Below are positions 1 through 64,000 of a DNA stretch of 64,000 nucleotides, one piece after another. The notes below the pieces were generated by a model. That model was given only the letters and a program-made list of their open reading frames with translations. It made no database searches and was not told the DNA's origin. Position numbers and translations under genes: made by a program. The stretch covers positions 5,146,001 through 5,210,000 of the forward strand of contig OY783207.1 in NCBI GenBank assembly GCA_963678705.1. Direction: 5' to 3'. The number at the start of each line of letters is the position of its first letter. The first letter of the stretch is position 1. Origin of the DNA: Panorpa germanica. Lineage: Eukaryota > Arthropoda > Insecta > Mecoptera > Panorpidae.

Positions 1-1014
1 ACGCTTTCAACAAATACTGGTATTTATGACTAATTCTCATCATAAAAATCTTGTAAATTATGGATGAAAACATTGGATTTTAAATTTGATAGATTCGTGC
101 AATAAATCATTTGTTAATAAATCTTGCGTTTGTTGTCCAATACGCAGCCGCATCATGAGATGATGATGACCAGATTCCAATAAAGAGAGAGAGAGAAACA
201 AAAGTTGCGACGATATAATCCGCCACTGACATTTAATAATCCAACATTTTAATATTTCTTAAAATAAATATATTTTTGCTTTCGAGTATACCGACAACTT
301 AACATGTATAAAACAAAATAGCCAGTGGCGCAATTTTAAACCATCGCGAACTGAAAGAAGACTACTGTAAGAGATTTGTGATAGATAAAGATCCCGATTT
401 GCAATTCATTATGAGATCCAATATGTAGATGGCGAGAGATTTTAAAAGTGGTGTCTTGAATACGAGTATGTTGTAGAATCTGTACAACAGTAGCTACTGC
501 TGGACGAACAGTTATCTCGGTTAACAGGGATATGATCAGATTGGATCGGATCGGATCGGATATGATTACCTGCATGGCAGCATCCAGGCTAGTCGGTACC
601 AAAACTATACCTTAGATAGTGGTTACACTGTCACAAATAATGCATTATGGTAATAAAAATACAGGCCTATTAAAATCAGTATAGTCATTCATGTGTAGTA
701 CATTACAATTAGATATTAAATTAAGTGAACTGTCCCAAAGAATTTGTAAAAAATATCAAAAATACCTAATTCAAAAATTTGAGAACTTTGTAAAAATTGA
801 TTGAGTTAAGATGGCTCTTAGGGTTCAATTCCCGGAGTTTTTTTATATCAAAAAGTAAGATTCCTTAATGTATGTAATTAATATGGTAAAAGTAAATCAC
901 TTATTAGTCTTAAGACTAGATTGTAATACTTATTAAAAAAGTGCTATATTTTCTGGGTATGGTTGTTTTCAATTTAATTCATATTTCTTTAAAAAATATA
1001 TATAGAAATAATAA
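1..1014. other. Anonymous AT-rich stretch
   Basis: No gene is recognised here. The stretch contains a short GGATC-type repeat (listed separately), a GA run near 186-196 and a lone tRNA B-box-like string near 814 that has no tRNA body around it. Confidence 0.5.
541..561. repeat. (GGATC)n short tandem repeat
   Basis: About four tandem GGATC units lie in an otherwise AT-rich context. It is a simple microsatellite with no visible function. Confidence 0.8.
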
Positions 1015-1360
1015 AATGAGTTAAATTTATTATTCAAATCATAATATTCAGTGGTTCTAAAAAAAACACGTCCTCACTCTTACAATGATATCGATTCAAA
1101 GATCGCTGTGCTTTTATAATCTATTGGAAATTTCTTTCACTTAAAATCAATAACTATTCCAGATTACACATAAAACCTTATTCTAAATAAATATTTATTA
1201 AACAAATAAATCTTAGCACAATTTCTAAACATGGTGAACTTTAGTCTAACATTCATAAACCCTGGTATTTCTATTTACGGTTTAATATTTGCTTAAATCT
1301 TCTAAAATACTACGTAGACGTATTACCTACTTGATAAATAATAAATCTTGAGAGTAAAAT
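1015..1360. repeat. Old dispersed repeat, copy 1
   Basis: This stretch aligns in the same orientation and order with 22770-23110. Shared blocks include the 'ttggaaattt/ttcattca..acttaaaat', 'gattaca/ata..aaaaccctta', 'aataaatc' and 'cctggtatttcta' segments. Identity by eye is roughly two-thirds, with indels. No terminal repeats or reading frame were found, so the family is unknown. The divergence points to an old repeat. Confidence 0.55.
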
Positions 1361-1814
1361 CTACATGTGTAACTAACCAATTAATAATCATTTGATTAAC
1401 AAGATACAAATGAATTCGGTGAAAAATACAGTTTTGATAATAACCAAACAATGAAAATATAGCGCTGGTTTGAGAATAAAACCCGAAGACACAAAAGTTG
1501 GAGTCGCGCATAAATACTGACCACATGATTCAATTGATATAATTAATTCAAATAATAATGACAGTATATTATTTCTGGATTTGTAATGTTTATAATTATT
1601 TTAATTTATTTATTTATTTTATATGAAAACTTTACTTGATTGCTATCACTGTTTGTCAATCAAACTTCGCTACTTTGTATGAAGACAGCTTTATTAATAA
1701 TTTATATCGTTTTAATTCATTTAAAGAATTTTAAATTATTGTTATTATAAATAAATAAGTGCACCCACATTTTTCTGTAATAAGAAAAAACTGTGACTTG
1801 AATGACAATGTGAT
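1361..1814. other. Anonymous AT-rich stretch
   Basis: No gene, terminal repeat or RNA was recognised. Confidence 0.5.
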
Positions 1815-1818
1815 ATAA

Positions 1819-2549
1819 GGGGTCTTCTCACTTTAGGCACCTCGAAAATAGGCTATTTTCGCGATTTTTTTTCGAGCCTTTATGCACAAAATTATGGGAT
1901 AAAATGGATCCTATGTAATAAACACATCTTTCAAGTACAAGAAAAAAACTTTTTTTAATTTTTTTGAACAATTATTATAACAAAAAAGTAGCATCGAAAA
2001 ACTCGTGTAGAAATGTAATGGTCGTGGCTTGTTGATGGTATCTCCGAGACAGGTCATTTGAAACAAAAAAATAAAACAGTTTTAGATTCAGTATATCAGT
2101 GGCCATAGCGCATATCATCAGATTTTTGATATTCGCGAAAATAACAAAATGGCGTACGTTTTTTGAAAAAGTACCAAAAAAAACGCGTTTTTTTGCAGTT
2201 TTTTGTAAAAAAAAAATACTTCAAATTAAAATTTTAAAAATCTGATGATATGCGCTATAGCCATAACTATGAAGAATCTGTCATTTAAATTTCATGACAA
2301 TCGGCCGGATAGTTTCCGAAATTTCATCAACAAGGCACTGAAAAACCTTGTTTTCAGATAAAAGCGTTTAAAGTTTGCTCCTTTAAAGCCGGGTGCTCTG
2401 AGGTAGTCACCTAACGGTCGCCCAAAAATGTAGTTAGACTTGTCCGATCTTTATGAAATTTTGATATAACATTTTTGATGATATGTACTTTCAAAATTAC
2501 AAAAAAAAAAAAAATCGATTTTTTAAAATTTGCAAAGTGAGAAGACCCC
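1819..2549. mobile_element. Non-autonomous TIR element with 4-bp ATAA duplication, copy 1
   Basis: The 731-bp unit begins GGGGTCTTCTCACTTT and ends with its exact reverse complement. The flanks are ATAA at 1815-1818 and 2550-2553. A near-identical relative lies at 17336-18083 with TTAA flanks. An internal 23-nt perfect inverted repeat sits at 2105-2127 and 2236-2258. There is no transposase frame. A 4-bp WTAA duplication fits a piggyBac-like mover, but the end sequence is not the classic CCC-type piggyBac end, so the superfamily is inferred only. Confidence 0.85.
2105..2258. repeat. Internal inverted repeat of the GGGGTCTTC element
   Basis: The arms at 2105-2127 and 2236-2258 are perfect reverse complements, read as ATAGCGCATATCATCAG followed by six T. 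The spacer is 108 bp and T/A-rich. The equivalent right arm survives in the 17.3-kb copy, but the left arm there has been replaced or has decayed. Confidence 0.8.
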
Positions 2550-2553
2550 ATAA

Positions 2554-2889
2554 GTTTCAATTTATCAAGGAATAGTTTTTGATTAATACATATTAGTAGT
2601 TTTAGTGTTTCTGGTACTATGTTTGCAGTTTTTGTAGTGTCGTTGTCTCATCTATGTGAACTACACTCTGCCTAATAAGGTTATGATAATATATGTGCAT
2701 AATTAATTTAACTTGGTAACAACCAAATTCAGAAATATAATTGTGATACAGAGATCGAACTCGAGACACAGCAATCACTGTCAATGACCAATGTATTCGC
2801 CCAATATGTCGCATTGTATTGTATTTATTATATTGTATACGTCTTTTTGATCTTACAATCTGCTTACATCATTTTTTCATTTTCTTCTC
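2554..2889. other. Spacer between two elements
   Basis: On the minus strand at about 2730-2815 there is a faint tRNA-SINE-like arrangement, with a B-box-like GAGTTCGATCTC. No convincing A box or 3' tail could be found, so no SINE is called. Confidence 0.4.
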
Positions 2890-2891
2890 TA

Positions 2892-3445
2892 AGGGCCGGT
2901 TTTATGGTTTTTTATTTACTTCGGGGATTATGAAACCCGGAGTTAGTTTAGTTCGGTACTTATTTTTGTAGCGGGTTTTATCATTCAAATTTAATTCCGT
3001 GTTAGTTAGTAGAGACGTAAACCATATTTTATGAAATTCGAATATTTGTTTACAGTTGTAAACCCATGGGAATGCCAGATTCAGTTTAATTATTGTTTTA
3101 AAACATTTTAAAAATGACGGATTTCTCAACTTAGTACTATATTTGTAAAATAGATGATCTTCCTCATCATCTGTTATTGATAATTGATTATGGTCACTCA
3201 CAAAATTCATAATAAACAATTTAATTTAATATTATAACCTAAAATATTATAATAATGAGAGCTAAACTGGCTGAGATAGCATGATATTTTATCTCTGTTG
3301 CACACTTATTCCGGGTTATCATATTTAAACCTTGATTTATGACGGGATGTCTTACTCCGCGATTTTGATGATAAAACACATTATTCGTTTAATTCGAGGG
3401 TTAGCTATTTAGTTCGGTAGTAAGACGAACCATAAAACCGGGCCT
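2892..3445. mobile_element. PIF/Harbinger-like TIR element, internally reduced
   Basis: The ends AGGGCCGGTTTTATGGTT and AACCATAAAACCGGGCCT are imperfect inverted repeats, with TA on both outer sides (2890-2891 and 3446-3447). The arms continue imperfectly inward with shared 'ttcggtagtaa'-type blocks. The length is 554 bp. A 105-codon minus-strand frame lies inside. GG-rich ends and a short TA/TWA target fit PIF/Harbinger, but Tc1/mariner cannot be excluded because the duplication is only TA. Confidence 0.7.
2902..3219 (-). pseudogene. Possible N-terminal transposase remnant inside the 2.9-kb element
   Basis: This is a 105-codon open frame that starts with an ATG near the element's distal third and runs almost to its left inverted repeat. 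The translation has an acidic patch (DDEEDHLFYKY) followed by a hydrophobic and basic region, RNPSFLKCFKTI. This resembles the acidic lead-in of PIF/Harbinger transposases, but no DDE residues are present. It may be a shortened first exon or a chance frame. Its confinement to a TIR element favours a transposon origin. Confidence 0.35.
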
Positions 3446-3447
3446 TA

Positions 3448-4455
3448 GTCACAAATGTTAGAGATTTAATTCAATCCATTTCTTTTTGTATATAGAGCAA
3501 TATACAATTTAAATCTATGATTTATCATTGGTTTGTGAATGCATTCCTTTACTTTTTATTTAGATCTTAATATTTGCTCATTATTTAAAGTAATATTGTT
3601 TACCTAACGTTATGATTTACTATTTACCAAAGTTAAACATAGTTCTGTTACATTGTCATTAAATAATTGCAAAAGATATTAAAAATCTTTTACTAAAATA
3701 TTAATTTATTGTATAACATTACATATAAATTAAAATAATATAATATAATAATATAATATAATATAAATTAAAATATAAATATAAATCTCGAAAGATAATA
3801 TTTCTTATGTAACCTTACATTTTATTAACCTAATTTTCTTTTATAATGTTAAAAGACTTTAAATATATTTAACTCTGTGTCCTACCATACATTGAATTTA
3901 ATTTCCTGGTCCAAAAAATTTCGCGAGCCACATTTTGAGAGTTCACTTAAAACAATTTGCCAAGGCTTAAACACTCGTATATTATTACAGTTTCAACCGT
4001 GCAAAATAGTTTTTTACTTAAAGTAATCTTTCTTCATATAATAAACTTAGTTTATAAAAAGTTATTCCTGTTATTTACACCCCAGTTAATTATCCTTGTA
4101 TAATAAAATTGTACATTAATTATTAAATTATTGGATTAAAACACATTTAAAATTCAGCTACTAATGAAACATTAAAGATAAAGAAATACCATTTTGGTTA
4201 CATTTTAGTTTTAAGTACTACGTTTTATATTACAATGTTTCAATGTAGAAAGAATCCATTTTATTTTTACTTCGCATATTTACAATAATGCTTTTTATAC
4301 CATTATGTTTTATAGTTGTTTGCTCGTATTGTGTATGTGTGTGTTTCTTGTGTAAAAACGTTAATTACAACGTACTTTGATCAGATATCATCTCATTAAT
4401 AACCAAAAGTTGATGCATTTAAGAATTTTAGAGTTTTGGAGCAGATGGTTTTAAA
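3448..4455. other. Anonymous AT-rich stretch
   Basis: The stretch contains a low-complexity TAATA-type tract at about 3721-3785. No gene was recognised. Confidence 0.5.
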
Positions 4456-4459
4456 TTAA

Positions 4460-5182
4460 GGTTCCATACACACTCCAATATGTTGCGTTGGTAACTGACT
4501 CGGCCAACATGCTCGACCAGAAGTTTACAATCTGATTTTTTTAAATTATATTACTACAATTTCAACAGCTAGGTTGCATTCATTGTAATTTATTAATTGT
4601 GTGTTTTGTATATTTATTTATTGATTATGTAGTTGGTATGTTTTTTAATTTTTAATTTGTTTAACATTTGGTGATGTAATTTTTAGTCAGTCATGGATTA
4701 AATTTATTGCATCTCTGGGAATAAAAACCTCAAACCGGGATATAAAAGACAAGCATGTTCAACTTTTGACGTTGTGTGTAACGTAACCAAAGTTTTTATT
4801 ATTCTGTAGTAGTTTGATATTAGAAATCATTTAGTGACAATAAGAAGTTTTGAAACAAATTTTTAAATCTGGATATGGAACAAAGGATGGTTAAGGATGC
4901 AAAAAGACTACAGCGACAACAATATGAAAAGTGCATGTGGAAAAACTTAACTTGTGGAATTATTTACTAAATTAATAACAGAAACCCTATTTTTACTAAT
5001 TTGATAAATAACAAATACAAAAATTTAATTTATTATTTCTATTTAAATTTTTTAGTATAATTAAATTAAAAGTAATATACGTACTGCCATATTAGGCTCG
5101 TGACATTAGCGTTTAAACTGATGTTCGGACATGTATTGGGAATTCTTAGCATGTTAACATATATAAGTGTGTATTAGGCCCT
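4460..5182. mobile_element. TTAA-flanked TIR element (GGYYCCATACACACT family), copy 1
   Basis: The left end GGTTCCATACACACT and right end AGTGTGTATTAGGCCCT are imperfect inverted repeats bracketed by TTAA at 4456-4459 and 5183-5186. Inside, the block around 4770-4820 (cttttgacgttgtgtgtaac .. tattctgtagtagtttga) is shared with 33730-33785 in the longer copy. No transposase frame was found. The TTAA target suggests piggyBac-type mobilisation, by inference. Confidence 0.7.
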
Positions 5183-5186
5183 TTAA

Positions 5187-5684
5187 TCACAATTATAGAA
5201 ATGAAAATCTAGTTCACTTATTACAATTTACCAATTTAATTTGTTATAATGGCTAAAAGTGTAACTATTCAGTTACACTAACAAAATATTAAGTAGACCA
5301 TCTGTAGCATTTGCTTCTTTCTTGCATGCTTCCCACGTGCATTTGCAAAATGTTACTGTTTTCGAGTCATCATTGTTTGTTCAATCTGATTTAAACATTG
5401 TATACCATTGGAAACACGGTAAACATATATTTAAATTTCAAAACCATAAAATTGTTCGTAAATGGGTTCAATAATTCTAGTAACGCCACAGTTCCTAATT
5501 CAACCCTGTTGTTAAAGTTCCGAGACAGTAGCCCGTTACACCGAGGGCTATATGATTATTAACCATGGGTTAGCAGAAGACAGAAGGCCGTGTTACGTTC
5601 CATATGTTGTGATGTAGATAACACATGGCTTCGTAGAGATAATTCCACCACATTCAGCTGACACTCGCCTCACCCCCCACTCAC
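5187..5684. other. Stretch with a GC-richer patch
   Basis: No gene is recognised. Base composition rises towards the right (about 5500-5684) into the candidate exon next to it. Nothing else is seen. Confidence 0.4.
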
Positions 5685-5765
5685 CTGGTCCATACACTGT
5701 ACCACCACCACCCGCCAGTGATAGTATGTAGGATGGGATGAAGGAACATAATATAATACAACGAT
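5685..5765 (-). other. Candidate 81-bp internal exon
   Basis: On the minus strand a strong acceptor (pyrimidine-rich TTTTCTCTTCTTAG) is followed by 81 bases and then a consensus donor (CCAG|GTGAGT). The length is a multiple of three and all three frames are open. One frame reads ...SLAGGGGTVYGP. The segment is markedly GC-richer at its 3' end than its surroundings. No partner exon was found in the window, so it could be a lone exon of a large-intron gene, a non-coding RNA exon, or chance. No protein family is recognised. Confidence 0.25.
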
Positions 5766-7269
5766 CTAAGAAGAGAAAACATCATCGATATATATTCGTA
5801 TGTTCTGATATGAGTAGAAATGTTTTGCAGGGTTAGCAAACCTTTAAGAGCATTATTTGATAGATTACGATATTATACATGTAACAATTTTAGTACAAAA
5901 GCTTAGAGGCTGAGAGAAAAACTATAGTAACTATTATATTATAGATTTTAAAGTTGATCTTTACTAAACTTTCTCACTTTCACACTGATGAACACCTGTG
6001 CCTTCTAAATTTAATGGATTATATTACGGATTTTTTAAAATCATTTACGATGAAGTATTATAATCATTACGATGAAAAATATGAAGTAATAAGAAAGGCA
6101 CTTTCAGAAAAATCAGAAAAAAATCTTGAAATATTTGCTATATAGTTCCTGATCAAAGCATTTGAGAACGTCTTTATTTAAAACTACTTAGTTATATTTG
6201 CCCTTTAAATACAATTGTTCGAACTTAAAGAAAATCTGACTGGGTTTGCGCTGCTTCGTTATTCCAAAGCTGATAATTGGTGGACGTTATCAGGAAGACG
6301 TTTCGTTACAAACTTCAGCATTTAAAACTATAATAGATACATACTAGTAACATAAAAGCAATAAATTTGTAACAGAAAAACATAAAAAGAAACAAAATGG
6401 CATATAGCTATACATTATACTTCTTTTCCAAACAGATAATTTTGACAAATTTATATTATCTAAAGACAGTCATGTCACCAGAGTCGTTTCAATAGTGTCG
6501 AATTTTTTTGCGAAAGAAAAGTTTTATTCGTTATTTTTTAAATTCCATAGCTGCTGGAAAAAATGGTAATGTTCTAATAAAATTTTAAATATGAAATTAT
6601 TAATATTTAAATAAGAAGATTTATAAAGATTAAGTAAGAAGGTTCAAAGTTTCATTACCGTGAGATATTTCTTAATTTGTTAATCACATTATATTTACTA
6701 ACACTTAATCACCACGAATTAGTGACATAACTCTTACATCTAAATTTAAATTAAAATTGTATTCAATTAAAAAGCTGTATGACTTAGAAGTAGTAAATTT
6801 TAAAATTCATATAATTGATATATTTAATGAAAAACAAATTAAGATATTCAATATATAAAAAAGTGTTGATAATTATATTCATAAAGAAATGTGATTTATT
6901 TGGATGACACCGCTAAAAGTTTGTTCAATTTAAAAATATTTTATTTTTATATTTATAAAAAATATGTCGTATGTATTATAATGTAAATAATAAGTAAACA
7001 CATAATACGTGTTGGTAATTCATATATTACATCATCATGCAGAAGCATTATTTTGAGAAAAAAAGACAACTGTAAAGTAAATTAAATCCCGCTAAACACA
7101 AAAACATGGCTATTGCTTAAAAATAAATGTAATATTTTACTTAATTGAATCGTGAACATATTTAATCGAGAGATGGTCTTATGTTATGATTTTAAAAATA
7201 CTTTATAATCTATTAATTCTTTAAAAAATATTCCTAAAATGTTTAACGACTCAATGACCAAAAAACCAC
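5766..7269. other. Anonymous stretch with a short open frame and a weak repeat
   Basis: A 63-codon plus-strand frame lies at 5954-6145 (...DEHLCLLNLMDYITDFLKSF...). It has a plausible upstream AG acceptor but no recognisable family. Bases 6237-6292 resemble 37657-37708 inside the hAT-like element, so part of this stretch may be a decayed relative of that element. Confidence 0.35.
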
Positions 7270-7817
7270 ATTTTCGATAATGTTTCTTAACAACAGAGTT
7301 AATATATAATTATTTCTATAGTTACTACATGATAAAATAACATTTAAAGAATACTTTGTGAAATTTTCATAAATACATATCAAGAAATGAGGCATTGACA
7401 GTGAATCTCCGCAGACGTCACAAAAAATGTAACATTGCGGTGCCACTCATAATTCATCACTGGATTTTCTGAAATCAAAAAACCAATATGATTTAATTAG
7501 TTGATAAGTTTCTGCAGGTAACTCTTTTTTATATTTATTGATTTTTCAATTTTTTACAGCACTTAGAAGTCAAAATACAGATTTTTCATGACGTAAGTCA
7601 GTAACTTCGTTATTTTAAAATACGTTAAAATTTAAAAAAAAAACTCGACAGCGTTACCTCGGCATTTATGAAAAGAGAGAGTGTGCAAAATTTCAAAAGG
7701 ATCGGTGCAGTAGATTTCGAGCTAGAGAGTTTCAAAGAAAGACGAAACCAGACCAGAGAGGTGAAGACTTAAAGCTCTATATCTCCGACAGTTTTACTCC
7801 AATCGACTTCAAATTTT
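7270..7817 (+). repeat. Left inverted arm
   Basis: This is the reverse complement of 9221-9775. Read on the minus strand it encodes the same chance peptide block as the right arm (MPHFL..YENFTKYSLNVIL), which simply reflects the duplication. Confidence 0.8.
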
Positions 7818-8535
7818 CATACAATAATCTTAAATTAATACAAAAAGGTTAATTTTGTGGTTATATCAGCAATGGAATAAATCACCAAATATTTTAAACA
7901 TGTTTTGTAGCAGAAACTTTTAGATTTAACGTAGTTGATACATAACTGTATTTACTTTCTTGTAATAATATTAAAACGCAATACGTTCAAATAAAATTTT
8001 CAATACTTTATCTACTTATATGTATAGTTGTATTTATATACATGCATAGACAACTAGTTATCCTACTCTAAATAAAATACATTATCACATATTGGCATCT
8101 TATCCGCATCGTTGGACGACAGACAAAACCACAATCAAGAATCTAATTACCTAGTTAGAATAAAACGGTCTTTTAATCATATACTTTCTATTGTCATAGG
8201 AAGGGGTATAGTTGCGGTAATAACATGCTAGCGATACATTTTAGAATCGGTATACTCACCAATAAGGCGTGTGAAAAATGATATCCACTTGATATCTGAC
8301 ATCACGATCAATTGATGTTATAGCATTAATACTTACTTATTCAGATTTAGTACTTTGCATTGTGTTGTAGTTTGTGTTGCCTATGTTATAGGAGCAGATT
8401 TAGTTATTAGTAACAGTTTGTATATATTAATTGCTTAACACATATGTATGGTTTATTTATTTTAATTCAAAATAATGTATAAGGTGCGGCACGGGAACTT
8501 CCTCATTTGAAGCGCGCGCCACACAGCGGCCATTA

Positions 8536-9028
8536 ATACTTGCAGAGTGTGATTGTGCGCATTCGAAAGGGCGTAGCGTAACGTTTTTGCGAGCAATAGT
8601 CGTCTTTGGCCGACAAAGTGATAAAGTAATATCCTTGTTTTGGATTTAACGGAAAGTTTGGACCTACACTAATTTGATACGTGTAGTTTCCAAAGCGATT
8701 TTTGAATTTATTGACAGTGTACTGTATTACACATACTCGTATGAAGTTCAGGTCAGTCTTCAGTCGATAGCCGATATTGTTGGAAGCGCAGTAAATAAAT
8801 GTTATTAGAGAATACGATGGACTGTACGTGCAATGAATTATTTTAATACGGTGGCTTATAATCAGGGGCAATTACTGGCAATACGTCTTGCATACTGTAT
8901 GCAATAAACATAGCCTTTATGACGTCCAAACGTCCACACGAGTTGAAACTCAGAAGCACAACTTTGGTTCTTGGACCTATGAGACGTTCAACGGCATCTC
9001 TGAATTTATCTGCGTTACCATACTTAAT
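8536..9028 (-). pseudogene. Unrecognised broken protein-like relic between the inverted arms
   Basis: Two protein-like blocks lie on the minus strand in different frames, at about 8843-9028 (contains RTKVVLLSFNSCGRLDVIKA) and about 8536-8800 (contains GNYTYQISVGPNFPLNPKQG). Base composition is clearly less AT-rich than the surroundings, which suggests former coding sequence. I do not recognise the family. It could be captured host exon sequence, transposon cargo or an old viral piece, and it is broken. I have not tried to join the blocks. The GC-rich tail (8480-8530) next to it may belong to the same insertion. Confidence 0.4.
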
Positions 9029-9220
9029 GTTCTCTAATCTAATTTAACTCAAATTTCGATTCTTTGGAACTGTCTCACTAATTAACGATCGGAGAATATG
9101 ACGAAGTAATTGAAATCGTCTTAAAACAAGTTAAATAAAATAATATTTAGTTTAGTGTAAGAGGGCAAGGGGGAGGGGGTAAGGTTTTAATTAATGTAGA
9201 ACATATTAAGTTCATTGTGT

Positions 9221-9775
9221 GAAATTGAAATCGATTGGAGTAAAACTGTCGGAGATATACAGTTTTAAGTCTTCACCTCTCTCGTCTGGTTTCGGCTTTC
9301 TTTGAAACTTTTTAACGCGTTTTTCTCACACTTAGCTTTTTCAGAGTCGGTATCCTCTGTAGCTCATAATCTACTGCACCGATCCTTTTGAAATTTTGCA
9401 CACTCTTTCTTTATATGTAAATGCCGAAATCGAGTTATTTTTTTTCTCGTATTTTAAAATAACAATTTTATGCATGAAAAAACGGTATTTTGACTTCTAA
9501 GAGCTGCAAAAATTCAACAGGGTTACCTGCAGAAACTTATCAAGTAATGAAATCATTTGGGGTATTTGATTTCACATAATCCAGTGATGAGTTATGAGTG
9601 GCACCGCAATGTTACTTTTTCTTGTGACGTCTGAGCAGATTCGCTGTCAATGCCTCATTTCTTGATATTTATTTATGAAAATTTTACAAAGTATTCTTTA
9701 AATGTTATTTTATCATGTAGTAACTATAGAAATAATTATATATTAACTGTGTCGTCAAAAAACATTATCGAAAAT
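9221..9775 (-). repeat. Right inverted arm
   Basis: This is the inverted partner of 7270-7817. The outer end matches CATTATCGAAAAT and the inner end matches ATCGATTGGAGTAAAACTG. Confidence 0.8.
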
Positions 9776-11325
9776 ATGCTTGTTAACTCAAATGCTACCA
9801 ATATTTACGGCTATCCACGTTTTTTTGTTTATTGGAATAGGGATCCGATCCATCGGAACCATTTATCTGTAGACGTATAAATACGAGTATATCTTAATAA
9901 TGCATTGCAACGAATATTCTATAAAACTAGTTATCATTGTGACAATCAAAATGTCTCCAGTTCTTGCAGCATATGTCGTCAATCTTTCCCATAAACCATT
10001 TCTGTAGCAACTTCTATATATATGTTTCGTTCGATTTTCATCCTTACATTTTATATTAATAAAGATTAGTTACTTCCTGTCATATATCTCTACACGATTG
10101 CCATCTCTCGGCATTTCTTTAAACTACTATAAACCACAATCCGTTCATCCATTGTTTTTTTAGACCACACAGCACTAAATCATTTTGGGTTAGTTTGGAT
10201 ATTTAAATACAAATAATTTTGTAAATTACCTTGTTCCTTTAAATTATAATTTTTTATTTATAAATATTACATTGTACATTTTTTACCTCTTGCGATCTTA
10301 TAAGTTATATGATATGCCATATTGTAACTTAGTGGTTCAGAAATTGAGAATAAGAATTGGGCAATTTTATAGCCATTTAATTCAGATTATTATCAGGCTA
10401 CCGTTTATTAAATGTGTCGATATTTATAATCAGATGTACAGTCTGCTCCATAGCATTTATTTATACGAATATAAATTGCTTCACTTTTAATTCATATACA
10501 TTTTTGGCTTTGGATAGTACAGCATTCTTGCCTTAAAGATAATTACATAAATATTTAAAATTTATTATGTAAATAGTCCCACCGAACTTAATTATATATT
10601 TTTTATATGTGCTTTACAATATAGATACAATTTATTTTGAAGCTAGCAACAGTTGGTCGCTTATGAGTTTTTAGTTAAGCCTTCCGAGCATGTGATATGA
10701 TAAGCAAACATCGCTATTATAACGACGCCGTAAAGAACAACGACGTTACACACCTATAAGCTCAGTGAAACTTCATCATTTAATATTATATGTAATTGTG
10801 CTAATTTAGGAAGACTAAGAAATATGTATATACGTTCTTAAAGTATTACTTCAAGCAAATCTTTGAACAAAATGACGTAAAATTGGCATATTGCAATAAT
10901 ATTTACAACATAATGATTATCCATAAATTAGCTACTCAAATATTTATTACACAAGAATCATAACGTGCTAAGAACCATAAGCTTACCTCAGCATATTCAT
11001 AATTAGTACTTTATACATATATTTTTTCAAATAATGCAAATTTTACAATTATAATTTTATGTATCTCTTATGAACAATATGTTTATTGCTAGCTATAAAT
11101 GTAAATCAGATATCGGACGTATTTACGAGTTTCTTAAACTTTTACGTTTCCAGTAATTACCCGCAAGGACGATTACGTGATTACGTATGTATGCAAAATT
11201 ATGCTCTCAGAAGCAAACACTTGTTTCTTTTTGATACATAAGTCTATGCACTTGTTGCTGTACTCATAGTTATCGCAAAGAGAAATAATATGCAGGGTAT
11301 TTGGTGATCAGTTTATAATTTGACC
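9776..11325. other. Anonymous AT-rich stretch
   Basis: No gene, terminal repeat or RNA was recognised. Confidence 0.5.
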
Positions 11326-11411
11326 GCTCAAAAACCGGCAGTCCAAAGAAAATATAATATTTTCTTTCGCGGAGAACATAATATTTCTTTTGCGGCGAAA
11401 ATAATATTTTC
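11326..11411. repeat. CGCGGCGAAAATAATATT repeat module, copy 1
   Basis: Two tandem variants of TTTCGCGGCGAAAATAATATT follow a CAAAAACCGGCAGTCCAAAG block. The tandem module recurs at 25175-25245. The reverse complement of the CCGGCAGTCC block recurs at 63955-63975 next to a third, degenerate module. Confidence 0.65.
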
Positions 11412-13456
11412 CCGTCATTTTAAGCCCATTTAAATTTCGTCCTACGATACAGATCAGGCTTCCTGTTTTTCTCTTACATCCTTCGAATCAGGTATGGTGT
11501 TTAATAGTTGTTAGAGTTTCTATGACAGCTACAAGCCCTGCACCAAATTTGTAAATACAACTATACCAAAATTTGTAAACAACAATAAAAGAAAAAACAT
11601 AATTACTTATTATTTGTTTCTTCATATTCAATTGGTTCACAAATCTCATAAAAACATTTAAAGAATATTAGGGCGCGTAGATTTCTATTTACTTTTATAT
11701 ATTGTTCTTTTGTATAGCTCTTTGTGTTACATTAATATATAACCGTAGGCAGTTTATACGTACAAGTTACTATGTGCGTCTGCCCGAGAACAAAACCACG
11801 GGAGTCCTTGCTACATTTGCCACTTAAACAGCGAATCCTTCTGTTGCTACCCATACTATACTGTTACGGCAAAAACAAAACAATTATAATTATAAATAAC
11901 GATAACCCTAAATTATTATATTGTGTTTTATAAAATGATCAAACGAAATATATTACTTTTGTATACAGCGGCTGAGAACTTTAAAGATTAATTATTTTTA
12001 ATTTAACGGAATGACTTTTTTGAGTTAAGAATTTAAGCGAAATTTCGCTCATATAATTTTTGTATTAATTTATATTTATGATAGAAAAACCTAAGTGTTT
12101 TTGATTTATTTTTAAATCTCTATAATCCTAAAACTTAGCAACGTCTCAAACTAAGAACAGTGATCCACATCAAACAAATTAAAAACAATTTTTTTAATTA
12201 ATTGTCACTAGATACAATTAAATTTGAGTGGAATGTATTTGTAAACTATACCACTACTAACACGACTACCATAATCGTAAACACTCGTAGTGCAATACAC
12301 ACAACGTTCAGCAAGTTCATAATAAAGTCGTATGTACGATCCTCTCTCTATCTATCCGTAATAGTACGTACTAAACCTCATATTTATCCTGTTACGATTG
12401 TTGACTACTATTCACAGCGTTGAAATTCAAATCAAAATAAATACCTTATAGTCTAAGACCAAGACCCCCACTCCTACGTCATTTTTCAAAGCTGAAACTT
12501 TGCAAATAAATAGTATGATATGTAGTTAAGTCGTATGCGCATTTGCTAACTTGAAAGCGGGGCCCTTTACAGATAGTAGGTGCAAAGAGAGGACGTAATA
12601 ACATTTTATATATGTTTTACAGAATATTGTTAAAAACTAACATTCGCTGTTGCCTTTAAAGCTCTTTAAAAATGAGTTACACGTAAGATATCGAATAAAA
12701 CATGTTTCTACTTGTTGATATTGACTGTTGATAAGTTCTTAGACGCGTAGTACATATGTTATAGGTATGAATAAGTGTAGAGGTGAAATTCCTACAAGTA
12801 TTAGGGTTAATTGAAATTGTATTTAGTACTAATAGAATTATTGTTTTATAAAACATCAATATAAAATAGATGCTATAAAACAATAATTAACTTCAATCAC
12901 TTGAATGGATGCATCAAACTTAAAATGATAAACGATAAAAAGCATTCCAACGTTTTATTAGTGTTGTTCATTTGAATTCCAATTGCAGCCTGGTTTCAAT
13001 TCAATTTATTTAATTATTGTGTTATTTTGCAAATATGGAAGTTATTTACTTATAATTAAGAATAGGAATAATTAACTTTTTTAATCGTTAATTTTATGGT
13101 GGATCACTCTTTTAAATTAATTATGAGTTGTTAAATTAATAACTACATTTAATTGTTAATTAAACAGTACTTATAAGTTCAAGTTTTCTGTTATGTTTTA
13201 TTTATTTGTTATATGTTTTCATTTCTTAAATATGATCACTTATCAATTAGCGGACATTTCTCATCATAAAACAATAAAAAAATGATCTTAATATTTAAAT
13301 TATGTTAAAATTATTTACAATGCAATACAATAGATAAATACTTATTTTCACGGAAATGATTATTGCCGGCATTTTAATAATAAATTTGCAAGCAAAACTT
13401 TATTATAAGATTACTCTTTATTTACAAATTTTATTACCCCCAAGAAAGAACTATAA
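11412..13456. other. Anonymous AT-rich stretch
   Basis: No gene or repeat family was recognised. The short open frames here (for example 12202-12423) have no protein-like features. Confidence 0.5.
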
Positions 13457-13598
13457 GGTCCTTTAAGAAGAGCGATCGTATTAAATCTACAGAAAGACGC
13501 AATATTTTCTTGAAAAGTGATGATATTTTTATTTTAATCTAAAGTAGAAACTCTGAGGTTAGTAATGAAACACAATATCAGCGAAATATTGCGTTTCA
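13457..13598. mobile_element. MITE relic related to the 50.5-kb element
   Basis: A near-identical core (tgatatttttattttaatctaaagta, then a gaggttagtaatgaaacacaatatc block) is shared with 50511-50687. The left side GGTCCTTTAAGAAGAGCGATC resembles that element's end. An inner inverted pair runs from 13491 (AGAAAGACGCAATATTT) to 13598 (AAATATTGCGTTTCA). The right terminal repeat is not recognisable. Confidence 0.6.
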
Positions 13599-14177
13599 CA
13601 CTCTACAAAGAAACTTTATAAATTTTAGAACAGTCTTAAAACATATTTTTAGAACCAGGTATTAAATTCAGATCCCAGAATATTAATTTTCATGACATAT
13701 ACAGTGCATTTTCGTAGAATTGATTAACAAATTCAGTCAAAAATTCATCTTACTGAATAATCGGTTCTTAATTTTAATACGCATTTGTCTATTAAATTTG
13801 TATTAAAATTAAGAATATTTTTAACAATGTAAGAACAGTTCTTTTTTTCCATGAGTCTCTTCATTGCTTTTTTATAGTTTTTAAAGATTGAATTTAATAT
13901 ATGAATGTCGCATTGGTTTGAACAATAAAAATTCAACTAATTAAGTCTAAAAAATGTCAACTTATGAATAAAAATATAAGAATAATGCAAGCAACATACG
14001 TATACGATATAAAATAAATAAGATTTCTTTAAGTAAATTGTTTTATAAACGCGCTCAATGCCTCCGACATGCTCGATTGGGTTAAGCCACTATTTACCCG
14101 TATCTAAGAACACAAGTACAATGTAGATTTACGAGTTACCGATACATAACTATAAATACATTTTTTTGTTATAAATA
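13599..14177. other. Anonymous AT-rich stretch
   Basis: No gene or repeat was recognised. Confidence 0.5.
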
Positions 14178-14497
14178 CATAGTGTCCAGAAAGGGTAGCT
14201 GAGTTTTGCTTCTGCGCTTATGTTACAGAGGAGATTCCGTAGCAATGGAGTTGTATCTGAGTATGCAAGGTATACCAGAATAAACTGACGAATTTGAAGC
14301 ACAATATCACATCAGAAATAGTGGCAGTCCCACAAGCAAAATGTCGACACGTTAGTACTAATCTTCATTCGAGATTAAAAGAGTTTTGTTTCTTCAAAAT
14401 GATTTTCCAGTTCATTGCCTATTAATAATAAATAAGCTAGCTATATTTTCTATTTTATTCAGGTTTTAAAAACCCGATACCCTTTCTGGACACCCTG
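14178..14497. mobile_element. 320-bp Tc1/mariner-type MITE
   Basis: The left end CATAGTGTCCAGAAAGGGTA and right end TACCCTTTCTGGACACCCTG are inverted repeats flanked by TA dinucleotides at 14176-14177 and 14498-14499. There is no coding frame. Half-sites of the same end motif (GGTGTCCAG / GGACACCCTG) occur near 54002 and 63484 without a partner in the window. The TA target and CAGGGTGTCC-type ends fit Tc1/mariner. Confidence 0.8.
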
Positions 14498-16206
14498 TAT
14501 ATTGATATTCGATAACAAAGTTGTATTTAAGAGCGACTGATTTCTAATAAGAGCGCCATTGAAATATCAATCGAAATTTTACTTCTTATTTTGATTATGT
14601 ACTTTGTCTTTGCATAAATTGTGCGCTATAATAATTAAACTGAATATGAAATGAAAATAAATTAACAAAAAGCCACTGCATTGTAGTATTAGTCTTGTAA
14701 CGGTTCATTGCTTTATTTCTATAACTAAAGACCATAAGATCAACAAGATACCATGGTGAAATCTCATAAAAACATATCAGCCATATCCAACTCGTGCATT
14801 TATATTAAAATCACTATCAAACCTCTTAATCCACATATCGTAATGGTTCGCTGTAGCTTTATTAAAACATAGCTCTATTGAAACATCAATTCAGTCCAGC
14901 AATAAACTGTTGGTGCATACGTATACCAGGGCTCATATATTTGCAGTTATCTGAGCAACTTCTTAATGTTTTCCAACGAACATGGAAACGCAACAGGCAT
15001 TTGTTCGTATTCGTTGTGAAGAGAATGGGGGAGAGAGCAATGTTAGGTTGAAGTGGGCAATGGGCAGTGTGTACGGTTCGATACCCGATGCTCATCCAAG
15101 CATTTGGCGCAGCGCTGTATCCGCTTCATCGATACTTTGATTTAAATAATATTGTACATAACGTGAATTCTTTGATTCCACCGCGATTTTATAATAACTT
15201 CATAATGTATAAAGCTGTGATGTTTATTTTATGTTAATATGTCTTAATGTATTCTATCAGTCTTAACTCTTGAAGAAAATATAAAAAAATGCGCTTAAAA
15301 TGCTTGTACGAGTATACAACCCCATTCTCAAGTGTTTAGATTTACAAATCGTCTTGTTGACTCATTTTAAATTTTCAATAACAAATTAACTAATTTTTCA
15401 ACCGAAGTGGTTGGGTCGTTGACTGTAAAACTCCCTACAAGTTGACACTGGTTTCAAAACTCGGAGCCAGCCTGTATTTGTGCGAGATTAGAAAACAAAA
15501 TTGCAACAGTTTAAAATACTGTATTTGAAGAAACACTGAAGATATTCTTATTAATGGATCTTAATGAATAACCGATGGAGAACACTGCGTGCTTTTGTTA
15601 TTTGACATCCCCCTCCCCCTCCTTCTACCCACTGTTGAGAGAAAGAAACTTATTTATCCTCTTTCTTTTTAGTCTAATTCTTCAGGTCTTGTTCTTATTT
15701 GGATGTCGAATTTTTGATTAAACGTGACGTCACGAAGACCCCTTCTCTCCCCCTTGTCACTTTTTGTCAGATGTTCTTATAGAACCTAAACAAGTTCTAC
15801 AAAAAAAATTATTTGCTGTACATTTACATTTAAATAAAACGCTTCAATATGTTAGCAGGTGTCTCTGTGTTATAGGTAACTGGTTTACTTTAAATGGAAG
15901 GCTATCATGTGTGTATTGTCCTTAATATTAGTTTGTTACTTAATAATCTCTTTGATTTAAACAATACAGTAAAACACAAGAGACATAAATCATATAAATA
16001 ATAAAACAGTCAATAAATAATAAAACAAACGGTCGATAAACAAATAATAAATGAACCGCTATTATTTAAATAAAGCTTATTAAAATTATACGTCATAAAC
16101 ATTAAATTCGTAATAGCTCTTAGGTTTAGTGTAGAAGTAAACATTGGCGTCCCACAACTCCCGCAACTTAACGAAAACGTAAGTGTACAAGTTTTAGAAT
16201 TATTTT
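14498..16206. other. Anonymous stretch
   Basis: It contains a pyrimidine-rich run at 15607-15630 and, near 15070-15120, a B-box-like GGTTCGATACCC next to a GC-richer patch. No complete tRNA, SINE or gene can be defended. Confidence 0.45.
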
Positions 16207-16238
16207 ATCGCTTCTCGGCCTCTTGGCTAAGATCAAAG
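16207..16238 (+). pseudogene. U2 snRNA 5'-end fragment
   Basis: The 32 bases beginning ATCGCTTCTCGGCC match the conserved first 32 nucleotides of animal U2 snRNA with one difference (CCTCTTGG for CCTTTTGG). After AAAG, where U2 continues GTGTAGTATCTG, the sequence switches abruptly to LINE-derived DNA. There is no U2 branch-recognition region, Sm site or 3' stem, so it is not a functional gene. The abrupt 3' fusion to LINE sequence is explained most simply by reverse transcription with template switching. Confidence 0.8.
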
Positions 16239-16750
16239 AGTTGAAAGACTCTTAAAATTGAATTTTGCACAATCTAACAACAAAAGGAATATTTATAATG
16301 GTCATAGAAACCCTATATACCAACAAGAAGAAAGTGATAATAAATTAAGGGAAGTGAAGATATCAATTTGCAAACAAGAGTAGTCAGAATAAATAGAATT
16401 CTGGAAGTAGTAATATATAGACCCCTGATAGGTCATACAAATTATACTCATACCTACTTATTCAAAAGAGAACCACACCCAATATATGAACAATGTAACA
16501 GCCCACTAACTGTAAAGCATATTATTCTTTGATGCTCAAGGTACTCGTCGCACAGACAAGGCTGTAATATGCCTGAGGAATACAGGCAGATATTTGAAAG
16601 CAGGGAAAGTCTAAAAACCTTATTGACTTTATCAATAAAACTAAATTAATCTTTATATTTTAAATACCCATACTCGTATCTATAAGTTGTAAATTATGTA
16701 TTGTAAATGTTTGTTTTAAGTGCTTATAACTTTTTAAAATTTAAACTTTA
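16239..16750 (+). mobile_element. 5'-truncated non-LTR LINE (family A) fused to U2 snRNA
   Basis: This is the 3' end of a non-LTR retrotransposon ORF2 followed by an AT-rich 3' UTR. The coding part gives the hallmark tail of I/Jockey/R1-type LINEs. The 5' boundary is the U2 junction at 16238/16239. The 3' boundary is uncertain because no clear poly(A) or target duplication was found. A second scrap of the same family lies at 62653-62754. Confidence 0.75.
16368..16649 (+). pseudogene. LINE ORF2 C-terminus, family A
   Basis: The frame reads LQTRVVRIN..., then IGHTNYTHTYLFKRE, then a CNSPLTVKHIIL segment, and ends with a natural TAA at 16647-16649. The IGHT..THTYL and C..(P)LTV.HI.. pattern is the conserved C-terminal region of I/Jockey/R1 LINE ORF2 proteins, with a cysteine-histidine motif. 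One in-frame TGA at 16530-16532 interrupts it. The reverse transcriptase and endonuclease are absent because of 5' truncation. Confidence 0.8.
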
Positions 16751-17331
16751 CCACTCCTCCGTAAAATTTATGAGGACACCAATGGTTGTAAGTTTAATTT
16801 AACGGCCACAGCATTCTAATGGAAATTACCATAAATTAATTCCAGTGTCTCATACAGTCACAGTATAAAACAATAAAGAAAAAACTGACACAAACTAATA
16901 CGTAAATAATTATAAATTATACACCTGTAATTAACGGTAACATTACCATACACTTGCTTCTAATTCTCCATAAGTTAGTTTTCTTTGTTTTGCACCTGAC
17001 TCATATGACAATTATGTTTACGTTCGGAATCAACGTATTTTTTAATGTCTAACTGAAGGAAATGTTCTTTAACCGAAGAAATATAAACACACCCAATCAA
17101 GTAAAACGTTGGTTAAGGGACTACATCTTATTATATACAGATTTAAATATGAATTTTATTTATACCTACAATACAAATAAAAGCACAATATTTTTTTCTA
17201 AACTCTCTGCTGGAGTGTGTGAAAAACACAAACTGGGCCTCGTGATTCATGGCTTTGTTAATATCTCTACTTTTTTTTTTTTTTTAAATATTTATTTTTG
17301 AGTGCATCAATTATTGGTATTTATTAGCACT
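16751..17331. other. Anonymous AT-rich stretch
   Basis: No family was recognised. A 79-codon open frame at 17062-17301 ends in poly-T-encoded phenylalanines and is probably chance. Confidence 0.45.
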
Positions 17332-17335
17332 TTAA

Positions 17336-18083
17336 GGGGTCTTCTCACTTTAGGCACCTCGAAAATAGGCTATTTTCGCAATTTTTTTTCGAGCCTTTTT
17401 GCACAAAATTATGGGATAAAATGGATCCTATGTTATAAACACATCTTTCAAGTACAAGAAAATTTATTTTTTTTTATTTTTTTGAACAATTATTATAACA
17501 AAAAAGTAGCATCGAAAAACTCGTGTAGAAATGTAATGTTCGTGGCTTGTTGATGGTATCTCCGAGACAGGTCATTTAAAACAAAAAAATAAAACAGTTT
17601 TAGATTCAGTATATCAGTGGCTACCAAAATACCAAAAGATTTTTGATATTCGCGAAAATAACAAAATGGCGCACGTTTTTTGAAAAAGTACCAAAAAAAC
17701 GCGTTTTTTTGCAGTTTTTTGTAGTTGTTTGTAAAAAAAAAATACTTAAAATCAAAATTTTAAAAATCTGATGGTATGCGCTATAGCCATAACTATGAAG
17801 AATATGTCATTTAAATTTCATGACAATCGGCCGGATAGTTTCCGAAATTTCATCAACAAGGCCTATTCATCAACTGAAAAACCTTGTTTTCAGATAAAAG
17901 CGTTTAAAGTTTGCTCTTTTAAAGCCGGGTGCTCTGAGGTAGTCACCTAACGGTCGCCCAAAAATGTAGTTAGACTTGTCCGATCTTTATGAAATTTTGA
18001 TATAACATTTTTGATGATATGTACTTTCAAAATTACAAAAAAAAAAAAAATCGATTTTTTAAAATTTGCAAAGTGAAGACCCC
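17336..18083. mobile_element. Non-autonomous TIR element with TTAA duplication, copy 2
   Basis: The 748-bp sister of 1819-2549 lies in the same orientation and is nearly identical along its length. TTAA flanks both ends (17332-17335 and 18084-18087). The left end is GGGGTCTTCTCACTTT. The right end is two bases shorter (AAAGTGAAGACCCC). It has a few small insertions, including a local duplication of the TTTGTAG/TTGT segment near 17715. The close similarity of the copies suggests fairly recent spread. Confidence 0.88.
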
Positions 18084-18087
18084 TTAA

Positions 18088-19603
18088 ATCAATATTACAT
18101 TTTTATTAATAATTTTTTTCTCCATATATCAGCTTCTTTCAACATTCAAATTTCAAATTCATCCATCGGATCTATAATTTACAGAAGGAGATGCTTTTCT
18201 GTAACTAACTTTTCTCTATTTCTAGTTTCGAATTCTACATCCATCATTCCAGCCAGCTTTTCTTTGCAATAAGGAGAGAATGATATAAAGAACATAAAGA
18301 GAGTGTGATCGCAAATAGAAAAGTAACAAAGGAGATGAATTACTTTTACAAATATTGCTACATACATAATATAATCGAAAATGTTTTACAGTGCACGTTT
18401 CAAGCTTCCTAGTTTGCTACAAGCTAATTCAAAGGTTATTTTCAACCTCTCATATAGAAATTGAAACGCAGTGTGCAAGGTCCAACTTGTTAGCGTCCTG
18501 TTAGCGTTACATTTCTACTTATGAATATATCTGTATATTATACAATTAAGACAACTTTGTCCTTATCATAGAAAGATACAGAGATAACTATATTAACGCA
18601 TTGAACAAACAGAGATAAAAAAATTTTGTCGAGTAGCCATACATTTCGTCGTCCTTTTTCTTTAATAAAATGCTGATACGGTACTTCTTAGTCTTACTTC
18701 TATTTCTACTCACAGATTCCTTTAATTTCCTTTGATGTTGTCCTGTGATCTCAACTTCATATATAATCCAGAACCGGTTTAGTTACACTATTGTAAATAG
18801 AAACTATAATGTATTCCACAAATTTTGAACGTATTTTAATATCTTATGGTGATGTAACCCCTTAAAGAACATTGTTAAGTATAATAATAAAATAATTGAG
18901 GGGTACAAAGGTTCAAGTTAACAACAGCTGAGGAGACGTCCTCATATATTCGACGTTACACACACATATCTCTTATAGTAGTATGGGTGAAATAGAGAAT
19001 GTAAAATACTATCTAACTAAACTTAAGACCATCGCCATTAGCAAGGCATGCGATGCCATGCCAATGCCATCACGGAAGGGAAATGCATTGACCAAATGTT
19101 CATTTATGTGTAACGGTTACATTTCTTATTTATTTTTTATTTTATATATAAAAATATTTTATATAGGTATGTTTAACACTGAAGTTCATAAGACTGTTAG
19201 CACATATTCAATAAGATTGTTATTACAGCGTTAATCTTATAAATCTTTCTTCTGTGTGGTACTTGGAACGTCATAAATTGTTATGGCATTTACTCTAATA
19301 ATGTTATCAAGTTTTATGGCATTTATGGCTCTAATTCATACCGTTATTTTCTGGTAATTTAAACTAATTCACTAGAATTTCAATTGTAAGAGTAGGAGTT
19401 AATTGACTTTGATTATATAGTTGTATACGGAATTATAATAGCTTGGTAATTATGATATAGAACTTCTTAAGAATCAGTGATTATTAACCAATTAACTTTA
19501 TAATTTTATAAATCAATCTTTGTGAAACCGTTCATATTCTAATGATAAAGAATGTGTATTTTCCACATGTTACAATTCTCTAAATTAATATCATAAAGGG
19601 GTC
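18088..19603. other. Anonymous AT-rich stretch
   Basis: No gene or repeat family was recognised. Small open frames overlap on both strands near 18066-18367 without protein-like features. Confidence 0.45.
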
Positions 19604-19806
19604 GGCGCTCGAAGTGTTACCAATTTCACACTGCTCACTTTTTGAAATGTAAGTTTCTTATGTTGTTTACAAGCCTACATCAGCAGTTAAACAAATTATC
19701 GAAATGGAATTCAAACGCAACAGTGTTATTGCTTTGTATTTGGCTGGGAAATCACAACTAGCCATTGTTAATGAGCTCCGACATTTACATGTGAACAAAA
19801 TGTAGC
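19604..19806 (+). mobile_element. 5' stub of a Tc1/mariner-superfamily element
   Basis: A leader of about 100 bp is followed by an ATG at 19704 and 33 codons: MEFKRNSVIALYLAGKSQ, then AIVNELRHL and NKM. This is the first helix-turn-helix of a Tc1/mariner-type transposase. Homology stops at codon 33, where a TAG follows at 19803-19805 and unrelated AT-rich DNA begins. The catalytic domain and right end are missing. Confidence 0.7.
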
Positions 19807-19883
19807 ATCATAATAATATTTTGTTCTAATTTTAAAGTAGATTACGTTTGATAAATAATGTAAAAGCACTACACTTTCTCCGC

Positions 19884-19992
19884 CCTACAAATAAACCTGT
19901 TATAAAATTTATACCAGATATAAACTGATAATAAGCCTGTCCGGAGGGGTTTTATACCTGGTATAAACGTTATAACAGGTTTATTTGTAAGT
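19884..19992. mobile_element. About 109-bp palindromic MITE
   Basis: The left arm CCTACAAATAAACCTGTTAT and right arm ATAACAGGTTTATTTGTAAG are inverted repeats. They extend inward through TTTATACC and GGTATAAA with a short GC-richer loop (gcctgtccggagg). There is no coding capacity. It sits just downstream of the mariner stub. No obvious target duplication was seen. Confidence 0.7.
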
Positions 19993-20450
19993 TAAACTAG
20001 ATATGTGATGCTACTTGTGTTGTTTTCAATAAACAATGGAAATATCTTTTTACAATGTCATCTATGAGGTCCATGAGTATATGGTCACTGCTTTACCGAC
20101 AGACGACATTTGTACTTCAATATCTTAATTAGTTCTTATTTCAATTAGGTCTAGTTACCTTGATGTTATATAATGTTGATAATATAAAGAGTCATAGACT
20201 ACCTAAAAAAAGACAATTGATAATATAAAAGAAAATCCTTTGAATATATTTTTTATAGAACACCACTTCTCATTCAAACAATTCGTCTCGGCTTCTTAAC
20301 GTTACAATCTTTACAACGTATTGTCTAAGATTTGCCCTTAAAATTTCAATTTCTTTTACAGAGGGAAGTATATTTTATAGGGTATAGTTATATATGCAAT
20401 GTAATGTGTGTGATGTTTAGATTATGAGAGATACCTGTATAGGTGAGTAA
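19993..20450. other. Anonymous AT-rich stretch
   Basis: No feature was recognised. Confidence 0.45.
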
Positions 20451-20646
20451 GCGTTTAACCACCACCAGCAGCAGCAACAACAACAGCCTGCCCCAACTAA
20501 TGGACTAGAACATATGTCGCGATTGAATTATCCTGATATGTGCACTAAGCGGTATCCCGACAACTACATTCAACTTGTTGGAGGGTTCGTAGGGCTCTAT
20601 AGGCATTTATCCCTCAGCTGTGTGTATGGCAAGAGTAACCCCCTGC
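20451..20646 (+). other. CAC/CAG/CAA run in a short open frame
   Basis: From a stop at 20451 the frame reads HH, seven Q, then PAPTNGLEHM... and stays open for about 65 codons to a stop near 20656. The CAG/CAA run (20460-20490) and GC-richer downstream part look coding-like. There is no clear start, splice donor or known family. It may be an exon scrap or a microsatellite with a chance frame. Confidence 0.2.
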
Positions 20647-20656
20647 TAATACGTTA

Positions 20657-22769
20657 GACTTTGTAAAATATTCATATAAATTATACGGTTAATAAAGAAA
20701 AGTAAAAACACTTGTTATCAACGGATAAAGTGAATACATTTAAACAGTAGATAAATTAATTGTAAAATATAATGGAATTTTCGAAATATTGATATTACTT
20801 GAACATTTCCTACTAGATTGTATTTTCTTAAGACTCATATCAGACTCTTTCTTAAACTGAAAGAGTTAATGATTGCTCAAGAATGATTTTATTGAAGGGA
20901 AATATTTTCTTATTTAGTTATAATTGTGTATGGTGTAATACAAAGTGTCGTTAAAAGAGCGTATCGATTTGAGTGTCAATAAATAGACAGATTTAAAATT
21001 AGGTCTCACGGGAAAAAATGAAAAAGAAATTATCAGTTGTATCAGGAAATCGTTATCTTTTCTTGGAGTGCCATGGAGTTTAAATTCCCCACGAAAATCA
21101 ATTGTATCTAGTCGCAAATAATTAACTCAGCTTTTTTAAATTACCTTTTAGGCCCGTAACGCATTACGTTGCTCTGACAAATTCTGCCTGGCCTCTCCAA
21201 ATTACAGGCTCTAGATATTTCTTTTACTTCTGTATTAGAGTTAATCTTCCCCTATGTTGAACGGGGTAATCCGCGCATTCTGAGACGCCTGGCAACTTTA
21301 ATTATAGTTAGTATGTCTTTCGGGAATTCAGTCGCTATATAATGGTTCTAGAAAACGAGTCGTGCGTTTTGTATGTGATAATTTAACAAATACATTTATC
21401 TTTAGTAGACGAATTTTTGCATGAGTCCTTTTCTTAAATATTTGAGAAGTTGTTACAAAATGTCATCTCATATATAAAGTTAATCATACTCAAGAAACTC
21501 TTATTCAAAAAATGTTCAAATCAATTCAAAATACGTATGACTACGTATATAATACGTGATTCAGTGCCGTGTTACGTAATATATACATCATTTACGCTTC
21601 AAGTATTAACAAACTGTTAGATAACACTAATTTGTAGGCTCAAATTACACCCATTTAATTTAATGAATGTTATTGCACGCTTAGTGCACCCTATTTTCAA
21701 TTGAATGAACCGTTTTTCAATGTGGGGTCTCTGCAGTTCCCGTTTTCGTTCCGGTTTCACGCCTTAGATTTTCCGGTTAGTGAACAAAATATCAGATGAT
21801 ATCATTTATAAATAAACCATAATATTACCTACATAATTATCATAACAACGTCGACGTCAACATGTTTCAGCATGATTCCAAATCACGACTTATTGAAATT
21901 ATGTTCATATTTAAGCCAAGCTGAACGGGATTACGGTATGAGCATGATTCCTTCAATATGAATTTAATATAGAAACCTAATTTTATTGCTTTAAATATTG
22001 TAAATGAATGAACAGCCTGTGTACATTTATCTGAGTACAACCCTGCCTTTTTGTAAACCAAGTTTATATGTAAAGGGTAGAATACATCAGATTTAGTCTA
22101 GAACTCAGTAAGTAAGGAACTATAGTTACAATAACTACTTTTCACCACTCTGAAGACTAACCTACTTAGTTTCTTCACGGCACTGACACGTTATAAACAA
22201 CCACGCTTAGAGTATATAAGCTAACGTTTTATTTTCAAACAGATAAAAACAAGTTTAGATATAAATGTTTCAATTTCAATTAATAAATATTCTGAACAAT
22301 ATTACTACCTGCGTTAATTAATAAAGTTAACATAGTAAAATTTACTATTTCTATATTTCAAAAGTGTTTAGTTAACTTTAGTTTTTAACAATAAAAAATA
22401 CGGCCTGATGTTTTATCATTTTGTAATAATTTTTAATCATCAAATATTAAATTATATTCTAGGGTAGCACTTGGTTGAATATACACCTGTTGTACCTTTG
22501 GCACTTGATGTTTTGGCGGGTATAACGTCTTTACTGGTATCTTTTTAAGGGCAGGTGATTCGGTCACCTGGTCATCTGTTACCATATTGCTTCATTTGTA
22601 CCTGGTAACCTAACGACCAACGATTCTAATAATCAAACGTTGGCGTCTTAACCCCTGATATATCTACAAACACAAATACACACTCAACGCTATCAAAAAT
22701 TAGTGGTTGATACAGTGACGCATTGGAACGGCTGGTGAATTTTAGTAAAGTATATAAATTATAAACTAA
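20657..22769. other. Anonymous stretch
   Basis: A slightly GC-richer patch at 21150-21300 has no recognisable feature. No gene was found. Confidence 0.45.
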
Positions 22770-23110
22770 TAGTTTATTTATGAAATTATAATATTTTGTA
22801 GCCACTCTACAACAGACAAACTTATAAGAAAAAATGATCCAAGGATACGCTAAGCTTTTATTCTATATTGGAAATTCATTCAACTTAAAATTAATCGCTA
22901 ATATTAGATTATAGAAAACCCTTATCCTAAACAATTATCATTAACTAAATAAATCAAATAGTTATGTTTAAATGTTAGTCTGACCCATATTAAACCTTGG
23001 TATTTCTAATTAGGGTTTAATGCTTACCTATAGCATAGATATAATATCTGGAAATATTACCTATTTAATAATAATGAATCCTTAAACTGAATTGTAAAAA
23101 GGCACAGTTC
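22770..23110. repeat. Old dispersed repeat, copy 2
   Basis: This is the diverged counterpart of 1015-1360, colinear over about 340 bp. Confidence 0.55.
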
Positions 23111-23650
23111 ATTAAACTAATTACAATAATATTAAAACTTATAGCTTATGTCTCTTAAATGTGCTGAAAGCTACCTGATATAAGATTATTATATAAAATA
23201 CACGTCCCAAAGGTGACCACTTCGAAGGCCTGTGCGCAAATCCGCTACTAGATTCAGAAACTTTTAAATTTTAACAAATGAGTTTTAGAAATAAATTAGT
23301 TAAAAACTGAAAGTTTATAATTTATTAATTACGTATACAGGAAGTGTACCGGAATTAGTAAATTGATCATTTATCATATTGCGTGTTCGGGTTTGTTCTT
23401 CTTCTTATTCTTCAACTCTTAATGTGCAGCTTATGTCTACAGATGATCGCAGGTAGTGCTGGTAATTATTGCAGGATGTTGAATCATTAAGTTTTATGTT
23501 AGAAATGGGTTTATGGGCTCTAACATATATCGATAGCTATTACAGGTAAAGAAAATCGTTAAAATAGTACGATAATAAAATAATCATTGTTGAAAGAAGT
23601 AAGTGAAATAATCTGTAATAAGTACTAAGTCGGTTTCTATCGTTAAACAG
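23111..23650. other. Anonymous AT-rich stretch
   Basis: No feature was recognised. Confidence 0.45.
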
Positions 23651-23882
23651 TCGCACACTGCAAGCGTATTTATGCGAATTTTGATACGGACGTATATGTG
23701 CTACTACGCTTTACCTATTCGCATCCTGTAAATGTAATGAAACCTCGCACACTGCTAGCGACAAAGCTGTCCGAATGTGGTCGTTACGTAGCTCTCACAT
23801 TGGAACCGAATATCAGCGAATATTAATCAAGTGTATACATGCTACAACGCTAAACCTATCACTATCTTGTAAATGCAATCAG
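23651..23882. repeat. Two-unit diverged tandem duplication
   Basis: Units begin with TCGCACACTGC at 23651 and 23745. They share TGCTAC.ACGCT..ACCTAT and a TCTTGTAAATG-type tail. The second unit carries about 44 extra bases. The patch is less AT-rich than its surroundings. No coding potential was recognised. Confidence 0.5.
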
Positions 23883-25174
23883 CCTGCAAAACAACTCCAA
23901 TACACCCTACAGTACACAAGTTTGACTTGTCGTACTGTCATAACGGTACGTGATATACATATACATTTTTTTAATTTAATTAATTTTTATTTATATACGT
24001 CGGTCTATTTATGATGCTGAGTCCTATCACCGACGATCTTCTACTACGTTATCAGTGTTTGTAGTTAATCTGTATTGTTTTTAGTTGGTATCACTGCATG
24101 TATATATTTTCATCCATTAAGAAGTTCATGATCATCAAACACATATATTAATCATCCTACTCTGAAGTTTATGGGAAAGTGATAAACGCACACGAATTGC
24201 ATGACGGGTATCCTCGTATTATATTAAATATGAATTTATATTCGTTTTTGTATAATACCGGTACTCGCATTAAAACCCATAAGCAAAGTAAGATGTTAGC
24301 GTATAAATATTTTTAGCGGGTAATATAAGCAAGAGCAAACTCGTAAAATAAAATTCTCATCCTCATAATCCGGTATACGTAAATGTAAACCACTGTTTTT
24401 ATTAGCTGCAAAATACATTCAAAGGACGTATTTTTGCTAGTTGTGCCTTATACTTAGAATAAAGTTAATAATAATGCGTATGCTTTAAATGAATTAAATA
24501 TTGCTTCTGAAGTAAAAATAGTGATCTAAATTTATTTAGAAGATATTAAAATCACTAATGACGGGCATAAAAACAAAACATGAACATAACTTAAAATATA
24601 ATTTTAAGTATTTATATCACCTAACTTTGACAGTTGTTAAAAAAACAAATGAACGTTTTGGGATTTGAATATTTGTCAAATTTTTGAAATAACTGTGGAC
24701 AGGTGGTTTGGCAAATAATCGTGCATGTCTACTTGACCTCAAAAAATTGGCAAACAGCACAAATAATTATACACGCAAGTGTGAAGCCGTCTTAAGACTA
24801 AATAAAAATAATTGGTGCAAATATTTGTAAAAACTTTTACCTGAAAGGTTCTGCTTTTATTTTCACTTATTATGCTAGGTTACAAATTTTATGAAGAATA
24901 ATTACCTATGCTAAACATGAAATTTAAATGTTAGATAATTTGAATATTCAGTTGTTCGATGAAATTGACAATTTCTTTAAGATTTTTTATGCCGAAATCT
25001 AGGATTATACATTTACTGTTGATGAACCATCTATGATGCTCCTTACTAATAGTTTTGTTGCTTGTACCTTTATTTGACAGTGACATGTAATGCATTGTAA
25101 TTGGTACTGGAATTACACCTAAAATTAAATATTTCTGTTATCAGGCATCAACGCAATTGTGACGTCATAAACGA
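23883..25174. other. Anonymous AT-rich stretch
   Basis: A TE-end-like block near 24760-24785 (CAAGTGTGAAGCCGTCT) recalls 33462-33482 (GTGTATAAAGCCGTCT). No gene was found. Confidence 0.4.
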
Positions 25175-25245
25175 CATAATATTTTTCTTTCGCGGCGGAA
25201 GTATTATTTTTTTTCGCGGCGAAAATAATATTTTTTTGTTGCAAA
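25175..25245. repeat. CGCGGCGAAAATAATATT repeat module, copy 2
   Basis: Two tandem units of TTTCGCGGCG(G)AA followed by A/T-rich TATTATT or TAATATT match 11350-11411 and, more weakly, 63816-63860. Confidence 0.65.
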
Positions 25246-25267
25246 AATTTTATTAAGTTAATTTCTT

Positions 25268-25296
25268 TATATATATATATATATGTGTGTGTGTAT
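25268..25296. repeat. (TA)n(TG)n microsatellite
   Basis: A simple TA run passes into a TG run. Confidence 0.9.
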
Positions 25297-26330
25297 AAAA
25301 GTGTATACGATGCGTGTCTAAAACATACTCCTAACCTGTTTACATTATTAATGTGGTTTAATTTAATAAAATTTAAATCTGAACTGCTGTTTTACAAAAT
25401 TTGATTTATTTTATTGACTTTAGAATTAAATCTAATACAAAAATCAATGAACTTGTTTTAAAATTGTCAAACAAGTGTATATTAAATGTAAATTAAAGCA
25501 GTAAGAAACAATTTATCTCACTCCTGAAATTGATTATCACTTTGATTTTGATAGCATAAATTATTAACTCCGTTACCTTAAAAAATAACTGCATAAAATA
25601 TCTATAAATTATCTTAGTAAATGAAATAATAATATTGACTGTACATCTTGTAGAATATTATTATTATATGATATCAAATATAATAAGAAAGAAGAACTAT
25701 TTAATAAAAAAATCCATATGGGATATCATCATGCGAGATTATGCCTTCAAATCATTATAAAATATATTTATTATTTATTTAATATGCAGATTTCTGGTCA
25801 GTTTTTATTACAATTTCACCTGAAGCATCAAAAGGCAAGTAAGACGGACACACATACACACAAATTTAATAAATTTATAGTCTGGTTATTTATTTTATTT
25901 TAAAATCAGTTTTAATCACTGATTAATGCCCTAATATCACGCTATTTAGTGTCGTATGTTTTTCAAAACGATTTTTTTACAAGTACACTATTTTTTATTT
26001 AATGTGGCGGATATTTCTAGATTCTAAAACGTACGTATTAAATTGATAGTGATATTTTTTTAGGTTAAAAATATCATAAATATTATTTACCGTATTTAAC
26101 ATAATTTATCTAATTGCAAAATTAATCACATTTTGAAATTAAAATCTAGAGATTATAATTTAAGCTTACGCTTAAAATGCTAGAAGATTCGAGTGGCCGA
26201 TGAGCGTCTATGCGACGTGTTATTTAGGTAATACGCCAAAAGAAACTGAAATTGTGCAGTGAATTACTATTTTAGAGTCTGATGTTGTGTATATGCGCTA
26301 AGCACTTTATATGCACGGATGCACTGTTTT
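25297..26330. other. Anonymous AT-rich stretch
   Basis: No gene or repeat family was recognised. Confidence 0.45.
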
Positions 26331-26859
26331 ATGCGGTATAGCAATTAAAAGTTTGAATTGAAGTTTTAGTTCTAGAAATGGTCGGCCATATTTTTATGAC
26401 GTGAAATGCATTTTAACGTCAGTTATTTGTTGAGTAGGTCAGTGCTGTGGTAATGTTCTGTAGCTGTTGGTAGTCAAATAATTAAGTCAAATCAAAGAAT
26501 AATAAGTGTTTAATTTATTTAACTCTGTTAAGGCAGACATAATATTGAAATTTGATTGTTCCTTGGAATAGCTGTAAATAATATTTGATATTTCGATATA
26601 TAAATACATATAGCAGAGATTTATGAGCTGTAAGGTTAATAACCTTACACAAGGATTGTGATGTCACATGCACTTCGAATGTGTACAACGTTGAATCCCT
26701 TTAATAATTAAAGAGACAAAATGACTTTTTTAATTGTAAATATCTCTTAACATATAAGGAGTTATTAAAAAGTAATTGAACATGTAAGGTTCTAGTAATC
26801 CACTTTATCAATATATAGTACACTTTTATAGAAATTAAGACATAGGACACAAGCCCATT
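26331..26859. mobile_element. Palindrome-bearing element, copy 1 (left end unclear)
   Basis: This copy is colinear with 32378-32821 and 55564-56033. Shared blocks are TAGCAATTAAAAGTTTGAAT, the hairpin GTAAGGTTAATAACCTTAC (26630-26648), the CCCTTTAATAATTAAAGAG palindrome (26698-26716) and the right end GGACACAAGCCCATT. There is no coding frame. Confidence 0.75.
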
Positions 26860-27924
26860 GTTATTAATTCGTATTTCAGGTACTCATAGTTAAATGTTTC
26901 AATAAATAGTATAATTTTATAGCAATTGCAATTTATAGAGTTGCTGCTTCTCTATTTTTTCTACATATAACATATAAAAGGAATTTATTAATATAAAAAG
27001 AAAGTGAACAACAAAATAATTTGATTTAACCTAGAACTAACAGTCAGTCAATAAAAATAACAGCCATCTGCCAACGATTTAATTCGCGTGATAATGAAAT
27101 ATTCTCAATTAACATTCACCGTGCATACGTCAGACATTTACATTTACATTTAATTTGTAAACCAATCAGAGCCTTTCACGACTTTATTTACCTTCATGCT
27201 AAATTACTTCACAGATCTAGAGCAATATTAATGCATACAATAATTTTCTGCTATCAATATCTTAATTGCGATACGATAAATGTTTCCAACCATTAGACAC
27301 GGCAATAAAAATGATTAAATTTAAGCATGTAACATGCTCACAGCTTCTGTGTGTAATATAAATTTTAGATTAAGATATATTTAGTGATAGGACTTTGACT
27401 TTGATATAAGAGGCGAACTAGAAAGTGGCGCTTTTTATTTTTCTATATTTTACCCGTTTATTCATTGGATTATTTTTTCTTACGAACAAAAACTCTTTTT
27501 GTTTTGTACACAAACGAACCAAATAAGAAGACAGTACATACTTTGCTAATTATAATTTTCTAACAGCGTTTTTTATTTTGCATATATTTTTCGTTTTATT
27601 ATATTCTAGAATTGAAAATGTGGTCCAATACGGCTCTGTATTAAATATAACATAAAACATGTGATGTTAGACCTACTTTTGTAAATCAGTCTATAGCCAG
27701 TACGTGATGCTATAAACACGATTTCCGTTTGCATCAAGGTAAAGGTAAAATATATAATTTCCATAATTGAACCAGAAGCAAACAATTAATCGAGTTCATT
27801 GTTTATTAACAAAAACTAAAGAAACAAAATAATTATTTAAATATTAGAACATTGTAACGGTTAAAATGAAATTTCAAACATTTGTGTAGTCTATTACTTT
27901 AACTAGAACAAAAATAAATAAAGT
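26860..27924. other. Anonymous AT-rich stretch
   Basis: No feature was recognised. Confidence 0.45.
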
Positions 27925-28545
27925 TATATTGAATCTGTACTAGAAGAGTAATGCGGAAAGGAAGATGATGAAATTCTTGAGGAGAATAAGTGGGTAATAT
28001 TGTATGGTAACAAACAAGTAAAAGGAAGACGGTAATTTGCAATAGAAGATAAGAAGATGCATGCAAAATGGCTAAATAATTCAAGTTATTAGTTATGAAT
28101 ATTTTAAGTTTTCCAAAATTTCTCAGTAAGGTTGAGCAAGGAAGAAGAGGTAACCAAATACTTTGAAGAAGAGGTGGAAAGAATATGATGGATATATGGT
28201 AAGACTGCAGAATCAATAGAGTATCTGAAGGAGGACTGAATGGAGGAAATAAGAATATTGAGAAAATGTTAGTAGAATGAAAATAGAGAAGGAATTGAAT
28301 GTCAGGAATATGGAAGATAAAAATGAACCAAGAAAATAACTTCTTTCCTTTTTCTTTGTACTTTCGCCATCTACCTCTTTCTTGCTTAATCTCCTCTAAA
28401 CAATTTTTCTATTTTGCCTTTTCGAAATACTTACTGGACCAATTGTTACTATTTTTAAAATTGCGCTTCTTAACTCAAGTTTGAGTAATAAATGTAGCGT
28501 AATTGGAAGAATCTAATGCCTAGCGGCAAAAACATTAACTAAATA
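27925..28545 (+). mobile_element. Probable decayed LINE tail (family B)
   Basis: A purine-rich plus strand includes AAGGAGGACTGAATGGAGG-type text. It ends with AATCTAATGCCTAGCGGCAA and ACATTAA, like the 3' end at 52280-52310 (AATGTAGTGCCAAACGCCAA). The coding sense is too decayed to assign. Confidence 0.4.
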
Positions 28546-29292
28546 TAATACTCAATCTGGCCCAAATAACTTGTCACATTTGTTACTAAATAATTGTATA
28601 AGTGTAATTATAAATTTCTAATTACAATTTACGAATAATGTAAATCGATATTATTCTTCGATTTGAAAGAAATATAATAGATACAAAAGTTTAAGCAACA
28701 AGTTCTTGGCATAGTAGAAGATATGATGATATGAAATACATACATATAGCTATAGTTATAGTATACATACAAGTAGTATACCCATTTAGGCATTTTCATG
28801 ATTGATGACTTTTCGATCATCTTGACATTTGATGAATGCGTAGACTTCTCTCTATGTGGTACACTTTATTAATAGTGGCTAAAATATACCGCTACTCTTT
28901 ATTCTACTACAGACAATGTACTACTAAAGCATCAAAAATGTTTTAGTCATATTTTATATAAGATAAATTACAGTGAGGCTACAAAAATATTGATAAATAT
29001 TTATAAAATTTATCTTAGCCTTAGTTTATCTAAAAATTTTTGTAGAAACGTATATTTTTTGAAATATAGTTCAGCAAATTTAATCATTTAGGAATTACAA
29101 ATCAAAGAGTTCAATCCAAAACCAGCTGTATTGTAGCGGCATGTAAGAAATATAATCATATATTAATCAGAGGTAATTGTGTGATTCACATAAGCTTTTC
29201 ACATGATATTTTAAACCACGGTGGTAAACACTGGCTTTACAACAAGCTGTGTGAAAATGACGCTATAAGCAAGGTTTTGATCAAACGTTGAG
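28546..29292. other. Anonymous AT-rich stretch
   Basis: No feature was recognised. Confidence 0.45.
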
Positions 29293-29509
29293 TTAAGGTA
29301 AACGCACATATCAGTGCCGATACGTAAGAATCAATGCAGTCCTTTGATTAGGAGAAATTCTGACATCAGTAAACGTCTCTGACACTGACACTGACAAATA
29401 CAAATAGTACCGTACAAAATGTATAAAACAATATTATTTTTCACTGAAAGTGAACAGCACTGCACTGATCGTCACGTGTCGGAACTGATGTGTGCGTAGA
29501 GACCTTTAG
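29293..29509. mobile_element. 217-bp MITE with about 45-bp inverted ends
   Basis: The left arm TAAGGTAAACGCACATATCA and the right arm (reverse complement TAAAGGTCTCTACGCACACA) pair imperfectly for about 45 bp, through AGT.CCGA.ACGT and ATCA.TGCAGT. There is no coding capacity. TTAA/TTTA-like bases flank it, but the duplication is not certain. Confidence 0.7.
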
Positions 29510-30734
29510 TCACACTAAGTTTGCGATATCTAACCTAATTTTTATTATATATTTTCAAACACGAAAATTAATAGAAATTCAAATAAATTAAACTTTTATG
29601 AAACAAATTTTAAATACATATTTTTTAAATTTATAAATTAGTTAAAATAACAAAAATAAAAGTGAATTTTTATGTTATGTAGAGATAAGCGTCTACAGGT
29701 TCGCACTATTCATATCTAACACATTGATTTTATTGAATAAACCGTGAAAAAGAAGGAAAGCTCGAAAGAAGGCGTACACTTCCATATATTATTTAGTAAG
29801 TGTATTTGATACCACGCCGATAAAACTTTACAGCCACGCTTTAAGATCATTTATATTTATTATATATTATTAAATCTTACAAACAATATATTGTTATGTA
29901 TTAAATACATATATTTTTGTTTATGGGTTATTTGTATCTTATAACTTAAAAGCTTTAAAGTCAGGTTACCATTTCTTTTTATTTTAATAAGTTCCTTTCC
30001 TAATTTTTTTCATTTCCTAATCTGTATTCAGGTGGTCCATTATCAATATCTAAAAGACTTCTTGTTTTCTAGATTTGGAGAACGAAATCATATTATTTGT
30101 TATTCTTTACTGATTTTTATGGTATTTAATTTATGTTGAATTATACCATTACGTTTGATTTTATGAGATTTATTACATATCTTTTATTTCTTTGAACGGT
30201 ATCGTTTAGGTTAAGAATATTTCCTTTTTAAATTACGGCTCAAATTATAATCTCTATAAATGGCGATGCACTTAAAGTTGAAAAAAAAAAAAAAAAAATA
30301 CACGGACTTAATGTGGGTGACGCGGAAATACTTGTACATTTCTTAATTAGACCAAGAAAATAATGAACTAAGAATGCGAATACGATGGTCTTTTATTCTT
30401 AATTATTAGAAATTATCTAACAGTTAGTTCGCTTCTCCAATTAACTTTTACAGCAGACTGTCCTCGGCCAAATATCGTAAATATGTGCTCGTAGGTATAG
30501 TTAACGTAACTGAACGTGAGATGTAAAATGTTCAATTTGCGATGTCATTCAGTTGACCGCAGATATGTTTACGAAGTGCGTTATTTGGTTCACTGATCAG
30601 GCGTACAATGTTAAGAATATTACATATATTTTATAATAAAGAATTACTTACATACTGAGTTGAGCTTGTAATCCTTTGTCCAGCGAAATGATAGATTGGA
30701 GCTGGAATAGAAAAATTTTGATTATAAATAAATG
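29510..30734. other. Anonymous AT-rich stretch with an A18 run
   Basis: An 18-A run lies at 30281-30298. It could be the tail of an unrecognised retrocopy, but the preceding sequence matches nothing I know. Confidence 0.4.
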
Positions 30735-31080
30735 TTAAATAGAAGGAAAAAGTAAAAAGTGAATAGAAGTTTGTGTAGTTATTAAAAGGAGGCAGTGAAG
30801 AAATGAGGTGTATGGCGGAGATAGAGCAAAGAAGAAAATAGTAAAGGAAATAGAAATAGTAAAGGAGGGAGCCAAGAAGAAATAGTACATGGAGAGAAAC
30901 AATGAGGAGTAGGGAGCAAGAAAATATAGGAACAAGAGTAAAAAAAATCAAACATTGCTGTTGAAATTATTAAAAATGTTAGAATAGTTTTAAGTTTAGT
31001 TTGGCAATGAGATGTAATTACGTGATTTAATATTGAAAGAATGTAAAGTCTAACGACACACACATTAAATTAATAAAAAG
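30735..31080 (+). mobile_element. Decayed LINE tail (family B)
   Basis: Shared blocks with 44.7-45.0 kb and 52.0-52.3 kb include TTATTAAAAGGAGGCAGTG and GTATGGCGGAGATAGAG, then a long purine-rich (AG) stretch and a TTAGAAT..TTTAAGTTTAGT part. The opposite-strand open frames here are only the pyrimidine shadow of this purine-rich stretch. Confidence 0.55.
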
Positions 31081-32377
31081 AAATATATAGAAGGATTAAC
31101 TCAACTTGTAAGTTTTTTATCATGGATAGAACATAATGGAGATCACCTGTCAAAGCATTTTGTAATTGTCGTATGATGTGGTGTTTTTCTGAGATGCCTT
31201 TATATACCCGATAAATACATTTACGTGTGTTTATTATTATTATTAAATACTATATACATTTGTGAATATATTTACATAAAAAATTATTAAAAACTATTTA
31301 AAATGGCGAGCATTTTAGCTTTTCCGCAAAACACTTTTGCCGAGAGTAAACAAATTGTATTATCCAGTAGCATGGGGAAGAAAGTTTAATATTTTTTTGG
31401 TGAGAATGACAATTAATTTTAAGTAAAAATCCTAAAAAACCTTATGGTAAGATAGAAAATTTTATAAAGAAAATATTCTGTAATTTTTATTTAAATCAGA
31501 TGAGGCTTTCTTGAAATATTGTGGTGACTAGTTTAAGAAAGTATATGTATACTGCCGAGCTCACTTCAAACTGATATAATTTAAGTAATATTCGGAATAT
31601 TAGTATGGGTAAACCTTTAAAATATTCTTAAAAGCGTAATTAATAAATCTAAGTAAAGAAGATATGTTTTTATGAAATTTAAAAAAAAGTCTAACCCATT
31701 AGGAAGATAAAATTATTTTTCGTTAGTTACATCATTCAAATCTTTAAAAATTAAAAATATATACCGGTATTTGACAGTGTAACTAATATCGGTTATTCTT
31801 GGTAAATAAATTTACCTTTAATGTTTGGCACATCTTCGGCCTTTATTAATAAACACACTTCTAGAACTCTATGACACTATCATTTTTTATGATGAAAATA
31901 ACTAACAGTGATAAAAGTCTCTATGTATTACAGGACATGCAGTAGTCTAAAAAAGAAAACAACACAAACCGTTTTATTAACCGAACCAAACTGACTGAAA
32001 TTGTGTTTTGTAATTTAGATCAACCATAAATTGAAGCGGTTAATTTTATGTCTGAAATATATAGCAAAATTCATATTGTATTTTAGATGTTATCTTAGTT
32101 ATAACGCTTCATTCATTAGCTGACTGTATTTTTAAACAATATTGTTTTCTTCGCGTTTTTATTAGATTGATGGCTATTCTATATGTAAGCATGTGATTTG
32201 CTTCATTCAACAAGTAAATAAGTCAAAGATTTCAAACGAAATCTTATATGTAATGTTAAGTACAAGGTTTTATAATAATCATTGTTTGGGTATTTTTTAG
32301 GTAATATTCAAATCCTATTTGAACCACGCAGAAAGCAAAGACATCGAAATTTGGTTATGTTTGGGTTAACATAAAAA
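31081..32377. other. Anonymous AT-rich stretch
   Basis: No feature was recognised. Confidence 0.45.
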
Positions 32378-32821
32378 TAGGCTACTCATAGGTCGAATTG
32401 TTGATTTAAATTGATGTTAAAAAATGTATATAAATGTTGACGGAGATATAGCAAATAAAAATTCGAATAGTAGTTTTAGCGCTACAGATGTCGGCCATAT
32501 TTATGACGTAACATGTCTGTACTATTAAGGGTAGGTTAGTTTTCTATGGATAAGAATTCTGAGTTGAATATGCTATCTCTTTTGCGCTCAGTTGTATAAA
32601 AGAGATAGTAACTTAGTGGACGTGATGTCATATATCTTGAAATGTTCTATAACGTTGAATCCCTTTAATAATTAAAGAGACATGACTCCTTTAAATGTTA
32701 ATATCTCCTAACATACTAGGAATTATTAAAATGTAATTGAACATTTGAGGTTCTAGTAATCAACCTTATCAATATATAGTACAGTTTAATAGAAATTAAG
32801 ACATAGGACACAAGCCCATTT
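32378..32821. mobile_element. Palindrome-bearing element, copy 2
   Basis: Same order as 55564-56033: TTGACGGAGATATAGCAA, TAGTTTTAGCGCTA, GTCGGCCATATTTATGACG (also in copy 1), CCCTTTAATAATTAAAGAG and the right end GGACACAAGCCCATT. The left terminal repeat is degenerate. Confidence 0.75.
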
Positions 32822-33337
32822 AAAGAGTTCAGTAACCATTGTGGCAATAATTTGGAGTATATGGCGAAGATTTTCTTCTTCCAAATGTCTTAAGCTTTAG
32901 TTTATTCATTTAGCTATATGTCTTGAATCCTTCAAACCCTCTAATAATATAACTTGCATAAAACACAGATAAAATATGCATTACCGTGTTTAGTGGGTGT
33001 GTATTTTTTGAATACAAAAATAAATTAGAATTTAGTTCTGTTCTACCATTAAAAAAATTCTAAAATATTAGCTCAAATTTCACCAAACAATAAATGATAT
33101 AGTCTAGTCCGGTAAACGCCAGTAGCACGATTTTAATAATATAATATTTATTAGTTATAGATGAATAAATAAATTTTCTTGTTCTAGATGTAGCAATTAT
33201 TACAATTTCAGTAGTAAACCTATCAATTTATAGTCTGGACTATCGCTCTAATAGTTGGCGATACAATTCTACACAGAATAGCACTGCCCTGTAGCGTAAT
33301 AGCTTTTTGTACATGATTGCAGAGGTATTTCAGGTGT
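32822..33337. other. Anonymous AT-rich stretch
   Basis: No feature was recognised. Confidence 0.45.
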
Positions 33338-33341
33338 TTAA

Positions 33342-34424
33342 AAAGGCCCCATACACACTTGAATATGTTGGATTAGTAACCGACTCAGGCAACATGGTTG
33401 ATCGCTTCTGGGTGCAACGTAAATTGTTGGTGAAATCGGTCTGATGATCACCAAATATGCATGTACGTGTATAAAGCCGTCTCCAGATGATGCGTTCAAC
33501 GTTTGATTCAAAAGCTTGTCTTCAAAGTGTGAGTAAAATATTGGAAGATTGACATGGCAAATTTCCTGCTACATGGTGGAACGAATGTTTGGTCCTAATG
33601 ATTTATTTATTTTATTAATTTGTTGATATTATTGACACTGACATTGTTTAACAAAAACTTTCAAGTATAAAATCTTCTATTTGGAAGGGCAAAACGGCAA
33701 ACATGTTAATCATTGATAGTTTAGTCCAACTCTTGACGTAGTGTAAAACGTGTCTCAAGTTGTTTTATTCTGTAGTATTTGACTGTGAATTTAATTGAAT
33801 TTATTAGTCAGTATAGTAAACAGATACCAATCTAGGGCGCAAAGAGTTCAGCAAAAAGCATATAAAAAGAGAGAGTTATGATCGTCTAAACATAAAGCGT
33901 ATTATATAATATAGTCTATAAACAAATGTTAAAAAAAGTCTTTTACTAGTATATAAGTTTAATATATAACAATACATAATCTGGCTTTTGTTATTTATGT
34001 TTATGATTTAAGGCAGAAGAATGTAGTGCCTAATGGCAATAGTAATAATGTATAATCTTGCTTGAAAACTATTATTAACATCAGAAATTGTAAATTTATG
34101 ACGTAAAAATCTTATATTATATTAACGTTAACAATGTTATACAACAGGTCAACGGTTTTATGTTAAATAAACCTACAATATGTAACTGTGTTTACGGGAA
34201 TATCCTTGTAAAAGAGTTACTCCTACAAAAGGCCTACCTATTTTCACTGATTTCATAATAAAAATTAGTTTTACATTAGAACAAACTATGAATACATATT
34301 TTTTTTACTATTTTTATCTTTTACTCGCGACATTTGCTTGTTATGTATAGTTGTTGACCACATATAGTTCACGTAGCGTATTGAGCATCGCGAGCATGCT
34401 TCTTTCTGAGTGTGCATGGGGTCT
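33342..34424. mobile_element. TTAA-flanked TIR element (GGCCCCATACACACT family), copy 2
   Basis: The left end AAAGGCCCCATACACACTTG and right end AGTGTGCATGGGGTCT are inverted. TTAA lies at 33338-33341 and 34425-34428. Internal similarity to the 4.46-kb copy is seen around 33730-33785. A scrap of LINE family B tail (AAGGCAGAAGAATGTAGTGCC, split here at 34012-34032) lies inside, so a retroelement may have inserted into this copy. No transposase frame was found. Confidence 0.7.
34012..34062 (+). mobile_element. LINE family B 3'-end scrap
   Basis: The bases GCAGAAGAATGTAGTGCCTA and the following TGGCAATAGTAATAATG match the 3'-terminal motif of the family B LINE tails at 28.5, 44.8 and 52.3 kb. 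Confidence 0.5.
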
Positions 34425-34428
34425 TTAA

Positions 34429-34642
34429 GTTGAGATGGTGGTAGGTACTCGGCAGGTGGCACTCGGCCAGTGGGGCATTTTAATTTGAGACCTGTCCTCC
34501 CTACATCCCTTCATACCGTTGCGTTGTCCATTCCAGACTCGATCCAGGCTGCAGTGTTATGGCGTCTAACATTAATGACACTGCCCCGGCAGCTACCGAA
34601 AACAAAATACACCCAAAAAGCCAATTAACTTTTAGTTTTTAA
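34429..34642 (+). other. GC-richer patch with a short ATG frame
   Basis: Just right of the TTAA element, the sequence becomes markedly less AT-rich (GGTACTCGGCAGGTGGCACT, then CGGCCAGTGGGGCA). An acceptor-like TTGCGTTGTCCATTCCAG lies at about 34519-34536. An ATG at 34559 opens 27 codons (MASNINDTAPAATENK...) to a TAA at 34640-34642. This could be a 5' exon or promoter-proximal region of a host gene. There is no matching donor or downstream exon, so this is inference. Confidence 0.25.
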
Positions 34643-36545
34643 TTTAAAATGTTTAACCGTTAACGTGCATGAGCTATCAATGGAAGACTTTAGAAAGATA
34701 ACACGCTGGTGCTTTTTACCAAAACCACTACTTATTGGTATACTACACTGTTAATTTTACATAGTAAATGTAAGTATTGTTAATGACAATATATACCATA
34801 TCTAGTGTCTACTTTTTTCCCAATAACTTTTATAAAAAAAAAATGCACATGAAAGGGTTTTTTAATTATTGATGGTAATCAAGCGTTCTTAACTACATTA
34901 TTCAAATTGTTTCCTTGAAAATTTATACTTATACTTGCTAATATAATTACTTTAATAATTAATTTACAATATAATATAATCTTCAATAACAATATTCATC
35001 TGTTAACGAACTATACTCGTATTCTACCAGTATGTATCTATGTAAAAAATCAACACACACTCTAACAAATTATATAGAAATCGTATAGCGCTTTGCAACC
35101 GTCTCACTAACACTACGTGCCTTGTTATTGTGGTGTGTTATGGTATTACTTTATGGTTACGTGTAATTATTTTAATTTTCATCTCAACAAACGGCCAGCT
35201 TCTCGATCTTTTCTAGCGGATGGTCGTAGCATAATGCACGCAAACAATTAACCTTGCCGTGAACCCGTTTCTTGTTAACGACTTGTAACTAATTCTCTAA
35301 TCAAATTTTATAATAATTGATTATTTATCTACTTGTATATATATATGTAGTTGAAATTATTACCCTAAGATATTAATCCTCGTACGCTTTGAAGTTGTCA
35401 ATTTGAAGTTATTTAAACATGAGTGTACTAAATGTGTTGTACTTTTAACATACAGACCACTGCGACTTAAACATGCGAATTTTTAAAAATTCTAGATAGT
35501 ATTTTTATGAAACAAAAATGTTTCAATCCTAAGTCAGAACATCTAATGTAATTACGGTTTTGAATGTGATCTAGAACAAAAGGGTCGAGTACCTACCTAG
35601 TCTCCAGTATACCCTTATTATGCGTTGACGTTTCTTTTAATTGTGTTTAGTAAATAAATAAAAATAATTGAAAATGGTATTTAAATGGACAAATGAAATA
35701 GACCTGAGCAATAGACCCTTGTCAAACACATTTTTTTTTTCTAAAGCAGGTTGAAAGAATTCGTTCGAAATATGATGTACAACCTCTTGCAACAAATGTT
35801 GGATGTCGTATGCTTAAGTTGCACGTATGTGTACCATACTTAATAGAAAACACGCGAACCGCAAAATAATTTCTTCATTAAAAATCTATCGCGTTTATAA
35901 ATTCAGAAGCTTAACATAAATCAAAGGAAGTAATAATTTTTTTTTAAATACACATGAGCTAGGCCACATAACTTTATAATCTTAAAAAAGACAATAAAAG
36001 TAAAATTTATGCATGTTTCGTTACACCGTCACCACCTGATACCATTAAAGATCCATCTTTTAAGTAAACATTATGGTTATACTGGTTATAGCCCCCGTAT
36101 TGTTCCATTATTCTTGAAACGCCAACTTTTTCTCACGCCATATATAAAGCACGCCTTGTAAACCCATGCCCGCATGCTAACCACCACCACAATTGTTTTA
36201 ATATTTGTTCTCACATGAGCAATATATGTTATAAATTATTTCAAAACCACTTAATAAATAGTAAATTGTTCAATACCGGTCTAAACAAGTACGTACATGC
36301 CGGCCAGCATGTTTGTTTTCACCCTCGCTCATTCAAGAACGGCGCCTGTACTCCCGGATGATTCAACAGGTATTATAGTAAGATGGTGACCTAACTTACC
36401 AACCTCTGAAGTCAACTTCTTGTACTTATGACGGTTTGAAGTTCTACACAAAGGCGAACACCTGTCCACACTTATTTAATATTGAACACTGAAAATGTAT
36501 CTAAACTTTTGACACGTTCATTTAAGTAAAGTAAGAGTAATGCCG
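34643..36545. other. Anonymous stretch
   Basis: A GC-richer patch at about 36295-36365 (GCCGGCCAGCATGTTTGTTT) recalls the CGGCCAACATGTTTGTTCG block of the 57.8-kb element. No gene was found. Confidence 0.4.
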
Positions 36546-36849
36546 GTTTCACACCAGAGAGACAGTTTTGTTGTCAAAAAACAAATTATGTTTTGTTTTA
36601 TTTGGAAAGAGTTCTGTTTTTCGAAAACAGATTGTTCACATTTTTTTTTTTAGTGCTTTTCTGTGTATCCCATAAAAATGTTCACAAAAAACAAAACTGC
36701 GTATTCAAACCAAGCAGACTAAAAACAACAACAAACGTGTTTTCCTTTAACTTTACCAACTCCAGATGGGAATGTGTTTTGTTTACTAAAGCAGCAACAT
36801 GTTGGTGTTTTTGTTAGTGGTTTATTAAACTGTCTCTCTGGTGTGAAAC
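36546..36849. mobile_element. 304-bp TIR MITE, hAT-like or Harbinger-like
   Basis: The left end begins GTTTCACACCAGAGAGACAG and the right end is its complement CTGTCTCTCTGGTGTGAAAC. The inverted repeats run about 23 bp and are perfect. The interior is rich in AAACAAAA and TTTTGTTT strings. No clear target duplication was found, so the superfamily is uncertain. The 74-codon frame inside is chance. Confidence 0.8.
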
Positions 36850-37341
36850 TGATATAAGATTATTACAGTTACTTGTTAACTATAACGTAAATATTTGGCA
36901 AAAGTTGTGACAAATTTAATCAATTTTTCAAACTACCAGTTTTTCATTTGGTTAAGTATTATATCTACTGAAATTATAGACTCAACAAGAAATAATAAAA
37001 CACAAAAAAGGATAAAAAGTACCAACCCAAACAGAATATAAATTTTAAACGTACTCAAAAACAAGTTTAACGTAATAGTTAAAATGCAAATTATTAGAAA
37101 TGAATATGGAGCTGAATTCTGTGGACAGTACGTACTTTTTGTGTCCTCCTTCAATGTAATTTTAACGTTGAGTTAGTATTTAATTACATCATTGGGTATG
37201 TTAGTACCTCAAGGCCCTCAGGGCAGTAATTATTCCCTTTAGAATTAAAGGGGCGCTTCAAGAACCTAACCTTACATTCACCTGACTCACCAACAAGGCT
37301 AATCGCGAATACTACGACTACGTTTTAACTACAGCTACGGT
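36850..37341. other. Anonymous stretch
   Basis: A patch at 37210-37330 is GC-richer (for example CCTCAAGGCCCTCAGGGCAG, a short palindrome). No gene was recognised. Confidence 0.45.
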
Positions 37342-38338
37342 TAGGGTTGCCAACCGTTGTCGTTTATAAAGGACAATCTTTGTTCTATATATTTACTTTT
37401 ACTAGATTTATTCTAACTTGCAATTTTCAACACTCTTTTATGAATAGAAACTAGAATGATTATAATATGATCCTAATGTATAACTGTCGTAAGATTTATA
37501 CTTAAAATCATGAGTTAAAATCTTTTGTCAGATATATACATAAGGATGCAAATTTCGTGTGTTGTGTCCTTGGCTTCCGGTTTCTTCAAAATATAGACTG
37601 GTCTTACTTTAGTGTATTTTTCCGTTTGTTATACCAGCTTAAATTTATAAAAATCATACTGAGTTTGCACAGCTGCGTTATGCCAAAACTGACAATTGTT
37701 GAATTTCGTTAAGTAAATTCAGGATTTATGTAAATAAAATATATAAGCAGATAAAATGTAATTGCTCTACAAACATTTTGCACCTAAAGCGTATACAATT
37801 CTATTACGATATTCTAGAACTCGATCTAGTATAGGAATCGACATTTGGGCGGTATAGGACTTAAACACTACAAAAAAATACTATTCATTTCAAAGGCATT
37901 GTGGATCAAAAACAAAAGTTTCAAAAGCAAAAATGAATTTCTCCACTCATTAACTTAACCTTTAAAATACGAAAAAAAAATTCCTAAACGTACTCTAATA
38001 TATTTTCTACTCGTGGCTTAGAACGTGCTTCGAAAAATTTTACTCAAATTGTAATCAAACTATTCGACATTACTACGATACGACTACGCGGATGGGCGTT
38101 GTTAAAATAACGAAACCAAGGATATAGTCTTTTGTGGTTACCGCGTTTAAAAGAAAGATAAACCCGCAGGTCAAGCTGGAAGAAGTAGCACTGGTGTGTC
38201 AGCGTGTACAACAATGCAAACAATAAATGAAATCATCAAATTAAAATATAAATAAAAGATGGCCACCATACCAGTTAGTACTTATGAGTAAGATAGATGC
38301 ATGTAAAGTCTTTCCACTTCAGCAAGTTGGCAACCCTA
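37342..38338. mobile_element. 997-bp hAT-like non-autonomous element
   Basis: The ends TAGGGTTGCCAAC and GTTGGCAACCCTA are inverted repeats of the TAGGGTTGCCAAC type common in hAT elements. Flanking octamers GCTACGGT (37334-37341) and ACTACGGC (38339-38346) share CTACGG, fitting an old 8-bp duplication with two changes. No transposase frame was found. Bases 38140-38275 resemble 39385-39525, so a second, end-less relative lies just to the right. Confidence 0.75.
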
Positions 38339-38346
38339 ACTACGGC

Positions 38347-40238
38347 TACGATACAACCTGACTAGTTAATTAGTATTTGTAGCAGCTACCATATAGTTAG
38401 TTGTTCTTCATTTTTATTCAGGGGTATATTATAACTTACAAAGTACAAGTACATGAATTAACTTTAAATTACCTACGGAGAACAGTTTCATATCGCTTTT
38501 ACCGACTTACTTTATGAATAAAAGACCTGATTGAAATTCTGAATGAATATAGATTTTTAGTTTTATGTGCTCCCGATAGAGTACTAGTCTCTACCAGTCA
38601 CTAACATTAAACAAGATTAAATAGGTTTGGTTGTCACCCACGAAGAATGGATTTATATATATACATAATATATATTCTGATAAAGTCTATAATTACTTTA
38701 TATTAATTACTATCCATTAACACTAGGCTAGTAAATGGAGGTTTCTATAAAGACAAATGTCACTGTAGCTGCTGCCATCTAGATAGAGTTGTTGGTATTA
38801 GCGGTGGTCCGCTGCTTGATGGGTAATCTGCTAACTACGTCATTAATTTTATTTCAATATATGATTATTTAATTTATTGCTACTGGACATTAAGTACATT
38901 TAGTACAAAGCGATAATACACGTATTTACTGAAGTAATGCTTACGTGCTATGGAAGCATTTGAAGACGACAAGATAGTCGTGTGTTCAATATTATGCCTT
39001 CTTAAGACAAGATGCTGCACTATTTAAAATAAGAAAATATATAAAAATGTATTTGGAAGTAGTTAAGTTTTATTTCTGGACCTCAGCTCCTTTCTATTTT
39101 ATTTCCGAATGTCTTAAGCCAAAGAAGAGCAGTTTAAAAGGACATGAAATTGTAAAGAACAAACATTACGTCAGTTTTAAATTCGATGTGTCTATATTTA
39201 CTTTCGTTTCTCTTTAACAAAAAATGGGAATACGTACATTGTGTATTGAAATTTTACTAATTCTATACTATAATTTACTATTTCAATAAATAGGAGTGCT
39301 ATATGTACTTTAGTTTATATATAAACGCTCTTAAAAGTGTGAGAACCCGGTGTTGCAAAGTTTTGTCCCTTCGACATCTGAAACGAAGATAAACGCGCCG
39401 GGCAGTCCAGAAGGAGTTGCCTAATACGTATGGAAGGAATTGTCAATGTTTTTTGAGGCCAAATAATAACTTTATCTAAGAAATGTTAGAAAATCAACAA
39501 ATTAAAATGTAAATAGAAGATGTCTCTTGTTTCTCTTTGTCGCAGGATGTCTTTATAAGCAATCTGAAGATGTTATAAATATATGCAAATTTACTAGAAC
39601 TTAATTGCTAATAACGACGCTAATTTATTGATACCATCCTTGTATTTAGTGCGTGTTTAACCTGCATCTGCTCTACAAACATTCAACGAGATGTGATATA
39701 TTTTTCCGCCAATTTTATTATCAGTATTTATATATTTTGCAGAAAATGTTTTCGCTAAACACTTGTATATTAAGTTATATATTAAATATACTTTAATATA
39801 TGCTTTTAACAAGTATTCATAAATTAATTAATTAAATAATTAAGCTGCGAAATAATTATATTAAATAAAGCTGCTCTTGAGCCGTTGCGTTGGTATTGAC
39901 AAAGTTGCTCTTGTTTTCTTGTGTATCGTCTAGTATGAACTTTGTCATAAAAGCTTTCTTGGAGCCACTACTTATAAAATATATTTTTTTGTTTATTTAA
40001 TTTATGTTACAATGTATATGTGTTCATTTATTTTCATTAGATGAAAATGAAGACATTAATATTTTATATATTAATTATTTTTAAATGCAATAAATAAATT
40101 CAGCAGTGTGTTTTAACTTTGTAATAGTTGGAACTTAATATATCATTACAATATTATAGGCTACCACATTACGTTTTCGCCTTTATTAGCTAGTTTGTGT
40201 TAATACTGCCTTACGTAAGTAGAGTACTAACTGATATG
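38347..40238. other. Anonymous stretch with a hAT-like fragment
   Basis: Segment 39385-39525 (AAGATAAACGCGCCGGGCAG .. AAATTAAAATGTAAATAGAA) is similar to the right part of the 37.3-kb element. The remainder is unremarkable AT-rich DNA. Confidence 0.45.
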
Positions 40239-40246
40239 GGTTTGGT

Positions 40247-40318
40247 CAACACCTCCTAAATATACAAAGCCTAACAGCGATTCAGTCAATGGTATGTGAC
40301 GTCATCACTTGTAGTCAT
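40247..40318 (+). repeat. P-like left terminal and subterminal inverted repeats
   Basis: The terminal repeat covers about 36 bp (40247-40282) with few mismatches to the right end. Then come 12 extra bases and a 24-bp perfect repeat at 40295-40318 containing the palindrome TGACGTCA. This end is 3' of the transposase gene. Confidence 0.9.
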
Positions 40319-40635
40319 ATGCTGCTGAGTTCTGCTATCGGTATAAGACAGTTTGTTTGAAAATGTTAGTATCATATAGGGTATTGAACAAAGTTTCTGG
40401 TTACAAATTATTAAGGACTATCATTTTTAAATTATTAATTAGTTTGCAATTAATGAATTGTTTGTTTATGAATTGGTTTTTGTAAGGGTTTTATAATGAG
40501 TAATTAAAGAAGTAAAATACATCGAAAATTTAATTTTAAACTAAGTAACATTTCTAAATCGTAACTTTTCTACAAAAATTAAAATAAATAGACTAGTAAC
40601 ACACATATGCAAAAAAGGAAAATGGTATACCTTCC

Positions 40636-40638
<3 letters not shown>

Positions 40639-40714
<76 letters not shown>
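40639..40714. repeat. (AT)38 microsatellite inside the P-like element
   Basis: An uninterrupted AT run of 76 bases lies between the transposase stop codon and the left terminal repeat. It is likely length-variable between copies. Confidence 0.95.
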
Positions 40715-40719
<5 letters not shown>

Positions 40720-40832
40720 AAAATAATAATAATAAAAATGTATTATATAAAAATATTAACTTTATTTTTCATATATTTCTTTTAACAATATACGAGTGTA
40801 TACAATAACAATACTTATATTTAGAACCATAT

Positions 40833-43767
40833 TTATGTAGTTAGAGTTTGCAATTTTCTTTTCTTATACTGTTTATTATGTTGCAAGTCGTCATTTTTAC
40901 GAGATGATAAATTATTTAACATAATATTAGTTGAAACATGAATTAATAACTTGCATATATAATAGTTGTTATGACACTCGAGATCAAGAAGGTCTTCTAA
41001 CAGCATTTCTTTAACTTCTAAAGTTTTGCATGTAACATCTATTATATATTTTCTCTGATTTTGGAGAGAGAAAAAATCTATATCACGAGACAACTTTTCA
41101 ACTATTAAATAATTGTACATAACTAAATTGACTACAGAAGGTGTCGGACAAATCAGGCCTCCACGATCAAGATTTTTTATTAAATTGTATGACTGGTGTA
41201 AAGAAATTGTCTTATCAATTGTTAAGATTTCTTTACACTTGCTACACTTAATTTTTTTTAAAACAGCATGACAACAATACCCCGCTAAATATGTAATTAC
41301 AGGTAATAATTCTTCTACATTGGCTATATCCATTTCGCTAATTACTACCGATTGCAATGGTGTCATTGCTTCATTAGTATCTTCAATATTATCTAGAATA
41401 TTTTCTGGACATTGTAATGTTTGCACTGTCATTGCTCTATCTTTAATTATTAGTTCTAGTTTTAAATTTGATTGAAGACGTAATTTTTTTTCACACTCTA
41501 GAACTTGTCTCATGGAGATGTGATATTGAGACCCAGCTAATTGCCTATATTTGCCAAATCTATCTTCAAGTAAATCTGTTTGAATTTTACCTGGTAATAT
41601 ATAAGTAAATTTTAGTTCGTCTATGCAATAACGACACAATTCTAACATTCCGTATGTAGTTTGTCTTAACGCATCGTGCGTTTGATTAGTAAAGCAACCA
41701 CTGGAAAAATTCATTTGTTGCCACGCGTCGAGCCAGTCAATAAATTTGTTTAAAAATATAAATTTCTGATCTGATTTGTCCTTTGTTAAAGGTGTCATGT
41801 AAATGTTACTTTTGTGTAAACCTTTGTATACAGTTTTAACGTTCATAACATCCCACCATTTGCAAATGATTGAAATAAAAATTGACGTATCATTATAATA
41901 CTCAATATTATGCAGACGTCCTTTTTCATTCAAACCTTGAACTACAAATTGGTTGAAAATTTTCAACACTAATTTCACATTTTGGCGCTCAAGATTTGAA
42001 GGTGCAATGCTCTTAAATGTTAACCCGTGTGCATAAGAAATGATTGCAGTATTTTCTATTTCATATAACTTTTTAAGAGCAGAAAATGATGCAGTTCTAC
42101 AATTATCACCTTTTTCAAAATCTGGAAAAAACATACACTGTCCAATATTTTTTTGATTTAACCAGTTATTTCTAATGTTTTTAAGAAGATGAACCGAATC
42201 AATTAAATAGAAGAGTGGCCTATTAGCATCCTGGGGATGCTGATAAAGAAAAGATGTTTTATTAGGAACAGCGAAACAACTCATAGCTTTTCTATTTATT
42301 GCATTGTTATCTGTAACAACACAAATGACTTTGAATCCCGCCTTTTCTAACCCTAATATAAGCTTTTTTATCAAATTGTATAAAGTTACATAATTTATTG
42401 TTTTAATTGGTACAATATGAACAACATCTTTAAATTGTGATAATAAACTGGAAACCATAAAAACAAAGGCACTTGTAGCCGCAGTATTTGAATCAAACGA
42501 TGCACCAACAATAGATCCTCCCTTATAGTCAAAAAATGGTTTAATGTGTATCTCATCAATCATTAGTATAACTGTTTTTTCAAAATCTTGAAGATAGCTT
42601 ACTCTATTACTAGCGTACATCAAAAAATTTTTATCATTAGTTTCTAACTGCGGATTTACATGTAAATCATTGCATACTTTCTTCAATGTGTTAGGATGCG
42701 GAAATATAAAATATCCACTTTGTCTTAAGAACTTGTAGGCATGTGGTGAAATTGTATTTAATAAAGAAGCAAATACTAATAACTCAGGGGAATATCTAAA
42801 ATTATTTGTAGGACATATGCACAATTCTATTTGCCCCCTTAAGAAATGTAAAATATTTTCATTCTTGTTGGTTACAACGTCCTTTAACAATTCATCGATT
42901 AAATGAAATGTAGCACTTCTTTTGCATGTCTTACTGTCTGCCTTGATTAAAACAATGGTTTCTAAAATATCAGTAATCTCATTGTAGCTAGTTATTTTCT
43001 GTGGTAATAATTTTGGGCCTATTTTCTTAATTAATGTACTCTTTATAAAGACCGATAATGCCAAATGTTTATCTATTGTAATAGAATATTGAATTAAGGG
43101 TTCAGGTTCAACAGTTAAATAAAAAATGCAAATAAGCTCTTTATCTGGCAAATACTGATGTGACCATCTCTCAGAAACACCGTATTTTCTAATACAATCC
43201 AGAAGGTTGTTTATATTATTAATTCTACGATCGGTATTATAGGCATTTGCTGAATTTATACTGTTTATGATCGCTGAATTCAATAATCTATTTTCTCTTT
43301 CTTCGGCTTTTGAATCGGGAGATACTCTATTTGTTGAAGGGCCCGGCGAGGTGTTGCTTGAGGAGCAATATGCAACACTTTTGGGGTAATTTGAAAATAC
43401 AGAAGGAATAGTTCCTTTCTTTAGTCTTTTGACTTTAAGAGTTGCTGAAACTAGAACACCAGTTTTGTTGTCATACGCTTTCGATTCTGTTTCAATATCG
43501 TCACTTTTGAAATGGAGTTCGCAGACCTGTAAATAGTTTAATATAATAGTCTTGTGATGGTCGGTATGTTTGTCTAATTAATCTTTCACGCATACGTTCT
43601 CATTATCTACTTACTTTGGATTTATTCGACGGAACAAACGCCTTTCGCTGAATAGCAGAACACCATTTCTTTTTTAAGCATTCGTCTTTAGGGAAGCCAA
43701 ATACAGATACTTTTGGACCCGTAGGATAGTTGCCCTTACAAAGTGGAACGCAGCATCTACTTGGCAT
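40833..43767 (-). CDS. P-element/THAP9-like transposase (two exons)
   Basis: Cut-and-paste transposase acting on the element's own ends. Exon 1 is 43767-43615 (51 codons, ATG chosen because MPSRCCVPLC starts the THAP fold). Exon 2 is 43526-40833 (897 codons plus stop), giving 948 residues, close to THAP9-type proteins. Residues 1-90 form a THAP zinc finger: C-x3-C (CVPLC) in exon 1 and C-x2-H (CELH) at the start of exon 2, so the splice restores the C2CH set. Catalytic-type blocks are MIDEIHIKPFFDYKGG (Asp about 375), VVTDNNAINRK (Asp about 457), DSVHLLKNIRNNW (about 494-506) and LEDRFGKYRQL (Glu about 705). A C-terminal zinc-binding-like CSKC lies near residue 812. No premature stop was seen in the translated frame. 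It lies inside matching TIRs, which argues against a domesticated host THAP gene. Confidence 0.92.
43527..43614 (-). other. 88-bp intron of the P-like transposase
   Basis: The donor AAA|GTAAGT (boundary 43615/43614) and acceptor TTTACAG|GTCTGC (boundary 43527/43526) are consensus sites. Splicing joins ...SNKSK to VCELHF in phase 0 and brings the THAP CxxH pair into the protein. Without splicing the frame reads VSR and stops. This short intron splits the THAP domain and could in principle be a point of regulation. Confidence 0.85.
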
Positions 43768-44208
43768 TTTGTTGTCTAATAATTTACACTTTAAGAAGTC
43801 ACTCACTCGACAAACTGGTTATTAATTGTGGAATATTATAATTAGTTTTATATATTACACAGTTAGCTAAAATTCTACACACGTAATGATCAGTAAAACA
43901 TTTACAGCACATACACCATACAAGGTTTTCATACACAACACTAATTTTTAGATTAAAACAGTTTAATGTTTAAACCAAATATAAACAAAAAAAAACACAA
44001 ACACAGTTACTATAAATACACCCTCTTAAGACTGATTATTTATATTTTTAATTAATTATATATTTTATACGATTTTTTTAACCGAAATAACATGGAAGTA
44101 AATACAATACGTAATGCACAGAGAGATTCTAAATTGTACTAAATCAATACCCTTAAAGTACATTTCAAGTATATTTAGGTAGAATTGTGTAAAACATCTG
44201 GTGTTCAG

Positions 44209-44269
44209 ATGACTACAAGTGATGACGTCACAAAATCGCAGTTAGGCCTTGTATATTTAGGAGGTGTTG
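44209..44269 (-). repeat. P-like right terminal and subterminal inverted repeats
   Basis: This is the 5' end relative to the transposase. The 24-bp subterminal repeat at 44209-44232 is separated from the terminal repeat by only a couple of bases here, against 12 on the left. That asymmetry is reminiscent of the unequal end organisation of P elements. Confidence 0.9.
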
Positions 44270-44277
44270 GTTTGGTA

Positions 44278-44568
44278 CATTGGCCTATTAGAATATTGTG
44301 GCTAATTGTTTAGAATTGTACTTACTTAAACTTAAACTAGACTAACTTAACTAAATTTATTTTGTTTTGTTACACATACTCATTAAATAATTTAACAATA
44401 AAGGGCCATCTATAAATTTTGTCATACGAAAGTGTAACAGGATGTTACAAGAGGGGGAGAGATCAGAAGCGTTGTTCCCGGTAGAGGCAATATAAAAATA
44501 ATGAAAAGGTTATTATAAAAATTTATTATAAAAACTATTAAATATTACACAAAATTTTATTAATTGAA
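44278..44568. other. Spacer right of the P-like element
   Basis: AT-rich with no recognised feature. The P-like insertion lies only about 300 bp from a LINE tail. Confidence 0.45.
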
Positions 44569-44772
44569 ATGTGTGGTATCATATCAAGTGGGTTTCCACT
44601 AGATATGTGTAGAGTGTGCGGAACGGAGGACGAAACACTGGAGCACATTAAGTTTGATTGTAAGGAAAAAGTAGGGAGTGAGATGAATATTGGGCAGCTC
44701 TTAAAAGGGGGCAAGAAAGGGAACAGATGGATGGCAGAAATAATTAGAAGAAGGACGGCTGATGCTTTTTAA
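44569..44772 (+). pseudogene. LINE ORF2 C-terminus, family B
   Basis: A 67-codon frame ends in a natural TAA. It contains C-x2-C-x7-E-x2-H-x4-C (CRVCGTEDETLEHIKFDC), the C-terminal cysteine-histidine motif of I/Jockey/R1-type ORF2 proteins, then GGKKGNRWMAEIIRRR. The reverse transcriptase is absent, so this is a truncated copy. The apparent ATG at 44569 is simply the first methionine and not a true start. Confidence 0.7.
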
Positions 44773-45085
44773 ATCTTTTTAAGACAGAAGAATATAATGC
44801 CGAAAGTGAAGGGAAGAGGTGGATGGCGGAGATAGAGAAAAAAAACTAGGAAAGAGAAGGAATGGCAGAGTAGAAACAGGAGGGACAGTAGCAGGAGGAG
44901 CGAAGCAGTTGCAGTAGCAGTTTTGTTTTTATTTTTATAAGGAATTTTATATATTTTTTTTTCGTTTGAAAAAATTAGAATGTTTAGATTTAATAAGGAT
45001 CAAAATTGAATTAAGCACAATGAGATGTATATAAATGAGTTAAGGCACACGAATGTAGTTAAAATAAAATAAATTAAAAAAATAA
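44569..45085 (+). mobile_element. Two adjoining LINE tails (family B)
   Basis: The first tail covers ORF2 C-terminal codons plus a 3' end (AAGACAGAAGAATATAATGCC at 44779-44799, split for reading). It is followed directly by a second, 5'-truncated copy starting near 44810 at GAAGAGGTGGATGGCGGAGA. That copy runs through purine-rich text and GTTAAGGCACACGAATGTAG to an AAAATAAAATAAATTAAA tail. The second copy matches 52055-52320 closely. Confidence 0.7.
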
Positions 45086-46697
45086 GTGGGTTTCCGCAAA
45101 ATACTGAGGGAGGGGCTAAAATAGCAGGAAATTTGTGTACGCTGTTATCGGCTTTATTTTCCCCACTTTAATGCAATAACAGTTAACACAGAATGGTATG
45201 AGCTTGACGAATATAACACAAGCTGGTAAAATCGCAATAAAATTTGAGGAAAAACAAGTTATACGGTGCGCGAATGTATACGAAACAATAGTTATTTTTA
45301 ATTACCTACTTTTATAATTACTTTATTATGTTAAAAACAAAAGCATATAAAACCTCAAAATCTTATTAAAAATAAATGAAGAGTATAAAGTAATTAATTA
45401 ATATTTTAATTGACTAAAATGAAACTAAAACAAGTAAAATATATTTCTTTTTAATTTTAACAAAATTAAAAATCCATTATCTGGGAACACAAACAATATA
45501 AAGTTAAAAAATATTTAATTGAACGCCCAAACATAATTAAAAAAAAAAACAAAAACGTTTGCGGTATCTCAAAGTTTGTTTATGATAATTATAAATGCAT
45601 ATTGCTTTATTAGTAGAATTACTAAGCATAATATGAAACGGATAACAGGTTGAGGGTGAGCCGAGCGCGAGCGGAGAGAACACAGGATAGAAAAGCCTGT
45701 TTTTGTTATTATAAGGTGAAACAAAAAAGATGATTAAAAATAAGTTTTAGACCTATGGAATCTCTAACCGTATGATAATTATAAGTACCGGGAACTGTGT
45801 TTAATCCAGCATTCGTGAAAAAAAGTGTGATGTTCAATGCATGAATTAAATTTTGTATTTCACTTCAGCCTTTAAGCGCGGCACTAGAACGAAATACTTT
45901 TTTAAATGTTTATATCAGCTGCATATGTTCACAATGTGGGTAAACAAATCCCAGGAAGAAATGTAACGCTTGTAGAATAAATTGAATGATACACGCTGCA
46001 TTACAATTCTTGAAACTGCAGTGTAAGACAATGTTCTATCAGTGATAAAATCGTTTAATTTGTTATCTAGAGTGATTTATCTTGAAACGTAACGGTTTTA
46101 TAAAACTTGTGGTAAAATAAATGTAAAAAACGAAGTAATCATATGTAATTTATTCGCAACGCAATATTTTTGTGTACGACCGATCGTTGTCCTAGTAGTA
46201 TTTAATATAAATAAGTTCGATTATTTTTAGCTGTGTTCATATTTCACTGATACGTCTGAAAGTCAATTAGTCACGTTACGGGTTAACCGGCAAGACAATA
46301 TTGTCTTGATCTTAAAAAAAATGATGAAATTTTGTTACCACCTATTGTATTATTACAGCGGTTTAATAATATTTACAACAATTTAATTAAAAAAGAACAA
46401 TGAAACTAATAATAATGCAAACAAATAATGGAACGGCATAAAAAAGGTAATGGCTTTTAAATCTTATCGACTCTGGATCAATGCTGGCTGTTTATAAATA
46501 ACTAGTATCTGATAATGTGTTTTTGTGGGTTTTTAGACATGTTTAATGAAAGCTGTATGATATTTAAACGTTGTTGTACACTTTAAAAACAATATTTAGC
46601 TCGGGTTCGATCCGCGGAACAATTCTTAACTTATCAAAGCTTAATAGATTTTGTTTCTTTTATTTATAAACTATAAATAATTAATTATTAGATAATG
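45086..46697. other. Anonymous stretch
   Basis: A short GC-rich patch lies at 45655-45685 (GGTGAGCCGAGCGCGAGCGG). A perfect B-box-like GGTTCGATCC lies at 46605-46614 without an A box. No gene was found. Confidence 0.45.
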
Positions 46698-47283
46698 CGA
46701 GGCATGTTTTTTAAGTAAGTACCGTTTTGCGTTTCCGCCTTTGCAGCGCTACGGTCGGCGTTCCGCGCATGCGCGCTGGTTACCTACATCTCTTGTCTAC
46801 GCACTGACGCCATTACAGTCTGATTCTTCATTGTATACGTTGTTTACTGAGTGTTTGAGATGCCTCCGACAATCGTGAGTCCCGCTGATTGTGAAGTACG
46901 GGCTGTTATACGATTTCTTAGTGCTAAAGGCGTAAAACCGATCGATATTCATCGTGAGATCTGTGAAGTTTACGGACAAAACATTATGAGTGATGGAATG
47001 GTAAGGAAATGAGTGAGAGCATTTAAAGATGGCCGCAGCGTCTTCAAGACGATAACGAAGTCAAAACAGTTGTGATACAGTGGTTAACAAGTCAGGCGGC
47101 AGAATTTTATGAGGAGGGTATTCAAAAACTGGTGCCACGTTATGACAAGTGCGTCAATATTCACGGAAATTATGTAGAAAAGTAGATTAAGGTACAGGCT
47201 TTCATGTAAAAATAAAATTATTGCGATATCTTTGCACGTCTTTTTTAATTCCAAAACGGTACTTACTTAAAAAACACGCCTCG
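46698..47283 (+). mobile_element. Internally deleted mariner element
   Basis: The inverted ends begin CGAGGCATGTTTTTTAAGTA (left) and, as the reverse complement of the right end, CGAGGCGTGTTTTTTAAGTA. They continue to GTACCGTTTTG. Flanks are TG on the left and TA on the right, consistent with a TA duplication in which one base changed. The 586-bp unit keeps both ends and the two termini of the transposase but lacks the middle, so it is non-autonomous. Confidence 0.92.
46860..47185 (+). pseudogene. Deleted mariner transposase
   Basis: The frame from the ATG at 46860 gives MPPTIVSP...EVRAVIRFLSAKG...IHREICEVYGQ...SDGMVRK, the N-terminal helix-turn-helix region of mariner. Codon 51, normally Trp, is TGA. 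After RAFKDGRS (about 47038) the sequence jumps to the C-terminal part LQDDNEVKTVVIQWL...EEGIQKLVPRYDKC, ending at the natural TAG (47183-47185). The whole DD34D catalytic core is missing by internal deletion. It could only be moved in trans. Confidence 0.92.
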
Positions 47284-50200
47284 TATTTTAAACTATGTGA
47301 CCTAAAACCTTAAAAGGAATAAATAATTAACTAATTGCTAAGAATTTGCGTTAATAAGCTAAGAAATTTCCTGCAAAATGTTAAATATAGTCGTTTGTTC
47401 TGTACGACTACTTACTTCCTCGATAATTTCTAATAATTTCTTGCTAGTTATTCTAACAAATCTTCTATTCCTTCAACTACGTGTTCCATATCGTGCTGCT
47501 GCAATGTTATGGCACTTAATTGAACGTGCTATTGACGATTTCCGTTCAGAAGTCTTCGTTTTCTAGATAAGATAATAACACTCTCTTCAATATTTTCATA
47601 TCCGTTCACATTTTTCAAACTGCGTGATTGTTGTAACGGAATTTATGTGTTTCTGTCCAACAGATTATTTTACAGGTTCATATATAGTTGTGCCAGGGTT
47701 CTCCTAATTAAATATCAATAATTACTTTAACATTCATTTATTACTAGCCAACAAAATGAAGTGTTTTTTTGATGCCGTAATAGTAAGAGCTGAATTTGGG
47801 TAGTTCTCATAGCAGCTCTAATTTTTATATAGAGACTAATGGATTTAGTCAATTTGTTAAAAAGGATCAAAGTTCTCCTTGTAAACATATAACATTTTCT
47901 TGTTTTCTTATGTTTTAGGGGCAGCATAATTAAACATCAGTGCCTTGGTTGACCAAAATTAGCATTTAATTGCACAAGAAGTCATGGTTTAAGAATAACT
48001 CTTTCAATGACATTTCTGTCAACTGAATTTATCATGTTTCTTGTTTGCTATGTATCAGCAAAATCAATGTATCTCAAAAACTAGATCTAATAGCTAAATC
48101 TTCAAGACTAAAAATTTACTTAGAAATGGTTAAAGAATCACAGTCACCAAAACGTGTAATCAATACCAAACGAATATGGTCAATTCTCCTAATGGATCCG
48201 TATGTGTCAAAGTTCCAAAACGAAATCTCTAAGTTTCTTAAGATAAAATCTATCTCTGATCCGTATTCAGAGTTCATAGTCCCAAATTGCACTTAGTGTT
48301 TCCCTAAGTCATGAATGCCTCTTTGCCACAGTGTTGTTCGGGTACAATATCATTAACAAAAATTTTTTTTAGCAAAAGTTTATACTTCAAGATCAAATTT
48401 TTAAAGGGGTAATGTTCACTACATAGTAAATTAATAAACTATTTAATAACATTTAAAAGTTCAACGTTTTTCGGTATTTATGAATACATTTCTAAATTCA
48501 TAGACATTCTTTTCTTAAATTTAAAACTATGAGAGTGAGTAGAAGGGTGAGACTGCCATAAATTGCGATGCAGAACTTGGTGGTGGTACATATTTTGTTT
48601 CAAATTTATAATGTGTAGCATTTCATTAAATATAACATTGGACGAATAAACAAAATCGAAATATATTTGTATATTACACTCGTTGTCTTTCAATTGGCCG
48701 AAAATGTAGTAAACATATGCTCCTATAAATTAATAGAATATACATATTAAAAGAATATGTCCATTATTATTTTATTTATTCCTAAAATCAGTTGGAACTT
48801 AGTTATTTTTAACTAGCTAGAATACTAACTCCAATCCGCCTATGTGTAACAAGAACAAGTCGTACATATTATTTATATATAATCATCTTAATGCATCAGT
48901 TCAAATTTGTTCAATTCAAAAGTATCTCAAAGTTTCATCCATTGAATGAATACCTTTTCCACTGAACAGTTGAACGAACATCTGTGATGGATTTGAGATA
49001 AATCTTACAGTATATTTTATATATAATTTATAACGATATTTAAATATTGACAAATGACCGATGTAAACACATATTCTATGTTCAATTTCTACTTTACTAT
49101 GAACATCAAATGAATAATAAAAACGTATCATACTTCAGGAGGTAATAAATCGTAAGAAATAAATCTTGAATTGAAAATTAATATAGATTGCTTTTACTTC
49201 ACAAGCATCCGTTGTGTATACTATTTTAATTTGTAAGTTTCTATGAATTCTGTTTCAATTATATTGAATTATATTATTCTTATATGTAGTAGAATAACAT
49301 ACCAAGGCAATACAAATCAAAAGAGTGACAATAATTGTGGTAAAAGAAAGCCTGCACTATTAGTTGAACTTTGTATCATGCGTGTAGTACTATGTTAAAT
49401 TAACATGCTGCGTAATGCCACTGCTGATTTTCCAATACACACGTGCAAGACAGTTTCCGTTCGTAGATTGTTTTAGAATCCTAGCATCAAGCGTACTGTT
49501 ATATTTTAAGAACTATTATGACAAAAAATTGTTAAAATGTACAAATATTATTTTATCAAAAAAAAAGTTGTTATTATTAACAGTGTATTAAGACTCTATG
49601 TAGAGCAAAGTGTATAATCTCTATTCTGCAATGTCATACTCAATAATCGAACGATCTGCGGTGTTCTTGATGTGCATGTCTGGCCAGACTCTTAACCATG
49701 GAATGGTCTCAAGAAATCCAACTTGGAACTATAAAACTTTATAGTAAACATAAAATATAAGATTTAGTGGTCATTGCGCACTGTGTACTGCACTACCGCT
49801 TGTTTAATGTTTACAGTCTCAATGTTTTGTGCCTCCTCTCCCCACCCCTCTTCTACAGAAAACTGAGTAATGAGCAATGATGAGTTTAAACAAGATATTT
49901 GTAATTAGTATTAACTCTCAAGTTTTAACCATGCATAAATATAACTGTTAAATTTCTTGTTTTGTTCATTTTCATTTATATTACTATCTTTCATTTTAAT
50001 CTAAGTTTTTTATTTATTTATATCTATGAGTAGAATATTAATATTGTTGTTTTCCTTTTTAATGTTTGCGTTTGCTTACTGTTTCTACCGTGCAAGATTA
50101 TTAGTCATTCATGATCACGTGGTTTTAATCTTATTTAATAAATGTACGAGTTAAAAATATTTTCCAGTAAAGAAGCATAATTTTTAAATTTATTCACTGA

Positions 50201-50510
50201 AATTTTATTTTTAATTTAGCTTATTATTTAATGTATAAATTTCAACATGTCAGAAGTGGTACAGAGGGATAGGGATGTACAAATACACTTGAAAAATCGA
50301 GCAAATGAAATGTAAGAAAGTAGAGTAACAGATCCGGTTCTGGCTTAAACTTGAAGTACAAAGGGATTATGGGAAAAGACAAAAAAAAAATAAGAAGAAA
50401 TGGGAGATTCAGAATGGCCAATGAGGAAAAGGGATACAGTTATGTGCCACGAGATAACTGCAAGTAATACCCGACAAATTATTGCCATTTTTATTTATCT
50501 TATTTGTAAA
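47284..50510. other. Long anonymous stretch with two weak open frames
   Basis: Plus-strand 48045-48296 (84 codons, ...EMVKESQSPKRVINTKRIWS...) and 47378-47566 (...RVPYRAAAMLWHLIERAI...) look mildly protein-like but have no family I recognise. The pyrimidine tract plus TACAG at 49831-49857 is a perfect-looking acceptor, but stops follow at once in all frames. Confidence 0.35.
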
Positions 50511-50687
50511 GGGTCTTTCAATAAGTGCTGTTATTTTAAACCAATAGATGAATAGATGAAATTTGGTGATATTTTTATTTTAATCTAAAGTACAAACTGA
50601 GGTTAGTAATGAAACACAATATCTGCCAAATGTCACCGTAATATTGCGGTTTTCTGTTGATTTATAATGATCACTCTTATTGAAATA
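50511..50687. mobile_element. 177-bp MITE (GGGTCTTTCAATAAG ends)
   Basis: The left end GGGTCTTTCAATAAGTG and right end (reverse complement GTATTTCAATAAGAGTG) are inverted repeats. The core is shared with 13457-13598 in the same orientation. There is no coding capacity. Confidence 0.7.
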
Positions 50688-50754
50688 CATAATACACCGT
50701 ACTATATTATTATATACACCCTATTGTATAAAACAGATAGCAATACATAGAAGT

Positions 50755-50905
50755 AAGACAGAAGGAAACACATATGACGTAAAGAGATTACTGATTTTTA
50801 ATCCCTTTAACTATTAAAGAGATAAAACATGATAATATCTTCATAATAATTCGTAAAATATATAGTACAGTTTTAAACCATTAAACCCAGAAATTAAACC
50901 CTTTC
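50755..50905. repeat. Palindrome-bearing element, degenerate copy 4
   Basis: The blocks ATCCCTTTAACTATTAAAGAG and ATATATAGTACAGTTTTA (the first split for length), then GAAATTAAACC, follow the order of the right half of the 55.6-kb copy. Confidence 0.5.
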
Positions 50906-51333
50906 TAAATTAATCTCAAATTTTATTTATAATTTTTTTAAGGTTGACAACAGTTGCTGTATTCTTAGTCTATTATTCATGTAAACAAAGTACCACTCGA
51001 CAGAATATTATTTGCAAAGTAGTTCATATTTAATCCTAGTTAAGACCAAATTCAATAAACCATAAGACTACACTCGACGCGATGATTTAAATTAAATGTC
51101 ACCATAAATTCACTTTACAGATTTCAATTCTATTAAACAACATTTGAAACAACAAGTCAACAATAATTTTAAAACATAAATACAAAAAGAAAATAAACAT
51201 TCGTTTCAAAACAGAACATGATCTTTTCTTGTACAATTAAATACTACAGATACTGGAAGCTAAGTGAACGTAAAGCACTAAGCCCATATAAATATTTCAT
51301 GAGAATTATTATGTGTGGAGTAAATAACACACT
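50906..51333. other. Anonymous AT-rich stretch
   Basis: No feature was recognised. Confidence 0.45.
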
Positions 51334-51472
51334 ATAAGTCATTCCCAAGCAAATAATAATTGTCACTCGGTCCGTCTGGTCTCCAGAGGGTCGACCCAAC
51401 GACCCACCTCCCAGTACCGCGTGTCCAGCATCCAGGAAAGAGAGGAGAGCAAAACCGGACACATAAGTCATT
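51334..51472. other. 119-bp GC-rich island between 10-bp direct repeats
   Basis: ATAAGTCATT at 51334-51343 and again at 51463-51472 bracket 119 bases that are more than half G+C in a strongly AT-rich region. One plus frame is open through the island (SVRLVSRGSTQRPTSQYRVS...) and stops in the right repeat. The minus strand is also open (GHAVLGGGSLGRPSGDQTDR). This could be a small insertion with a 10-bp duplication, or an exon-derived insert. No family is recognised and no poly(A) was seen. Confidence 0.5.
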
Positions 51473-51967
51473 AACTGTGAGCAAGCATTTTTAAGTTTCT
51501 GCCAATTTCAAATGATAAACCACTCTTTTTGACAGTTCTTAAAGTGAAAAGGCTGGTGGTACTTGTACAGGTTGGAATATACGAGCATTTGTGTAGAATC
51601 TGCAAGAGCAAAGAGTTCGTTATCCATCCAGCTTCAGTTGTTGATAAATTTATTTGTGCAGTGGTTTAATGAATTACATATTCCTCGAGAATACGTCCAG
51701 TATAAACACAAAATATGGGTTTTACCGTAAATCTATGTAACATTTTACCTAAACAAAAGTTATATTTAATCAAAAAAGGTTTTAAGATTATCAAGGTTGA
51801 AATTGATTGATAGTTTTTAAGTATTGTAAGCTGACTATTAATGACCTTAAGAACCATTCCAACCTTCTGTTTTAATTTTAATTTTATGTTTACTATTATT
51901 TAACGTAATGTTTTTTACCTAACGCTATTTTTTACCGAAGTTTAATAAAATTAAATTAAATTAACGG
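51473..51967. other. Anonymous AT-rich stretch
   Basis: No feature was recognised. Confidence 0.45.
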
Positions 51968-52320
51968 AGATAGAAACATTAGAGCACATTAAGTTTAATG
52001 TGAGAAAAAGGTAATAAGCGAAAAGAATATTGGGCGGTTATTAAAGGGAGGCAGTGGAGAGGTGGATGGCGGAGATAGAGAAAACGAACGAGGAAAGAGG
52101 AGGAATGGCAGAGTAAAAGTAGGTGGGAGAATAGCAGGAGGAGCGAAGCAGTAGCAGTAGTAATTTTGTTTTTATTTTTAGAAGGATAATTTTTTTGGAA
52201 GGAGTGAGAATGTTTAGATATAATAAGAATCAAAATTGATTTAAGCACAATACAATGTAAATAAATGAGTTAAGGTACAAGAATGTAGTGCCAAACGCCA
52301 AAAACATTAAAATAAAATAG
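51968..52320 (+). mobile_element. LINE tail (family B), 5'-truncated
   Basis: It starts inside the ORF2 zinc-motif codons (ACATTAGAGCACATTAAGTT, compare 44637-44656). It carries the GAGGTGGATGGCGGAGATAG block, a CAGGAGGAGCGAAGCAGTAG block and the 3' end AATGTAGTGCCAAACGCCAA, followed by an AAAATAAAATAG tail. The frame is disrupted relative to the 44.6-kb copy. Confidence 0.7.
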
Positions 52321-52947
52321 GAAATACAAGAACATAATTAAATTTTCATGAAGTAAATATGAAAGACATTAAAAATCTTGCATAAAAAGATTAATTTAAG
52401 TCAGAAAATAAACATTTATGTTGAAAGGTAACTTTTATTATGTAATCTTAACATAATATTAACCAAAAAAATATGAAAAAGTAAGCCTTTTGTTTTAAAC
52501 AAACCTTACATATACGTAAGTGAATTTAAGGGGCAACTTGTAGATCTAGTTAAAGAACAGTCGGTATTATACTTTATTAATATAAATTATTATAACTCCT
52601 TTTATTTCTTTATTTTTCACATGCCAAAAAGAAATTTTTACTTTGACAGATTGTAGCTCGATATAGAACAATACCGCCTGCTATACAAAAAACATAAATG
52701 TTATTTTATTTAAATAAAAATACTTTATTACCATTAAATCCTTAAATAATTGTTTTTTAGATTCTATAATCCTTACAACGGTTTACTTAAGAAGTTTATG
52801 ATTTATTTTTCAAAAAGCAGTAAAATAGCTCACACTAAGTAGTGTTTTAAGTGACATAGTTTACGTAATAGGATATCTAACATAACTTTTGTTATGTTAA
52901 ATAAAATTTAAAACATCTACTGTCTTAAGCGGCTATACTGACAACTT
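52321..52947. other. Anonymous AT-rich stretch
   Basis: No feature was recognised. Confidence 0.45.
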
Positions 52948-53298
52948 TTATTTTTCAAGTTTTGTAAAGTTTGAAGTATTCATAATAATAAAATTGAAGC
53001 AGGAAATGAGTAGGACATTGTCATATGTTAGAAAATTCTTGCAACTATAAAATTTAAATATAACTAAAACCGAAACAGTAGGTGGGAATGCCACTTTACT
53101 ATTTGTTTTATATTTTACCAATATGCAGTATGCATCGAAGACACGCCGTTGTAAAATATAGATAAATATGTCACACAACTCTTTGGCTTCCAGCAGAACC
53201 AACATTTGATTATACAAACCCTCTTCATCCCCCTCCCCCACTACTCCAACGATCTTACCGCATATTACCATGCCATGCCCCATGTATAAAACCCACAT
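52948..53298 (-). CDS. Unrecognised 116-codon open frame, possible exon
   Basis: The first half reads like protein (GKIVGVVGEGDEEGLYNQML, then VLLEAKELCDIFIYILQRR) and has a less AT-rich composition than its surroundings. The second half (after about residue 60) is AT-biased and probably intron or chance. No signal peptide, domain or family was recognised. There is no clear acceptor immediately upstream and no convincing donor. It may be a gene scrap, an exon of a long-intron gene, or random. Confidence 0.2.
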   Translation of the reverse strand: MWVLYMGHGMVICGKIVGVVGEGDEEGLYNQMLVLLEAKELCDIFIYILQRRVFDAYCILVKYKTNSKVAFPPTVSVLVIFKFYSCKNFLTYDNVLLISCFNFIIMNTSNFTKLEK

Positions 53299-55563
53299 AA
53301 TATGTGTAGTCCATTTAGAACTTTATTTACATTATATAGTTATATATATAATACATAGATATTTTAATTGGATTGTCATATGTGTTTATTTTTAGTTTGA
53401 AATTGTTTATAATTCTCGATTCGTGAATATGTCTTCATTGCGAGTGAATCAAGGAATGGGTTGAATTAACATGGAGCCGCGATCCTCTAATTTACATAGA
53501 ACATCAATGTAATTCCACGTGCATTAAGACTTAATTGTCGCGGTTGTGTCCTCACCAGGTGAATAACCAAGCGCTTCTAGTATTTCCTAAATTCACCTGA
53601 TAAGAAATTTGCTCTACAAAACTCGTGTAGCGTGTTCGTTCTTCCTAGAGCGCATAACTCAATCACGTTTCAACAACACAACGAGAAGCATCTAAGGTTC
53701 AATATCAAATATCGATTCTCCAGCCCATAACCTGATTAAACTTTATAGTTATAACTAGGAAATCGTTGAGAATAAGAACACAGATGCTTTAAATTAGTGA
53801 TTATTATAGAGGATTCAAAAGAGCGACCACCACGATTGTATAAATGCGATATCTAAGCAACCGCTTAACATATTTTAATTAATTTTACAGCAAATGAAAG
53901 CTGATATAATTACGCAAAATTTATAAAGAACAACATTTTTTCAAAAACTAATTGTTTATAAGTTTAAAAGCGGTTTTCTTGAATGTATACTTTTAAATTA
54001 TGGACACCCTGTTGTATAAATGTATGTATGTGTGTACTTTCAAATAACGCTTCGTATATTGCATGCAGTACCAATTTAATACAATTTTCGATCAGATTTA
54101 TGATAGTTATTTTTGAAAGGCTAAATTCATCTTTTAATAAACACCTTAATATTAAAGTAATATATCAAAACGCATTTTTTAATTTTGCACAGAAGTCATG
54201 TTTGTAGTTACATGTTTTATACTGACTGTTACTAAAGAATTGCGTGACTGCAGCAACCAACTACCGAAGCATTATCATTCTATCTCTTTCTAACAGTGCT
54301 TGATGTTTCAGTCTTTGCTTCATCTTCTGATTCTTGTATCCTATAATAATAATCATGGTTTTTTGTTTTGTTTTTGTTACAATGAATTATATATTACATT
54401 ATAATTAAGGCTACTGGTTGGAATTCTGCAGCTTCACAAAATCGGTGGACGAGTTTATCTTCAACTACCCCTAAATTACTTAAAATATTTTATTTATCAT
54501 TTTTAAAGACCGCTTGTAACTCATTATTACAGGGTGCAGTCCTTCTGCTTATACAAATTATAAATTATTTCACCGGGATTTCCCGGGAAATGCTGCTCGA
54601 TACTATCTAGTCATTACTAAGGCAAAAATATATAATATTTGTTAATATTGGCAAATTAAACTGTAGTGAAAATGCAACTTGAGGGTAAGCTTTTATTTAT
54701 CAGTATTAACAAATAAATGAATATCACACTAGTTCATTCATGACGCATTGCCTCAGAGAAAATTACAGAAAGAAACCCAATAATTGACAGTCTTAACACA
54801 GTTCTGCTGTTCACCTAAGTAAGCATCCATAATTGCGAGTAGTCTATTTTAAGACAAAATGTTAGCGCTTTATATTGTTAAATATGTTTAAAGGTATGTA
54901 TCACACTATATGTGAATATGACGAAGGCAGAACCTTTCGTGTGGTGACCCGATAATCGTCTCAAAACGTCGGGCAGAACCATACCTTAAGTTGTGTTGTC
55001 TCTATCGTTCTACGACAAAGACAAAAGTGCACCGTCTAAATTTAAATTTAGATGGTAAAAATAATTTTAGTATGCTTATGAACCTTACTGATACAAGTTA
55101 ATACCTGCAAACTTCAATACAGGTATTTCATAGAAACTGAAAAATATCGCGTGTGAAGAAGAAGAAATATGGCAGAAAATAGTCGTCAATCTCAGCTCAT
55201 TACCGTCGCCACTGACACCAACTACATCATTATGTGTATGTATGTATGTCGTATGTTAGACTAGAAAAATATATTGAGAGTTGAGAACATTACTTTTTCT
55301 ATTTAATATCCACATTTTACAAGCACTTGAACAACATGACTTTGCCTTATATAAAAATACTATAGGTGGATAACTGGAAGTGTTTTGTGATAAGAGTCGA
55401 CCACTCAGCCTTACAGATGGACAGCCAATGTCGAGAACTATTGAATATGCAATCTCAACAAATAAATAGAAAGCCCACATTATTCGTACATCGATACTTC
55501 GATCGTAATAAACTCTGTTCATAAATATGCGCATGTCTTAAATGTTGATTAATGGGATGTCAG
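53299..55563. other. Anonymous stretch with a perfect-looking palindrome
   Basis: The 26-bp near-perfect palindrome at 55031-55056 (centre CTAAATTTAAATTTAG) is the only structure seen. A half-site GGACACCCTGTTGTA at 54002 recalls the ends of the 14.2-kb MITE. Confidence 0.45.
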
Positions 55564-56033
55564 AATTGGCTTGTGTCCTCATTTTTTAGTGATCGATTTT
55601 TTAATTGTTGATTGAAATTGATGTTAATAAATGTGTATTGGCGTGTATTTTTTATTAAATCTAAATATTGACGGAGATATAGCAATTAAAAGTTTAAATT
55701 GTAGTTTTAGCGCTATTATTGAAATTTTATTGCTCCTTGAAATAACTGTAAATAATATTTGATATTTTGATATATAAATACATATAGCAGAGATTTATGA
55801 GCTGTAAGGTTGGTAACCTTACACAAGGATTGTGATGTCACATGCACTTGGAATGTGTACAACGTTGAATCTCTTTAATAATTAAAGAGATAAGATGACT
55901 TTTTTAATTGTAAATATCTCTTAACATATAAGGAGTTATTAAAACATAATTGAACATTTGAGGTTCTAGTAACCCACTTTATCAATATGTAGTACATTTT
56001 TATAGAAATTAAGACAGAGGACACAAGCCAATT
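55564..56033. mobile_element. Palindrome-bearing element, best copy (copy 3)
   Basis: The 470-bp unit has 17-bp perfect terminal inverted repeats, AATTGGCTTGTGTCCTC and GAGGACACAAGCCAATT. It contains the hairpin GTAAGGTTGGTAACCTTAC (about 55803-55821) and the perfect palindrome at 55870-55890 (TCTCTTTAAT, one A, ATTAAAGAGA). There is no coding frame. No target duplication is obvious. Four other copies, of decreasing quality, lie in the window. Confidence 0.82.
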
Positions 56034-57768
56034 ATATTATTGTAGAATATCTGTAGAAACGGACGGATGTTAACACTCCATTAGAGAAATAAAGGACAAT
56101 ATGGCGTTTTAACTTAACTCGATTCTCTTGATAAAATTCAAAATTAGTGAATTTATTTACTTCACGATAATTTAAACTGTTTTGGCTCATTTTTCAACGA
56201 GTCCTAGCTACGTTCATTACGCCGATACTCAGGATATAATTTTCTCTTTTACGTAGTATATAAGAAGACAAATATTTCTATTATATACAATTTTATGACA
56301 AGCAGTATTTGAAGTGGTCGAAGAGAAAAATAAATCTTTCCGCAGTTGAAGCTGTCTCTTCATCAAAGAAACGCGGTAACAATTCATCCGTCATGACTAA
56401 CTGTTTCTTTTACCATTTACATGAACAAATTAAATTTTCACTTTGCAATAACCTAGAAATTACATTTTTAAAATTGCTTTTAATTCAATCTGATATTTAT
56501 TGATTTATTTGATAGGAAATCTCATTACTTCATAAATAAACAGCTAACGAAATAAAACAAGAGTCGTACGCCTAGATACCTTCCTAGTTGATACAAATAA
56601 GCTAGAATCTCATTAAATTTCTTATTAATTTTTTTATGCAATCAGAACTGATTCTTCTTTATATATTACACTCAGTGCCGGCTAGGTGGGCCATGGTACG
56701 GGTCGTCATTTTACAATTTTATCATTTGTTGTTATAATTGTATTAATTATGCGTATTTTGTTACAAAAATATAAAAACAATAATTTTTATTAATGTTAAG
56801 GTATGTAGTGTTATCAATTTATTCATATGTGCACAGAAAAAAATCGCGATTTAGTACAGTATAACCAAGATTCATGTAATCATGATCGCAGTGTAGAACA
56901 GACTGGTCGCGTTAGATTGGTTTTTGCTTCTTAGGATCTTAAGAAAGCATATAGTAACAAAACTGTAATCTGTAATTATATTTGATCTTAGTTGATATGT
57001 AAAAACAACTTCATTTTTTCCCTATTTCTATTTCTAAAATACAGGAAGAATTACGTACTACTTTTCGTAAATTTTTAAAGAGTAACAAGTAGGCTTATGA
57101 TTATTTTGACAATTAGAAAGCAATAAACAACGCCCGATTTGTTATAGCAAGTAAAGTGAAGTTAGTTTTTAGGCGTGCAAAATATTGTAATTTAATTTTC
57201 AGTAAATATGAGGCCCACCTTGCAAAAAATGTTCCGGCCGCACTGATTACACTAATAAACGTATTCTTGTTTATTTTTTCTTCATTTAATCTTTGTATTA
57301 TCTTGAATTTCACCTTTGTACCCAATTTACTCAACGCATTAACTTGCCTGTCTGCCCTAAATTGCAATTAACAAGTACATTGTTATTACCCACTGGACGT
57401 AAACATAATCTTATGTCAAATCAAGTAACGGTGAATCTGGTTCAAAACCGCAGTTTGCGATTAAATTAATTTGTGAATTATTTTCTTTGATTTATTAATT
57501 AAACTATATAATATAATTAATATCAAATATTAACAAATTAATTCACTAAGTCATGAGAAAGAATTTAAAAAATAATTTTAATTTGCAGTAATTAATCACC
57601 AAAAAACGTGGTTTCAAATTACGAAAGGAATAAAATACAAAACGTCTTTCAAGAAGAAACGTGACCAATCACGTATACACCATCTTGGAGCTGCCTCTAA
57701 TTACGAACGAAAATGATGTTCGACTTTATTCGTACATTTGTCTTAAATCTAATCCATTTATTTCATTT
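56034..57768. other. Anonymous AT-rich stretch
   Basis: No gene was recognised. Open frames overlap on both strands at 57113-57371, with neither looking protein-like. Confidence 0.45.
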
Positions 57769-57772
57769 TTAA

Positions 57773-58789
57773 AGGCCCAATACTCACTGGTAAGTTTCTC
57801 GGCCAACATGTTTGTTCGTTTATGTGCACGAGTAGAAAATGGAGGTATGTTGATGTGTAATAATGTCATTTATTAAGAACAAGAAGTTTTGAAATGAATT
57901 TTAAAGACTGAATAGAAAATAGAGGACTCTTTGTGACATTAGGAGCAAAAGTACAGTAACAATGTTAAAAACAAAGAGAATTATCGTTAAAAATAATTTG
58001 TCAAGTTTACCTAATATAAGGAAAATTATCTATTACGTGAATTTTACCAAATATATAACGTTTAACAACCTATTTTACTTGTTTTCCTAAATAAATAAAC
58101 CCTTGTGCTCGTTATTAGTATACTCATACAAATTTTTAAGAACTCTTTTTTAAAGATTTTAAAATTTTAAGTTATCCCTTTAGGGAATGAAGAATTTAGA
58201 AAAGGCTTTTAAAATTATGACATAAGATTAAATAGTACTAGGTTTTGCATAAATAAAATATTACATAAATGTAATAAAAAGCTTTTAAAATAATAACGCC
58301 TAAATATACAAATAATATATTTTATGTTTTGCGATAGTGGAGAATTTTACGGAAATTAATTCTTTAACTGATGCGGTAAAGCTAAAATAGAATTCATATT
58401 TTAATTTATTAATATTAACAATTAGTTTTACATTTAAACAAAATATTATTGTATTAATTTTTTTATACACATTTAAAAAAAATTATTTTCATTTATTTTA
58501 ATTTTAACTATATTATTTTTATTTAAACATTATTTTAACTAAGATGTTGCGAAGCTCGAATTAACATTTGCTTGTTAATTAATGTCGGTATGGTTTGCGA
58601 GATAGATTTAGAATCTAGAATACCAAATATTGTATTGTTATCATTATTATATAAGTATTCAATAACATTATACATATCTAGATGTTTTAATTATGCTAAA
58701 AGTAGCAAACGCATAATACATGCTGTTAATAATAAATTCCACAAAGTAACTCATATTAATTCCAACATAATCGAGTGTATATGGGGCCT
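57773..58789. mobile_element. TTAA-flanked TIR element, copy 3
   Basis: The left end AGGCCCAATACTCACT and the right end (reverse complement AAGGCCCCATATACACTCGA, continuing TTATGTTGGAATTA) match the family ends. Flanks are TTAA at 57769-57772 and TTAC at 58790-58793. The length is about 1.02 kb. The interior is AT-rich without a transposase. Confidence 0.6.
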
Positions 58790-58793
58790 TTAC

Positions 58794-59934
58794 TTTTAGG
58801 TAATCCCTATCTATTAACTTCATTACAATATAATTAATTTCCCGACTGTACTTATACGCCAAGTTGTGTGTTTCAGTTCCAATTGTAGTATGCTCCGTTT
58901 GATACAGTTTTGACGCCCACCTATACATATATTTCAACTGCTTAGGTTTTTATTTAGTAATTTAGACCGACATTAACATAGGAAGGTGTTTAATATATTC
59001 ATATGTTCCGTCAATTTACCAGAAGATTTAACAATATTAAGATGTTGGATTAATTCATTTCATCAGTAATTATTTCAAGTTTAGACCAACTGCCATTAAC
59101 TCACAGTCGCTCTACACACAGTCTTTATCTTTACTATGGAATTTGAGGTAAAGAAGAAGCTTTTATCCTCATTTTATGGTCACTGTTTATGTCCCCACTT
59201 AAGCGTACTTCTTTCTATAAGATATTCAGATACATCTTTTTTTTCTAAATCATATGTCACATATAAATAAGTTATTTAAAGTTTTTATTTGATTTTTTTT
59301 CAATTTTATTTTACTACGAGTATCTAAAAGATTCTGAGTGGCCTTTGGTATTTTCAGCCAATTAAGATTGACCATCGACCACAATCAAATAATCTTTACG
59401 ACCATTTCGACGATCTATACTGTACATTCAGGTATAAAACATTCGAAACTACGAAAGGAAACGTAACTTATACAGACTTGTACGTGTTATAAATATAGCT
59501 AGAATCAGGTGTATATGAAACATAATAATTTGTGCAAACATTGCACTTCATAAGCGTTTACTTTTGTTTGACTTAAATTTAATTTAATTCCATTTTTAAA
59601 TCAACATATTTTTCTTGAATATGTGATTGAAAAATTTCATTTTTAGTACAATTCTTAACAAGGATAACAAAATAATAAATTTTTAAAATTCATGCGTTAG
59701 GCAACCTTTTTTCAAAATTTTCCAAAGTTAGCCTATGTAGAATTTGACCTTCCTCGCACAATTTTAACCCTTTCTAAAAGCTAAAGTTTAAATTACGAAA
59801 TATTTTCAATATCAATACGGAAATACATACTCAAAATTTAAACTTTCTATCTCTTACGGCTTAAAAATTAAAAATAAAAAACAAAAATTTGGGACAGGAC
59901 GCGATTTGTGGAACTTTTAATTGCAAAATTTACT
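58794..59934. other. Anonymous AT-rich stretch
   Basis: No feature was recognised. Confidence 0.45.
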
Positions 59935-60140
59935 CTCGGAATATTTTACCTTAAAGGTTATATTAAAAGGTAGAATTTCACCAATAGTGACGTCTAAAGA
60001 TGACGTATTGTTTGTCCCTTTAACTTACACCATTGCAACTAATTAAAAAGTAATTATATGTAAGAAGTTGTGTCGATTAACCTTATCAATATATAATATG
60101 ATTTTATAAATTTGAAAACTAAGGAAATAACCCAATTAGT
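59935..60140. repeat. Palindrome-bearing element, degenerate copy 5
   Basis: The blocks GTCCCTTTAACTTA, AAAAAGTAATTATATGTAAG, AACCTTATCAATATATAATA and ACTAAGGAAATAACCCAATT follow the order of the other copies. The central palindrome is lost. Confidence 0.45.
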
Positions 60141-61060
60141 ATAAGTAAAAATTTCGTGGCGTAGTATACTAACTGTTATAAGAAATTAATCTTGATTCCA
60201 CACATACAAGTATACCACATAAATATTTCAAATAATAAAATTTTAACACCAACCAACTATCTTGGGCTTGGACATTTGTTATTTATATACGAGCGAAATA
60301 TATTTTGTGAGTAAATTGTTAATTGCTAAAAAAATAATAAAACGGTACTCAACTTATAAAAAATAAGGGACTTTATTGGTTGTTTAAATAAAAACTTTAT
60401 TTAGTGCGATATAAGTTTCATGTTTATCGTATACTGGAATCTTTTTTTACTTCTCACAAGGAGTTAAAGTCTAACTTTTAGATATAACACCATATTACAT
60501 TGATATATGACCATGAAAAAGTATTATTTTATTGTTAAAGGTACGCTCACAAAAGAAACATTACTCGCTCTAAATATTTGTTGTTCTGTTTTTATTTACT
60601 TGTTGTTATCTGGTGAGATGGAGGAAAGATAAATTATTATGTACATAGAACTTTTTTAAAAATTGTAATGAACACAACTAGTTTTAGTGTTACATTTTAG
60701 AACGTATTTAGAAGTTCTATTGTTTATTTTAAAGGCTACATAGTATACTGTATATAATCTTCATTAAAATCTATTATTAATGAAGACAATGAATCAAAAA
60801 TGTCTATTTCAAAAACTAAATACAGTACAGATGAATATTGCGTTCTTGGAAAACTTTACTACAGGAATTGCATTATTGCAAACGCCTGAAACTACAAGAC
60901 TACTGTTATACATGCATATAACAACGGGTAGTAATAGCATAACCATACCAGGTTACTGATTAGAACCCTATCATATTTCTGACTGAAACCCTATAATGTT
61001 CTTGCCTAAAACGCTATCAGTTTTTCTCAGTAAGGTATTTGAGAGGCAGTTGCGCTTTTT

Positions 61061-61101
61061 TTCTTATTTAGATCCTTGCAGTATTCTTATTTAGATCCTT
61101 G
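61061..61101. repeat. 23-bp tandem duplication
   Basis: TTCTTATTTAGATCCTTG occurs twice, at 61061 and 61084, with identical sequence over 18 bases. Confidence 0.85.
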
Positions 61102-61502
61102 AGTAGTCTTTAGTTATTCTCTCTAATATAAGAAATACGGTTTGAAATATTTTTATTTTCATGTTTTAATTTAATTTAAAACATAATCTTAGGATCATGA
61201 ACTTAGAATAAAAATATAATGTTGATATAAGAAATAATGTAGTATCTTCAGAGCTCAAAATTAGTAAGTTTCTCAGTTTAGAAACAGAATTTTTTATAGT
61301 TATAAAGGAAAGTGTCTTCTAAGTGTCAATAACTAACAGGTATTGACAAAGGGACATAAATCTGATATGTTTTTAACACTACATTCTGAGAGTATGAATA
61401 TAAATACTCTGCTTTTAAAGAGGAGGGCATAATCTTATACCCAGGCTTCAAAAGGACGTACATGTTTCGTACGTCAAACTATCTCACTTTTTGCATTCAA
61501 CG

Positions 61503-61565
61503 TAAATACAAAATATATTTGGCTAAATACAAAATGTAATTGGCTAAATACAAAATATATTTTCC
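61503..61565. repeat. 21-bp tandem repeat, three units
   Basis: Units TAAATACAAAATATATTTGG-C start at 61503, 61524 and 61545, with one to three differences. Confidence 0.85.
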
Positions 61566-62625
61566 ATCAAAAAACGTATAGAAATTCGATTAAATTAAAC
61601 TCATAACCTATATGTATGGGCAATATAAAGAGTTTATTTTATAAGTTATAAACGCACCCTTACTTGATACCTATGAATATTATTTATTTTAAAATGGCAT
61701 GGTGTTTATTACCTTGTTTCTTATCACAAATCTCTCCTTACTCCCTTTATTGTATTCCATCTATGAAACAATACTCGTAATAATAATATTACTATTTATT
61801 TCTGAATTATCTCTTATGATTATAATATTAATAGACAGTTTTTGTAATGGTTTATGATTGCACTATATGGAGAAGTATTTATTATATATGTATTATAGAC
61901 TATATACATATGTGTTGATTGTCTCAACAACTGCCTACTATTTACTGCTTAGTGAGTATGTAAATTTACAGGTGTTGTTAACAATATGTAATTGTTTAAC
62001 CAGCATTGATTTTATTTTAGTTGTTGTAGTACAATTATACATACAAGCATCGTTTGAAAGTTGTTTTAAGTCGTAAATTGTACCACTTACTTGAAGGAAA
62101 TAAGGAGATGTTCACAGTTACTTGTATTTAAACTTTTCTAACACAGCAATAGTTAACCTTCTAGTTCATTAAAGAGGTAACTCTAATAAAAGTCCATAAT
62201 TCCTCAATATCTGAAAACCCTAGCTCGGAGTTGACGAAGTTCATAATATTAACTAGTTTTAAATATGTATATGTAAAAAGAAATTTGGAAGCACTGGAAA
62301 ATATGAAACGCATATCCTATAAAAATATTAACAGAAAAAAAAATTTCATTTTCAACACACTATATGTTTTTAAATAGTTGATATACTAATTAATGATCTA
62401 TTTATTAACAAAGCTTGAACATTTCTCTAAAACCTAACTTTTACATGGTTTAAATAGCTCAATCGTGTACAAAGTTATTAACGTTTTTATATTTGAAAAC
62501 ATGGAGTTGCAAATTGATTGTCATTTTAGTACACTGTTGCCATTTATATCTAACTATATAACCATGAAGTAATGTTTCACCTTAAGCAATGATAATTTAT
62601 TATAAGTTATATATTTATAAATTTT

Positions 62626-62760
62626 TTGATAAAATGCAATTTACTGGTCGGACTAAACAGAAAACTGGAAGTAGTAATATGTAGACTCATGATAAGTCAT
62701 ACTAATCTTACTATAACATACTTGTTTAAAAGAAAGATCGAATATTATATGAATTTAAGG
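62626..62760 (+). pseudogene. LINE ORF2 C-terminal scrap, family A
   Basis: The frame reads NRKLEVVICRLMISHTNLTI then TYLFKRK, matching the NRILEVVIYRPLIGHTNYTH / TYLFKRE segment of the 16.4-kb LINE. The cysteine motif and 3' UTR that should follow are lost. A short, old fragment. Confidence 0.65.
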
Positions 62761-63815
62761 TATCATCTGTGTTTTTTGTTTTTTAAGTGTAGATTTTTTA
62801 TTAAACTTAGTCAAATTTCTTCTGTAGAGTATTGATAATAGAAAGACCAATCTAATAATCTTAGAACACAAACCAAGCCTCTGTTATAGAAAGTAACCTC
62901 TTTAACAAATTTGCATTTTTTTGTAGAATATGCAATTTATAAAATAGATAAAAGCGACATCGATTTTTTGCACCTAGTATTATTTTAATATAAATTTGAT
63001 ATTTCAATTTATCATTAATTTACCTGTCATTTGATACACTGCATAACATTTTATCATCGTACTTTTATAAGAACTACTTTCACTTTCTTCATAATTTATG
63101 CCATCCGTAACATTTACAACAAAAACAAATAATTAAAAAAGAAATAGTTTGACAGAATGTAATTAATACAATCTCTAAGTAAACAATACTGTTGATAACA
63201 TCAAGCGATTGTTCAATAATAATAATTGTTGTTGTTGGCAGTACTCGTAGCCGAGGAAGTATTTTATGAAATGTTATTGTTAATAATAAATTAAATAAAA
63301 CCTTGATTAGCACCTTTTGTTTGTCATAGATTCAACATTCATTGTTTGTTAATTGACTTGTCTAATGTAATTAAGATTGAGATTATATCGACGTTAAATT
63401 ATAAACGGTATATATACTGCATTATGTTATCTGTATAAGCCAAGTACTTCAAACGAAGGCTGAAGTGTTAAACGTAGGACAGGGTGTCCAGCAGTATCGT
63501 ACAAAATTTGGTTCATGTTATACATTGTGTTAGGTAGCAAGGTGCAATTTGACTATTTATTTTTTTCTGCTATTTTTATGTTTTTTTTATAAGTTAAATG
63601 CCAACAGTGGCTCAATTTAAGTTGGTATGTTAATTGTTTTATTTTTTGGCGTTTATCAGATGTGTACCTACCCTTATATACTAAGTTCCAAGCATCTGTC
63701 TTATTTTAAAAAAATAACAGACACTTTTGAAGTCGTAAAAGCTTTTAAAATTAAAAAAAGCTGCACAGTTTATGACATTTATAACAATAAATATTATAAA
63801 AAATAATAATTATTA
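62761..63815. other. Anonymous AT-rich stretch
   Basis: A half-site ACAGGGTGTCCAG lies at about 63481 (compare the 14.2-kb MITE end). No gene was found. Confidence 0.45.
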
Positions 63816-64000
63816 TAAAAAAAATATTTTTTTCGTGGCGAGAATTGTATTTTTAAAAAAATATAATTTTCAAAAAAATTGATGGTACCCGATTTGGAAA
63901 ATTAAAACGGATCCTATAGTAAAATTCATCGCTGATTCCAAATCTGCAATTTATTTTTTCTTTGGACTGCCGGTTTTTGAGTTATCGGCATTTTATAGGT
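63816..64000. repeat. CGCGGCGAAAATAATATT repeat family, copy 3 (runs off the window)
   Basis: A degenerate TTTTTTTCGTGGCGAGAATT module is followed by a GC-richer block including TCTTTGGACTGCCGGTTTTT. The latter is the reverse complement of the block at 11329-11348. The element probably continues past the window edge. Confidence 0.55.

Follow-up and report, generated by a model that had tools for sequence, protein, structure and literature searches.

A two-exon P-superfamily transposon with a 7-bp target-site duplication and many near-identical copies in the scorpionfly Panorpa germanica

The element and its transposase gene

The window, a stretch of 64,000 nt on chromosome 4 of Panorpa germanica (positions 1–64000), looks gene-poor, with no Rfam family at the gathering threshold and no tRNA predicted by ARAGORN (bacterial code) anywhere along it. 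Apart from the transposase described below, the only open frame of at least 130 aa is one of 169 aa on the minus strand (27899–28408), which has a low-complexity look. Between 40247 and 44269 lies a whole P-like transposon of 4,023 bp (CAACACC...GGTGTTG) with its gene on the minus strand, the limits of which were set by ends that are kept in copies at different sites and by the comparison of filled and empty sites in a repeat. It is bounded by terminal inverted repeats of 36 nt that are 94% complementary to each other and lie 3,951 nt apart, one on the 3' side of the gene (40247–40282, plus strand) and one on its 5' side (44234–44269, minus strand). Comparison of the two ends additionally revealed a subterminal inverted repeat, the 24-mer TGTGACGTCATCACTTGTAGTCAT, at 40295–40318 on the plus strand and at 44209–44232 on the minus strand, so that the terminal and subterminal repeats characteristic of the P superfamily are both present. 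The element is flanked by two copies of GTTTGGT, at 40240–40246 and 44270–44276.

The gene consists of two exons. Exon 1 (43615–43767, minus strand; 51 aa) provides the start codon and the first part of a THAP domain, while exon 2 (40833–43526, minus strand; 897 aa and the stop codon) encodes the second THAP part (C-x2-H), a helix-turn-helix, an RNase H-like catalytic domain with the DDE residues and a C-terminal part. The intron that splits the THAP domain (43527–43614, minus strand; GTAAGT...TTACAG) is 88 bp long here and in all 22 near-full-length copies, and the spliced product would comprise 948 aa. In Pfam searches the THAP C2CH domain scored above the curated cut-off in exon 1 (PF05485, E 9e-08), and the remainder of the domain in exon 2 alone stayed below it (16.9 versus 23.9 bits), the intron joining both parts. 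The P-type helix-turn-helix domain (PF12017, E 3.6e-07) and the N-terminal domain of TNP-like RNase H (PF21787, E 1.4e-15) were likewise above their cut-offs.

Among solved structures the only match at E 0.001 was the Drosophila P transposase (6p5a, E 7e-12). Counted along this alignment, the residues of 6p5a and of the window protein that face each other are D230/D375, D303/D457, D339/D494, H342/H497, D444/D610 and E531/E705. Their roles in the Drosophila enzyme are taken from the parts consulted of two published accounts (PMC7776569; PMC8230255), the latter of which has D444 binding GTP in DmTNP. Although D444 and E531 align, neither the GTP-binding insertion domain (PF21788) nor the C-terminal RNase H domain was detected by Pfam in the window protein; a different P-like copy of P. 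germanica has both. A structure predicted from the single transposase sequence reached a mean pLDDT of only 32.5, and no conclusion is based on it. The original prediction of a whole P-superfamily transposon with a two-exon THAP transposase, made from this one copy, is supported in each of these points.

Copies, target sites and deleted forms

As the original prediction had proposed, the whole assembly (464,208,970 bases in 249 contigs) was searched for full-length and deleted copies. The published account of the genome describes a male with 464.2 Mb in 254 scaffolds, chromosome 1 measuring 30.64, chromosome 4 25.36 and the X 47.99 Mb (PMC11464959); contig C21 of the assembly corresponds to the X. 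The search returned at least 22 dispersed near-full-length copies (L009–L030) as well as internally deleted forms. Outside the AT microsatellite block, and from the ninth base onwards, the 22 copies differ from each other by a mean of 2.7 and a maximum of 7 substitutions (231 pairs, about 3,894 sites compared); L032 enters no difference count, and L031 has no substitution count because its right end is misaligned. From the majority sequence they are 0–4 substitutions away, 32 in sum if those shared by several copies are counted in each, and L010, L015 and L027 have none outside the microsatellite block. The spliced frame is open in all 22 copies (948 aa in 16, 944 in five and 943 in one), with no frameshift and a single premature stop, in L013, which costs 5 residues. 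Five copies (L017, L022, L023, L026 and L028) carry an in-frame deletion of 12 bp, and in L024 one end is short of its outermost 8 bases. A doubled right end of 67 bp is common to L029 and L030; the two copies occupy separate sites and have unlike duplications, and this variant must therefore have moved as well. The main length difference among copies is the AT microsatellite itself (approximately 40636–40725 in the window), which varies widely between otherwise near-identical copies (alignment block of 56–160 bp) and is a candidate for a fast clock of their genealogy.

Identical 7-mers flank the element in 31 of the 32 copies in which both ends are readable. In the first set both ends could be read by exact match at 26 of 30 loci, and 25 of these 26 have identical flanking 7-mers; six added copies with matching 7-mers are L042, L043, L044, the second copy on contig C19, one on C3 and one on C1, L044 and L035 being two names for one copy, which was among the four loci of the first set whose ends had not both been read. 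The lone exception is L038, whose right flank is common with that of L036 over 1,500 bp. Three further copies have one unreadable end, L048, L049 and L051 show a single readable end each, and in L050 the right end is changed.

The ends and subterminal repeats named in the original prediction are real; the duplication of 8 bp that it described is not, and has to be corrected to 7 bp. The repeated 8-mer GGTTTGGT does exist at the window copy, where it arises from the last G of the element together with a G in the left flank, and the eighth matching base is a chance G. A stagger of 8 bp was rejected since it fits only some of the copies and since the dyad of the target is centred on 7 bp. Across 28 sites the target bases are symmetric about this centre, with G two bases ahead of the duplication (-2) in 25 and C two bases behind it (+8) in 26 of them, a symmetry that is far beyond chance. 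Centred on 7 bp, the palindrome score reaches 76 out of 196, compared with 37–59 at eight shifted centres, while 2,000 random draws gave a mean of 55.5 and a maximum of 77, so that the observed score was just topped at least once. Empty sites are offered by a paralogous repeat (ATGGGCTTGTGTCCTATGTCT / AATGGGCTTGTGTCCTATGTCT). In flanking sequence of L010 and L024 it runs on uninterrupted, and in L031 and L036 the element sits inside it with GCTTGTG doubled, which fixes the ends and the stagger independently. With 7 bp, the duplication falls within the 7–8 bp typical of the P superfamily and differs from the 8 bp of the canonical P subgroup.

These data bear on two alternatives that deny transposition. 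Vertebrates carry THAP9 genes with homology to the full length of the P element (PMC7776569), and the original prediction had itself named a single-copy insertion or a host THAP9 gene as what would overturn it. That the locus is a domesticated, immobile THAP9-like gene of the host is, however, refuted by at least 22 near-identical copies that are dispersed, have terminal repeats and differ in their flanks; in 21 of these copies both ends could be read, and each of the 21 has its own 7-bp duplication. This alternative can be given practically no credence. Copying by segmental duplication does apply to a few cases, namely a pair on contig C2 that has flank sequence in common at both ends and the L036/L038 pair with its one common flank. 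As a general explanation it is just as firmly refuted and its probability is negligible, since the duplications fit their own flanks in 31/32 copies and since the other common stretches of flank, in a comparison of 28 copies, are partial and 70–95% identical, as expected of interspersed repeats.

Transposition extends to truncated copies. A form lacking about 760 bp occurs four times, as L036, L037 and L038 on contig C12 and once on C3, and three of the four have their own duplications (GCTTGTG, GATCAGC and ACTCAGC), the fourth being L038. Another deleted form is present twice on C19, less than 6 kb apart and in opposite orientation, with the duplications ACTGTTG and GGTACAC, and this pair looks like the result of local hopping. 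Identical internal deletions at different sites, each with its own 7-bp duplication, indicate that the deleted forms were mobilised too, and hence that the transposase came from elsewhere. L036 and L038 (chromosome 12, 16.56–16.61 Mb) are identical in one flank over the 1,500 bp and differ in the other flanks, a pattern that suggests ectopic recombination or a duplication through the element.

Diverged relatives, other P-like copies and the X chromosome

Older relatives of the family are present in the same genome. By aligned block they are 97% (L044), mostly 98% with one block at 93% (L043), 89–91% (L034) and 82–93% (L048–L051) identical. A recent horizontal arrival from another species, like that of P in Drosophila melanogaster, would account for the very low divergence of the main group; these graded relatives fit a lineage that has long been resident and argue against the need for such a transfer, which appears quite unlikely. 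One decayed relative (L048:140-985, chromosome 4, around 10.863 Mb) contains seven successive left ends, six of them as tandem units of 141 bp and the seventh longer, an arrangement that resembles the birth of a satellite out of the end of a transposon.

Intact P-like elements had been described in the original prediction as uncommon outside Diptera, a rarity that fits the P. germanica genome poorly, since P-like sequences are not rare there. The model of the P RNase-H N-terminal domain gave 150 scored matches among 241 candidates, 36 of which belong to the window family and its near relatives and 114 to other P-like copies, the split being assigned by position. Many of these 114 contain internal stops, and among the matches listed 80 of them lie on chromosomes 1, 2 and 5, with many near the start of chromosome 1, within its first few megabases, and between 6 and 8 Mb on chromosome 5. 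A search with another P-like family of the genome found 66 matches, the best other copy being 86% identical.

The two groups are distributed differently with respect to the X. Among the matches listed, the window family has 9/36 on this chromosome (p 0.009) and the other P-like copies 3/114, fewer than expected (p 0.002; Fisher test between the groups, p 1.4e-4), and for the full copies the share is 6/22 against 10.3% of the length (p 0.02); all of these statistics are post hoc and uncorrected, and members of one family are not independent of each other. As it stands, the excess of the window family on the X is suggestive. One idea is that, if males are XO, X copies might be kept because an excision break on the male X could be repaired only from the sister chromatid. 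The excess may also be ordinary, since a higher repeat density and low diversity are among the features reported for the X of P. cognata (PMC10715201).

Viral contigs gave 10 pattern matches, none of them a relative. The mitochondrial tRNA order is Ile-Gln-Met, which argues against a ditrysian moth as host. Besides one match on the mitochondrial contig C249, COX1 had 19 matches, including L040 and L041; 17 of the 19 exceeded the cut-off, and the 19 are probably nuclear copies of mitochondrial DNA.

Interpretation and comparison with known systems

The element is best explained, with high confidence, as a P-superfamily DNA transposon of the cut-and-paste type, autonomous and recently multiplied in P. 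germanica, with a spliced two-exon transposase gene. This reading is carried by the ends, the 7-bp duplications, the symmetry of the target, the open gene in 22 near-identical copies and the mobilised deleted copies, all of which are shown. As a mechanism, the transposase would be made from the two-exon gene after splicing in vivo, its THAP domain may bind the subterminal repeats as putative binding sites, the RNase H-like DDE active site would cut the ends of the element, possibly with the use of GTP, and insertion would follow into a loosely palindromic target with a stagger of 7 bp.

The original prediction had stated that the element may still be active, and the 22 open, near-identical copies together with the mobilised deleted copies support this well while falling short of proof; the family was very recently amplified and is probably still active. 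If insects mutate at 2.8e-9 per generation, the average copy is roughly 1.3 x 10^5 generations away from the majority sequence, time enough for the burst to have come to an end. A formerly active family, now quiet for a while, whose burst took place up to about 10^5 generations ago and whose copies are fixed, would agree with a divergence that is small and star-like (a total of 32 differences over the 22 copies) and with the window site, for which the assembly contains no empty allele and, beyond the site itself, a single match of 68 bp at 80%. Against it stand the absence of frameshifts, the single premature stop and the three copies without substitutions, which leave silence a possible but less probable state. 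Continued activity can be addressed at once, because the genome and a second haplotype of P. germanica (GCA_963678655.1) are stated to be public (PMC11464959).

Within the known P superfamily the element thus represents a new family, which shares the 7-bp stagger of Galileo and combines it with short repeats and an intron. Searches of open-access papers returned no report of this Panorpa family, and a single review of cricket genomes touched on both Mecoptera and the P element. With an intact, recently amplified P family in Mecoptera, an order closely related to the flies, P-type invasion can be studied over a wider natural range. A bolder reading is a P-type invasion in progress outside Diptera, in which an autonomous 7-bp-stagger family would be spreading in scorpionflies, X-biased and hopping locally, and in which its truncated mobile copies could repress it like KP, the truncated P copy that acts as a repressor in Drosophila. 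This reading is speculative and on balance rather improbable; if true, hybrid dysgenesis and the way it is controlled could be studied in a second natural system.

Compared with the P element of Drosophila melanogaster (DmTNP, 6p5a), the window element has the same THAP domain, P-type helix-turn-helix, RNase H-like DDE domain and D(2)H motif. The CA...TG ends and the mobile internally deleted copies of Drosophila P also recur here, whereas Drosophila P has three introns and the window element one. Further differences are the duplication of 7 instead of 8 bp, the length of 4.0 instead of 2.9 kb, the protein of 948 aa and the GTP-binding domain undetected by Pfam. The target of Drosophila P is palindromic, as it is here (PMC4168063).

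The stagger is shared with Galileo, for which the sections consulted report a duplication of 7 bp in most copies, one of 8 bp in three D. willistoni copies, and a palindromic target (PMC4168063). The 141-bp tandem terminal units of the decayed relative likewise recall the tandem end repeats of Galileo. In contrast, Galileo has inverted repeats of 0.5–1.2 kb (PMC3688188) and is described as lacking an intron (PMC10990002), neither of which applies to the window element with its 36-bp repeat, its 88-bp intron and another target consensus. A well-documented family that has a 7-bp stagger, short repeats and an intron, next to the intronless Galileo, bears on how P transpososomes set their stagger. 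Zebrafish Pdre2 and THAP9 share the THAP and DDE transposase and the short terminal and subterminal repeats, but Pdre2 is reported to have 8-bp duplications instead of 7 and repeats of other lengths, 13 bp terminal and 12 bp subterminal (PMC7776569; PMC10983969). Finally, the P subfamilies of Anopheles gambiae, as described in the parts consulted, resemble the window element in their short terminal repeats (27–31 bp), THAP transposase and short derivatives, and differ from it in their 8-bp duplications, where the Panorpa family has 7 bp (PMC1562414).
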